DNA of 48,213 bases from Alphaproteobacteria bacterium (lineage in GTDB: Bacteria > Pseudomonadota > Alphaproteobacteria > GCA-2731375): positions 1 to 48,213 of the forward strand of contig JAJFGG010000113.1 of NCBI GenBank assembly GCA_021776235.1, read 5' to 3'. Shown one piece after another: positions 1-48,213 of this stretch. How positions within the stretch are numbered: the first letter of the stretch is position 1; every line of letters begins with the position of its first letter. A program made the translations under genes and the position numbers. The notes under the pieces are model-generated. The model saw nothing but the letters and a program-made list of their open reading frames with translations. It ran no database searches and was not told the origin of the DNA.

Positions 1-259
1 CCGATTTCTCCAGGACCGGCCAACTGCTGATATCCGTTGTCCGATGTCCCCCGCCACCCGCTGATTTTGCCCACCTCAACGTGCGTTGGACGAGTTGATC
101 AGACATTTGCTGCCGCTGCGTCCGATTGAGACCTTCAAATCGTTGCAACGTGGTGCGGATGCGTTTGTAATATAGCGGGTTGTAGCGCAGCCAATTGTTG
201 AGTATGGCGATGCTCTTTGCCTTGGCCGTAGCCCTGGCCATTGTTGACCACCAGGACAT
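1..259 (-). CDS. CapK/PaaK-like adenylate-forming protein, N-terminal fragment (runs off the left edge)
   Basis: Only the first 86 codons lie in the window; the gene continues leftward beyond position 1. The visible start is the ATG at 259-257, 25 bases after the stop of the glycosyltransferase that precedes it on the same strand. The fragment has NPLYYKRIRTTLQ near residue 27 and a SSWPVLEKS segment near residue 78. This pattern is typical of the N-terminus of CapK-type relatives of phenylacetate-CoA ligase, which are common in capsule and exopolysaccharide loci. Neither the ATP-binding motif nor the catalytic lysine region is visible, so function is inferred only from this short match and the neighbourhood. 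An ATG overlapping the glycosyltransferase stop (288-286) was rejected because its frame ends after nine codons. Confidence 0.5.
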   Translation of the reverse strand, partial: MSWWSTMARATAKAKSIAILNNWLRYNPLYYKRIRTTLQRFEGLNRTQRQQMSDQLVQRTLRWAKSAGGGGHRTTDISSWPVLEKS

Positions 260-284
260 GATTACCCGCAGCTTGTCAGGCCGG

Positions 285-1373
285 TCATGACCGTGCCTCG
301 ATATAAATCGACCGCAAAACTTCCGCGGTTCTGCCGATATGATATTTTTGCACAAAACGCTCCCTGGCAGCCTTGCCAAGCTGTCGACGCAAAGTTTTGT
401 CGCTGATCACCTGGGCCAGCGCTGCCGCCAGCGCGATGCTATCACCAGGGGGGACAAGCAAGCCGTTCTTACCATTTTCGATGACCTCGGCATGGGCCCC
501 GACAGGGGTGGCTACTATGGCCAGGCCATGGGCCATGGCTTCCAGTAATGCAATGGAAAGACCTTCCATATGGGAAGGCAAGACAAAAATATTCGCGTTC
601 GAAAAAGCTTGGCTAACTTGTGTCGACGACAACCAGCCGGGAAAGATTGTTTTGGCGGTCAGCGCGGCATCTTCCTGATGCTGGCGAATTTCGGGTAGGT
701 TGCCATCTCCGGCAATCACGGCGGACCATTGAAGACGGGATAGAGCCTCTCCGGACAAAGCTTCGAGGAACTCTTCGACTCCTTTGCCGTGGCTGAATCG
801 GCCCATAAACAGTAGGCGCGCCTCATCATTGATCTGCCCGGATCCGTGCAGATCAATATCAGGTACGCCGTTTGGCATGATGACGATTTTTTGATCCGAC
901 AGCTGAAGTTCTTGATTTGCGAAATCGCGCCAAGTTTCTCCCAGGACGATGGTCCTGCTGGCGCGGCGAAACATCCATACAACCACCCGGGAGGTCAACC
1001 ATGGAAGAGCGGCAAAAAATTGGCGGTAACCGCCGCCATGCAAATGCAGCACGACGGGAACGCCAAATAGGCTTGCCAGGGCGACGACCAAAAGTTTGCG
1101 CCAGGTACTGCCTCGTGAGGCGACATTTACATGCACCAAGGCGACCCGGCCGCGGCTGCACTCTATGGCGATAACGGCCAGCGCGTGCAGCAAATAGAAA
1201 GGAGAAAGCCAGATGCTGCCATGCCCCCGGGTGACCAAAAGCCGCATGGGCGGAACATCATCCATTTGTTGCCAGGCATCCCGTAGATAGCCGACAACCT
1301 TGGCCACGCCGCCGCCGCCCTGTTCCGGTAAGTTGGGAAGGACCATCATGATGTAGCGCTGGTTTCGGGCCAT
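285..1373 (-). CDS. Glycosyltransferase family 4 protein
   Basis: 362 residues, a normal length for a GT-B fold glycosyltransferase. It probably transfers a sugar from an activated nucleotide donor to a lipid-linked repeat unit at the inner face of the cytoplasmic membrane. The N-terminal domain has a glycine-rich loop (GGGG, residues 19-22) and VLHLHGGG near 108. The C-terminal domain starts near 185 with LLFMGRFSHGKGVEEFLEAL and carries the E-x7-E motif EGLSIALLE (E270 and E278), followed by GLAIVATPVGAHAEVI and NGLLVPPGD, which are hallmarks of GT4. Donor and acceptor cannot be read from the sequence. It is followed closely by the CapK-like gene, probably in one operon, and belongs to the exopolysaccharide locus. 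The ATG has AGGAT very close upstream; M9 or M10 are alternative starts. Confidence 0.88.
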   Translation of the reverse strand: MARNQRYIMMVLPNLPEQGGGGVAKVVGYLRDAWQQMDDVPPMRLLVTRGHGSIWLSPFYLLHALAVIAIECSRGRVALVHVNVASRGSTWRKLLVVALASLFGVPVVLHLHGGGYRQFFAALPWLTSRVVVWMFRRASRTIVLGETWRDFANQELQLSDQKIVIMPNGVPDIDLHGSGQINDEARLLFMGRFSHGKGVEEFLEALSGEALSRLQWSAVIAGDGNLPEIRQHQEDAALTAKTIFPGWLSSTQVSQAFSNANIFVLPSHMEGLSIALLEAMAHGLAIVATPVGAHAEVIENGKNGLLVPPGDSIALAAALAQVISDKTLRRQLGKAARERFVQKYHIGRTAEVLRSIYIEARS

Positions 1374-2091
1374 ATCCTAGCCGGATTGAAGGGTTTGTTT
1401 CTTTAGGTTCAGCATGATGGAAGGCAGCGATAATCACCACCTTGCAAAGGAGTCGCTCATACTATTGCCATCCAATTTCCATTGTCGTCCTGGTCGAGGC
1501 ATTATTCCGTCTTTGCCCAATTGGAACTGTCGTGCTCGATAATCCTGAAGACATTATCGGGGGCGTCCGAAAACACCATGCTGATCTGGATCATGCTTTC
1601 CTTTATCTGCCTGTTCAAGAGTAATTCAAGCCGCCCCAATTTAGGGGACCCGCCGGAAGCCGTAACTCGGAGGCCACCACTTGAAACAAAGAGCCTTGCT
1701 GTTGCCCGTCGTCATCTATCCGTCTTTCGCAAACGTGAAGAATAAGTGGCGGCCATATTCGCATTGGTGGGGACTGTCAGTTTCAATTGGCCGAGGTTGT
1801 TGCGGCAAGAACTTGTCTTGGAAAAACTAGAGGACGGCCGCGGATCTGCAATGAACGTCCATTGCCCCATAGACCGCGAAAATCGGGGCTTTGCGAAAGT
1901 GACAAAGAAGAAGTGTGCCTGCATAGCAATAACAGCCCGAACTGAATGTATCTGTGAATACATCCAATTGTTAACAATGGGGCCGTCCTGAGCGGTGCAG
2001 TGGAAATATCTTCCCCCGGCGATTCATCTTGGGTAGCATCGCCAAGGAATTCCAGGTTACTTGTGATTTATCGGTAGATAGGATGAATTAA
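1374..2091. other. Gene-free stretch of about 720 bp
   Basis: No open frame here on either strand resembles a protein I recognise, and the frames present are short and overlap each other. The stretch separates the minus-strand glycosyltransferase from the plus-strand FkbM gene, so it should hold divergent promoters. Two compact palindromes lie at 1947-1978 and are listed separately. A short hydrophobic frame around 1570-1625 is not convincing as a gene. The stretch is long for this otherwise compact region and could be the remains of a decayed gene, but I see no match that proves it. Confidence 0.5.
1947..1978. promoter_or_regulatory. Two adjacent palindromes, possible operator
   Basis: TGTATCTGTGAATACA at 1947-1962 is an inverted repeat with 5-bp arms. 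Four bases further, ATTGTTAACAAT at 1967-1978 is a perfect 12-bp palindrome. They lie about 115-145 bp upstream of the FkbM gene in a stretch without genes, as expected for binding sites of dimeric repressors or activators. The regulator is unknown and chance occurrence of short AT-rich palindromes is possible. Confidence 0.3.
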
Positions 2092-3018
2092 GTGTCGGCT
2101 CGGCCAATCCAATCGTATAGCAGCCTGGGCGCTAGGTTTGAGACGTGGCTACTGTGGCTTGCTGGCGTCTTCTTGCGGCGATATTCATTCCGCGGCATCG
2201 GGACGTTGAGCCGATACCTGGGCAGGGGACCGTTCGACATCAAGAATCACGTTGTCGTTCGCCTTTTTCATAAATCGCGGATCAATATTGATCTTGGCGA
2301 TTATTATTGGTCGCGGCTGCTGTTTGCTGATTTTGAGTACGAGCCGGAAGTGGCACGTGTTATTGCATCGCATCTAAAGCCAAACTGGATTTTCCTCGAT
2401 CTCGGTGCAAATATTGGATACTGGAGCATCTGCGCATCTGAAACCATCGAGGATCCGAAGCGGATCGTGACGGTGGAGGCCGGTAGCGTCACGTTCGAGA
2501 GGCTATGCCGCAATGCGGTGGTCAATGGTGACCCTTTCACGGTGATCCGTGCGGCAATAGCGGAACGGGCTGGAGAGACCGTGACATTTGTCACCGAAGG
2601 CGGGCATGCCGGCGCCCGGGTCGCCGGAACAGACGATCAGTTAATTACTGATCAAGAAATTGAGACGGTCGAAACAAGCAGCATCGATACGTTGATGGCC
2701 GGCATTCAGACCGATGAACAAACCCCAGTGCTTATCAAGCTCGACGTCGAGGGAGCTGAAATTCCTGCTCTGATGGGGGCGTCTAAGACCCTTCAACGCC
2801 CCCATATTGTAATAATCTACGAAGACCATGGCGCCGATAAGCATTGTAAGGTGAGCCGGCATGTAATTGAAAATCTAGGCTTTGATGTTTACCTGATCGA
2901 CGCTGACGGTCCGCCAACAAAAGCATCTCTGGACGTCATTGCCGCTTCAAAAACAGACCCTTTGAATGGGTATAACTATGTCGCTGTACCATCCGGCATG
3001 CCATTTACATTGGATTGA
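2092..3018 (+). CDS. FkbM family SAM-dependent methyltransferase
   Basis: 308 residues. It starts at GTG 2092 with AGGATG about seven bases upstream. The SAM-binding motif I reads FLDLGANIG (residues 101-109). The family signature follows in order: an acidic VEAG strand near 128, SSIDTL near 196 and IKLDVEGAE at 215-223, which is strongly diagnostic of the FkbM fold. FkbM proteins O-methylate sugars or polyketides; in an exopolysaccharide locus the likely substrate is a hydroxyl on the repeat unit, which is an inference. The first 30 residues are hydrophobic and aromatic and could lie along the membrane. It stands alone on the plus strand, followed by about 450 bp without a confident gene. 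Confidence 0.88.
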   Translation: MSARPIQSYSSLGARFETWLLWLAGVFLRRYSFRGIGTLSRYLGRGPFDIKNHVVVRLFHKSRINIDLGDYYWSRLLFADFEYEPEVARVIASHLKPNWIFLDLGANIGYWSICASETIEDPKRIVTVEAGSVTFERLCRNAVVNGDPFTVIRAAIAERAGETVTFVTEGGHAGARVAGTDDQLITDQEIETVETSSIDTLMAGIQTDEQTPVLIKLDVEGAEIPALMGASKTLQRPHIVIIYEDHGADKHCKVSRHVIENLGFDVYLIDADGPPTKASLDVIAASKTDPLNGYNYVAVPSGMPFTLD

Positions 3019-3464
3019 AGGCTGTATCCAGGCGGTAAAGCGGCGGATTTTTGACGGTCGGTGAATGCAAATCCTAAGACCCGAGACGTTTGTTTTTCGA
3101 GCCAGGCTGTTTTCTAACTCGGGGGGGTGAATGCCAACCTTCCCGCTTGCGCCTTCGGAAAAGGACATGCGCGAAGTTCCTGAAGAGATTACCGCGGGCG
3201 CCCAAGAGGTCTCTTCTGATCCGAATCACGCTGTCCTGTTCCGGCCGCTTGAATGGCGATCCGGTCCCCTCATAGATGACGAATTCGCCGCACGACTGGC
3301 CCGCGGCAAGGATGTTTCAAGGCCCAACAATGCGCCGGCAATTTCGAAGGCATTGGGTGCTTGCGGACCGAATTGATGCCGGCGCTGCAGCGTGAAAACT
3401 ATGCTTAATGGTCACTTAAAGTGGCATTAAATGAACCTTAAGAGCGCGGCAAGATACTGGCCGA
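3019..3464. other. Intergenic stretch with one doubtful small ORF
   Basis: About 446 bp between the FkbM gene and the protease gene. The only sizeable plus-strand frame is 3131-3376 (ATG to TGA, 81 codons), starting MPTFPLAPSEKDMREVPEE. It has no clear ribosome site, no recognisable domain and no partner, so I do not call it a gene, though a small lineage-specific protein cannot be excluded. The last 60 bp are AT-rich and contain the palindrome listed at 3405-3430, so the promoter of the protease gene should lie there. Confidence 0.4.
3405..3430. promoter_or_regulatory. 26-bp imperfect palindrome upstream of the LapG-like gene
   Basis: The outer arms are TTAATG (3405-3410) and CATTAA (3425-3430). 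The core CACTTAAAGTG (3413-3423) is a perfect inverted repeat. The site ends 34 bp before the protease ATG at 3465, where an operator or activator site would overlap or flank the promoter. CATTAAT also occurs twice (4162-4168 and 4187-4193) just before the next gene at 4192, with AAGTGCAT between them, so the two genes might share a regulator. No regulator gene is visible nearby. Confidence 0.35.
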
Positions 3465-4130
3465 ATGAAAATTCGAGCCAGGATCATAATCTATGGGCTG
3501 TTGTCGGCTTTCGCACTGATGTCCGCGAGTGCCGCAATGGCTGAAACATCCCCAGAATTATTCGGCACAAACGAGGTCCGCAACAATAATCTGCGCCCGT
3601 TCCCTAAGTGGACCGGTATGCTGCAGCGCTATTTCGCCGACGCTGGCGCTAAACCGGGTCCCTGCACGGCAAAGGTCTTTAACAGCTGTCATGCTGAACG
3701 CTGGCAGGAAGTGATCGATCAATTGCAGGGCCGGGATTTGTCGACACAGTTGCACTACGTCAACAAAGTCATGAACAAACGGCGCTATATTGTTGATCCC
3801 ATAAACTGGGGCGTGCGGGACTATTGGTCCACGCCAGGCCAGTTTTTCGCCAAGTTTGGCGATTGCGAAGATTATGCGATTGCCAAATACCTGACCCTGA
3901 GACGTCTTGGCATAGCGGCCGCGGATATGCGAATCGTCGTTTTGCAAGATCTGAATCTGCGCGTGGCGCACGCGATATTGGTCGTCTATGCCGGGGACGA
4001 TGTTATTATTTTGGACAATCAGATCAAGCGCACGGTGGAGGCGTCGGCAGTCCACCATTACAAGCCAATTTTCTCCATCAATGAAGATGCCTGGTGGCTA
4101 CACCGGGCCAAGCGCCGCAAACGTGGCTAA
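3465..4130 (+). CDS. Periplasmic transglutaminase-like cysteine protease (LapG type, peptidase family C93)
   Basis: 221 residues. A signal peptide occupies residues 1-26 (basic start, hydrophobic core, cut after AMA), so the enzyme should act in the periplasm. The catalytic triad can be read: Cys134 in FGDCEDYA, His169 in RVAHAIL and Asp184 in IILDNQ, with the spacing usual for bacterial transglutaminase-like proteases. LapG, the best studied member, cuts the N-terminus of large surface adhesins and releases cells from biofilms under control of the c-di-GMP receptor LapD. Neither LapD nor a giant adhesin is in this window, so that role is inferred from the fold. Its position beside exopolysaccharide genes fits a function in attachment. 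The downstream gene starts 61 bp later in the same direction. Confidence 0.85.
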   Translation: MKIRARIIIYGLLSAFALMSASAAMAETSPELFGTNEVRNNNLRPFPKWTGMLQRYFADAGAKPGPCTAKVFNSCHAERWQEVIDQLQGRDLSTQLHYVNKVMNKRRYIVDPINWGVRDYWSTPGQFFAKFGDCEDYAIAKYLTLRRLGIAAADMRIVVLQDLNLRVAHAILVVYAGDDVIILDNQIKRTVEASAVHHYKPIFSINEDAWWLHRAKRRKRG

Positions 4131-4161
4131 GGGATGCTGTTTGCACGCGATTGGTTGTCCT

Positions 4162-4193
4162 CATTAATAAAAGTGCATATTCTTTTCATTAAT
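4162..4193 (+). repeat. CATTAAT direct repeat before the sugar-transferase gene
   Basis: CATTAAT occurs at 4162-4168 and again at 4187-4193, 25 bp apart start to start; the second copy overlaps the ATG at 4192. A repeat with this period, about two and a half helical turns, could be a regulator site. The match is short and the region AT-rich, so it may be chance. Confidence 0.25.
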
Positions 4194-5658
4194 GGCCTTA
4201 AACTTAACATCGGTGCCGACCGCCGCCAGATCACCAGCGGTATTGCTTGGGATGGTAAAGTTTGCTGACGGCGCCCTGATAGGCCTGACGGCCGTGCTTT
4301 CCTATTGGAGCAGACATGGCCAGCAAGAGCTCCCCGGCCGTTATATGTTGGCCGCAGTGCTCTGTATCCTGATCGCCTTTCAGGTATTTCATTTCGTAGG
4401 TCTTTATAAGTTCAGCATTCTGAACACGTTGACCAGTCAGGTGACCAAATTGGCCATGGGGTGGTTGATTGTCGGTCTTTCCTTGATCGCGGTGATGTTT
4501 TTCACCAAAACAGCCGAGGAGTTTTCTCGCGTATGGGCGGGGACCTGGTTGACCAGTGCCTTCGTTTGTTTCGTTCTGCTACGGATACTGCTTCTGCTCC
4601 GTCTGCGCAGCTGGCGACGTCAGGGCAAACTGGTCAGCAATATTGCCATTGTCGGAGCTGGTGAATACGGAAGCAGGCTGTTGGCGCATTTAAAGGCCAA
4701 TATGGCGGAAAACTCCCTCAATATCGTCGGTGTATTTGATGACCGTGATACGCGTATTCCGCGTAAGGATTTGGATGGCAGTCCGATTCTTGGCGACACC
4801 GATGATTTGATTGAGCGTTGCCGCAGGGAAGAGATTGACCTGGTGATTATCGCGCTGCCGTGGAGCGCGGAATCCCGCCTGGTCGCGATTATGAACAAAA
4901 TCCGCCAAGTGCCGGTGGATCTGCAATTGGCGCCTGAGCGGGTGGGGTTCCACTTATTCGACCGGCAATTCACCAATCTGGCAGGATTGCCTATGCTGAC
5001 GGTTTTCGAACGCCCATTGTCGGGCTGGAATTACCTCATAAAGGCTTTTGAAGACCGTCTTTTGGCGTTGATCATTTTGACCCTGATCTCGCCGCTATTA
5101 ATTTTCATCGCGATCGCCATAAAATTGGATAGTCCGGGCCCGATCCTGTTCCGGCAGAAGCGTTTTGGCTTCAATAACAATGTCATCACCGTCTGGAAAT
5201 TCCGCACAATGTATCATCACGATGCGAATAGGCCGATGCAGGATGGTGCCGTTGTTGGCGATGAGATTGATGACGTGGTTCCACAGGCCTCTCGCAGCGA
5301 CGTCCGGGTAACCAAATTGGGCCGTTTTCTACGCAGGAGCAGTCTGGACGAACTGCCGCAATTCTTCAATGTTTTACAGGGGTCCATGTCAATCGTTGGC
5401 CCCAGGCCTCATGCCATTGCGCACAACACACAGTTTGCCCAAAGCGTGACGCAGTATTATGCGCGTCATCGGGTTAAACCGGGCATTACCGGGTGGGCGC
5501 AGGTTCATGGCTACCGCGGCGAGACTGACACAAAAGACAAATTGGAAATGCGAGTAAAATACGACCTGTATTATATTGATAATTGGTCCTTGCTGTTGGA
5601 TCTAAAGATTATCTTGACGACGATCTTTGTCGGATTCACCAACGAGAATGCTTATTGA
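4192..5658 (+). CDS. Polyprenyl-phosphate sugar-1-phosphate transferase (WcaJ/ExoY-type priming enzyme)
   Basis: 488 residues. It moves a sugar-1-phosphate from a UDP-sugar onto undecaprenyl phosphate, the first step in building an exopolysaccharide repeat unit. Several transmembrane helices lie within residues 20-140. A Rossmann-like domain follows with GAGEYG at 155-160, then another membrane helix near 285-305. The C-terminal catalytic domain has KRFGFNN and WKFRTM, then RRSSLDELPQFFNVL, SIVGPRPH and KPGITGWAQVHGYRG, all classic for this superfamily. The full-length WcaJ-like layout suggests a glucose-type substrate, but the sugar cannot be proven. The ATG at 4192 has no clear ribosome site; ATG 4252 is an alternative. 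It leads a plus-strand group with the two genes after it. Confidence 0.92.
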   Translation: MALNLTSVPTAARSPAVLLGMVKFADGALIGLTAVLSYWSRHGQQELPGRYMLAAVLCILIAFQVFHFVGLYKFSILNTLTSQVTKLAMGWLIVGLSLIAVMFFTKTAEEFSRVWAGTWLTSAFVCFVLLRILLLLRLRSWRRQGKLVSNIAIVGAGEYGSRLLAHLKANMAENSLNIVGVFDDRDTRIPRKDLDGSPILGDTDDLIERCRREEIDLVIIALPWSAESRLVAIMNKIRQVPVDLQLAPERVGFHLFDRQFTNLAGLPMLTVFERPLSGWNYLIKAFEDRLLALIILTLISPLLIFIAIAIKLDSPGPILFRQKRFGFNNNVITVWKFRTMYHHDANRPMQDGAVVGDEIDDVVPQASRSDVRVTKLGRFLRRSSLDELPQFFNVLQGSMSIVGPRPHAIAHNTQFAQSVTQYYARHRVKPGITGWAQVHGYRGETDTKDKLEMRVKYDLYYIDNWSLLLDLKIILTTIFVGFTNENAY

Positions 5659-5743
5659 TGACCAGACTCGTTGCTAATTTTCACCTGCTGTCGTCAGGTC
5701 TTTGTCGGTCCGAAGACGCGACTACGCTTCAGGAGAATCGTAA

Positions 5744-6172
5744 ATGATTATGCGCGCCATGCATGACCCCTTCTTGGAGCGGTTCTTCTCCAGAATTCCT
5801 CGGGAAATGGCCGAAAGTTTTAGCGATGACCAGTTATTGGCGGTCAAACAGGCTTTTGCCGATCAGGTCGGACGGGTCCATTCGGTTGATTTCCGTGTGT
5901 CCGTGCCTCTGCTGTTTCGCCGCTATTATGTGGTATTTATTGCTGGCCCGGAACGTCGGGATCGGGCGCGTCGGCAACGCGATAAAGGTGCGCGCCGGGC
6001 AGGCAGACGGACCAATTTCGTATTTATGATGATCTTGGCTTCTGTCGGCCTCTGTTCTCTGTTGGGTGTACTTTACCTGCTAAAATCCGCCTTGGGCATT
6101 AATCTGTTGCCGGATATCTCGCTTGGTCTTTGGCGGCAGGTGGCCGAGCAGTTTGGTTTGATGTTCAGGTGA
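5744..6172 (+). CDS. Small single-pass membrane protein of unknown function
   Basis: 142 residues, with AGGAG about seven bases before the ATG. The soluble N-terminal part (to about residue 70) includes RIPREMAESFSDDQLLAV and ends in SVPLLFRRYYVVFIAGPERR. A very basic stretch (residues 72-90) follows, then one hydrophobic helix at about 92-116 and a short tail. The basic stretch before the helix suggests an N-in topology with the first domain in the cytoplasm. I do not recognise a named family. Its place between the priming transferase and the polymerase/ligase gene, in the same direction with short gaps, suggests an accessory part of the polysaccharide assembly machinery, which is inference from context only. 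Confidence 0.75.
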   Translation: MIMRAMHDPFLERFFSRIPREMAESFSDDQLLAVKQAFADQVGRVHSVDFRVSVPLLFRRYYVVFIAGPERRDRARRQRDKGARRAGRRTNFVFMMILASVGLCSLLGVLYLLKSALGINLLPDISLGLWRQVAEQFGLMFR

Positions 6173-6218
6173 GGCCGCAGGCGCCATATCCTGACAGGCG
6201 GTATTTGGCGGCACCATC

Positions 6219-7637
6219 ATGGTGACCGGTTGGCAGCATAAAGCCAATAGCATTGGTTTTTCCATTCTTTTGGGCATTGTGGTACTGGCTCCCTTGCCCT
6301 TTGGCGCCAACCGCCCGTTTTTCTGGTTCCTGATTTCAGCATTGTTGGGTGTGCTGTTGCTTTTCTGGGCGGCAACAGCGCTGGCAAGCCGTAACAATAT
6401 CCCGGCCATCGTCGAAGTGCCTTTCGCAAAATTCAAGATAGAGGCGGGTTTGTTGCTGGTCTTGCTCGCATGGTTTCTGCTGCAGGCGGCGCCGTTGGCG
6501 CCTGAATCCTGGCAGCATCCCGTATGGGCCACGACGGCCCCTGATTTGTCAGGATCCACCGCGGCGGTCAGCGCGACGCCAGATGCGACCATGGACGGGT
6601 GGGTCCGCTTGCTCGGTTATGGTGGCGTGTTTTTCCTGGCCATGCAGTATGGCCGCAACCGAAACAGGGCACGATTAGCGCTTTGGGGCGTTGCCCTGTC
6701 GGGTATTGCCTATGGCCTCTATGGACTGGTCATCCAACTGGGGGGCTTTGACACTATATTGTGGTATCGCCGCTGGGCATATCATGACTCCCTGACCGCT
6801 ACTTTTGTCAATCGCAACTCGTTTGCTGCGTTCGGCGGCATTGCCCTGATATGTTGTGTCGCTGCTTTGACGAGGGTCGAGCGGCGGGTTAACAGGCTGA
6901 CCGGGCAGGAAGATCGCGGCGACTATCTGGAACGCCTCTCGGCCCAAGGTTTGCCGTTGGTGCTTGGTGCGATTGTTATCCTGACCGCTATCCTGCTCAG
7001 CCAATCCCGCGCCGGATTATTGGCAACGGCCTTGGGTTTTATGGTGCTTTACCTCTGCCGGCGCTGGAGGGATTGGGAGCGCCGTCGCATAGGCGGTCGG
7101 GAACGCCAGAGCAGGTGGCGTTCAGCACCGTTGTTCCTGGCCCTAGGGCTGATAGCCGTCGTAGCCATTTCTGGCGCGGCGACGTGGAAACGACTGGACC
7201 GGGAAACCGTGGATGACCCCGGTGGGCGCATAAATATCTACAACGTGACGTTGAAGGCAATTGCTGACAGACCGTTGCTAGGTCACGGTTTGGGCAGCTA
7301 TCGATGGGTTTTCGAGGGCTACCGCACACCTGCCTTACAGCGCGCGAGTATCATCGACAAGGCCCACAATAGCTATCTCGACTTCGCGTTCGAGGCGGGG
7401 GTGCCTGCCTTTTTGGTGCTAATGGCTTTGTATGGACGGCTGTTCATCCGCTGTCTAAACGGGGTGCGGCGACGGCAACAGGATTACATTTATCCCGCCG
7501 TCTCGGTGGCGGCTGCAACTTTGCTGGCCAGCCATTCCATGGTTGACTTCCCTCTGCAAATACCGGCCGTCACCATCGTCTTTCTGTTCTTATTCGGCAT
7601 TGGTTTCGCCCAATCCTGGTCCAGCCAAACGCCATGA
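6219..7637 (+). CDS. O-antigen ligase / Wzy-type polysaccharide polymerase, integral membrane
   Basis: 472 residues, with hydrophobic helices along almost the whole length. Features of the Wzy_C/WaaL superfamily are visible: SQSRAGLLATALGF in the middle, then a large periplasmic loop with LGHGLGSYRWVFEGYRT and DKAHNSYLDFAFEAGV, where the conserved His and basic residues of the family lie. Members either polymerise lipid-linked repeat units or ligate glycan to a carrier. Beside a priming transferase and a Wzc-like co-polymerase, polymerase is the more likely role. No separate Wzx flippase is seen in the window. The ATG at 6219 is 46 bp after the preceding stop, so co-transcription is likely. 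Confidence 0.85.
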   Translation: MVTGWQHKANSIGFSILLGIVVLAPLPFGANRPFFWFLISALLGVLLLFWAATALASRNNIPAIVEVPFAKFKIEAGLLLVLLAWFLLQAAPLAPESWQHPVWATTAPDLSGSTAAVSATPDATMDGWVRLLGYGGVFFLAMQYGRNRNRARLALWGVALSGIAYGLYGLVIQLGGFDTILWYRRWAYHDSLTATFVNRNSFAAFGGIALICCVAALTRVERRVNRLTGQEDRGDYLERLSAQGLPLVLGAIVILTAILLSQSRAGLLATALGFMVLYLCRRWRDWERRRIGGRERQSRWRSAPLFLALGLIAVVAISGAATWKRLDRETVDDPGGRINIYNVTLKAIADRPLLGHGLGSYRWVFEGYRTPALQRASIIDKAHNSYLDFAFEAGVPAFLVLMALYGRLFIRCLNGVRRRQQDYIYPAVSVAAATLLASHSMVDFPLQIPAVTIVFLFLFGIGFAQSWSSQTP

Positions 7638-7718
7638 GGTTGGCAATTACGGATCAACCGTTGGGGCGATAACCTATGGTACACCGGCAGTATGCTTGCG
7701 GTTTAAAGACCGTTGCGA

Positions 7719-8465
7719 CTATGGCCTGATCCGATGTAGATAATGCTGGTCGAAGTTTGCCAACAGAGCGTCACTAGGTTGCAGGGCTTGGCGTACGCCA
7801 GCCACCACATGACGTTGCTCGGCCATTTTGGCCAGGCGCCATGCGGAACGCCCAGCGGCGGTGACAATAAGTGGTTGCTGCAAGGCTCGTTGCGACGGTT
7901 GTAGTACCGGCCAGAACAGCAGGGCAAAATCCAAATGCCGCCATAACAGGCTGTCAAAGAAAGGTGATTGTGCCCGCGATTGCAGGAATGCCGCAACGGC
8001 GCCGCTCTTTTGGGCTTCGTGGACGCCGCCCTGCAGCAGAGCCAGATGCGACAGCCTCAGCCAGCCATAGGAGTTGGCCGGGCTCTTGGCCAAGGCACGT
8101 CTTTGCTGTTCCGCGCTGGCCGCCAGCCAGACTGCGGCCTGGGCGCTAGCCAAATCACCCTGCAGCGCCTGTTGCAGGTTAATCCGGGCCAGATCATTAT
8201 GGGTCTGACTTTGCCGGTGAACCGCCAAACTGTTCCCGAGGGCGCGTTCCGCGCGGACCAGGCGGGAATTGCTAACCGGGTCGCCATTGGCCAATCGATC
8301 CAGCACCCCATTTGCTGGCAGGCGATGTGCTGCAGCCAGAAAGCGGGGGAGGGCGGTCAGACATAGAGACAGGCCCAGTCCGGCAACCACAAAAGACAGG
8401 GCGATAGCTTGAAGCTGGCCCCGCCCCAGCGGTCTATCCTTGATAGTACTTTTCGTAGATGCCAT
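7719..8465 (-). CDS. Membrane-anchored helical-repeat protein of unknown function in the polysaccharide locus
   Basis: 248 residues from the ATG at 8465, which overlaps the end of the Wzc-like gene by 32 bases; an ATG at 8486 would give a longer start. Such an overlap suggests translational coupling. A hydrophobic helix lies near residues 18-40, followed by an alanine- and leucine-rich alpha-helical region with segments resembling TPR-type repeats (NDLARINLQQALQGDLASAQ, and NSYGWLRLSHLALLQG). The bulk is therefore probably periplasmic. I do not recognise a specific family. Being last in the minus-strand export operon, it may be a scaffold for the export complex. The gene converges on the polymerase gene, with about 80 bp between their ends. 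Confidence 0.7.
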   Translation of the reverse strand: MASTKSTIKDRPLGRGQLQAIALSFVVAGLGLSLCLTALPRFLAAAHRLPANGVLDRLANGDPVSNSRLVRAERALGNSLAVHRQSQTHNDLARINLQQALQGDLASAQAAVWLAASAEQQRRALAKSPANSYGWLRLSHLALLQGGVHEAQKSGAVAAFLQSRAQSPFFDSLLWRHLDFALLFWPVLQPSQRALQQPLIVTAAGRSAWRLAKMAEQRHVVAGVRQALQPSDALLANFDQHYLHRIRP

Positions 8466-10755
8466 AGGTGTCCCCGTGGCTGCCATAGGAATAACCTGAA
8501 TGCTTGCGCGCATCCACCTGGGTCAACACCACACCGGCTATATCAGCCTTGGAATCCAAGAGATTACGAAGGCCAAGCGATACGGTCGCTCGATCCGTCT
8601 CCCCCCAACGCACCACATAGATGCATTTATCCACATGTTTTGAAAGAATGGTCGCTTCGGAAAAGGCCAAACTGGGCGGCGTTTTGAACAGGGCCAGATC
8701 ATAACCCCGTTCCAGGCGTTGAATGAGTTGCCACATGCGATCCGAATTAATCAAATCAGTTGGGTTGGGCGCGCTATGCCCGCCGGCAATAAAATGCATC
8801 CCCGATGAATCATCGATTTCTATGATGTCTTCCAGCTTTGCTGTGTCTTCCAGGAATTCCGCCAAGCCACGCAGGTTGGGAACATCCAAATCCGTATGTA
8901 TGGATGGCCGGCGCATGTCGCAATCGACCACTATAACCCGTTGTCCCGCTTGCGCCGCCGAACGCCCCAGGGACAGGGACAAGGACATCTTGCCTTCCTC
9001 CGGCTCCGACGAAGTCACCAGGATGGTTCGAGGTGCGACGCGACCCGATAGCATCAGGGACGTTCGTATGCTGCGGATGCATTCTGCGAACATAGAATTC
9101 GGTTTTTCCAGAACCATATCCTGAGGCCGTAGATGCCGCGTGGCGAAACCGTGCAGTTTAGGCATGATGCCCAACGAGGGTACGCCGGTAATTTGTTCGA
9201 TTTGCGGTATGCTGCGGAAACCAACATCCAGATGTTCCAGTATAAATACCAACACGATACCCACGACGACCGAGGCCAATAGGGCTACGAAAACGATCAG
9301 GGTTTTGCGCGGATAACTGGGGCGCAGGGGTGGAACCGCAGGTGAAATCAGGCGCGCATCCGCCTGCTGCGTGGCATCGTCCTGGACGTCCGTTTCCTTG
9401 AACCGGGTCAGAATCGTCTGATAGATCGCGTCGTTGGCCGCGACCTCGCTTTCCAAAGCGCGCAAGGTGACGACGCTTTCGTTTTGTTTCAGGATCGCCT
9501 GCTTTAGCCGTTCGATCTCGGCAGCGGTCGTGCGTTCCCGAATTTCCGCAATTTCCAGTTCATTGCCCAGACTAGTGGTAATTTTTTCAACCTCACGGCT
9601 GATCTTCTGCTGCAGATCGGTTAATTCAGATTCTTTCAAGATCAGCTTGGGGTGCCGGCCGCGCAATTGCGTTTTCAGTTCCCCCAATTGCCGAATTACA
9701 GCTGCTTCCTGTTCCCGCAATCGTTGGATCAGTTGCGAATCCAGAACGGTTGCCGCGGATTCCGAACCGCCCTCCGATTGCAACAATTTTTGGATTTGCT
9801 GATAACGTGCGTCGGCTTCCGCACGACCGCTCCGCGCGCGGACAAGATCAATATTTAACTGCGCCAGTTGTTGCCCCAGGACGCTGGATTCTCCTTGGAT
9901 ATCGACAAAGCCCATGGTGCGCCGATGAGCTTCCAAGGCATTCCGCGACACTTCCAGGCGCTGCCGTAACTCCGAAACTTGTTGGTTCAGCCAATCAGTG
10001 GCCCTGGCGTTTGCCGCGAACTTTCGCAACACGGTCTCATTGATATAGACTTCGGCCAAGGCATTGGCCGCCTGGGCGGCGAATTCCGGGTCTGTGGAGA
10101 TATACTCGACTTCCAAAACGCGGGAGGATTCCGACGAGTCGACATCCACTCCGGAAAGAAAATCCTCCAGGACATCCTCCCGGAAATATGCCGCCATTTC
10201 CGCCTTGGTATAGGTCTCCTCGGTGGCCTTGGATTTTTTATCGCCGCCGCGCAGTTCATCGCGAACCCAGTCCGGTATCAGGCTACGGACAAAGCCGCGC
10301 AGGTCGATACGGTCGAGAAGTCCCTTGGGTTTAGGTTCTGCCAAGCTCGAGTTGAACAAGGGGTGATTTACCAAATCCAGTTCGTCCACCACCTTTCCAG
10401 CCAAGCCGCGGGACATGAGGACCGCCGCCTCCGTCCGGTTGGTGTAATGGTCAAACCGTCCGCCTTGCAGTACCTGGCGAAATTCAAGGGTCCGGTCACG
10501 TTGCCGTTCCACCACCAATTGGGCTTCAGCAACATACAGCGGAGTGGCCTGCATGACACCCAGAACGGCCAGCAGTGTTATGATAAATGACGTCGCAATG
10601 ATGATCATCTTGCGCCGCCAAAGGGTGTGCACGATTTGGCGCAGGTCGAACGCTGGCTCGCCGTGACCGGCAGGCATGCTATCGAAGGACGGTGCAATCG
10701 TCTCTTCGTAATCCTCGTCGCGGTCGCGCAACGGCATGTAACTTAAATTACTCAT
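8434..10755 (-). CDS. Wzc/ExoP-like polysaccharide co-polymerase with a degenerate tyrosine-kinase domain
   Basis: 773 residues. It has an N-terminal Wzz domain with a first membrane helix at about 50-70, long periplasmic coiled coils at about 230-470, a second helix near 485-510 and a cytoplasmic BY-kinase-like domain. The oligomerisation motif E-x2-R-x2-R (ECIRSIR) is present. Walker A reads SSEPEEGKMSL, with Met590 where the Mg-binding Ser/Thr should follow Lys589. Walker A' (VVDCD, Asp611 and Asp613) is intact. Walker B reads ALFKTPP, with Lys691 replacing the usual Asp. The C-terminal tail keeps six tyrosines between 755 and 771. Wzc-type proteins control chain length and export; here autophosphorylation is likely impaired, so the protein may be a pseudokinase or be phosphorylated by another kinase. 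It heads a minus-strand transcript after an AT-rich gap. Confidence 0.9.
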   Translation of the reverse strand: MSNLSYMPLRDRDEDYEETIAPSFDSMPAGHGEPAFDLRQIVHTLWRRKMIIIATSFIITLLAVLGVMQATPLYVAEAQLVVERQRDRTLEFRQVLQGGRFDHYTNRTEAAVLMSRGLAGKVVDELDLVNHPLFNSSLAEPKPKGLLDRIDLRGFVRSLIPDWVRDELRGGDKKSKATEETYTKAEMAAYFREDVLEDFLSGVDVDSSESSRVLEVEYISTDPEFAAQAANALAEVYINETVLRKFAANARATDWLNQQVSELRQRLEVSRNALEAHRRTMGFVDIQGESSVLGQQLAQLNIDLVRARSGRAEADARYQQIQKLLQSEGGSESAATVLDSQLIQRLREQEAAVIRQLGELKTQLRGRHPKLILKESELTDLQQKISREVEKITTSLGNELEIAEIRERTTAAEIERLKQAILKQNESVVTLRALESEVAANDAIYQTILTRFKETDVQDDATQQADARLISPAVPPLRPSYPRKTLIVFVALLASVVVGIVLVFILEHLDVGFRSIPQIEQITGVPSLGIMPKLHGFATRHLRPQDMVLEKPNSMFAECIRSIRTSLMLSGRVAPRTILVTSSEPEEGKMSLSLSLGRSAAQAGQRVIVVDCDMRRPSIHTDLDVPNLRGLAEFLEDTAKLEDIIEIDDSSGMHFIAGGHSAPNPTDLINSDRMWQLIQRLERGYDLALFKTPPSLAFSEATILSKHVDKCIYVVRWGETDRATVSLGLRNLLDSKADIAGVVLTQVDARKHSGYSYGSHGDTYGIYEKYYQG

Positions 10756-10986
10756 AAACCCGCAACCGCGGCTCCGTTCAATGCGTTAACTGATGCTGTT
10801 CATCGCCAATTATATAAGGCTATACTAACATATACACTATACAGGGATTATGCATAGAATATATTAATTAATTCTTCGGCTGCGAATGAGATTTAGCCAG
10901 AATGCAAGTATTAACTGTGCGACTCTTATGCTACGTATAGTTTATAGATCCAAAATCACCAATCTGTGACGAATTACACATTGTCA
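10756..10986. promoter_or_regulatory. AT-rich intergenic region, probable promoter of the Wzc-like gene
   Basis: 231 bp between the OPX gene and the Wzc-like gene, both on the minus strand. The centre (about 10800-10960) is far more AT-rich than the rest of the window and has repeated CTATAC-like words (near 10822, 10844 and 10936). This suggests a separate promoter for the Wzc-like gene and possibly silencing or regulator sites. No clean -35/-10 pair stands out by eye. Confidence 0.35.
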
Positions 10987-11556
10987 TCAGAATAATCGGC
11001 GCACCACCTCAATGGTGTCGCCCGGGTGGACTGGTGTGTTTAAACTGGCTTTGTATCTTACTGGAACACCCTGACGGTCTTCGCGGATCAGCAAAACAGG
11101 GTCGTGCTTGGCGCGTCGGGTGTAACCTTCTGCGATAGCGATGGCCTTACGTACAGTAATACCAACGATATAGTCGTATTTGCCGGCTTTGTTGACTTCG
11201 CCAAGGATGAAAAACGGGCGGTAGTTCAGCACCTCAATCGAAACCTTCGGGTCGACCACGAAATCGCGATTCAATCTGGTTACAATCCGTTCCTTCAACT
11301 CCGGTACAGTGAAGGTTGCCGCCTTGACCTGTCCGACCAGAGGTACGGCGATGGTGCCGTCGGAGCCCACCGTGGTTTGCCCGGACAGATCCGCATGGCC
11401 AAACACCTTAAGGCTGATCTTGTCCCCTGGGCCAAGAAGGTAATCGGAAAGCTGCGCCCGGGCCGCTCCGGAAAACAGCAGCAGTCCCACCAGGAACAAT
11501 AACTCAATCAACCGGCTGTTGCGGCGGCAGCCGCGCTTCGGGTGCCAAAAGGTCAT
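10987..11556 (-). CDS. Short polysaccharide export (OPX, Wza-like) protein
   Basis: 189 residues. A signal peptide ends near residue 35 (FSGAARAQ) with no lipobox cysteine, so this is a soluble periplasmic or peripheral protein. The Poly_export domain starts with YLLGPGDKISLKVFGHADLSG and contains DGTIAVPLVGQV. An SLBB-type domain starts near 110 (RPFFILGEVNKAGKYDYIVG) and ends in HPGDTIEVVRRLF. It lacks the extra domains and C-terminal amphipathic helix with which full-length Wza (about 380 residues) forms its own outer-membrane pore. Short OPX proteins of this kind are known to work with a separate beta-barrel, and a barrel gene lies immediately upstream, 12 bases before this ATG. It should carry polymer across the periplasm. 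Confidence 0.9.
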   Translation of the reverse strand: MTFWHPKRGCRRNSRLIELLFLVGLLLFSGAARAQLSDYLLGPGDKISLKVFGHADLSGQTTVGSDGTIAVPLVGQVKAATFTVPELKERIVTRLNRDFVVDPKVSIEVLNYRPFFILGEVNKAGKYDYIVGITVRKAIAIAEGYTRRAKHDPVLLIREDRQGVPVRYKASLNTPVHPGDTIEVVRRLF

Positions 11557-11568
11557 GCTGTCATGCTC

Positions 11569-12960
11569 TTACAATTGCACCCCGGCCCGAAGCGTGAATA
11601 CGTTATTCTGATAGTCACTGCCTGCTTGCGAAGAATCTAGTTGTTCGTAGTCATAGCGTGCTTCGACATACAAGTTACTATTCAATAGATACTGCACATT
11701 GAAGCCGATTTCCACCCGGTCTTCCTCTTTGTCTTGACCCGGCAGGGTCGCGTAATCAGAACGCGTAAAGCCGGTCGTGGCCCCGAAGATCAAATTCTCC
11801 CTGGGATCCCAGGCTAATTCCAGGCTGACACTATCATCCAAGGATATCGGCGCGGATGTGCTTTCCACCACCTCCACCGTTCGTTCAGCTTTGACATCCA
11901 AGGTAAACAGCGGGGTAATGTTCCAAAGCAGCCGGCCCACATAAACCAGATCCAGAAAATCGTCCAGCCCGTTCTGTTCGAAATCGTGGAATAAGACGCC
12001 CAGACCCAGTTCCAGGAAGCTCACCGCCGAGCGGTCAATCGTTAGGCCTGCCACAAAGCTCCAGCCCTGATTGTCGCGCACAAAGCCATTGTCGTCGCGG
12101 GATTGCCGGTAATCGATAAAAAGCAGCCCCGGTCGCAGCCAAGCGGTGGTGCCGGTGGTTAATTCATAGCCTTGACGGAGCAGCCAAACATGGCCATGGG
12201 CATCAAGGAAATCCCGTTCGATCTGACCATTGTCCAGGGCATCGATCTGACTGTAGCGATAAAGCATACGAGTAGAATATTTGTCCGCTTGATATTGCCA
12301 ATCGGCTTCTACATTTAGGAGTCTGTCGATCGCCGGCTCCGGTCCTTCCAACTCATCGTCGGTAGAACCCCGCTCAGTGTGGGCCGATGAATAGCCCAGT
12401 TCAAGCTCCAGCACCGTATGTTCGTCCACATCAATCCGCGGGCGCGTCGATATGAAATAATCATCGTAATCTTCGTCTTTGAAATCCTGGTGGCGGCCAA
12501 ATTCGCCGCCGACCTTGATATCCACAAAATGGTTCAGCCAATCAGATTCAAGTGTCAGGGTCGGGCGCAGCACAAATATCGTGTCGGAAACCGTTCTCTC
12601 ATCCACCCTGAAAACATTGTCATCGAACACCAGATCCGTCTCCAGACCCGGCCGCAACAGAAAGCTGTTTACTTGGCTGTCGCGTAGACTCGCCGCTGAT
12701 TTGTCTGGCGTCGCACCGGGGCGCAAGGGCGTCAATGTCGGGTCCGATACGGCTTGTGGGGAAAGTGCGGTGTCTCCAAAGCTCAGAAATTGACCCAACC
12801 GGATGCCTATCGGTTGATATTCTGTTCGGGGCTGGTTGTTAACGGATTCCTGTACCGCTTGCGCCTCGGAGGAGAAATCTGCGCTGATGTTGATGAGATC
12901 CAGTGTCTGCGCCATGCCGCTTTCAGCCAAGGCGCCATAAATTAGCAAGCCCAGCGCCAA
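11569..12960 (-). CDS. Outer-membrane beta-barrel protein of the exopolysaccharide export system
   Basis: About 463 residues from a probable TTG start at 12960. The frame is open much further upstream, but that part lies inside the FecR gene and does not look like a signal peptide. From 12960 the protein begins with a hydrophobic stretch ending in ESGMAQ, a plausible signal peptide, with AAGGCGG a few bases before the TTG. The rest is rich in alternating aromatic and polar residues (for example TVLELELGYSSAH, LYVEARYDYEQLD) and ends in VFTLRAGVQL, a typical barrel end. It resembles the barrel family encoded beside polysaccharide export genes. It is probably the outer-membrane pore partner of the short OPX protein. 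The start codon is the least certain part. Confidence 0.78.
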   Translation of the reverse strand: MALGLLIYGALAESGMAQTLDLINISADFSSEAQAVQESVNNQPRTEYQPIGIRLGQFLSFGDTALSPQAVSDPTLTPLRPGATPDKSAASLRDSQVNSFLLRPGLETDLVFDDNVFRVDERTVSDTIFVLRPTLTLESDWLNHFVDIKVGGEFGRHQDFKDEDYDDYFISTRPRIDVDEHTVLELELGYSSAHTERGSTDDELEGPEPAIDRLLNVEADWQYQADKYSTRMLYRYSQIDALDNGQIERDFLDAHGHVWLLRQGYELTTGTTAWLRPGLLFIDYRQSRDDNGFVRDNQGWSFVAGLTIDRSAVSFLELGLGVLFHDFEQNGLDDFLDLVYVGRLLWNITPLFTLDVKAERTVEVVESTSAPISLDDSVSLELAWDPRENLIFGATTGFTRSDYATLPGQDKEEDRVEIGFNVQYLLNSNLYVEARYDYEQLDSSQAGSDYQNNVFTLRAGVQL

Positions 12961-12982
12961 TAGGTACCGCCTTAGAGCTGCT

Positions 12983-14713
12983 TTAGTTCGGCGATGCTTG
13001 GAGGTTCGGCTCCTCGGTCGGTTGCTGAATACCCAATGCCGCGGCAATCTGCTGCGGCCCGGCGGCGGTTGCAATATCCGATAGGACAGCACCAATCTGT
13101 TCGTCGATCTTGGCATTGGTGGCGGCCAGGCTTTCGCTGTCATTCTGATATTGTTCCTCCACCTCTTTGGGAAGATCGAAATTGCTCTTTTCATCCGTCG
13201 GTTCAACTATGACTGCCGTCAAATAGGTTGAATCACCGGCCAGCGCATCCAAATCGATGACCAATTTTCCATCCACCACTTCAGCCTCGACAATGACCAT
13301 ACCGCCGGTGCCGGCGTCATTCGCGGCAGGTTGCTGGCTTGCCGCCTGACTGCTCTGCGTATCGGGCTGCGCGGCAGCAGGCACGGGATTCGTTTTGACG
13401 TCCGGATCCGGACCGAGGGCCGTTTTCAAGGCTCTGACCTGTGGTGACTTGGGTATGACGGGCCTCGGCGGGGTCGGCGGTCTGCCCCGCGATGTGACGG
13501 TTGAAAATCCAGACCTCACCGTTCTTCTCTTGCCCGCCGAGCTGACCGTCGCCTCGCCTTCGACAACCGATGTGGTTGTTGTGCCGTTGGCTGCCACCGA
13601 GATTTCCAAAATGGTGCCTCTGATGCCCATTGTCGCGGTTGGGGTGCGAATAGAGTACCGATCCTTCGATAGATCGCCCGACACAAACCGCATGACGCCC
13701 CTGCTCAGGGACAACGCAACCTGGGAATTTCTGCCAGAGGGATCAAAGACGAATTTGTCCAGGGTCACGGACGAGTTCGCGCCGATGGAGATTATGGAAT
13801 TATCCAGGAAAACCAGGCGTGCCGCACTATTGGCATCGGTGTTAATTTTTTCGTTGCTGAAGATTTTGTCCTGGAGAACAAGATATCGGGTTTTGGTGGG
13901 TAATACGCCCCGCACCGCGGCGACAATCTTCTGGGCACTCCCGACGGCTGGTGGGCCCGAAGTGGAGCCCGTGCCCCGTCCGCCGCCAGTTATCTGCGTG
14001 CGGTCGCCGGAAAGAGTCCCCGGCTGCAGCCAACCGTCTGGTCCGGATTGCGCAATCGGCACATTTCTGCCGTTGATCCTGACCTTTCTACCCAGCGGAT
14101 GTTGTAGGCTCTTACCTATATTCAGGTTATCGGTAAGAAGCACGACGCGCCATTTGCCGTTGGGAATATTGGCCGTGAATTTTTTCACGTTGACGACGCC
14201 ATCCGACAACAGCCCGTCGCTGGACGGCCGGCGCATGGCCCGGCGATTGGCGCCCGACAGGCGCTCGTCCTTAGCGGTAACATGTTGAAAATTCTGCATG
14301 ATCGTTGAATCGGGAGCGCCAAAGTCAAAGCCAAACGAGCGCGGCGACAAGCGGAAATTTTTCGACATTTTAATTCCGGCGATCGGCTTCGCGAATAACG
14401 CCTGACGGGCCGCTTTGGAGATGGAGTTAACGGCATCCTGCAGGGCGATCGGGTCGCCGGCGATCTTGGAGCCTGCCAGAGACTTGATCAGCTCATTGGT
14501 TCGCTTTTCCATTTGTTCGGATCGGCCGGAAAATTGAGCGAAATACTGCTTCAGTACAGTTTCACCCTTTTTTGTCCCGCTGGCCGCGGCATTCAAGGCG
14601 GCCGCGGCTGAAATGCTCTGGGCGGCAGCGCCGTTCAGGCCGGCGGTGATCGTTAGAGCGCAAACCACGCCACTCAGAACAAGGCCACGCAAACCGCGAA
14701 ATAGCAGGTTCAT
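12983..14713 (-). CDS. FecR-domain secreted protein
   Basis: 576 residues from the ATG at 14713, which has a strong GAGGAG ribosome site; a longer frame to 14791 lacks this. A signal peptide ends near residue 31 (GLNGAAAQS). The middle holds a FecR domain: IFSNEKINTDANSAARLVFLDNS, SIGANSSVTLDKFVFDP, VMRFVSGDL, IRTPTATMGIRGT and SVVEGEATVSS. Proline-rich and Ala/Gln-rich linkers follow, then an acidic C-terminal region. FecR domains outside iron signalling occur in secreted proteins of polysaccharide loci, where a carbohydrate- or surface-binding role is suspected but unproven. It is the first gene of the minus-strand export block, 22 bases upstream of the barrel's likely start, and no sigma-factor partner is adjacent. 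Confidence 0.85.
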   Translation of the reverse strand: MNLLFRGLRGLVLSGVVCALTITAGLNGAAAQSISAAAALNAAASGTKKGETVLKQYFAQFSGRSEQMEKRTNELIKSLAGSKIAGDPIALQDAVNSISKAARQALFAKPIAGIKMSKNFRLSPRSFGFDFGAPDSTIMQNFQHVTAKDERLSGANRRAMRRPSSDGLLSDGVVNVKKFTANIPNGKWRVVLLTDNLNIGKSLQHPLGRKVRINGRNVPIAQSGPDGWLQPGTLSGDRTQITGGGRGTGSTSGPPAVGSAQKIVAAVRGVLPTKTRYLVLQDKIFSNEKINTDANSAARLVFLDNSIISIGANSSVTLDKFVFDPSGRNSQVALSLSRGVMRFVSGDLSKDRYSIRTPTATMGIRGTILEISVAANGTTTTSVVEGEATVSSAGKRRTVRSGFSTVTSRGRPPTPPRPVIPKSPQVRALKTALGPDPDVKTNPVPAAAQPDTQSSQAASQQPAANDAGTGGMVIVEAEVVDGKLVIDLDALAGDSTYLTAVIVEPTDEKSNFDLPKEVEEQYQNDSESLAATNAKIDEQIGAVLSDIATAAGPQQIAAALGIQQPTEEPNLQASPN

Positions 14714-15007
14714 TTTGAGCTCCTCGACGACATGCCGTGCCATGGTGCCCCGAAAGACGAGGGCCATGACCAAATCATGCACACGATCCACATCACAATA
14801 TCATACTTGGTCTCTCGAAGCACCTGCGTCAATAGCCGTCAAAATTCCGGGCATTCTGGAAGGTTTCATGTAAAAAGGGCCTCCAATGATGCAGTCTTTG
14901 GCGAATTCGTTAAGAAACTATAAACGCAAGGATGGACCTGATGAGTGGCCAGCTCCGAACTTGTTTCAAATTAGGGCGTTTATGACCATGCCAGGACAAG
15001 CTGTACC
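14714..15007. promoter_or_regulatory. Divergent intergenic region
   Basis: About 294 bp between the minus-strand FecR gene and the plus-strand nucleotidyltransferase-like gene. It must hold the promoter of the export block and probably that of the plus-strand gene. No strong hairpin, clear -35/-10 pair or convincing small gene is visible by eye. Confidence 0.3.
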
Positions 15008-16006
15008 ATGATCGGGCCCGGTCCGTGGCCGATGTTACTGGCCGGCGGTCAGGTCGATGCGGCGGAAATCACACCGGCTCTGCTGCAACGCCTGGTGGAA
15101 TTGATTGGTCCCGCTCTGGCACGGCATTTACTGCCTGCCTCCGACATAGCGGTGACAGCGAATGATGTCAGACAAAGCCGGCTGGCGAACAGGTTTCGCC
15201 GGGCAGACGGTCTGCGGTGGGCCCGTCATGCGGCCGTTCACGGCATCCAGGTGGTTTGCCTTAAAGGGCTGGCGGCGACGCATTTATTTTATCCCGATCC
15301 CGATCTGCGTATCATGTCGGATGCCGATCTGTTGGTCGCCGACGCCAACCACGCCAAACTCGTGAGGTTGTATCAGATTGCTGGTTTGCGTTTTCATCAG
15401 GTCGAGGCACGTTCCACCTGGGGCTTTATTTCCGATGCGTCTCTGTTGCCCCTGACGAGTGCCGACGGTGCCAGCAATATTGATCTGCACGTTCACCCGG
15501 ATGCCTGGCCCCTGCATCTGGGCCTTGCCAGCACCGATGTTTTCGCGGCTGCCCGGCTCATCTCAGCGGGCGATGGTGAAATATGGGTGCCCAGCATCAC
15601 CCATATGCTTTTGTTGTCCGCCAGTCATGCTGCCCGCGATCTGTTTGGCCCATCAACCGCAAAATCCCTCATCGACGCGGCGCTGTTGCTGCGGAATTAT
15701 GGTGATGAAGTTGATTGGCGGGAGTTCGAGGGGCGCTTGCGGGCGGGACGGGTGGAAAAGCCGGTGCGGTCTTTTTTGGCCATATTGAAGCGCCTTGGCG
15801 CTGATACCGGTGCCGTGCCTGAACATCTAACGCAGGTGGCGGGGCCTGAATTTGAACGGGCGGTGGCCGACTATGCGGCATTGTTTCCAGCCGACTCCAG
15901 CGCCCTGGCCCGCGCACGGCGGGAGTTGCTGTTGTGTGCCGAAACAGGCGTCGCCATGCGGCGCAATTGGCAGCGCTTGGCAGGCTTGTTCCGTCCGCGC
16001 GGATAA
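15008..16006 (+). CDS. Nucleotidyltransferase-like protein (NTP_transf_5 family)
   Basis: 332 residues. The diagnostic block is VVCLKGLAATHLFYPDPDLRIMSDADLLV (two parts, near residues 81-109): the lysine-glycine segment followed by the Arg-x-Met-x-Asp-x-Asp motif that defines this uncharacterised nucleotidyltransferase family. The two aspartates would bind metal. Downstream are NIDLHVHPDAWP (near 158) and a helical C-terminal part with ITHMLLLSASHAARDL. Members are often encoded in exopolysaccharide clusters, but their substrates are unknown. It lies at the border between the polysaccharide locus and housekeeping genes, 57 bp before meaB on the same strand, so either grouping is possible. Confidence 0.8.
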   Translation: MIGPGPWPMLLAGGQVDAAEITPALLQRLVELIGPALARHLLPASDIAVTANDVRQSRLANRFRRADGLRWARHAAVHGIQVVCLKGLAATHLFYPDPDLRIMSDADLLVADANHAKLVRLYQIAGLRFHQVEARSTWGFISDASLLPLTSADGASNIDLHVHPDAWPLHLGLASTDVFAAARLISAGDGEIWVPSITHMLLLSASHAARDLFGPSTAKSLIDAALLLRNYGDEVDWREFEGRLRAGRVEKPVRSFLAILKRLGADTGAVPEHLTQVAGPEFERAVADYAALFPADSSALARARRELLLCAETGVAMRRNWQRLAGLFRPRG

Positions 16007-16063
16007 AATCGCCTCCCAGGATGTCTTGGCCCCACCGGTTCCGTTCGCTATGGTGCGGCCGCG

Positions 16064-17062
16064 ATGAGCAATGTTCTTGATATTACAGCGCTGGCGGCAG
16101 CATTGGGCAACGGTGACCGCCGCGCCCTGGCCCGAGCCATAACGCTTGTGGAATCCACCAGGCCCGAGCATCGGGCCCAGGCCGAAGCGCTGTTGGCGGC
16201 CTTGCCGACGGCACCGGGTCCCTCTGTCCGTCTGGGTATCACCGGGGCGCCGGGGGTTGGTAAATCGACATTTATCGAGGCTTTCGGCGGCTATTTGACG
16301 GCGCTGGGGCGGCGGGTTGCGGTGCTGGCGGTGGATCCGTCGTCGTCGCGCACGGGCGGCTCCATCCTGGGCGATAAAACCCGCATGCCTTTGTTGTCCC
16401 GCGATCCAAATGCGTTCATACGGCCCACACCTGCGGGCCGCGCCCTGGGTGGTGTCGCCCGGCGTACCCGCGAAGCGATGACATTGGTGGAAGCAGCCGG
16501 TTACGACATCATCATTGTTGAAACCGTGGGCGTGGGCCAATCGGAGTACGCGGTGGCCGATATGGTGGATATGTTCCTGCTGCTGCTGGCTCCGGGCGGG
16601 GGCGACGAATTGCAGGGCATCAAGCGCGGCATCATGGAACTGGCCGACTTGTTGGTGGTCAACAAGGCAGACGGCGCCCTGCGCGGGGCGGCCAATAATG
16701 CGGCGGCCGATTATCGCAATGCCCTTAATCTAATTCGGCCGAAAACAGCACATTGGCAGGCCCAGATTCTATTGGCCTCGGCCCTATTGGGCGAGGGATT
16801 GGCGGAAATTTGGCAGGCGGTGCAAGATTTTCAGACAGCTCTGTTCGCCGATGGGGAACAACAGGCTGGTCGGGCCGCGCAAGCGCGGCGATGGCTGTGG
16901 GAAGAAATTCAGGACGACCTGATGGCCGAGTTGAAAGCGGATTTAGTACTTAAACCCATCATCTCGGCGCTGGAGGAACAGGTCGGACGCGGCGATATCA
17001 CGCCCTCGGCCGCCGCGAGGGAAATCCTGGCGGCGTTTCGGCGGCCCACCAAAAAACGCTGA
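16064..17062 (+). CDS. meaB: MeaB-type P-loop GTPase (methylmalonyl-CoA mutase chaperone)
   Basis: 332 residues, normal for MeaB/ArgK. The GTPase motifs are complete: Walker A GAPGVGKST (61-69), then VLAVDPSSSRTGGSILGDKTRM, the switch-region ETVGVGQSE, and NKADGA for guanine recognition. MeaB protects and reloads adenosylcobalamin-dependent methylmalonyl-CoA mutase. The mutase itself is not in the window. A link to B12 metabolism also fits the cobST genes a few kilobases away, although these are separate units. The C-terminal helical part (dimerisation arm in the family) is present. The gene converges with the NTF2-like gene, with six bases between their ends. Confidence 0.93.
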   Translation: MSNVLDITALAAALGNGDRRALARAITLVESTRPEHRAQAEALLAALPTAPGPSVRLGITGAPGVGKSTFIEAFGGYLTALGRRVAVLAVDPSSSRTGGSILGDKTRMPLLSRDPNAFIRPTPAGRALGGVARRTREAMTLVEAAGYDIIIVETVGVGQSEYAVADMVDMFLLLLAPGGGDELQGIKRGIMELADLLVVNKADGALRGAANNAAADYRNALNLIRPKTAHWQAQILLASALLGEGLAEIWQAVQDFQTALFADGEQQAGRAAQARRWLWEEIQDDLMAELKADLVLKPIISALEEQVGRGDITPSAAAREILAAFRRPTKKR

Positions 17063-17068
17063 AGCCGC

Positions 17069-17542
17069 CTATTTTTGATGCTCGGCCCAGCCTGGATGGG
17101 CCAGTTGCTTGATCAGCATTTTGCCGACGACCTTCTTTTGTTTTTCGCTGGGCATGTTCAACTGATTGATCAATTCCGCCGTGCGCGCGGCGTCTTCATA
17201 GCGGGCGATCAGGCCGTCGCGTAATTGGAATAGTCCGACGCCGTCCATGAAAATGCGCTTGCCCTTGATATGCGGCAATTTGCAATCGTAACTGAATAGC
17301 CAGCGGGCATAACCGGTGGTGCCATTGTCGACCGGGTCAAACATGCGCCAGAGAAAATTTTCTCCGTCCCGATGGAATCGGCCCTCCAGCATTTGGGCAA
17401 TAGCTTCGCGCCCGTGGTACTCGCCGTAAAAGACATCGTCATAGATGCCATCTTCGGTGAAAAGCGCGCTGAACCGGGCGCCGTCGCCGGCTTCCACCGC
17501 CGCGGTGAAGGCGTCCAGGATCTCTTTGAAACTTTGCTGCAT
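17069..17542 (-). CDS. NTF2-like (SnoaL-type) small protein
   Basis: 157 residues. The pattern at the N-terminus, FTAAVEAGDGARFSALFTEDGIYDDVFYGEYHGREAIA (split by short loops), is the standard opening of the NTF2/SnoaL cone fold: helix, acidic turn, strand, then a helix that closes the pocket. A second half with TTGYARWLFSYD and FMDGVGLFQLRDGLIARYED gives the curved sheet. Such proteins act as isomerases, hydratases or ligand binders, and no catalytic residue can be assigned safely. The last 35 residues are a helical, basic extension. It is divergent from rpmB, 122 bp away, and convergent with meaB. Confidence 0.8.
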   Translation of the reverse strand: MQQSFKEILDAFTAAVEAGDGARFSALFTEDGIYDDVFYGEYHGREAIAQMLEGRFHRDGENFLWRMFDPVDNGTTGYARWLFSYDCKLPHIKGKRIFMDGVGLFQLRDGLIARYEDAARTAELINQLNMPSEKQKKVVGKMLIKQLAHPGWAEHQK

Positions 17543-17584
17543 AGTTACCTGGCTTTCTTTTCTGCGGTTATCCTACCAACATGC

Positions 17585-17613
17585 TTGACGTCGGCGGTCC
17601 ATTTGCCTAAAAA
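17585..17613 (+). promoter_or_regulatory. Candidate sigma-70 promoter of rpmB
   Basis: TTGACG at 17585-17590, a 17-base spacer, then TAAAAA at 17608-17613. The spacing is ideal and the -35 box differs from consensus at one position. The -10 box is weaker. The predicted start site would give a leader of about 45 bases before the rpmB ATG at 17665, where AGGATG provides a ribosome site. Confidence 0.4.
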
Positions 17614-17664
17614 ACGCCGCTCCGTCGGCACTTCTGCCGCCGGAACTTTTAGGATGAACAAGTC

Positions 17665-17973
17665 ATGGCGCGGCGTTGCGAACTTACCGGAAAAGGCGTG
17701 TTGACGGGCAATAATGTCTCGCATGCCCACAATAAGACACGGCGGCGGTATCTGCCAAATGTCCAGGAAATGGCGCTGCACTCGGATGCGCTGGGCCGGG
17801 CTGTCCGATTGAAGATTTGTGTCAGCGCCTTGCGCACCGTAGAGAAAAAGGGCGGTCTGGATGCCTATCTCAGCGACGCCAAGGACCGTCAGCTGTCCCT
17901 AAAGGCGCGCCGCTTGAAACGTGCCGTGGCAAAAGCCACCGGCGGAGCTGCCGAGGCTGCCACCGCAGCATAG
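17665..17973 (+). CDS. rpmB: 50S ribosomal protein L28
   Basis: 102 residues. It begins MARRCELTGKGVLTGNNVSHAHNKTRRRYLPN (in two blocks), the unmistakable L28 N-terminus, with the usual LPNVQ and LKICVSALRTVEKKGGLDAYL segments. It is longer than the 78-residue enterobacterial form, as is typical in alphaproteobacteria, and ends in an Ala-rich tail. L28 is part of the large ribosomal subunit. The N-terminal half shows no Cys-pair zinc form (only one Cys near the start). The gene is monocistronic in appearance and converges with the phytase-fold lipoprotein gene, with 21 bases between their ends. Confidence 0.97.
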   Translation: MARRCELTGKGVLTGNNVSHAHNKTRRRYLPNVQEMALHSDALGRAVRLKICVSALRTVEKKGGLDAYLSDAKDRQLSLKARRLKRAVAKATGGAAEAATAA

Positions 17974-17994
17974 CCTGTTGGGCGCTTCATATGG

Positions 17995-19017
17995 TCATTC
18001 GGCCAGGTGGAACTGCAACAGCAATGTGCGTTGCAGCGGATTGAAATTGTCGTCCGACAGCAGGTAGATCAACCAGCCGCCGTTTTGGCCGCGGCGCACC
18101 GCCATGCCTTCAAAGTTATCGACCGACATGGGCGGTACCAGTTGGGCCAGTTCTTCATCAATCAGCCGTCCACCGGCTTTGATCCGCGCCGCCGGGATGC
18201 GCGATAGCCGCGCGCCGACCCCGCCGCCGAAACTAAAGCGCCGCTGCAACAAAAGAACATCGCCATTGGATAAAGTGGCCAAGTCCGTGGGGCGAAAGAT
18301 GCCGACACCCGGCCAGTAGACCTGGCCCAGGCTTTGCCCGTCCGGCGCCAGCAACCAGCCGATATAGTCACCCTCGCCATCATCACCGTCCTTTTTGGTG
18401 CGAAATTTCTCGCTCAACACCAGAACCCGGCCGTCCGGCAGGGACGTCATGGCTTCCAGGCCGCCGTTGCGCGGCGCTCTGGCGATACCGGGCGGAGTGG
18501 CGAACAGGCTTGGCTGTCCCGACAGGCTGCCATAGCGCAGCACCCGGTGGCGAACTTCAAAGCTTACCAAATAACTGCCATCATCAAGCCCTGTTACGGC
18601 CTCTGCATCCTGATCCCGCTTGTCCGAGCGTCGGGACAAGGGCCGGCCGGTAACGCCGCGCAATCGGAACATCTCGCTATCGCTCAGGCCCTGTAGCCGG
18701 TCCCTGCCATCATGCTGCAGTTGGGCGCGCAGTAGATCACCGTAATCGGACACGGCAATCACGCTGCTGCCATCCGGTGACAGGCTCAAACCCGAGAAGC
18801 CGCCGAAGTTTGCGTTATCGCTGCGCAAGACAAAGCCGGCGCTGAAATTCAGCTTCCCAACTTCGGTTTGATTTGGCTGTTCCGGGTTCAGGAAAATCGC
18901 CTGGGTATCGATCCGCAGCTTCCCATTCTGGGCCCCCGCCACGGATGGTAGTGCGCAGCCCGATAACAGCGTGCCCAGCAGCACAACAACGATGGTGATA
19001 AGTTTCAGTACGTTCAT
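17995..19017 (-). CDS. Phytase-fold esterase-like lipoprotein
   Basis: About 340 residues from the ATG at 19017, chosen because it places a lipoprotein signal at the start: MNVLKLITIVVVLLGTLLSGC with the lipobox LSGC (Cys21). A longer frame to 19044 is possible. The body matches the family called esterase-like activity of phytase: FSGLSLSPDGSSVIAVSDYGDL, LRGVTGRPLSRRSDKRDQDAEAV, GLEAMTSLPDGRVLVLSE and VDNFEGMAVRR give a repeated beta-propeller pattern with acidic loops. The true substrate is unknown. It should be anchored to the periplasmic face of a membrane. Finding it between rpmB and cobT agrees with a gene order seen widely in alphaproteobacteria. Confidence 0.82.
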   Translation of the reverse strand: MNVLKLITIVVVLLGTLLSGCALPSVAGAQNGKLRIDTQAIFLNPEQPNQTEVGKLNFSAGFVLRSDNANFGGFSGLSLSPDGSSVIAVSDYGDLLRAQLQHDGRDRLQGLSDSEMFRLRGVTGRPLSRRSDKRDQDAEAVTGLDDGSYLVSFEVRHRVLRYGSLSGQPSLFATPPGIARAPRNGGLEAMTSLPDGRVLVLSEKFRTKKDGDDGEGDYIGWLLAPDGQSLGQVYWPGVGIFRPTDLATLSNGDVLLLQRRFSFGGGVGARLSRIPAARIKAGGRLIDEELAQLVPPMSVDNFEGMAVRRGQNGGWLIYLLSDDNFNPLQRTLLLQFHLAE

Positions 19018-19090
19018 CCCGATATCCACCCGTAGGCTCAACATGCTCTGGGCGGTATATGTTCAAGTGAACGATTTCGCGCGAATTGGT

Positions 19091-20968
19091 TCAGGCTACT
19101 CTGCGGCGCGGCGAAGACCCCTGGCCCTTAGCCGCCTCGTCATCGAACAGTTCGGCCAGCTTGTCCATCATGGCGCCGCCCAATTGTTCGGCGTCGACAA
19201 TGGTCACGGCGCGTTGATAATAGCGTGTAACGTCATGGCCGATGCCGATGGCAATCAATTCCACGGGTGATTGGGTCTCGATCCAATTGATCGCAGCGCG
19301 CAAATGCTTTTCCAGATAGTTGCCGGCATTTACGGACAGGGTTGAATCGTCCACCGGCGCACCGTCCGAGATCACCATCAAAATGCGCCGCTGTTCAGGC
19401 CGGTAAACCAGTCGGTTATGGGCCCAGATCAGCGCTTCACCGTCGATGTTTTCCTTCAACAGGCCTTCGCGCATCATCAGGCCAAGACCTCGCCGGGCCC
19501 GGCGCCAAGGCGCATCGGCGCTCTTGTAGATGATATGACGTAAATCATTCAGACGCCCCGGCGCCGCCGGTTTGCCCTCGCGTAGCCATTTCTCCCGGCT
19601 TTGGCCGCCTTTCCAGGCCCGGGTGGTAAAGCCGAGTATTTCCACCTTGACCGCACAGCGTTCCAGGGTACGGGCCAGAATATCAGCGCACATGGCCGCC
19701 ACGGTGATCGGGCGGCCGCGCATGGAGCCGGAATTGTCAATCAGCAGGGTGACCACGGTGTCACGGAAGTCCGTATCGCGTTCCATCTTGAAAGACAGGG
19801 GCAGTAAGGGATTGGTGACGATCCGCGATAGTTTGCCCGCGTCCAACATGCCTTCTTCCAGATCGAATTCCCAGCTGCGTGTCTGCTTTGCCATCAGGCG
19901 GCGTTGCAGGCGGTTGGCCAGGCGCGCTACGACGCCTTGCATGTTCGACAATTGCTGATCCAGGTAAGCGCGCAGGCGCCCAAGTTCCTCGGCATCGCAC
20001 AGCTCCACGGCCTCGATGACCTCGTCGAATTCGTCCGAAAAGAACCGGTACGGCGGCTCGTTCGGGTTGTCCGGCAGCATATCGCCTGGCCGCCATTGCC
20101 GCCGTCCCCGGCCGGGTTCCTCGCTGCCCGACATGGCATCCGCGTCTTCCGCTTCCATTTCCGAGTCGGCTTCGGCGTCACCATCTGCCGAGCCGTCCTG
20201 AGAATCGGAACCGTCCGGATCACCGCCGTCGTCGGCGCTGCCTTCACCACCGTCGCCTTCGCCCTCGCCGTCGGCCATTTCTTCTTCTTCGTTTTCCGGC
20301 GAATCTTCCAGATCGTCGGATTCCGTACCGTCTTCCTCGCCCAGATCAAGATCGGCGATCAGTTTTCGGGTCAGGCGCGCAAATGCGTTCTGGTCCGTTA
20401 TATTGCCCGTCAGGTCGGCTAGATCCTGGCCGGCTTTTTCTTCGACCCAGGGCCGGATATGTTCGACCATGGGTTTGGCTGAAGCGGGCGGTGCCTTGCC
20501 GGTTAACTTTTCCCGCACCAGCAGTCCTACCACTTCTGGCAACAAGGCCTCGCCTGGATCATTGACGGCCGCATAGCCGCGGGCCCGGCAGCGTTCCTCC
20601 AACATGGCGTCGAGGTTGTCCGAGACGCCCATCATGCGTTTGGCACCCAGGGACTCCACGCGGGCCTGCTCCGCTGCCTCGAATACGGCGCGGGCGGTCG
20701 CGCCTTTCGGCTGATTTAAGGCATGCAGGCGGTTGTCATGGTGCCGTTGCCACAGGGCCAGCGCATCGCCACTGCCACGTACATGAGCGACTTCGGCCTC
20801 GCCCAACTCCCGGCTCGGAGTGGGCAGGCGATTGCGGCCGCCGCCGGTGGCCGTGCCTTCGGCGCCAAAATTAACGGTCAGTTCGCTGTCCCGCGCGATA
20901 GCGCGCACGGCTGCTGTCACGGCGCGTTTGAACGGTTCGACCGGATTTTCCGGTTTTATCATCGCCAT
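19091..20968 (-). CDS. cobT: Aerobic cobaltochelatase subunit CobT
   Basis: About 625 residues from the ATG at 20968, two bases after the cobS stop; a longer frame to 21016 would overlap cobS. The protein has the typical N-terminal helical part ([16 protein letters not shown]), a very acidic middle (roughly residues 200-285, runs of Glu, Asp, Gly and Ser), and a C-terminal von Willebrand A domain with the metal site [13 protein letters not shown] and later [14 protein letters not shown]. CobT works with the AAA+ ATPase CobS and the large CobN subunit to insert cobalt into hydrogenobyrinic acid a,c-diamide during aerobic B12 synthesis. CobN is not in the window. cobS and cobT form one unit. 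Confidence 0.95.
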
Positions 20969-20972
20969 GGCA

Positions 20973-21977
20973 TCAGGATAGTTGGATATGGGCGGCCGAT
21001 TCCGGCAATTCCTCACCGAAACAGCGTTGATAGTATTCCGCCACCAACGGCCGCTCCATCTCGTCGCAGCGGTTCAGAAAGCTGACCCGAAAGGCGAAGG
21101 CGATGTCATTAAAGATGCGGGCGTTATCGGCCCATGTGATCACCGTCCGTGGTGACATTACGGTCGAAATGTCGCCATTCATAAAGCCCGACCGGGTCAA
21201 ATCGGCGACCGAGACCATGGAGTTGATGAATTTCTGACCCTTGTCATCCGCCCAGTCCGGAACTTTGGAAGTGACAATTCGCACTTCATCGTCGTGAGGC
21301 AGATAGTTCAGGGTCGTGACAATACTCCAACGGTCCATCTGGCCCTGGTTGATCTGCTGCGTGCCGTGATACAGCCCCGTGGTATCGCCCAGACCAACCG
21401 TATTCGTGGTGGCGAACAGGCGGAAACAAGGGTGCGGCCGGATAACCCGATTTTGGTCCAACAGGGTCATCTTGCCCTCGACCTCCAAAATTCGCTGTAT
21501 TACAAACATCACATCCGGTCGGCCGGCATCGTATTCGTCGAACACCAGGGCGCAAGGGTGTTGCAGGGCCCAAGGCAAAATGCCTTCGCGGAATTCGGTA
21601 ATCTGCTTGCCATCACGGATGACGATGGCGTCCTTGCCCAGCAAATCGATACGGCTGATGTGGCTGTCCAGGTTGACCCGGATGCAGGGCCAGTTCAGGC
21701 GCGACGCCACCTGTTCGATATGGGTCGATTTGCCCGTGCCGTGATAGCCCTGGATCATGACCCGCCGGTTATGGGCAAAACCCGCCAGGATAGCCATCGT
21801 TGTTTCATGGTCGAATTGGTAGGACGAATCCAGGTCCGGCACCAGATCGGAGGATCCGGAAAAAGCCGGCACTTCCATGTCACTGTCCAGGCTAAACGCC
21901 TCGCGTACGCTTCGCGTGGTGTCCGGCTGGTCAATAGGATGGACCGAGGTTTCATCGGCAGTGGCAATCAGCGTCAT
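20973..21977 (-). CDS. cobS: Aerobic cobaltochelatase ATPase subunit CobS
   Basis: 334 residues, standard for CobS. The AAA+ motor is complete: Walker [10 protein letters not shown] (77-85), Walker [11 protein letters not shown], the sensor region [20 protein letters not shown] and a C-terminal lid with [25 protein letters not shown]. CobS forms hexameric rings with CobT that drive cobalt insertion by CobN. The gene lies between a J-domain gene and cobT on the same strand; the gap to the J-domain stop is 58 bp. This bolA / J-domain / cobS / cobT order is a conserved alphaproteobacterial arrangement. Confidence 0.96.
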
Positions 21978-22035
21978 TGGTAAAGAATCCTGTTGCTTGC
22001 GTTATCGCGTCGTATCAATTGCCCGAAACCTGGCC

Positions 22036-22617
22036 TTACGCCAAGTCCGAGGACATCAAGTTGCTGTACGCCTCATTGATGGATTTGAAGCGTTCTTCAG
22101 CTTGTTTTGCGCCGCCATTCGCGTCGGGGTGAAAACGTTTTACCAGTTGCTTATAACGCATTTTGATGTCTTGCAAGTTTGCCGTTTCATCTAAATCCAA
22201 TTGGGCCAGATCCCGGCGTTGTTCACGGGTTCGTTTCGGTCCCGAATTTGCCGCGCCAGGTGGGCCAACTTCGCCATCAAAAAGCCCGTGATGATCATTA
22301 ACCCGGCCCTCAATCCAGGCTTTGTAGCCGCGCTCTCCCAACTTCCACGTGGGACGATGCCCGGTCACCGCCTCGGTTCGGAATTTTTCAATTTCGTCCT
22401 GATTCATGCCAGTGAAATAATCCCAGCTCCGGTTATAGGCGCTGACGTGTTCCAGGCAGAACCAATAAAATTCGTCCAGGCTGGTTTTGGATTTCGGCGC
22501 GCGATGTTCAGCCGTCTGGTCGCAGCCGGCAAAGTCGCATTTGCGCCCCGGTTCTCCCGACGCTTCGTCTACCCGGGTACGCGACACCGGTATGTCATTT
22601 TTGGTTCTAGCCACCAT
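22036..22617 (-). CDS. J-domain protein with an N-terminal Cys/His cluster
   Basis: 193 residues from the ATG at 22617; the open frame reaches 22698, but family members begin near this point. The J domain is at the C-terminus, unlike DnaJ: DLAQLDLDETANLQDIKMRY, then the HPD motif in KRFHPDANGG and the helix EERFKSINEAYSNL. The N-terminal half has RKCDFAGCDQTAEHRAP (C-x4-C) and WFCLEHV (C-x2-H), a likely zinc site. This is the alphaproteobacterial J-domain protein encoded between cobS and bolA. It should stimulate a DnaK-type ATPase; the client is unknown. The gene is divergent from bolA. Confidence 0.88.
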   Translation of the reverse strand: MVARTKNDIPVSRTRVDEASGEPGRKCDFAGCDQTAEHRAPKSKTSLDEFYWFCLEHVSAYNRSWDYFTGMNQDEIEKFRTEAVTGHRPTWKLGERGYKAWIEGRVNDHHGLFDGEVGPPGAANSGPKRTREQRRDLAQLDLDETANLQDIKMRYKQLVKRFHPDANGGAKQAEERFKSINEAYSNLMSSDLA

Positions 22618-22754
22618 TAGAGTATGCTGGCATCGGGTGCGGCTTTCAATAGTCGAGGCGCCCTCGAAAGACGCCAGCCGTGGTGGCCAACGTTCCATAT
22701 GCTTCTTGGCCGCCCATTATGTCTGTTCAACATTGAAGATTAGGAGTCAGCGCA

Positions 22755-23036
22755 ATGCCCATGGCCGCAACCATCGAACAAAAATTACAGGCAGCCCTGG
22801 CGCCGCTTCGGCTCGAGGTGGAGGATCAGTCGCACCTGCACGCAGGCCACGCGGGCGCCCGTGAAGGAGGGGAAAGTCATTTTGCGGTATTTATTGTGGC
22901 TGACATTTTTTCCGACAGAAGCCGTCTTGCCCGCCAGCGTCTGGTCAACGAAGTCCTGCGGGAAGAACTGGCGGGCCCGATACATGCCCTATCCATTCGG
23001 GCGATAACACCGGAGGAAGCAGGCGAGGGCAAATGA
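22755..23036 (+). CDS. bolA: BolA family protein
   Basis: 93 residues, with TTAGGAG upstream of the ATG. The BolA fold is recognisable: IEQKLQAALAPLRLEVEDQSHLHAGHAG, then ESHFAVFIVADIFSDRSRLARQRLVNEVLREELAGPIHALSI (in blocks), with the conserved His residues that take part in Fe-S cluster binding with monothiol glutaredoxins. BolA proteins act in iron-sulfur trafficking and stress-related regulation. The monothiol glutaredoxin gene that often follows in this class is absent: 23037-23171 holds no gene I can recognise. A divergent promoter region is shared with the J-domain gene. Confidence 0.92.
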   Translation: MPMAATIEQKLQAALAPLRLEVEDQSHLHAGHAGAREGGESHFAVFIVADIFSDRSRLARQRLVNEVLREELAGPIHALSIRAITPEEAGEGK

Positions 23037-23171
23037 TCGATATACCCGTAAACTGATTTGGAGATTTCGCAACATACGTAGGGATTGATCCCGGTCCGGC
23101 AAGAAATTTCACTGAAATGAAGCTTGCCCAGCCCAAAAGCCGGCTTGCCACGCAACATAGCCAAAATCTGG

Positions 23172-24485
23172 TCATGGTTGTTTGATCTTGGACCGCGGCG
23201 GGCGGATGCGCACCGCGGTTACCTGGTTCCGCAGCCGCCGCACCACTTCAAAGGTGAAGCCACTTAGGTTGAAGCTCTCACCCACATCAGGAATTCTGCG
23301 CGCCAGATGAATGACCAGCCCGGCAATCGTGGCTGCATCGTCCTCGGGCAACTCCCAATCAAAATCCCGGTTCAGGTCCCGCACGGTGACCACGCCATCG
23401 ATCATATAGCTGCCGCCCACTTCGTGCCGCACCGCGCTGGCGCGGGTAACGTCATGTTCATCGCTGATGTCGCCGACAATTTCTTCCAGAATGTCTTCCA
23501 GAGTGACCAGGCCCATCAAGGCACCGTATTCATCAACAACCAAGGCAAAATGCTCCCGCCGCGCACGGAAGGCGTTCAATTGTTCGATCAGCGTGGTGGT
23601 TTCGGGCACGAACCAGGGTTCTCGCCACAAATTCTCCAGTGAGGGGCTGCCGCCCGGCCCGCTTTCCGGTGCGCTTTCCGGTGCGCTTTCCGGTGCGCTG
23701 AGGGCCCGCAAAAGATCCTTGGCGTGCAGTATGCCGACAATATTATCGACGTCGTTCCGCCACAGGGGCACACGGCTGTACGGGCTGGCCAGCAGGGCTT
23801 CAGCAATTTCCTGGGCCGGTTGGTCGGCATCCAGCATAATCATGTTCTTGCGGTGCACCATAATTTCTGAAACTTCGACATCGGACAAATCCAAAATGCC
23901 ATCCAGCATGTCGCGGTCACTTTTGATCATGGCGCCGTCGCGGGCATGCAGGTCCAGGGCGCCGCGCAGCTCTTCCGAGGCATCGGCGACGGCGTCCTCG
24001 TTGCGCATGCGGACGCCGAACAGAGCCAGAAATGCCACGACTATTTTTTGTACCAGATCAACAATGGGCCCCAGTATGGAAACAACGGGGCCGACGATAG
24101 ACGCGGCGGCCAAGGCGGTACGGTCCGGCCGGTTCAAGGCATAGGTTTTTGGCAGCACCTCGGCGAATACCACGACCAGGGCGGTCATAATCGCCGTCGC
24201 ATAGGCGACGCCCGCCTTGCCGAACAACGCAATCAACACCGACGTCGCCAGTGCCGAGGCCAGAATATTGACCAGATTGTTGCCTAACAACACAGCACCG
24301 ATCATGCGCTCGGGTGCGGCCAGCAGGCGGTTGACCCGGGTGGCACGTCGCAGGCCGCGGCGTTCTAACTGGTGCATGCGGGCACGGGAGACCACGGTCA
24401 GGGCCGTTTCCGTGCCGGAAAAAAGGGCCGATAGAACCAACAGTACCAAAACCCCCAATATGGAAAACAGTAACTCGCCGTCCAT
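23172..24485 (-). CDS. CNNM/CorC-type membrane protein (DUF21 plus two CBS domains and transporter-associated domain)
   Basis: 437 residues. The N-terminal DUF21 membrane domain (about 1-190) has several helices and the motif ALFSGTETALTVVSRARMHQLE. Two CBS domains follow (MVHRKNMIMLDADQP and the segment from ENLWREPWFVPETTTLIEQL), then a C-terminal CorC_HlyC domain (YMIDGVVTVRDLNRDFDWELPEDD, TIAGLVIH). Relatives are linked to magnesium and cobalt export; the hemolysin name is historical. Between the CBS domains lies a small tandem repeat (SAPE three times). It is eight bases downstream of aroB on the same strand, so aroK-aroB-corC is probably an operon. Confidence 0.9.
   Translation of the reverse strand: MDGELLFSILGVLVLLVLSALFSGTETALTVVSRARMHQLERRGLRRATRVNRLLAAPERMIGAVLLGNNLVNILASALATSVLIALFGKAGVAYATAIMTALVVVFAEVLPKTYALNRPDRTALAAASIVGPVVSILGPIVDLVQKIVVAFLALFGVRMRNEDAVADASEELRGALDLHARDGAMIKSDRDMLDGILDLSDVEVSEIMVHRKNMIMLDADQPAQEIAEALLASPYSRVPLWRNDVDNIVGILHAKDLLRALSAPESAPESAPESGPGGSPSLENLWREPWFVPETTTLIEQLNAFRARREHFALVVDEYGALMGLVTLEDILEEIVGDISDEHDVTRASAVRHEVGGSYMIDGVVTVRDLNRDFDWELPEDDAATIAGLVIHLARRIPDVGESFNLSGFTFEVVRRLRNQVTAVRIRPPRSKIKQP
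23659..23694 (-). repeat. In-frame 12-bp tandem repeat inside the CorC-type gene
   Basis: The unit GCGCTTTCCGGT (plus-strand reading) occurs three times in succession and encodes repeated Ala-Pro-Glu-Ser in a linker between the CBS domains. Because the unit is a multiple of three, copy-number change would lengthen or shorten the linker without breaking the frame. Confidence 0.75.
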
Positions 24486-24492
24486 GGCGCGT

Positions 24493-25647
24493 TTACCCCC
24501 TATCCGACGATGTCGGTGCCAGCGCGTCCTGCAGCATATCCATCACGGCGTCCTCCGCCACGTCATTGGTGATGAACGCCTGACCGATGCCCCGTGCCAA
24601 AATGAAGGTCAGGCGGCCGTCGGCAACCTTTTTGTCCTGCCGCATATGGTTCATCATGACATCCGCCGTCAGCCCAGATAGGCCAATCTGAGCAACGCTG
24701 GTCGGCAAACCCACGGCGGAGAGGTGACGCAGGAGGCGCTCGGATTCCTGGCTTGGACACAGGCCCAGGCGTGTCGACAGGGCAAAGGCCATGCTCAGGC
24801 CCACCGATACCGCCTCGCCATGCAGTAACTTTCCGTCATAGCCAGCCTCTGCTTCCAGGGCGTGGGCGAATGTATGGCCCAGATTCAAGAGGGCCCGATC
24901 GCCGCCCTCCCGCTCATCGCGGCCAACGATTGCCGCTTTGGCATGGCAGCATACCGCAACCGCTTGCCGTAGGGCCCAGGGCGCTCCCGCCAAGAGTTGG
25001 CTGCCATTTTCTTCCAACCACTGAAAGAAGGCGAAGTCATCGATTAAACCGTATTTGACCACCTCACTATAGCCGGCCCGTAACTCCCGTTCGGGCAGGG
25101 TGGCCAGGGCGGTGACATCTGCAAGTACCAGGCGGGGTTGGTAAAACGCCCCAATTAAGTTTTTCCCCTGGGCCGCATTGATTGCGGTCTTGCCGCCGAC
25201 GGAGCTGTCGACCTGGGCTAAAAGGGTTGTCGGCAATTGGATGAAGTCAATGCCACGGCGCAGAATGGCTGCGGCAAAGCCCGCCAGGTCACCGACGACG
25301 CCGCCACCCAGGGCCAGGATTGTATCCCGCCGCTCAACCCGCAGTTCCAACAGGCGATCCAGCAACGATTGCAATTGCCCAAAATTCTTGCTGCTTTCGC
25401 CGGCGGGTACGACGATGGCATCGCTTTGAATGCCCGACATATCCAATGAAGCTTGTAGCGCAGCCAAATGCAACGCAGCCACGGTTTCGTCGCTGACAAT
25501 GACCACCCGTGGCCGGGTCAGCACGGCTGCCAAATACGACCCGGCGCCAGCCAACAGATTCTCGCCGATAATGATGTCGTAGGAACGATTGGCCAGTTCA
25601 ACCCGTACCGTTGTCTCGTCCTGCGCATGATCTTGCCGGCCTGCCAT
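24493..25647 (-). CDS. aroB: 3-dehydroquinate synthase
   Basis: 384 residues. It carries the second step of the shikimate pathway, converting DAHP to 3-dehydroquinate with NAD and a divalent metal. The family motifs are present: VIVSDETVAALH, VPAGESSKNF, ILALGGGVVGDLAGFAAAILRRGI, the strand PTTLLAQVDSSVGGKTAINA, GYSEVVKYGLI, and the metal-binding region with LNLGHTFAHALEAEAGY and LLHGEAVSVGLSMA. The ATG at 25647 overlaps the aroK stop by one base (TAATG), so the two are translationally coupled. The first ten residues are a hydrophilic extension. Confidence 0.96.
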   Translation of the reverse strand: MAGRQDHAQDETTVRVELANRSYDIIIGENLLAGAGSYLAAVLTRPRVVIVSDETVAALHLAALQASLDMSGIQSDAIVVPAGESSKNFGQLQSLLDRLLELRVERRDTILALGGGVVGDLAGFAAAILRRGIDFIQLPTTLLAQVDSSVGGKTAINAAQGKNLIGAFYQPRLVLADVTALATLPERELRAGYSEVVKYGLIDDFAFFQWLEENGSQLLAGAPWALRQAVAVCCHAKAAIVGRDEREGGDRALLNLGHTFAHALEAEAGYDGKLLHGEAVSVGLSMAFALSTRLGLCPSQESERLLRHLSAVGLPTSVAQIGLSGLTADVMMNHMRQDKKVADGRLTFILARGIGQAFITNDVAEDAVMDMLQDALAPTSSDRG

Positions 25648-26207
25648 TAAACCCGATCTTTCGTGCCGGTCGCCATGCGGTGCCGCAACGCTTTCACAAT
25701 TTGCTCCACAACATCCTCGTGTGGGCCCTGGCCGGATGTCACGGTCAAATCCGCCAGAGCATATACCGGCGACCTTTCCGCCATCAATGCGCGCAGGATT
25801 TGTTCCGGATTGCCCTGTTTCAACAACGGCCGGTTGTCACGCCGTAGAACCCGTTCCAACAACACCTCCAGTTCAGCATTCAACCATATAGAAATACCCT
25901 TCTCGCGGATAGCGGCCCGCGTCTCGGGGTCCATGAAGGCGCCCCCGCCTGTTGCCAGCACGTGGCCTCCGCCATCCAGCAGGCGGGCGATCACCCGACG
26001 TTCTCCGCTACGGAAGGCAGCCTCGCCATGGCGGCTGAAAATTTCATCGATGCTACAACCCGCCGCTTTCTCGATCTCCTGATCGGCATCGAAAAACGAC
26101 AAGCCCAGACGCTTCGCCAAACGTCGCCCAACGGATGATTTGCCGGCGCCCATCAGGCCAACAAGGACAATGCCACAGTCCAAATCAGGAACAATTGGTT
26201 CGCTCAT
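25647..26207 (-). CDS. aroK: Shikimate kinase
   Basis: 186 residues from the ATG at 26207, chosen because AAAGAG precedes it and the protein then has the usual length; the frame is open to 26309. It phosphorylates shikimate with ATP. Walker A is GLMGAGKS (17-24). The shikimate-binding residues lie in FFDADQEIEKAAGCSIDEIF (Asp of DAD), FRSGERRVI and ATGGGAFMDPETR, and the lid has RDNRPLL. It is the first gene of the aroK-aroB-corC unit. About 230 bp separate it from the divergent small membrane protein gene at 26441. Confidence 0.95.
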   Translation of the reverse strand: MSEPIVPDLDCGIVLVGLMGAGKSSVGRRLAKRLGLSFFDADQEIEKAAGCSIDEIFSRHGEAAFRSGERRVIARLLDGGGHVLATGGGAFMDPETRAAIREKGISIWLNAELEVLLERVLRRDNRPLLKQGNPEQILRALMAERSPVYALADLTVTSGQGPHEDVVEQIVKALRHRMATGTKDRV

Positions 26208-26440
26208 AACTCTTTCAATTGCCGGTGGTTCCATGCAGCAAAATTTCCGGCTTCCGTCGTATTCATATAGAGCGTCATGTCCCGGTCCCGTTGCAAGGCG
26301 GACGCGCAATGGATAGATTAGCGCCTGGATCGACTAAGTTCAGCCACATTTGCAGTTTAGCAAACAATCAATAGGCTGTCCGCATTCGCTGCATCGCCTA
26401 AGGACTAATTCGCAATCATTGAACGAACGTACAACTCCTG

Positions 26441-26581
26441 ATGAGAAACATATCCCTGATCATTGTCGCGTTTATGGTGCTTTTGCTTGCGGGTGGCATG
26501 GCCTTTCTGGCTATGTGGGAGATCCCGGCGCCCAGTGCGCCTGTGCACAAGGTACTGTCCGATGACCGTTTCCCAAGGTAA
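26441..26581 (+). CDS. 46-residue single-pass membrane protein
   Basis: A short frame from ATG 26441 to TAA 26579-26581. It starts MRNISLIIVAFMVLLLAGG, giving one hydrophobic helix at about residues 4-26, and ends in a soluble tail with EIPAPSAPVHKVLSDDRFPR. The tail pattern (IPAPxxPVxKVLxDDRFP) matches, from memory, small conserved proteins of Rhodospirillales-type genomes, but I cannot name a function. The gene overlaps the start of the next gene (26562) by 20 bases, which points to translational coupling and a shared role. The helix could anchor it in the inner membrane with the tail outside, since the short N-terminus is basic. Confidence 0.7.
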   Translation: MRNISLIIVAFMVLLLAGGMAFLAMWEIPAPSAPVHKVLSDDRFPR

Positions 26582-28679
26582 AGCCCAGTCGAGCACTTTG
26601 GCACCGCGTCTGGTGGCATTCTGTCTTTTGGCGGTATCGGCTGTTTCTGGTACGGCAACCGCCGAACTGCGCCTGGCTCAGACCTCGAAACAGATCGAAA
26701 CGAATGAACTGCCCAGCGTGACCGTTGGTCCTCCTCCAGCCAGCAAAAGCCCCATCATACCCGCGCCCAAGGCTGCGGCGGGCGCAGCGCCACGGCGTGC
26801 TACGGGAAAGGCTCCAAAATCCCTGCAATTGCGTCTGGATCCAAAGACCGGGCAGGCCCTGACGCCGGACCAGTTAAAAAAAAATAGGGACCGGCAAAGC
26901 GAGCGTGCGCCCCGTTCGTTGCGCGCCCGCCAACCTGAGAAAGAACCCGCGAAGCCGGCCGCCACAGTGATCGCGAAATCAGGGGCGGCTCCTAATGCCG
27001 GTGAAAACGCGTCTGAAAATGAGGCCGCCGGCGGCATCCAGGTTAAGACGCTGGGCCGGACGAAAGTATCGGCGATCGGCTTGCTGAACGAGGCCGATGG
27101 CGGGTTTGGCAACGCGATGTGGTCCGGTACGTCATTGCCCTTGGTCATGGAGATGTTGCCGCGGCTGCCAGTGGCGACGTCGTCACCGGTGATGCAATCG
27201 TTGCGTCGGCGCCTATTGCTGACCACGGCGCTGCCGCCCGAAGACGAGGGCGCCAGCGATACCGCTACCGATGATGATGGCAGCGCCCTTGTCGCCCTGC
27301 GTATAGAACGCCTGGCTGCTGCTGGCGATTCGAAAGCGGTGACGCAGTTGTTGAAATTTGCGCCTCTATCGGCAGACAACAAGATTTTTACCCAGATAAG
27401 GGTAGAAGAGGAGTTGTTGGCGGGCAATGTGCGCCAGGCCTGCGATATGGTGCGCAACCGGCTCGGCGCCGGTATCGCGATCGGCTCTGGGGATCGCGAC
27501 ATCGTTTGGCAAAAAGTCATGGCTTTTTGCCTGGCCCTGGACGGGCAGGCGGCCCAAGTCGAACTATATGAACAATTGCTCTATGAGAATGGTGTCGAGG
27601 ACGAAGCTTTTTATACCCTGCTGGCGGGCCTGAATGGCGGTGAGGCGGTGCCACTGGAGAGCATCAGCCATGTCGAGCCGTTGCACCTGGCCATGCTGCG
27701 CACAGCGCGCCGGGCGATACCGGCGGATGCCGTGAAACAGGCTTCACCGGTCGTACTGCGGGCTATCGCCACCTCGCCCAATGCCGCCCTGGAGATGCGC
27801 CTGGAAGCTGCGGAACGGGCAGAAGCCCTGGGTGCATTGCCCACCGAGGTTTTGCGCCGGATCTATGCCAGCGTACCCTTTAGCGCCGAACAAAGCGCTG
27901 ATGCCCTGGTGCTGGCAAAGAGCCAACCGGGGCCTTCGGCGTCTGCCATCCTGTATCAGGTGGCGCAAATTGACGCCCAGGTGGAAGGGCGTGCCCGGGC
28001 TCTGGCCGCGGCCTGGCGCAATGGCAGGCGCAATGGCCGTTACATGACGGCGGTGCGGGTCAACCTGCCGATCACGCAGTCGCTTGAGCCCAATGCCAAT
28101 CTGGCCTGGTTTGCCGCGCTTGCCGGCCGGGCCCTGTTGGCGACCGGTGACACGGAAGCCGCGAGGGCCTGGTTGATGGCAGTGGTGGAGCCGGCCCGTG
28201 CCGGCCATCCCGAAGCCGCCGCTGCCGTGCTGGCCCTGGCGCCCCTGCTATATATCAGGGATGTGGATCCGGACGACCCGGCGTTGGCGCCGGTGATGGA
28301 AAGGGTCGTGGCAGGGTGGTGGCAGGGAGAGGTTGCAAATAACGGCGCGGAAAGGTACCAACGCGGCTTAAGGTTACTGGGTTTGCTGACGGCCCTGGGC
28401 AAAGAACTGTCGGGGCAACTGTGGCTGCCTTTGTATGGGGCTCCGGACAGGGATATTCCGCAGGCCTCACCTTCGTTGTTGATGGGGTTGGATCGGGCTG
28501 CGGCCGGCGGCCGTACGGGCGAGGTCGTAATGCTTTCCCTTTTGCTTCTTGGCGAAAGGGGACCGGCGGCAAGTGATACCATTGCCCTGGGCCGGATGGT
28601 CTCTGCCCTGCGACGGGTTGGTCTGGCCGGCGACGCCAGGTCGCTCGCGCTGGAGGGTCTGTTGGGTGCCGGTTTTTAG
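26562..28679 (+). CDS. Large secreted alpha-helical protein of unknown function
   Basis: 705 residues from ATG 26562; the frame is open to 26463, but that part lies in the small membrane-protein gene. Residues 1-34 form a signal peptide (APRLVAFCLLAVSAVSGTATA). Residues 40-170 are low complexity, rich in Pro, Ala, Lys and Arg, and probably disordered. From about 200 on the protein is Ala/Leu-rich and helical, with repeated helix pairs that resemble a TPR-like solenoid (for example MRLEAAERAEALGALPTEVLRRIY). I recognise no catalytic motif. It is probably periplasmic and acts with the small membrane protein it overlaps. A run of nine A residues (26876-26884) encodes part of QLKKNRD. The stop codon abuts a palindromic repeat and xerD follows. 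Confidence 0.72.
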   Translation: MTVSQGKAQSSTLAPRLVAFCLLAVSAVSGTATAELRLAQTSKQIETNELPSVTVGPPPASKSPIIPAPKAAAGAAPRRATGKAPKSLQLRLDPKTGQALTPDQLKKNRDRQSERAPRSLRARQPEKEPAKPAATVIAKSGAAPNAGENASENEAAGGIQVKTLGRTKVSAIGLLNEADGGFGNAMWSGTSLPLVMEMLPRLPVATSSPVMQSLRRRLLLTTALPPEDEGASDTATDDDGSALVALRIERLAAAGDSKAVTQLLKFAPLSADNKIFTQIRVEEELLAGNVRQACDMVRNRLGAGIAIGSGDRDIVWQKVMAFCLALDGQAAQVELYEQLLYENGVEDEAFYTLLAGLNGGEAVPLESISHVEPLHLAMLRTARRAIPADAVKQASPVVLRAIATSPNAALEMRLEAAERAEALGALPTEVLRRIYASVPFSAEQSADALVLAKSQPGPSASAILYQVAQIDAQVEGRARALAAAWRNGRRNGRYMTAVRVNLPITQSLEPNANLAWFAALAGRALLATGDTEAARAWLMAVVEPARAGHPEAAAAVLALAPLLYIRDVDPDDPALAPVMERVVAGWWQGEVANNGAERYQRGLRLLGLLTALGKELSGQLWLPLYGAPDRDIPQASPSLLMGLDRAAAGGRTGEVVMLSLLLLGERGPAASDTIALGRMVSALRRVGLAGDARSLALEGLLGAGF

Positions 28680-28777
28680 AGCAATTTTCAATTATTTGGA
28701 GTCGCTAATGCGACGCAAGTGATTGGTTCAATTGCTCTATCTTAAAGGGTCTGAGCACATTTGGATTAAATGTGCTC
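28679..28777. repeat. Pair of intergenic palindromes (GAGCA...TGCTC type)
   Basis: The first palindrome, 28679-28737, has outer arms GAGCAATT and AATTGCTC and an inner perfect hairpin GTCGC-TAAT-GCGAC (28701-28714); the intermediate bases also pair partly. The second, 28753-28777, is a perfect 10-bp stem GAGCACATTT / AAATGTGCTC with a 5-base loop. Both begin with GAGCA and end with TGCTC, the form of small dispersed palindromes common in alphaproteobacterial genomes. The first starts on the last base of the preceding stop codon. They could also act as transcription terminators or mRNA stabilisers between this gene and xerD. Confidence 0.65.
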
Positions 28778-28801
28778 TAGTGAACGTTGTTTTAATTTGA
28801 T

Positions 28802-29710
28802 GTGAGAGTCGTGTTGTCCAAATCTTTGCAGTATGTGGAAGTTTTTCTTGAAATGCTGGCAGCCGAGCGCGGTGCTGCGCAGAATACGTTGGAATCCTAC
28901 AACCGTGATCTGCGGCACTTCGAAGCTTACAATAGGACCGCCATAGCGGAGGCGGATAGCGAAGATATTCGCGGCTATCTGGCCCATTTGGAACGCGAGG
29001 GCATGGCACCATCCACTGCCGCGCGGCGCCTTTCCGCCATGCGGCAATTTTATCGGTTCCTCCATGCCGAAGGGATGCGAAGCGATGACCCGTCGGCGGT
29101 TATCGATAGCCCGCGCCGGGTCCGCCCATTGCCAAAGGTTCTCTCCGAGGCCGAGGTTGAGCAGCTTTTGGCGGCCGCAAAGACCTACAAAGGGGCCGAG
29201 GGCATTCGTCTGGTCGCTCTGATGGAATTACTCTATGCTTCCGGCCTGCGGGTGTCCGAACTGTTGATGCTGCCCTATCCGGCGGTAAAATCGGACCGGG
29301 CCTTTATCGTTGTTAAGGGCAAGGGCGGGCGCGAACGCATGGTTCCGTTGAGCAGCCCGGCGATCAAGGCCTTGCAAAAATACGATGTCGTACGCCCTCG
29401 TTTCGTGCGCCGGCCTGCAGATGACAATTGGCTGTTCCCATCACGTTCCAAGGGCGGACATCTGACCCGTCAACGATTTTCGCAGTTGGTCAAGGAATTG
29501 GCGCAAGTGGCTGGGATTGATCCATCAAAGGTTTCACCCCATTCCCTGCGGCATGCCTTTGCTTCACATCTGCTGGCCAATGGAGCAGATCTGCGTGCGG
29601 TGCAACAGATGCTGGGACATGCCGATATTTCAACCACGCAAATCTATACCCACATATTGCAGGAGCGCCTGCAAGAGTTGGTTAAAACTTCCCATCCGTT
29701 AGCGGATTGA
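28802..29710 (+). CDS. xerD: Site-specific tyrosine recombinase XerD
   Basis: 302 residues. XerD acts with XerC at the dif site to resolve chromosome dimers at division. The N-terminal SAM-like DNA-binding domain reads FLEMLAAERGAAQNTLESYNRDL. The catalytic domain has the first Arg in LYASGLRVSELL, the Lys region VVKGKGGRERMVPL, the HxxR box HSLRHAFASHLL, the second His in LGHADISTTQIYTH and the nucleophile Tyr in that same block. The start is unsure: GTG 28802, GTG 28811 and TTG 28814 are all possible, with GAGAG just before the last two. xerD followed by accA is a frequent alphaproteobacterial order; the gap here is 44 bp. Confidence 0.95.
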   Translation: MRVVLSKSLQYVEVFLEMLAAERGAAQNTLESYNRDLRHFEAYNRTAIAEADSEDIRGYLAHLEREGMAPSTAARRLSAMRQFYRFLHAEGMRSDDPSAVIDSPRRVRPLPKVLSEAEVEQLLAAAKTYKGAEGIRLVALMELLYASGLRVSELLMLPYPAVKSDRAFIVVKGKGGRERMVPLSSPAIKALQKYDVVRPRFVRRPADDNWLFPSRSKGGHLTRQRFSQLVKELAQVAGIDPSKVSPHSLRHAFASHLLANGADLRAVQQMLGHADISTTQIYTHILQERLQELVKTSHPLAD

Positions 29711-29754
29711 GCCAGAGGGCTGATGCCGCTGGCCATAACAAGTAATTGCGACGA

Positions 29755-30717
29755 ATGATTAGTTTCCTCGATTTTGAAAAACCAATCGCCGAACTAGAGG
29801 CGAGAATTCATGATCTGCGTCAACTTGATGGCGAACAGCAGGGCGGTGCGGATATCGAGGCAGAGGTGGCGCAGATACAGAGCAAGGCAGACCAACTGCT
29901 GCGCGAAACCTACCGCAAATTGACGCCATGGCAGAAAGTACAGGTGGCCCGGCACCCGAACCGGCCGCAATTTCAGGAATACGTGGACGGCCTTATCGAT
30001 TCCTTCACACCCCTGGCTGGCGACCGTGCCTACGCGGATGACAAGGCCATCACCGGCGGCATCGGCCGTTTTCGCGGCCGCTCCGTGATGGTTATCGGAC
30101 ATGAGAAGGGCAGCGATACGCAAAGCAGGCTGCGCCATAATTTTGGCATGGCTCGTCCCGAGGGCTATCGCAAGGCGGCCCGCCTAATGCGCTTGGCGGA
30201 CCGTTTTAGTTTGCCGGTCATTACCCTGGTCGATACCCAGGGCGCCTATCCGGGCGTCGGCGCCGAGGAACGCGGCCAGGCGGAAGCAATTGCGCGATCC
30301 ACGGAAACCTGCCTGGACATCCGGGTGCCCCTGATTGCCTGTTTGGTTGGCGAAGGTGGTTCCGGCGGCGCGGTGGCCCTGGCGACGGGGAATGCGGTGA
30401 TTATGCTGGAACATGCGGTCTATGCCGTGATCTCGCCCGAGGGCTGCGCCTCGATCCTGTGGCACTCGGCTGAACGGGCCCAGGATGCCGCGGACGCCAT
30501 GAAGGTTACCGCCCAGGATCTGGCCGAACTGAAGATTGTGGATCAGGTGGTGGAAGAAAGTGTCGGCGGCGCCCACCGTAATCCGGCCTCCGCCATCGCC
30601 GCCCTGGGCGATGCTATTGCCGCCGCGCTGGCGGAATTCGACGGCCGGGATGGCGGCTATGTGCGCCAGCACCGCCGGGACAAATTCCTCGCCATGGGGC
30701 AGCTTGGCATCGCCTGA
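29755..30717 (+). CDS. accA: Acetyl-CoA carboxylase carboxyltransferase subunit alpha
   Basis: 320 residues from ATG 29755. It begins MISFLDFEKPIAELEARI, the standard AccA opening; an upstream in-frame TTG (29746) is less likely. AccA and AccD form the carboxyltransferase that makes malonyl-CoA for fatty-acid synthesis. Signature segments include KVQVARHPNRPQFQEYVDGL, VMVIGHEKGSDTQSRLRHNFGMARPEGYRKA (in blocks), ITLVDTQGAYPGVGAEERGQAEAI, GEGGSGGAVALATGN and the ISPEGCASILWH block of the oxyanion region. The length and motifs are complete. The gene converges with secA, and an inverted repeat lies between them. Confidence 0.97.
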   Translation: MISFLDFEKPIAELEARIHDLRQLDGEQQGGADIEAEVAQIQSKADQLLRETYRKLTPWQKVQVARHPNRPQFQEYVDGLIDSFTPLAGDRAYADDKAITGGIGRFRGRSVMVIGHEKGSDTQSRLRHNFGMARPEGYRKAARLMRLADRFSLPVITLVDTQGAYPGVGAEERGQAEAIARSTETCLDIRVPLIACLVGEGGSGGAVALATGNAVIMLEHAVYAVISPEGCASILWHSAERAQDAADAMKVTAQDLAELKIVDQVVEESVGGAHRNPASAIAALGDAIAAALAEFDGRDGGYVRQHRRDKFLAMGQLGIA

Positions 30718-30718
30718 T

Positions 30719-30773
30719 AGCAACTTGCTTTAATGACTATTGGTGTCGTAGGCGGCAGCAAAGCAAGTGTGCT
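30719..30773. terminator. Inverted repeat between convergent accA and secA
   Basis: AGCAACTTGCTTT (30719-30731) pairs with AAAGCAAGTGTGCT (30760-30773) with a single bulged base, giving a stem of about 13 bp around a 28-base loop. It starts two bases after the accA stop. Its location between two converging genes suits a bidirectional terminator, but there is no U-tract of the classic intrinsic type, so it may instead be a dispersed palindrome. Confidence 0.4.
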
Positions 30774-30886
30774 GTGTTGCGCGGCTTGTCCGATGTCCCA
30801 CAGCACGCGGCGCCGCGCGCCTACCCCAATGGCCTGGCCGCGCCAGCCAATAAATCACAATAGCCGCGACATGCTCTAACTATCGA

Positions 30887-33643
30887 TCAATTGCCGTGAC
30901 AGTGTTTGTATTTCTTGCCGGAACCGCAAGGACAGGCGGCGTTGCGCGGCACCTTGCCCCAGGTCAATGGGTTGTCGGGGTCCTGGGTCGTGGCGGCCTG
31001 ACGGGTGCGGGCCGGGCGCGGCGGCGGTGGCATCCCGTTGACCTCCCCCGCCATGGCATAGTCCTCTTCCATCATCTCGTTCTGTCCGGTTGCCGGGTCC
31101 AAATGTTCTTCCTGTAACATTGCGGGGCCGGCCGGCTGGGCCGCCATGAAGGGTTGCTCGGCGTCGGTTTGCAATTCGATATGTGCCAGCACCCGGGTCG
31201 TGGTCTGACGCAAATCACCCAGCATGGTCTCGAACAGATTGAAGGCCTCGGACTTATACTCGTTCAAGGGGTCGCGTTGCCCATAGGCGCGCAGGACTAT
31301 GCCACCGCGCAGATGGTCCAAGGTCAGCAGATGATCCTTCCAGGTCTGATCCAGCAACTGCAACAGCAGACTTTTTTCCACCATACGCATGACTTCGGGG
31401 CCATAGTTGGCGACTTTTTCCGCCATCCGCCGGTCGGCGGCGGAACCGATGCGGTTCTGGATTTCCTCGTCCGCGATGCCTTCCTCGGCGCACCATTCGG
31501 CGATGGGCAAATCAAGCCCGAAATACTCATTGACCTCTACGGCCAAACCCTCGGCATCCCATTGTTCCGCATAGGCCTTTTCAGGAATATGTCTGGCCAC
31601 CAGGGCCTCGACGACCTCTCGGCGCATATCAGTAACGGTATCCGCCACGTCCTCTGCGTCCATCAACTCCAGACGCTGTTCGTAAATTACCTTGCGCTGG
31701 TCATTCATGACATCGTCGTATTTCAACAAGTTCTTGCGCAGATCGAAATTCCGCGCTTCGACCTTCTCCTGGGCTTTCTCCAGGGCCTTGTTGACCCATG
31801 GGTGGATGATCGCCTCACCCTCTTCCAGGCCCAGTTTGCGCAACATCCCGTCCATCCGCTCGGAACCAAAGATCCGCATCAGATCATCTTCCAGACTCAG
31901 AAAAAACTTCGAGGCACCCGGATCACCCTGGCGTCCCGACCGGCCCCGCAATTGATTATCAATGCGCCGGCTCTCATGGCGTTCCGTGCCGATGATGAAC
32001 AGACCACCGGCGGCCAGCACCTTAGCTTTTTCCGCCGCAACCTCGGCCTTGATCGCTTCTGCCTTGGCGGTGTCAACGTTGCCGTCCGGGGCCGCGGCCT
32101 CCATGCTCAGGCGCATGTCAAGGTTGCCGCCAAGTTGGATGTCCGTACCGCGGCCGGCCATGTTGGTCGCGATGGTCAGGGCGCCTTCGCGGCCGGCCTG
32201 GCCGATGATATAGGCCTCTTGTTCATGATGCCGGGCATTCAGGACGTTGTGCTTGATGCCCTTTTTCGTCAGCAGTTCCGCGAGCACCTCGGATTTCTCG
32301 ATCGAAACCGTACCGATCAGGGCCGGTTGCCCCCGTTCCTGGCATTCTCCGATCAATTCGATAATGGCGGCGAATTTCTCCCCTTCCGTACGGTAGACTT
32401 CATCGTCCTGATCTTTGCGGACCATATCCAGGTTGGTGGGGACGTCGACCACGGCAAGCTTGTAAATTTCCAGAAACTCGCCGGCTTCGGTCATCGCCGT
32501 GCCGGTCATGCCCGCCAATTTGGGGTAAAGCCGGAAATAATTCTGGAAGGTGATCGAGGCCAGGGTCTGGTTCTCGGGCTGAACCTCCACCTCTTCCTTG
32601 GCTTCAAGGGCCTGATGCAGGCCTTCGGAATAGCGCCGTCCCTCCATGGCGCGGCCGGTAAACTCGTCAATGATGACGATCTTGCCGCCCTGCACCATAT
32701 AGTCCACATCCCGTTGGAACATTTGATGGGCGCGCAGAGCCTGATTGATGTGATGCACGACGGTGACATTTTCCATGTCGTAGAGGTTTTCCCCCTTCAA
32801 CAAATCAATCTCGCGCAGTAATTCTTCAATATGTTCGGCGCCGTCTTCCGTGAAATTGACCGTGCGCGCCTTTTCATCCTTTTCGTAGTCGCCCTCCACA
32901 AGCTTTGGCATCAGTGCGTCGACCTGATGGTACATGGCGGAGGAATCCTCGGCCTGCCCGGAAATGATCAACGGCGTTCGGGCTTCATCGATCAGGATCG
33001 AATCCACTTCATCGACGATGGCGAAGTTGAACAACCGTTGCACCATGGTTGGCCGTTCAAATTTCATGTTGTCGCGCAGATAATCAAAGCCGAATTCGTT
33101 GTTGGTGCCATAGGTCACGTCGCAGGCATAGGCGGCGCGCCGCTCGTCATCGTCCAGGCCATGGACAATGCAGCCTGTGGTCAGCCCCAGTTGGGCGTAT
33201 ACCACGCTCATCCAGTTGGCGTCGCGCTGGGCCAGATAGTCGTTGACGGTGACCACGTGGGCGCCCGTGCCCGTCAAGGCATTCAGATATACGGGCAAGG
33301 TCGCGACCAAGGTTTTACCCTCGCCTGTTCGCATCTCGGCGATCATGCCCTGATGCAACACCATGCCGCCCATCAACTGGACATCGAAATGACGTTGGCC
33401 CAGGGACCGTTTGGCCGCCTCGCGCACCGCAGCAAAGGCTTCCGCCAGCAAATCGTCCAGGCTTTCACCAGCCGCGGTGCGGGCGCGGAATTCATCGGTT
33501 TTGCCGCGCAGGGCCTCGTCCGACAAGGCTTCGAAGCTTGCCTCGAGTTCATTGATCGCCCGCACCGGCCTTTCAAACTGCTTAAGGACGCGCTCGTTGG
33601 ACGAGCCGAACAGGCGCTTGGCGATACCGCCTAGAATAGCCAT
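30887..33643 (-). CDS. secA: Preprotein translocase ATPase SecA
   Basis: 918 residues from ATG 33643 with AGGGA about eight bases upstream. SecA drives proteins through SecYEG at the inner membrane. DEAD-type motor motifs are present: [19 protein letters not shown] (Walker A), ETLDEA-type box as [20 protein letters not shown], and motif VI region [13 protein letters not shown]. The preprotein cross-linking, helical scaffold ([20 protein letters not shown]) and C-terminal parts follow. The last residues, [16 protein letters not shown], form the zinc-binding SecB/ribosome-docking tail (C-x-C-x8-C-H). Length and all regions are complete. The gene is divergent from the parvulin gene, with 310 bp between. 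Confidence 0.98.
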
Positions 33644-33953
33644 CAAATATCCCTAGAAATACATAAAAACATAACCAGACCTGCGACCTGCCAGCGGGCA
33701 ATACGGTCGGGCTGCGACACAACCAGTGAGACATAAGGGCCACTCGCCCCCCTGTCAACGCAGCCAGTCCGCCGGATTCACCATACCCAACCGGTCCGCA
33801 AGCGTTTCCGCCCGGCCTTGACAACAGTTTGCGAGATTTTCTCTTAACGTCTTGTGTACACGGGCTCGATAATCGATATTGCGCCTGGATGCCTGCGGCA
33901 TCGACGCAATTAGATTCAGTCCGTTAAAACCGGCAAAAGAAAGCATTCTATCA
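33644..33953. promoter_or_regulatory. Divergent secA / parvulin intergenic region with a candidate -35 box
   Basis: 310 bp without a gene. An exact TTGACA sits at 33818-33823 in the plus direction, but the sequence 17-18 bases downstream (CTCTTAA, 33841-33847) is a poor -10 box, so the promoter for the parvulin gene is only tentative. The secA promoter must lie in the left half; no clear boxes were seen there. Confidence 0.3.
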
Positions 33954-34835
33954 ATGAGAAAATCTTCCCTCGCGCTGTTGGGCGCCAGCCTGGCAGCCGT
34001 TATCTTGCTGCAATTTTCGCCCCTACAGGCACAAACCGAACGCGCGGGCGGTCTTCCATCCGACGACCAGGTCGTTGCCGTTGTCAAGGGCAGCAAGGTC
34101 TTGTTCCGCGATGTGCGCCTGGCCCACGAAAACCTGCCGGAGCAATACCGCAACATGGCGTTGGACCAGCTATATAAACCCTTGGTCCAACAGTTGGTGG
34201 AACGGCGTCTGGTACTGCTGGCGGCGGAAGCCGAAAACCTGGCCGACAAAGCGGAAGTCGCCGAGCGCATTGCCCAAGCCCGGGACCGCATCCTGGAACA
34301 GGCTTTTATCTCCGAAAAGGTTGCCGCCGTCGCCACCGAAGAAGCCCTGAGAGCGGCTTATGAGGCGGATAATACCATGGCGAAGGGCCCCGACGAAGTG
34401 CGCGCCAGCCATATTCTGGTGGAGACCCAGGAGGAAGCGGACGCTATTGTCGCCGAGTTGCAAAAGGGTGGCGATTTTGCGGCCATCGCCAAGCAAAAAT
34501 CGAAAGGTCCCAGCGGTGCCAAAGGTGGCGATCTTGGTTATTTCACCAAAGACAAGATGGTGCCGGAGTTCGCCAATGCCGCCTTTGACCTGAAGACGGG
34601 GGAAGTTTCGGCCCCGGTGAAGACCGGATTTGGCTGGCACGTCATCAAGGTGGTGGACCGTCGGCAAGGGCAGGGGCCTTCGTTCGCCGAGCGGGCACCG
34701 GCATTGCGTCAGGCCATGGCGCAAAAGGTGGTGGCCGAGCTTCTGACAACGCTGACCGACGGCGCTGATATCGAAATCTTTGAATTGGACGGCAGTCCGG
34801 GCAAATTACCGAGTAGTAGCGCGCCGGCCAAGTGA
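33954..34835 (+). CDS. Periplasmic parvulin-type peptidyl-prolyl cis-trans isomerase
   Basis: 293 residues from ATG 33954, which puts a signal peptide (SSLALLGASLAAVILLQFSPLQAQ) at the start; the frame is open to 33879. A SurA/PrsA-like N-terminal chaperone part (about 40-150) precedes a single PpiC domain: EVRASHILVETQEEADAIVAEL, FAAIAKQKSKGPSGAKGGDLGYFTKDKMVPEFANAAF (in blocks), and KTGFGWHVIKVVDRR, which has the conserved His. It should assist folding of proteins exported through Sec. The position beside secA and before argJ is a regular arrangement in alphaproteobacteria. The C-terminal 20 residues are a disordered tail. Confidence 0.92.
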   Translation: MRKSSLALLGASLAAVILLQFSPLQAQTERAGGLPSDDQVVAVVKGSKVLFRDVRLAHENLPEQYRNMALDQLYKPLVQQLVERRLVLLAAEAENLADKAEVAERIAQARDRILEQAFISEKVAAVATEEALRAAYEADNTMAKGPDEVRASHILVETQEEADAIVAELQKGGDFAAIAKQKSKGPSGAKGGDLGYFTKDKMVPEFANAAFDLKTGEVSAPVKTGFGWHVIKVVDRRQGQGPSFAERAPALRQAMAQKVVAELLTTLTDGADIEIFELDGSPGKLPSSSAPAK

Positions 34836-34924
34836 CCGTTTCAGCCCCGGCAGCCGGCGGCGGCGCCCTTGAATGCCAGGCGCGCGCTGGCTACCATGCG
34901 CCGCCCTGACTGCGTGGATCAAAC

Positions 34925-36163
34925 ATGTCCGAAATTGCCGTTTCGCCATTTGCCCCGGCCAAGTTCCCGAACCTGCCCGCCATTGCCGGCCTGCGCCTTG
35001 CGGCAATGGCGGCCGGTGAACGTTATCGGCGGCGGGCGGATCTGACGCTGGCGGAATTGGCGCCGGGCAGCACCATTGCCGGTGTCTTCACCCGCTCCAC
35101 CATGCCAGGCGCGCCGGTAGTATGGTGCCGTCAGCATATTGGCCGGGGCAAGGCCCGGGCAATTGTCATCAATGCCGGCAATGCCAACGTCTTTACCGGC
35201 CGCCAGGGCATGGATGATGTGGCCGCCACAGCCGGGGCCGTGGCGGCGGTGGTGGGATGCAAACCGGCAGAGGTCATGGTGGCTTCCACCGGGGTGATTG
35301 GCGAAACTTTGTCGGTGGACCGTTTGCTGCGCGCCGTGCCAGGCCTCCACGGCAAGCTCAAGGCGCGGGCCTGGCGCGCCGCTGCCCGCGCCATCTGCAC
35401 CACTGATACCTACCCCAAAGGGGCCAGCGCGGAAGCCGAAATTGATGGCAAGGTGGTGCACATTGCCGGCATTGCCAAAGGCAGCGGCATGATTGCACCG
35501 GATATGGCGACCATGTTGAGCTTCCTTTTTACCGATGCCAAGCTGCCGGCAGATGTGTTGCGTGCCCTGTTGCAGTGGGGCAATGGCCAATCCTTTAACT
35601 GCATCACCGTGGATGGCGATACCTCAACCTCGGACACCGTGCTGTTGGCGGCAACCGGGCAGGGGGCGAAACACGGCAGGATTACCGATGCCAAGGACAA
35701 GCGCCTGGCCTCGTTCAAGGCGGCGTTGCTATCGGTAATGCAGAATTTGGCAAAGCAAGTTGTCCGCGACGGCGAAGGTGCGACGAAGTTCGTCAGTGTC
35801 GCGGTCACCGGCGCCGCCTCGGCCCGTGCGGCTCGGCGGATCGCCATGACGATCGCCAATTCGCCCCTGGTCAAGACCGCCATCGCCGGCGAAGACGCCA
35901 ATTGGGGCCGCATCATCATGGCCGTGGGCAGGGCTGGCGAAAAGGCCGATCGTGACCGTCTGGCCATCCGCATTGGCGGCGTGGTTATTGCCGAGGCGGG
36001 CCATCCCCATCCTGATTATCGCGAGGCCCAGGTGGTGCCGCACATGAAGGGACGGGAAATCGATATCGCGGTTGATGTGGGTATCGGCCGGGGCAAGGCC
36101 ACGGCCTGGACCTGCGATTTGACCCATGGCTACATCGCGATCAATGCCGATTACCGCTCCTGA
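34925..36163 (+). CDS. argJ: Bifunctional ornithine acetyltransferase / N-acetylglutamate synthase
   Basis: 412 residues. ArgJ transfers acetyl groups from N-acetylornithine to glutamate (and in bifunctional forms from acetyl-CoA) in arginine synthesis. The precursor is self-cleaved at the Ala-Thr bond in GSGMIAPDMATMLSFLFTDA, and the Thr becomes the nucleophile of the beta chain; the motif is intact. Other family blocks are TRSTMPGAPVVWCR, INAGNANVFTGRQGMDD, STGVIGE, FNCITVDGDTSTSDT and EDANWGRIIMAVGRAG. It ends on TGA overlapping the ATG of the mutT-like gene (TGATG), so the two are coupled. Confidence 0.96.
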   Translation: MSEIAVSPFAPAKFPNLPAIAGLRLAAMAAGERYRRRADLTLAELAPGSTIAGVFTRSTMPGAPVVWCRQHIGRGKARAIVINAGNANVFTGRQGMDDVAATAGAVAAVVGCKPAEVMVASTGVIGETLSVDRLLRAVPGLHGKLKARAWRAAARAICTTDTYPKGASAEAEIDGKVVHIAGIAKGSGMIAPDMATMLSFLFTDAKLPADVLRALLQWGNGQSFNCITVDGDTSTSDTVLLAATGQGAKHGRITDAKDKRLASFKAALLSVMQNLAKQVVRDGEGATKFVSVAVTGAASARAARRIAMTIANSPLVKTAIAGEDANWGRIIMAVGRAGEKADRDRLAIRIGGVVIAEAGHPHPDYREAQVVPHMKGREIDIAVDVGIGRGKATAWTCDLTHGYIAINADYRS

Positions 36164-36570
36164 TGCCGACTTTACCCATGCTGCTGGTCGCCGCCGCCGC
36201 CTTGGTCGATGTAGATGGCCGTGTTCTGCTGCAGCAGCGGCCCGAAGGCAAGACCATGGCGGGCCTCTGGGAATTTCCCGGCGGCAAGGTAGAAGCGGGA
36301 GAAAGCCTGGAACAGTCGTTAATCCGGGAATTGCGGGAAGAACTGGATATCGATGTGACAGAGGCCTGTCTGGCGCCTTTTACCTTCGCCTCCCATGCTT
36401 ACGAGGATTTCCGGCTGTTGATGCCGCTTTTCGTCTGCCGCGTCTGGCAGGGCAGCTTGCGCCCGCGTGAGGGCCAGGCCATCAAGTGGATGCGGCCCGT
36501 GCGTATGACTGACCTGCCCATGCCGCCAGCGGATCTGCCTCTGGTCGCCATGCTGCGCGATTTGTTGTAG
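36163..36570 (+). CDS. mutT: Nudix hydrolase of the MutT (8-oxo-dGTP) type
   Basis: 135 residues. The Nudix box is complete: GGKVEAGESLEQSLIRELREELDID matches G-x5-E-x7-R-E-U-x-E-E-x-G-U apart from the last positions (residues about 43-67, split for reading). The opening AAALVDVDGRVLLQQRPEGKTMAGLWEFPGGK is typical of MutT, which removes oxidised dGTP to prevent mutation. It starts on the last base of the argJ stop region (TGATG) and is probably translated by coupling. An alternative is a general (d)NTP pyrophosphohydrolase. Confidence 0.92.
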   Translation: MPTLPMLLVAAAALVDVDGRVLLQQRPEGKTMAGLWEFPGGKVEAGESLEQSLIRELREELDIDVTEACLAPFTFASHAYEDFRLLMPLFVCRVWQGSLRPREGQAIKWMRPVRMTDLPMPPADLPLVAMLRDLL

Positions 36571-36577
36571 GCGGCGC

Positions 36578-37144
36578 ATGCGACCCCCCCGCGCTGTTGC
36601 AAGCCAGCTGCCGTTCCGGCCACCGTTGCGCAGCCCGCAACTGGTCTTGCGGCCACTGGAGCGCACCGATGCCCCGACGATCGCCCGACTGGCCGGGGAT
36701 TGGGAAGTGGCACGCTGGACAGCGGATATTCCCCATCCCTACGATGCCACCATGGCCCGGGACTTTGTTGCCTGGGCGCAGGATGAATTGATCGGGCAGC
36801 GGCGTTTCTTCTTTGCCATGGTGGCGCGGAGCAGCGGTGATCTGGTAGGGGTCATATCGCTGACCCGAAATGGTGCCGATGAGGGCGAGATCGGATATTG
36901 GGTCGGCCTGCCCTATCAAGGTCGGGGATTTGCCCGTGAAGCCGCCGGCGTGATGATCGCCATGGGTTTTGAGGCCTTGGCCCTGCGCCGCGTCGTGGCC
37001 GCCTGCCAGCCTGACAACGAGCGGTCCTGGCGGATCATGGAACGTTGCGGCATGCGCTATGTCGAAGACGTGCAGCGTTGGTCCATGGCGCGGCGGGAGA
37101 CATTCCAGCTATGCCTCTATGCGATCGACCAACCCGTGGTCTAG
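36578..37144 (+). CDS. GNAT family N-acetyltransferase (RimJ/RimL-like)
   Basis: 188 residues. It has the RimJ/RimL-type layout: LRSPQLVLRPLERTDAPTIARLAGD at the start, VGVISLTRNGADEGEIGYWVGLPYQGRGFAREAAGVMI in the middle, where the acetyl-CoA-binding Q-G-R-G-F-A loop is clear, and LRRVVAACQPDNERSWRIMERCGMRYVE near the end. It should acetylate an amine on a protein or small molecule; the substrate cannot be told. It begins seven bases after the mutT stop, in the same operon, and its end overlaps the end of the convergent YbhB-type gene by four bases. Confidence 0.92.
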   Translation: MRPPRAVASQLPFRPPLRSPQLVLRPLERTDAPTIARLAGDWEVARWTADIPHPYDATMARDFVAWAQDELIGQRRFFFAMVARSSGDLVGVISLTRNGADEGEIGYWVGLPYQGRGFAREAAGVMIAMGFEALALRRVVAACQPDNERSWRIMERCGMRYVEDVQRWSMARRETFQLCLYAIDQPVV

Positions 37145-37635
37145 CGTTTGTAAAGGCCCATCAAGGCAGCTTTTTCGATGGTATTGAAGTGCAACATGAA
37201 GCCGACCACGGCGGCGGAAGTGTCGGCTTCCACCGGCAGGGCGTCAAGGCCCACCGCATGCAGGGTAAATAGGTAGCGATGCGGATGGTCGCCTTCCGGT
37301 GGGCACGGGCCGCCGTAACCTGGCGCGCCGAAATCTGTACGGGTCTGTAATGCGCCTTCCGGCATACCGCCGCCGCTGCCCGCGCCCTGAGCCAGCGCAC
37401 GGACATCGGCGGGAATATTGACGGCCACCCAATGCCAAAAACCGCTGCCCGTTGGGGCATCCGGGTCAAAACAGGTTACGGCGAAACTTTTTGTGCCTTC
37501 GGGCACTTCGGACCAGGATAATTGCGGTGATTGATTACCCCCGGCGCAGCCAAAGCCGAACGCCTCGGACAGTATATGGTCGCTATCGAGGTAGTCGCCA
37601 TCCTGGAAGCTCTTGCTGGTAAGGATTAGTGCCAC
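37141..37635 (-). CDS. YbhB/YbcL family Raf-kinase-inhibitor-like protein
   Basis: 164 residues from a GTG start at 37635, chosen because GGGAGG lies seven bases upstream and because family members start near this point; the frame is open to 37758. The PEBP fold is evident: LTSKSFQDGDYLDSDHI, CAGGNQSPQLSWSEVPEGTKSFAVTCFDPDAPTGSGFWHWVAVNIP (in blocks; Asp and His of the anion-binding pocket), GYGGPCPPEGDHPHRYLFTLHAV. The biochemical role of bacterial members is not settled. It has no signal peptide and so is cytoplasmic. It is divergent from the selenoprotein gene, which starts at 37738. Confidence 0.9.
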   Translation of the reverse strand: MALILTSKSFQDGDYLDSDHILSEAFGFGCAGGNQSPQLSWSEVPEGTKSFAVTCFDPDAPTGSGFWHWVAVNIPADVRALAQGAGSGGGMPEGALQTRTDFGAPGYGGPCPPEGDHPHRYLFTLHAVGLDALPVEADTSAAVVGFMLHFNTIEKAALMGLYKR

Positions 37636-37737
37636 TTTCCGGTCCTCCCTAAAAATTGATCCGCTATAGATTTCACCTTGGCGCGTTGGAATGCAAGTAT
37701 ACCGTAGTGTAGTGACTAACACTGAATTGGGAAGCAG

Positions 37738-38865
37738 ATGACCGAAATAAGTTATCAAGATTTACCCTGGCCGGTGCGGGAGGATATCACCGCCGCCCAG
37801 AGGCGGGCCTGGGACCGCCTGGGCCGGGCTGGTACCTGGTTGACGGGGGCAGAGCGGATCGCCATCGCCGAAGAGGCCCGCCACGCTAGCCATTGTAAAT
37901 TGTGTCAGGCCCGCAAAGAGGCCCTTTCGCCTCAGGGCGTATCGGGGAGCCATGACCACCTGGGCCGCTTGCCCGCGTTGGAAGTAGAACAAATTCACCG
38001 TATCCGCACCGATCCCGGACGCCTCAGCCGATCCTGGTACTTCGGGCTACGCGACGATGGCATGGCCGAAGAACGTTATGTGGAAACTGTTGGCGTCATC
38101 GTCACCACGGTGGCGATCGATACCTTCACCAAGGGGCTTGGCATGGAACCATGGCCCCTGCCAACGGTACGGCCGGGGGCGCCATCGCGACAGCGGCCCA
38201 TCGCGGCTAAGCGCGAATTGGCCTGGGTCGCGACCTTGCCGCCTGCGGACGCTGTCGGCACGCCGGACGAGGATCTGTACGCTGGCCGGCCGACGGCGGC
38301 GCATATTTATCAGGCCATGAGCCTGGTGCCGGCGGAAGTGAAAGGTTTTTTTGATCTGGTCACGAGCCAATATCTGCCGCCCGCGGCGATGACGGATTTT
38401 GACAACGAATACCGGGCAATCAATCATGCCCAGATTGAATTGGTTGCGGGACGGGTATCCGCCCTGAACCAGTGCGTCTACTGAACCACCAGCCACGGCC
38501 AACTGCTCCGTGCGAGCGGCAAAAATGACGGTGATGCCTACGATCTTTCGGTGATGACGAGGGATGACGCCGGCGGTGACGGTGGCGTTAGTAATGGTGG
38601 CAGGCTGATTCGCTTCGCGACGGCTGTTTTGGGCAATGACGCCTCGGAATTGGCGGCGGCCCGCATGGACATTGCCGACGCCATGGGCGGTGCGGCGTTG
38701 ACCGATACGGCGGCCGTGGCGGCGTTGTTCAATGCCATTGACAGGGTGGCCGACGCAACGGGCATCCCCTTGGAAGACGTGAAGGCGGCAGCGACCGTGG
38801 ACTTCCGTGCCGCAATCGGCATTGATGACTTTGCTGCCGCGTCTGAAAAGGGCGGCGTCCCATGA
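37738..38865 (+). CDS. AhpD-like alkylhydroperoxidase-related selenoprotein (TGA at 38482 read as selenocysteine)
   Basis: 375 residues if the in-frame TGA at 38482-38484 encodes selenocysteine (U249). The upstream half has an AhpD-like N-terminal module with CKLC at Cys53 and Cys56. The second module reads LNQCVY-U-TTSHGQLLRA, i.e. Cys246-x-x-Sec249 followed by His253, exactly the C-x-x-C-x-x-x-H centre of AhpD and carboxymuconolactone-decarboxylase folds. After the TGA, 126 sense codons follow in the same frame without interruption, ending at TGA 38863-38865, with normal coding composition and predicted helices (ASELAAARMDIADAMGG, FNAIDRVADATGI). CACGG (38494-38498) and CCGTG (38508-38512) form a hairpin nine bases after the TGA, a position suitable for a bacterial SECIS element. 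This is consistent with the family annotated as alkylhydroperoxidase-related (seleno)protein, probably a thiol or peroxide reductase. Conventional gene finding would split it. Confidence 0.88.
38482..38512 (+). promoter_or_regulatory. Recoding site: selenocysteine TGA and candidate SECIS hairpin
   Basis: The TGA at 38482-38484 sits at the second Cys position of a CxxC motif. Nine bases later a 5-bp stem (CACGG 38494-38498, CCGTG 38508-38512) closes a 9-base loop CCAACTGCT. Bacterial SECIS elements are hairpins just after the UGA that are bound by SelB, and their sequence varies strongly between species. The stem here is short, so the assignment rests mainly on the protein evidence. Confidence 0.6.
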
Positions 38866-38971
38866 TGGCACCCAGTTAAGATCGCTTGGGCGGGTCCGAC
38901 GGTGTTCGCTTGCCGTGGCCGTGCTGCCATGGCACAAGCGGACAGATAAAAACATGTGCGGAAGGGTTTAT

Positions 38972-39946
38972 GTGCTGATGTTGGCTCGCTATCTGATAGT
39001 GGTTTCCGTCCTGCTTTTATGGCCGTTGTCCGTAGGGGCGGAGGATCTTCAGGCTTGGTTGCAGGATTTGCGGCGCGAGGCCCTGGAACAAGGCATTAAG
39101 GCATCGACCTTGGATACCGCCCTTGATGGTGTCGCTTTGATCCCGCGGGTCATTGAGCTGGATCGCAGACAGCCCGAATTCACCCTGACGTTTAAGCAAT
39201 ACCGGGACCGCGTGGTGCCGAATTCGCGGATAAAAAAGGGCCGCCGCAAGTTGGCTGAAAACCGCGCTCTGTTGCAGGAAATTGGCACGAAACTTGGCGT
39301 TCAGCCCCGCTTCATCGTCGCCCTATGGGGGATTGAAACCGATTTCGGCCGCGTCACGGGTGGTTTCTCTGTCATACCCGCCCTGGTCACCCTGGCCTAC
39401 GATGGCCGCCGCAGCGCCTATTTCCGCAAGGAATTGCTCAACGCCCTGCGCATCCTGGATGAGGGCCACATCACGCCCAAGGCCATGGTTGGATCCTGGG
39501 CCGGGGCCATGGGGCAATCTCAGTTTATGCCGTCGTCGTTTTTGGCGCACGCCCTGGACTATGACGGCGACGGGCGGCGCGATATCTGGACTACCCGCGC
39601 GGATGTTTTCGCCTCCGCCGCGAATTATCTGGCCAAGTCCGGGTGGCGGGCGGACCAGACCTGGGGCCGGGAAGTAAAGTTGCCGGCCAATTTTGATCCT
39701 GCGCTGGCCGATCTCAAGGTGCGGAAGAACATCGGTGAATGGTACGCTTTGGGTGTGCGGCGCCCGGATGGCAGCGACTTGCCGAAGCGCCAACTTTCCG
39801 CCTCCATCGTGTTGCCGGAAAAGGGTAAAGTATCACCCGCTTACATGGTTTACAGCAATTACCGCACGACGTTGCTGTGGAACCGCTCGACCTATTTTGC
39901 CCTGGCCGTGGGTCTATTGTCGGATGGCATTGGCGACGGCGGTTAG
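38972..39946 (+). CDS. mltB: Lytic murein transglycosylase B (GH103)
   Basis: 324 residues from GTG 38972, preceded by GGAAGGG; ATG 38954 and ATG 38978 are alternatives. A signal peptide follows (LIVVSVLLLWPLSVGAED). The enzyme cleaves peptidoglycan glycan strands with formation of 1,6-anhydromuramic acid. The catalytic Glu is in FIVALWGIETDFGR (about residue 122), followed by the family blocks ALVTLAYDGRRSAYFRKELLNAL, SWAGAMGQSQFMPSSFLAHALDYDGDGRRDIW and ASAANYLAKSGWR. It has no lipobox, unlike E. coli MltB, so it may be soluble in the periplasm. It is followed on the same strand by an RlpA-type gene 72 bp downstream. Confidence 0.93.
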   Translation: MLMLARYLIVVSVLLLWPLSVGAEDLQAWLQDLRREALEQGIKASTLDTALDGVALIPRVIELDRRQPEFTLTFKQYRDRVVPNSRIKKGRRKLAENRALLQEIGTKLGVQPRFIVALWGIETDFGRVTGGFSVIPALVTLAYDGRRSAYFRKELLNALRILDEGHITPKAMVGSWAGAMGQSQFMPSSFLAHALDYDGDGRRDIWTTRADVFASAANYLAKSGWRADQTWGREVKLPANFDPALADLKVRKNIGEWYALGVRRPDGSDLPKRQLSASIVLPEKGKVSPAYMVYSNYRTTLLWNRSTYFALAVGLLSDGIGDGG

Positions 39947-39947
39947 A

Positions 39948-39980
39948 GCAGCATCGTAGCAAGGTAGCGATAGGTGCTGC
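39948..39980 (+). terminator. Weak hairpin after mltB
   Basis: GCAGCATCG (39948-39956) can pair with CGAT...TGCTGC (39968-39980) apart from a bulge. It begins two bases after the mltB stop and lacks a U-tract. It shares TTAGAGCA with the start of the palindrome at 28679, so it could be a degenerate copy of the same kind of element. Confidence 0.25.
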
Positions 39981-40018
39981 GTGCCAGGTATTTGGCTTTG
40001 ATATCGGAACGGCGCCAT

Positions 40019-40993
40019 ATGATGGGGTTGGCAAGGACTTTTTTTCGGCTACTGCGTTTTTCGCCTTGGCTGGTTGCCGCCGTCTCTCTGGCGGCCTGCG
40101 CCGAGAGTCAATTGGCCGTGCACGTGGCCAAGTCGGTGCACCGGGCGACGTCCGAGCAGCCAAGCGCCGATGCCGGTGTGTACAAGGTTGGCAAACCCTA
40201 TCAAATCAAGGGTGTCTGGTATTATCCCCGCGAGGATCCGAAATATAGCAAGACAGGCATAGCGTCGTGGTATGGCGAAGAATTCCATGGGCGGCGCACG
40301 GCGAACGGCGAAGTCTACGACATGAATGATTTGACGGCGGCGCACAAGACTTTGCCCATGCCGGTGCGGGTACGGGTGACGAACCTGGAAAACGGCCGGT
40401 CTCTGGTCTTGCGGGTCAATGACCGTGGACCCTTCGTCAATGGCCGGATCATTGATGTCTCCCGGCGCGCGGCGCAGTTGCTGGGCTTCCAAAAACAGGG
40501 CACGGCCAAAGTGCGGGTGACTGCCATGGATCAGGAGACAACCAGCGTTATTGTGAAAAAAGCTGTTACTCCTTCTGAACAGAAGACGGCTTTGCCGGCC
40601 TTGCCACGGGGGCAGGTAACCGCGCAAACACTCGCTCCGCCGCCTGGTGTGCAGCAGACGAACGGGCCGGAGCCATCCCGTGCAGCACTGGCACGCATGG
40701 CCGATGCCGGCCCCATCGTAGCCGCGAAACCAGGCGCAGTGGTCAGCCAGCGGCCGGTAGGCCCGTCGAGCATCTATGTCCAGGCCGGTGCCTTCGCCAT
40801 GGCCGAAAACGCTGCCAAGTTGCGCGCCCGCCTGGCCTATATCGGGCCGTCCAGTATCACCAATGTATTCATTAAGGGCCAGGAGATGTTCCGGGTTCGC
40901 ATGGGGCCCATGTACTCTGTAGAGGCTGCGGACAAGGTCCTGGCACAGGTTCTGGATACCGGCGTCAGCAATGCCCGCATCGTCGTGGAATAA
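40019..40993 (+). CDS. rlpA: Septal ring lytic transglycosylase RlpA-like lipoprotein
   Basis: 324 residues from ATG 40019, chosen because a lipoprotein signal follows (FSPWLVAAVSLAAC, lipobox SLAAC). The double-psi beta-barrel has GIASWYGEEFHGRRTANGEVYDMNDLTAAHKTLPMPVRVRVTNLENGRSLVLRVNDRGPFVNGRIIDVS (in blocks), including the catalytic-type Asp and His region. A Pro/Ala-rich linker precedes a C-terminal SPOR domain (IYVQAGAFAMAENAAKLRARL, FRVRMGPM) that binds denuded peptidoglycan at the division site. RlpA removes naked glycan strands during septation in Pseudomonas. The following 160 bp hold no recognisable gene; the D-alanyl-D-alanine carboxypeptidase gene that often follows in this class is missing. 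Confidence 0.93.
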   Translation: MMGLARTFFRLLRFSPWLVAAVSLAACAESQLAVHVAKSVHRATSEQPSADAGVYKVGKPYQIKGVWYYPREDPKYSKTGIASWYGEEFHGRRTANGEVYDMNDLTAAHKTLPMPVRVRVTNLENGRSLVLRVNDRGPFVNGRIIDVSRRAAQLLGFQKQGTAKVRVTAMDQETTSVIVKKAVTPSEQKTALPALPRGQVTAQTLAPPPGVQQTNGPEPSRAALARMADAGPIVAAKPGAVVSQRPVGPSSIYVQAGAFAMAENAAKLRARLAYIGPSSITNVFIKGQEMFRVRMGPMYSVEAADKVLAQVLDTGVSNARIVVE

Positions 40994-41152
40994 TAGCCGC
41001 GATACGCGCTAAGGCCCGCGACCAGATTGCACCCGGTTTCAGAGTGTTTCGCAATGTGTACGGCGTGGGCAGCCGGTTGGCTGCGGACGAGGCGCGGCGG
41101 CGGATCATCCGCCAATACGGGTAACCGCGTTTGAATTATGGAGATAGGTGAC

Positions 41153-41947
41153 ATGAAAATCCCGATTTATCAGATTGATGCCTTTAGCGAAACGCCGTTC
41201 AGTGGCAACCCTGCCGCTATTTGCCCTCTGGATAGCTGGCTAGCGGACGACGTCTTGCAGGCCATTGCTGCGGAAAACAATCTTTCCGAAACGGCCTTTT
41301 ATGTCGCCCAGAATTGTCACTATCACCTGCGTTGGTTCACGCCGGCGCTGGAAGTGGATTTATGCGGCCACGCGACATTGGCCACGGCGCATTTAATTCT
41401 GAACCGGCTGTCGCCAGAACTGCCACAGGTCACGTTTGAAACGTTATCGGGCACGTTGCGGGTGCGCCGGGTGGAAGATCGTTTGGCCATGGATTTCCCC
41501 AGCCTGGCCACGGAAACGCCTGCGCAACCGCCTTCGGAGCTGATCGCCGCCATGGGAGCAGCACCAAGGGAATGTTACCCCATTCGCAAAGTGCACAATG
41601 CGCCCTATTGGCTTTTGGTCTTCGAGACCGAGGCGCAAGTCGCGGCTTTAACGCCGAATTTTGCAGCCATGGGCGCGAATGCGATCGCCACAGCGCCGGG
41701 CGATAGGAGCGATTTCGTCTCACGCTTTTTCGCGCCCATGTCGGGTGTCAATGAAGACCCGGTGACCGGCTCGGCCCATTGCACGCTGGCGCCTTTTTGG
41801 GCCAAGCGGTTGGGCAAAACAGAGCTTGTTGCCCGGCAAATATCCGCCCGTGGCGGTGATGTGGGCTGCCGCCTGGAAGGCGATCGGGTGGTCCTGACCG
41901 GTAAATGCGCTTTCTATATGGCCGGGGAGATCGAAATTCCGGCATAG
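41153..41947 (+). CDS. PhzF family isomerase/epimerase-like protein
   Basis: 264 residues from ATG 41153, chosen because GGAG lies 9 bases upstream; an ATG at 41138 is possible. PhzF-fold proteins have two halves of the diaminopimelate-epimerase type. Motifs: IYQIDAFSETPFSGNPAAICPL, AENNLSETAFYV, whose Glu is the catalytic base in PhzF, RWFTPALEVDLCGHATLATAHLIL and SRFFAPMSGVNEDPVTGSAHCTLAPFW (in blocks). The family acts on varied small molecules and the name phenazine should not be taken literally, since no other phenazine genes are present. It leads a plus-strand run with the DUF6166-like gene and the acyl-CoA ligases. Confidence 0.93.
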   Translation: MKIPIYQIDAFSETPFSGNPAAICPLDSWLADDVLQAIAAENNLSETAFYVAQNCHYHLRWFTPALEVDLCGHATLATAHLILNRLSPELPQVTFETLSGTLRVRRVEDRLAMDFPSLATETPAQPPSELIAAMGAAPRECYPIRKVHNAPYWLLVFETEAQVAALTPNFAAMGANAIATAPGDRSDFVSRFFAPMSGVNEDPVTGSAHCTLAPFWAKRLGKTELVARQISARGGDVGCRLEGDRVVLTGKCAFYMAGEIEIPA

Positions 41948-41990
41948 ACGGGCTCGCGCGACGGCGGCGAAATGCACTATGATTGTCCCC

Positions 41991-42335
41991 ATGAAGGTCT
42001 ATGCCGGCAAGCGCGAGGGAGAACGGGTCACGGTTACCGTAGACGGGCAGCCATTGGCGCCGCGTTTGGATTTGCGTGATTTTCAAGCTGGCGGCTTTGA
42101 ATGGGGATACCAGGGCAGCGGCCCGAGCCAGCTGTCCCTGGCGATCCTGGCCGAACATGCAGGCCCGCAGGCGGCTTTAGGCAACTATCGGCGTTTTGTG
42201 CAGACCGTCATTGCCGAAATCGAAACCGACGCCTGGCGGCTGACCAGCGCGGAAATTGATCAACGCATCGCGCAGACAACGATTGTCCCCGTGGACCTCA
42301 AAACCCTGATGCGTAAGGTCAAGGGTGAAATTTAG
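41991..42335 (+). CDS. DUF6166-like small protein
   Basis: 114 residues from ATG 41991 (MKVYAGKREG); ATG 41979 is an alternative. The segment FEWGYQGSGPSQLSLAILAEHAG matches the tryptophan-glycine-tyrosine pattern of DUF6166 proteins from memory. Function is unknown. It has no signal peptide or membrane helix. It lies between phzF and an acyl-CoA ligase gene, 43 bp after the former and 18 bp before the latter, so it is probably co-transcribed. Confidence 0.65.
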   Translation: MKVYAGKREGERVTVTVDGQPLAPRLDLRDFQAGGFEWGYQGSGPSQLSLAILAEHAGPQAALGNYRRFVQTVIAEIETDAWRLTSAEIDQRIAQTTIVPVDLKTLMRKVKGEI

Positions 42336-42353
42336 TCGGGAGTGGCTTTGCGT

Positions 42354-43967
42354 ATGGATACCGTCACCGCGCTCTTGGATGACATGGTTGCCGCCCATGG
42401 TGCGGATACAGCGATCATCTATCATGACCAGCCGATCAGTTTTGCCGATATCGAAGAAATGGGCCGACGGGCGGCCACTGTACTGGCGGACCTTGGCGTT
42501 GGCGCCGGCGACCGGATTGCTCTGTGGCTGCCCAATTGCCCGGCATATATCGCCCTGTGCCTGGGCTGTTGCCGCCTGGGCGCCATCGCCGTTGCGGTTA
42601 ATACCCGCTTCCGGGCGGTAGAGGTTTCGGACATCGTCAAGCGTTCCCAGGCGCGCATCATGGTGATGTGGCCCGGCTTCCGAGAGATCGATTTTCCCGG
42701 CCTGCTGGCGGATGCCGATGAGGGTGCCCTGAGCCGGCTGGAAACCATTATCCTGTATGACGAGGGGTCGGATACCACCGCCGTTCCGGCAACATTTCCC
42801 CGCGCCGTCGCCCATTGCCAGCGCCTGAATTACAACGATTTGATTCAATGCGCCCCCTATGAGGACGATCACGCCAGCCCGCAGGCGGGCTGCAATATTT
42901 TCACCACTTCGGGCACCACCAAGGCGCCGAAGTTCGTTTTGCATTCACAGGAAGGAATTTCCCGTCATGCCCGCCTGGTCGCGGACGGGTTCGGATACAG
43001 GACATCAAACGGCGCGTTGTTGCAGATGATGCCGCTGTGCGGGGTTTTTGGCTTTACCCAGATCATGGCGGGACTGGCATCGGGCCAGCCAACAGTGCTG
43101 ACAGCCTCGTTCGATCCGCTGGAAACGGTGGCGTTAGCGGCGCGCCATCATGTGGTCAATTTTAACGCCACGGACGATATGATCCAATCGATCCTGGACG
43201 CCAGCCCTTTGGACCGGCCCTTGCCGAATGTTCGCTTCGTCGGCAGCGCCGCGTTTGCCACCAATTATGCCGAGCTGGCCGAACGGGCCGAGGCGCGGGG
43301 CATCAAAATGGTTGGTCTGTACGGTATGAGCGAGGTTCAGGCGCTGTTTGCGCTGCAACCACCTGACCTGCCGCTGGCGGAACGAATCGTCGGTGGCGGC
43401 AGACCCATTTGCGATGCCGCGGAGGTGCGCGTGCGCGATCCCGATAGCGGTACGCTGCTTGGCCCCGGCGAGGCAGGGGAGTTGGAGATGAAAGGCCCGT
43501 CGTTGATGAAGGAATACTATCTGAATCCGGAAGCAACGGCGGCGGAAATGACCGAAGACGGTTTTCTGCGCACTGGTGATCTGGGTCAATTGACCGGGGA
43601 TGGCCGCTTTCTCTATCTACAACGTATGGGCGATGTCCTGCGCCTGGGCGGATTTCTGGTCAGCCCGGCGGAGATCGAACACCATATAATCGGCCACGAT
43701 AGTGTGGCCGATAGCCAGGTCGTCGGTATCAAGAGCAAGCAGGGCAGCATCCAGGCCGTGGCTTTTGTCATCCTGAATCCTGGTGCGGAGTTCGACGAGG
43801 CGGGTCTGCGTCAACACTGCCTGGACGGTCTGGCCCGCTTCAAGGCACCAGTGCGGATCTTTGCCCTGGATGAATTTCCGACCACGCAAAGCGCCAACGG
43901 CACCAAAATTCAGCGTGCTGATCTACGCCGCATGGCCAATGATTGGGTCGCCGACGCCGTCGAATAA
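42354..43967 (+). CDS. AMP-dependent acyl-CoA synthetase/ligase
   Basis: 537 residues from ATG 42354 (MDTVTALLDDMVAAHG); TTG 42348 fits GGGAG spacing better and GTG 42342 is also in frame. The ANL superfamily blocks are in order: the phosphate-binding loop is TTSGTTKAPKFVLHS (usual form TSGTTGxPKG), then GLYGMSEVQALF, the hinge FLRTGDLGQLTGDGRFLYLQRMGDVLRLGGFLVSPAEIEH (in blocks) and the C-terminal catalytic-lysine region TQSANGTKIQRADLR. The Lys in the P-loop where Gly is usual is odd and may mark a special subclass. The acyl substrate is unknown. A second, more canonical ligase gene follows 38 bp after. Confidence 0.88.
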   Translation: MDTVTALLDDMVAAHGADTAIIYHDQPISFADIEEMGRRAATVLADLGVGAGDRIALWLPNCPAYIALCLGCCRLGAIAVAVNTRFRAVEVSDIVKRSQARIMVMWPGFREIDFPGLLADADEGALSRLETIILYDEGSDTTAVPATFPRAVAHCQRLNYNDLIQCAPYEDDHASPQAGCNIFTTSGTTKAPKFVLHSQEGISRHARLVADGFGYRTSNGALLQMMPLCGVFGFTQIMAGLASGQPTVLTASFDPLETVALAARHHVVNFNATDDMIQSILDASPLDRPLPNVRFVGSAAFATNYAELAERAEARGIKMVGLYGMSEVQALFALQPPDLPLAERIVGGGRPICDAAEVRVRDPDSGTLLGPGEAGELEMKGPSLMKEYYLNPEATAAEMTEDGFLRTGDLGQLTGDGRFLYLQRMGDVLRLGGFLVSPAEIEHHIIGHDSVADSQVVGIKSKQGSIQAVAFVILNPGAEFDEAGLRQHCLDGLARFKAPVRIFALDEFPTTQSANGTKIQRADLRRMANDWVADAVE

Positions 43968-44005
43968 TAGGCATAAACAACAACGGATTATTCCTGGAGG
44001 TTGCC

Positions 44006-45655
44006 GTGCGTGGCTTAATGATGGATATCCCGCTGCTGGTCAGCAGCATCATTGATTACGCGGCCGATTGTCATGGTGACGTGGAGGTGGCGTCCCGGGA
44101 AATGGACGACCAGATCCACCGTTATACCTATGCGGATGCGCGCCGCCGCAGCAAATGCCTGGCCCAGGCCATGGAAAGGCTTGGTGCTGTCCGGGGCGAT
44201 GTTGTCGGGGTGTTGGCGTGGAACACCTACCGCTATTTCGAATGTTTTTATGGCGTATCGGGCATGGGCGCAGCTTTGCACACGATCAATCCGCGCCTGT
44301 TCCCCGAGCAACTGGAATACGTCATCAATCACGCCGAGGATAAGTGGCTGTGCATTGATCGCGGCACCGTCGCATTGGCGGAGCAACTGGCGCCGGCGTT
44401 GGAAACCGTGCGAGGATATATCTGGCTGGATGAACCCGCCGCCCGGCCCGGCACCACCTCTTTGCCGAAGCTGTTGGATTATGATGGCTTGCTGGCGGCG
44501 GAGGACGGTAACTATGAATGGCCGCGGTTCGATGAATGGGAAGCCTCTACCATCTGCTATACCTCCGGCACCACCGGTAACCCCAAGGGCGTGGTCTATT
44601 CCCACCGTTCCGCCGTCCTGCATTCACTAACTTTCGCCAATCAGGAATTCATCGGCGGCCATGTCAACGGCGCCCTGGAATGCTACCTGCCCGTCGCCCC
44701 GCTGTTTCATGGCAATGGCTGGATGATGCCCTACACCGCGCCCATGTCCGGTAGTGGCCTGGTCCTGCCGGGGCGCAATTACGAGGCGGACAAGCTGTAT
44801 GAACTGATCGAGGGCGAGGGCGTGACCGTGGCGGCCGGCGTGCCGACGATCTGGCTGATGCTGGTGGACTATCTGCGTCAGAACAAGTTGGGTTTTTCCA
44901 CCCTGCGCGCCGCACTGATGAGCGGATCGAAACCGCCACGCAGCCTGATCGAAGCGTTGGAGGAAGAATTCAACATAGATGCGGCTCAGGTCTGGGGCAT
45001 GACCGAGGCGCTAACCGCGGGTCAGGGGGGCTTGCGGCAGGGCTATGACAAGCTGACCGGGGCAGAGCGCATTGATGTCAAAATGCGCGGCGGGCGCGTG
45101 GCCTTCGGATCGCAATACCGGATCATCGACGATGACGGCAATATTCTGCCCTGGGACGGCAAAAGCACCGGTCATTTACTGGTGCGCGGCAACCGGGTCG
45201 CTTCGGGTTATCTCAAGGATGGCGAAGGCGTACATGGCGCGACCGGGGTCAAGGACGGCTGGCTGCATACGGGTGACGTGGCCTGCATGCATCCGGGCGG
45301 TTATGTGGAATTGGCGGACCGTTCCAAGGACGTCATCAAATCGGGCGGCGAATGGATATCCTCGGTCGAGGTGGAGAACGCAGCCATGGGCCACCCCGAT
45401 ATCTTCGAGGCGGCGGTGATCGCGGCGCATCATCCGAAATGGCAGGAACGCCCTGTATTGATCGTCGTCCGCCGGGCGGGTGGTGAGGCTACGGGCCCGG
45501 ATATTCTGGCCTGGTTGCAGGACAAAATTGCATCCTGGTGGCTGCCCGACGATGTGGTTTTTGTCGACGAACTACCCCATACAGGCACCGGCAAAGTGCA
45601 TAAATTGATCCTGCGAGAGCAATTCGCCGACTACACCTTACCCGAGGTGGGATAG
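44006..45655 (+). CDS. Fatty acyl-CoA ligase (FadD/AlkK type)
   Basis: 549 residues from GTG 44006, which has a strong GGAGG five bases before it; ATG 44018 is an alternative. It activates a fatty or other carboxylic acid with ATP and CoA. The motifs are canonical: [73 protein letters not shown] (in blocks) and [14 protein letters not shown] with the catalytic Lys. The length and layout fit medium-chain AlkK-like enzymes as well as long-chain ones, so chain length is not decided. It is followed by the bicupin gene 82 bp later in the same direction. Confidence 0.93.
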
Positions 45656-45737
45656 GTGGGGACCTTGACGGACAAAATCAAATTGCAATCTAACACTGGA
45701 TAGGCACACGACAACCGGTGCGGGATGGGGTGGAATA

Positions 45738-46409
45738 ATGCAGATCAATGACGATTTAATGCAACGGGTGATGATCCAGACACCTGCACTGCGCTGGGTC
45801 GATTCCCCGGCCAAGGGGGTGCAGCGGCGCATGTTGGATCGTGATGGCGCCGAGTCCGGCCGCGCCACATCCTTGGTGCGTTTCGCCCCCGATAGTTACT
45901 TTCCCGAGCACAGCCATCCAGGTGGCGAGGAATTCCTGGTCCTGGAGGGCACGTTCTCCGATGGTGCCGGTGATTGCCCAGCCGGCACCTATGTGCGCAA
46001 CCCGGTAGGCTCGGCCCACACCCCTTTCACCAAGGATGGCTGCGTCATTCTCGTCAAGTTATGCCAGATGGACGCGGCCGATCAGGATTTTGTTCGTATC
46101 GATACGACCCAGGACGCCGGATGGCAGCCGGGTCCCGTGGACGGCCTATCGCTGCGGCAATTGCATGCATTTGGCAACGAACGGGTGGCCCTGGTTCGCT
46201 GGCGGCCGGGTACCCGGTATGTCCACCACGAGCATGCAGGCGGGGAGGAGATTCTGGTTCTGGACGGTACCCTGGCGGATGAGCATGGCATATATCCACC
46301 CGGCACCTGGCTGCGCCTGCCACCCGGCAGCGAGCATACGCCATTCAGTGAAGAAGGCTGCACCGTCTATATCAAGAGCGGACACCTAGACCACGTTCAA
46401 AGAACATAG
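45738..46409 (+). CDS. Bicupin protein (ChrR-type cupin repeats)
   Basis: 223 residues made of two cupin domains. The first has FPEHSHPGGEEFLVLEGTFSDGAGDCPAGTYVRNPVGSAHTPF (in blocks), the second YVHHEHAGGEEILVLDGTLADEHGIYPPGTWLRLPPGSEHTPF. Each provides the metal-binding H-x-H-x3-E-E...H set. This is the ChrR cupin-like form, but the anti-sigma zinc domain of ChrR is absent and no ECF sigma gene is adjacent. It may be a small-molecule dioxygenase or sensor. The last seven codons (LDHVQRT) and the stop at 46407-46409 are encoded by the left arm of the 186-bp palindrome, so the original C-terminus has been replaced. Confidence 0.85.
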   Translation: MQINDDLMQRVMIQTPALRWVDSPAKGVQRRMLDRDGAESGRATSLVRFAPDSYFPEHSHPGGEEFLVLEGTFSDGAGDCPAGTYVRNPVGSAHTPFTKDGCVILVKLCQMDAADQDFVRIDTTQDAGWQPGPVDGLSLRQLHAFGNERVALVRWRPGTRYVHHEHAGGEEILVLDGTLADEHGIYPPGTWLRLPPGSEHTPFSEEGCTVYIKSGHLDHVQRT

Positions 46410-46571
46410 ATCCGTTTGATGGCCTCCACGCGCCACCGAAGGCCGCGCTTCCCAGCTTCGTGGCGTCGTTGAAGGTTTTGCCCGTAGTCCCACTACGCGC
46501 GGCAACCTTCGCCTAGCCACGAAGCTGGGAAGTGCGGTCAAACGGGTCTATGTTCTGTGAACGTGGTCTAG
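46386..46571. repeat. 186-bp giant palindromic element with 34-bp terminal inverted repeats
   Basis: The left arm 46386-46419 and right arm 46538-46571 are inverted copies, 32 of 34 bases identical. Inside, TTCCCAGCTTCGTGGC (46449-46464) pairs perfectly with 46516-46531, GAAGGTT (46471-46477) pairs with AACCTTC (46504-46510), and CGTAGT-CCC-ACTACG (46483-46497) closes the tip. The left arm carries an extra hairpin of about 23 bases (46420-46442, GGCCT...AAGG). There is no open frame for a transposase. Such a structure suggests a mobile or dispersed non-autonomous element, but it could also be a complex RNA. It starts exactly on a codon of the bicupin gene and gives it a stop. Confidence 0.85.
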
Positions 46572-46602
46572 CCAGTGCCGGCAGTGGTGGGGCGGCGGCT
46601 GT

Positions 46603-46938
46603 ATGACCTTGGAATACAGCTCCGATCTGGCCTTTACCCCCGCGGTCAAGGCGATCCAGAGACAAAAAGGCTCCCGCGAGGCCTATTCCCGGATGGAGCA
46701 AAACGGCGGCTGGCGCACGGCAATCAGCGACGATTGGACGGCCTTTATCGGCGAACCGAATTCCTTCTATTTGGCCAGCGCCATCGTCGTCACAGTCGAA
46801 GCCTGGGATGTCAGTTGCGCCAAACATATCGTGCTGCGTTATGCCGATGATCAGATCGTCGATCTGGTTGGCGGCTTGCGAACGCGCATCAGGGAACTGG
46901 AGGCGGCGCTGGCAGCCCTGAAAGCTGATCAAGCCTGA
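46603..46938 (+). pseudogene. Pyridoxamine-5'-phosphate-oxidase-like gene with the core deleted in frame
   Basis: 111 residues. Residues 1-60 (DLAFTPAVKAIQRQKGSREAYSRME, WTAFIGEPNSFYLASA) match the N-terminus of a pyridoxamine-oxidase-like flavoprotein family of about 200 residues. Residues 61-111 (IVVTVEAWDVSCAKHIVLRY, then a coiled-coil-like end GLRTRIRELEAALAALKADQ) match its C-terminus. The flavin-binding middle, normally about 90 residues, is missing, and the join lies near 46783. The frame is kept, so a short protein could still be made, but FMN binding is not expected. It starts 31 bases after the palindromic element. Its last codons overlap the end of the convergent ChaC-type gene. 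Confidence 0.65.
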
Positions 46939-47636
46939 TTGGGATGGTTTTCGACCAACGCGTACAGGCGATGCATCTGGCCGTCAGCAAGGCCCAGATC
47001 GTCAAGGTGCAGTATTAGATTATGCAGGTAGTCCCGGCAACGGCCCAAACGGACTTCGGCCGTGGCGATCGTCCGGACGGCTTCGGCCAGGGGTATTTTG
47101 CCGCCGAAACGGTGGTGCTTCGGATTGGTCACAAAGGTAATGGCGCGGACCGCCTGTCCGTTGCAGCGAGCCCGCACCCAGATCGGGCGATAGCCGCCGG
47201 CAAGCATCTCGCGCCGCCAGACGATCCGGGTTTCCGCATCTACCAACTCCCTGGGAACGCGCAGGATCAGGCCGTGGCAGGAACCGCCCCGCTGCAACCC
47301 AAGGGTCAGGCCCGGCCGTTCCGGCGTACCCCGGCCCAAGGGCATCCATAGGCAGAAGCTGCGGTGATAGCCAAAAATACGGGCCGATCGGGTCTCGCTA
47401 TGATGGAATGCCGGGTTCCACATCAACGAACCATAGCCAAAAATCCAAAGGTCCTGTTCTTTTGGATGGGCCGCCAGCATGGCATAGCGATTGGCGTCGC
47501 GCTCTGCTTCCGTATGGATGCGCATGATGCCGGCGCCGCCGTATTCACGGACCAGCTCGGCCACCCGCGCTTCCGTCAGTTCTTCGCGGCGCAGGCCATC
47601 GTCGACGAATTGACGCCGCTTGCCATTGCCGCCCAT
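46929..47636 (-). CDS. ChaC-like gamma-glutamylcyclotransferase
   Basis: 235 residues from ATG 47636; the frame is open to 47732 and the start is uncertain because no good ribosome site is visible. The family start is DLWIFGYGSLMWNPAFHH, the substrate-binding G-Y-G-S-L loop, followed by GYHRSFCLWMPLGRGTPERPGLTLGLQRGGSCHGLILRVP (in blocks) and the Glu region of the ELVDAETRIVWRREML helix. The C-terminal part AITFVTNPKHHRFGG and CRDYLHNLILHLDDLGLADGQMHRLY is also ChaC-like. These enzymes cleave glutathione or related gamma-glutamyl compounds to 5-oxoproline. Its end overlaps the deleted oxidase gene by ten bases on the opposite strand. Confidence 0.88.
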   Translation of the reverse strand: MGGNGKRRQFVDDGLRREELTEARVAELVREYGGAGIMRIHTEAERDANRYAMLAAHPKEQDLWIFGYGSLMWNPAFHHSETRSARIFGYHRSFCLWMPLGRGTPERPGLTLGLQRGGSCHGLILRVPRELVDAETRIVWRREMLAGGYRPIWVRARCNGQAVRAITFVTNPKHHRFGGKIPLAEAVRTIATAEVRLGRCRDYLHNLILHLDDLGLADGQMHRLYALVENHPNQA

Positions 47637-47864
47637 CAATCGAGATTGCCGCTGAGAAATTCGTTGCACCGCATGCGGGCAGTCATAGGACTCCGGGCCG
47701 CGCCTGTCGATGGTGAATGTGGCCCATTGCAACCGCTGCTCTTCGATCTCCGCTGTTGGCCCTCGGGGTCAGTTTCGAAATTCGTGGCATCAAAATCGGC
47801 TTTGTCGCCCCACGCCAGTGCGCCAAGGTGCCCGGTTCGCCGTCATCATTTGGAAGAAATCGCT

Positions 47865-48213
47865 CTAGGTCCGGGACTTCGCCACGATGGCGTCCAGGCC
47901 CTCGACGATCTGCTTGGCCACTTCCGGCCCGGTGCCTTTGACCTTCTGTGAGACCACGGTTTGCATTGCATTCAGATGGGCATTGATGGCCAGTTCCTCG
48001 TTAGCCCCGACGTCGTCCATTGGCGACAGCAACTCACACAATAGTTTGCCGATATCGGACACCAGGTCGTAGCCGAAAGTCCCCGCTTCACCCCGAATTT
48101 CGTGGGCCCGGTCGTGTAATAAATCCAGGTCATATGCGCCCACGGTCTGCATATCTTCATAAGTAGATAGCAGTTCATCGATCTCCAGCCCCATGCGTTC
48201 TTCGTAGGCCTCC
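47865..48213 (-). CDS. Hpt-domain protein, C-terminal part (runs off the right edge)
   Basis: The frame is open to the right edge, so the gene probably begins outside the window (an internal ATG exists at 48194). The 116 visible codons carry a histidine phosphotransfer domain: YDLDLLHDRAHEIRGEAGTFGYDLVSDIGKLLCELL, where the His in RAHEIRG is the expected phosphorylated residue, followed by a helix (NAHLNAMQTVVSQKV) and a C-terminal helix (GLDAIVAKSRT). Hpt proteins pass phosphoryl groups in multistep two-component relays. No kinase or response regulator is visible here. Whether a receiver or other domain precedes it cannot be known. Confidence 0.75.
   Translation of the reverse strand, partial: EAYEERMGLEIDELLSTYEDMQTVGAYDLDLLHDRAHEIRGEAGTFGYDLVSDIGKLLCELLSPMDDVGANEELAINAHLNAMQTVVSQKVKGTGPEVAKQIVEGLDAIVAKSRT

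Follow-up and report, generated by a model that had tools for sequence, protein, structure and literature searches.

The closest described relatives of the gene analyzed here belong to a selenoprotein family that has already been named. In a 2026 review NF041238 appears under the name "AhpD-related protein (hypothetical protein 1, Sargasso Sea metagenome)" with a CxxU motif (PMC13188914). The metagenome report counts four sequences with Sec for hypothetical protein 1 and suggests that it may have a redox role; its table row reads 4, 7, 0, 5, where the figures 7 and 5 are perhaps the numbers of Cys forms (PMC1088965). The AhpD-like 1 and 2 selenoproteins of ocean metagenomes likewise carry CxxU in an AhpD-type protein and were assigned by other domain models, COG2128 and pfam02627 (PMC2398784). 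The catalytic relay of AhpD-type proteins has been described for Mycobacterium tuberculosis AhpD (Glu118, Cys130, His132, Cys133, and His137) and for Pseudomonas aeruginosa PA0269 (Glu36, Cys48, Tyr50, Cys51, and His55), which both use Cys and not Sec; the PA0269 site is located near its N-terminus, and the protein is possibly a weak hydroperoxidase (PMC3141380). Our literature search found no reported function or functional study of the NF041238 family; among the papers searched, one mentions NF041238 and none mentions CFYUT.

We analyzed a gene in a stretch of 48,213 nucleotides from an alphaproteobacterial draft genome, here termed the window. The reading frame is interrupted once, by a TGA at 38482-38484. 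The in-frame upstream part is an open reading frame of 248 codons starting with the ATG at 37738, and 126 open codons follow the interruption before the terminal TGA at 38863-38865. A sequence-only reading of the window had proposed that these two same-phase frames join over the single TGA, and coordinates and translation agree with this. The joined translation is 375 residues long and contains ...NHAQIELVAGRVSALNQCVYUTTSHGQLLRASG...; it was confirmed that the join gives LNQCVY-U-TTSHGQLL, with the TGA at the second position of the C-x-x-U-x-x-x-H motif. Plain open reading frame calling splits such a selenoprotein gene at the TGA.

The joined protein matched the NCBIfam model NF041238, AhpD_rel_CFYUT or "alkylhydroperoxidase-related (seleno)protein," with a score of 475 bits, the cut-off being 175, and residues 13-366 aligned to profile positions 1-356 of 357. 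The match to TIGR00777, the AhpD subfamily, was 16.7 bits against a cut-off of 191.95. By these profile scores the 375-residue protein is AhpD-related and not AhpD itself. Pfam recognized one CMD domain at residues 227-279. The C-x-Y-U-T motif, which we took from the name of the NF041238 model, is found as CVYUT. The gene thus shares with the published hypothetical protein 1 the full-length match, the CxxU followed by T, and the Sec site; CVYU in place of the CFYU of the model name was the only distinguishing feature seen. The unusual architecture claimed by the sequence-only reading is that of a family already named and in print, of which this gene is a typical member. The features of the gene are given in Table 1.

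Table 1. Features of the AhpD-related selenoprotein gene, in positions of the window.
Feature	Position	Strand	Basis
NF041238-family (AhpD-related) selenoprotein gene, 375 residues, Sec249	37738..38865	+	NCBIfam profile match and translation
Probable degenerate AhpD-like repeat (N-terminal half)	37738..38181	+	hhalign, PDB profile match
C53-x-x-C56 (CKLC)	37894..37905	+	both Cys in 64/71 family members
Glu234, equivalent of AhpD Glu118 and PA0269 Glu36	38437..38439	+	E in 71/71; spacing as in PMC3141380
Cys246-Val247-Tyr248 of CxxU	38473..38481	+	C in 71/71, Y in 70/71
TGA, very probably read as Sec249	38482..38484	+	same alignment column in 71/71 family members
His253, equivalent of AhpD His137 and PA0269 His55	38494..38496	+	H in 71/71
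SECIS-type hairpin, within the reading frame	38503..38519	+	alifold consensus, pairing, codon restriction

The C-terminal half aligned with the peroxidase-related enzymes of the PDB entries 6k40, 3c1l, and 2oyo. The profile match to the AhpD of 6k40, whose site is CVYC with Cys instead of Sec, had an E-value of 1.3e-15. Residues E234, C246, Y248, U249, and H253 complete the AhpD relay with Sec instead of the second Cys. The spacing of 12/2/1/4 equals that of PA0269, and the relay is the same Glu-Cys-(His/Tyr)-Cys-His arrangement that is described for M. tuberculosis AhpD and PA0269 (PMC3141380). Glu, Cys, Sec, and His were each found in all family members compared, and Tyr in all except one.

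The family set was collected from searches of the order and the class, which gave 82 tblastn rows over 83 loci; 11 duplicate rows were dropped, and two loci of genome G002 gave no tblastn row. This left 71 distinct genes of 37 genomes, and in every one of them the TGA occupies a single alignment column. The sample is uneven, being weighted to one genus and falling into 22 groups at 60% identity. Second TGAs in some family rows are positioned 3' of the conserved region, and extra stops in some order-level rows lie outside the proteins as delimited. All 15 genomes of the order matched the joined protein to some degree, giving 34 rows. Thirty of these were at family level (E-value at most 1.9e-67) and all 30 had the TGA, while the remaining four consisted of three weak generic matches and one remnant in G002. 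For the class, up to five candidates per genome were scored in 385 genomes. At least 49 matches in 27 genomes exceeded the NF041238 cut-off, up to five of them in a single genome, and each had exactly one TGA; among the candidates scored, the next score was 66 bits. This suggests that the family keeps Sec, and the question of why certain enzymes hold on to selenium could be studied well with it.

The sequence-only reading had stated that a chance stop would not be expected at this motif, and the single alignment column bears this out. It had also named two kinds of homologs as support, those with an aligned TGA and those with Cys at position 249. The former were found throughout the set, and the latter were not, as every full-length relative found has the TGA. 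No Cys form of the full two-domain protein exceeded the cut-off among the candidates, up to five per genome, that were scored in the 385 class genomes. In a sample of 398 genomes of the phylum searched for Cys forms at an E-value of 1e-25 only the source genome itself matched, and neither plasmids nor PHROGs gave a match to the family. The restriction to Sec applies to the genomes covered by these searches and may not be general.

The part following the TGA was described in the earlier reading as protein-like, and this agrees with the ratio of nonsynonymous to synonymous changes. Compared to the nearest relative, G006 (89% identical), dN/dS was 0.100 before the TGA and 0.091 after it. With three other relatives the ratio was 0.10-0.12 upstream of the TGA and 0.145-0.162 downstream of it; a fifth pair differed in length and was left out. 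These ratios indicate that the post-TGA part is kept as protein and is slightly less constrained in three of the comparisons.

In bacteria, the SECIS element is a hairpin shortly after the UGA, with a small apical loop and a G within its first two bases. The consensus fold (alifold) of the 71 post-TGA stretches contained one hairpin, at positions 22-38 counted from the TGA, with the sequence CUGCUC-CGUGC-GAGCGG. It begins 18 nucleotides past the TGA and has a 6-bp stem (22-27/33-38) and a 5-nucleotide loop with G as the second base; in all 71 genes the first two loop bases are CG or AG. On sequence features the hairpin therefore resembles a bacterial SECIS element. A different hairpin, nine bases past the TGA, had been pointed out in the sequence-only reading; it varies among close relatives and is absent from the consensus fold. 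Single-sequence folding was uninformative as a SECIS test, the post-TGA stretch of the window gene being no more stable than shuffles (z from +0.40 to +0.65), and codon restriction was used instead.

Codon choice was tested because protein conservation alone could yield invariant bases. Leu257 is encoded by CTC in 70 of 71 genes (the exception is CGC, Arg), compared to 20% CTC among the Leu codons of the family. All 71 genes use AGC or AGT for Ser260 (45% in the family), and Arg258 is CGT in 59 of 71 (15% of the family's Arg codons, 282/1870). At codon 259 the residue is variable and the third base is always G. As controls, Ser241 was TCN in 70 of 71, Leu78 and Leu196 were CTG or TTG in most members, and Leu270, located shortly past the hairpin, was mixed (20 CTC, 19 CTT, 14 CTG, and 9 TTG). 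Base pairing was found in 93.5% of the stem cells of the alignment, a value reached by none of 500 shuffles, with versions slid along the alignment pairing in at most 56.5%. The covariation score of 0.151 was likewise reached by none of 500 shuffles, and slid versions scored at most 0.104. Two-sided changes occurred in two of the six stem pairs, which 165 of 500 shuffles reached and two slid versions exceeded; two-sided cells numbered 8 in register, above all shuffles, and 8, 21, and 11 when slid by +1 to +3. Covariation is modest by these measures, so that codon choice and pairing speak for a constraint on the RNA more than compensatory change does.

The genes selA, selB, selD, and that for tRNA-Sec had been named in the sequence-only reading as the machinery to look for. 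The first three were found in the source genome and tRNA-Sec was not, a result that bears on one of the conditions set by that reading for its own refutation. selA (583.5 bits), selB (414.3 bits, with in-frame neighbors), and SelD (381.6 bits) all scored over their cut-offs, and selA and selB are located together on one contig (C166). The genome has two SelD genes. One (C46, L025:4210-5295) has its own in-frame TGA in HGGGUGSK, and the other (C25, L026:2180-4456) encodes an oxidoreductase-SelD fusion. Among the 385 class genomes 56 have selA, namely all 27 with a member of the family versus 29 of the 358 without (Fisher p = 3e-26, uncorrected for the kinship of the genomes).

tRNA-Sec was not found in the source assembly by the Rfam model, a sequence pattern, BLAST with a congener's gene as query, or a covariance model of our own. 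The two Rfam matches over the gathering score were tRNA-Ser, and our covariance model scored 118-121 bits in two congeners and at best 49 bits in the source genome. The two whole-genome RNA searches scored 150 candidates in each genome and could have missed a strongly diverged gene. Of the 15 genomes of the order, 13 have tRNA-Sec. The pattern together with ARAGORN revealed it in nine, and BLAST together with ARAGORN in G002, G011, G013, and G014; the two genomes where it was not found are the source genome and G012. Of the regions flanking tRNA-Sec in G006, the source genome has only scattered pieces of 64-78% identity (best 40 of 93 candidates), as could result from a gap in the assembly and equally from loss of the region. 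A tRNA-Sec gene nested within selB has been described (PMC8124441). This arrangement was rejected here, since a search with ARAGORN of 18 kb surrounding the selA-selB pair of the source genome gave no tRNA. In congener G003 the tRNA-Sec (L088) is flanked by two open reading frames whose translations do not resemble SelB, and selA is on another contig.

The curated family, the conserved TGA, the constrained hairpin, the purifying selection past the TGA, and the presence of selA, selB, and selD make it very probable that the UGA is decoded as Sec at the second position of the AhpD motif, in a peroxidase-like active site; Sec insertion would then take place in the source organism. An ordinary CxxC AhpD whose TGC or TGT was misread or misassembled as TGA has nothing in its favor except the general possibility of such errors in a draft genome. 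As the same TGA is shared by 71 distinct genes of 37 genomes and the downstream codons are restricted by the hairpin, an error is extremely improbable and was rejected. It could also be that the lineage of the source organism recently lost tRNA-Sec, so that the TGA now acts as a stop and leaves a useless fragment of 248 residues while relatives still read through. The missing tRNA-Sec would suit such a loss, and the merely scattered similarity to the G006 flanks could stem from loss of the entire region or equally from a gap in the assembly. However, selA, selB, and the SelD genes are intact, selection past the TGA is not relaxed compared to G006, and two family members and a Sec-containing SelD are still present in the genome. 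A gap would also arise easily in a draft of 174 contigs with a completeness of 98.43%. We therefore consider a recent loss quite improbable.

Given Sec at this site, the protein may act as follows. SelB and Sec-tRNA-Sec would decode the UGA, aided by the hairpin, and Sec249 would replace the second Cys in an AhpD-type site formed by Glu234, Cys246, Tyr248, Sec249, and His253. The Glu/His relay would activate the selenol, which would reduce a hydroperoxide or another oxidized substrate. A selenenyl-sulfide would form with Cys246 and then be reduced by a dithiol donor, and the N-terminal half with its CxxC could have a structural role or take part in electron transfer. The peroxidase role is inferred by homology, and the substrate, the donor, and what the N-terminal half does are likewise inferred. 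The peroxidase step taken alone appears somewhat probable, with the Glu-Cys-Tyr-Sec-His relay complete and nearly invariant. A selenoprotein without peroxidase activity, which would use CxxU for disulfide reduction, as a peroxiredoxin adaptor, for selenium handling, or in another thiol/selenol step, is a serious if less favored possibility. It agrees with M. tuberculosis AhpD being an adaptor for AhpC (PMC3141380). It also agrees with the window, where the neighbors, named by eye, show no link to peroxide, and with the class, where no fewer than 8 of the 49 matches have selA at a distance of under 5 kb or adjoin a SelD gene; the completeness of the relay speaks against it.

The N-terminal half is moderately likely to be a diverged AhpD repeat. 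The chains of 6k40, 3c1l, and 2oyo comprise 188-197 residues and therefore lack this half. When the N- and C-terminal halves of 50 members were compared by hhalign, 102 columns aligned with CxxC on CxxC (E-value 7.6e-4, probability 25%). The N-half profile matched 6k40 with an E-value of 0.005 over a stretch past the CxxC and 2oyo with an E-value of 0.06 over a stretch including it. No Pfam family was found for the N-terminal half of the window protein, and Pfam on the N-terminal halves of 50 members gave scattered matches, each in a single member. An AlphaFold model from three close sequences had a pLDDT of 34.5 and was not used. In the first domain the relay Glu is missing, position 41 being V, L, or I in 68 of 71 members, and so is the relay His, position 60 being K in 56 of 71. 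The protein thus does not have two complete AhpD sites. The CKLC noted by the sequence-only reading is present with both Cys, but without Glu and His it does not form a complete AhpD-type thiol center.

Seven members are without the N-terminal CxxC. One (L040) is truncated by a contig end, and the other six form a divergent subgroup with full support and a long branch (G115, G220, G291, G309 twice, and G386). The two genes of G309 that belong to this subgroup adjoin each other (L144, G309:C9:214157-216428).

A tree of 70 members, in which 14 of 67 inner branches were open and long branches were flagged, contained several paralogue groups that all keep Sec. One could speculate that the alphaproteobacterial family is obligately selenium-based and functions as a two-center peroxidase, with the N-terminal CxxC reducing the C-terminal selenenyl-sulfide as a built-in reducing domain that arose by duplication of the AhpD fold. 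The obligate use of Sec is suggested because no Cys form was found among full-length members and Sec was kept through several paralogue groups; we regard the proposal as a whole as tentative and rather unlikely.

The source genome has a second family member with an in-frame TGA, 46% identical to the first (C16:18441-19517; L052, L130). In another genome a short stretch resembling AhpD and containing one in-frame TGA (L085, G041:C141:202-594; 65.8 bits) is perhaps from another AhpD-like selenoprotein family.

The neighbors of the window gene, named from their translations, are PEBP-like, MltB-like, and RlpA-like, and four or five of the genomes whose gene neighborhoods were compared have kept them beside it; the gene is not near selA or SelD. 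In the congener G002 it is gone from between the PEBP-like and MltB-like genes, with about 49 C-terminal codons left (L150:4961-5107), and selA and tRNA-Sec are retained. This remnant at the syntenic site shows that the family gene can be lost. Family members near selA and/or SelD genes were seen at L113, L114, L116, L119, L120, L131, L136, and L137. Seven of the at least eight selenium-linked class matches are located within 5 kb of selA, and that of G079 adjoins a SelD fusion. At L113, L119, and L120 a SelD-fusion-like gene comes immediately after the family member, on the opposite strand. Elsewhere in the window, at positions 285-14791, the translations look by eye like glycosyltransferases, chain-length proteins, and export proteins, which would make and export an exopolysaccharide.
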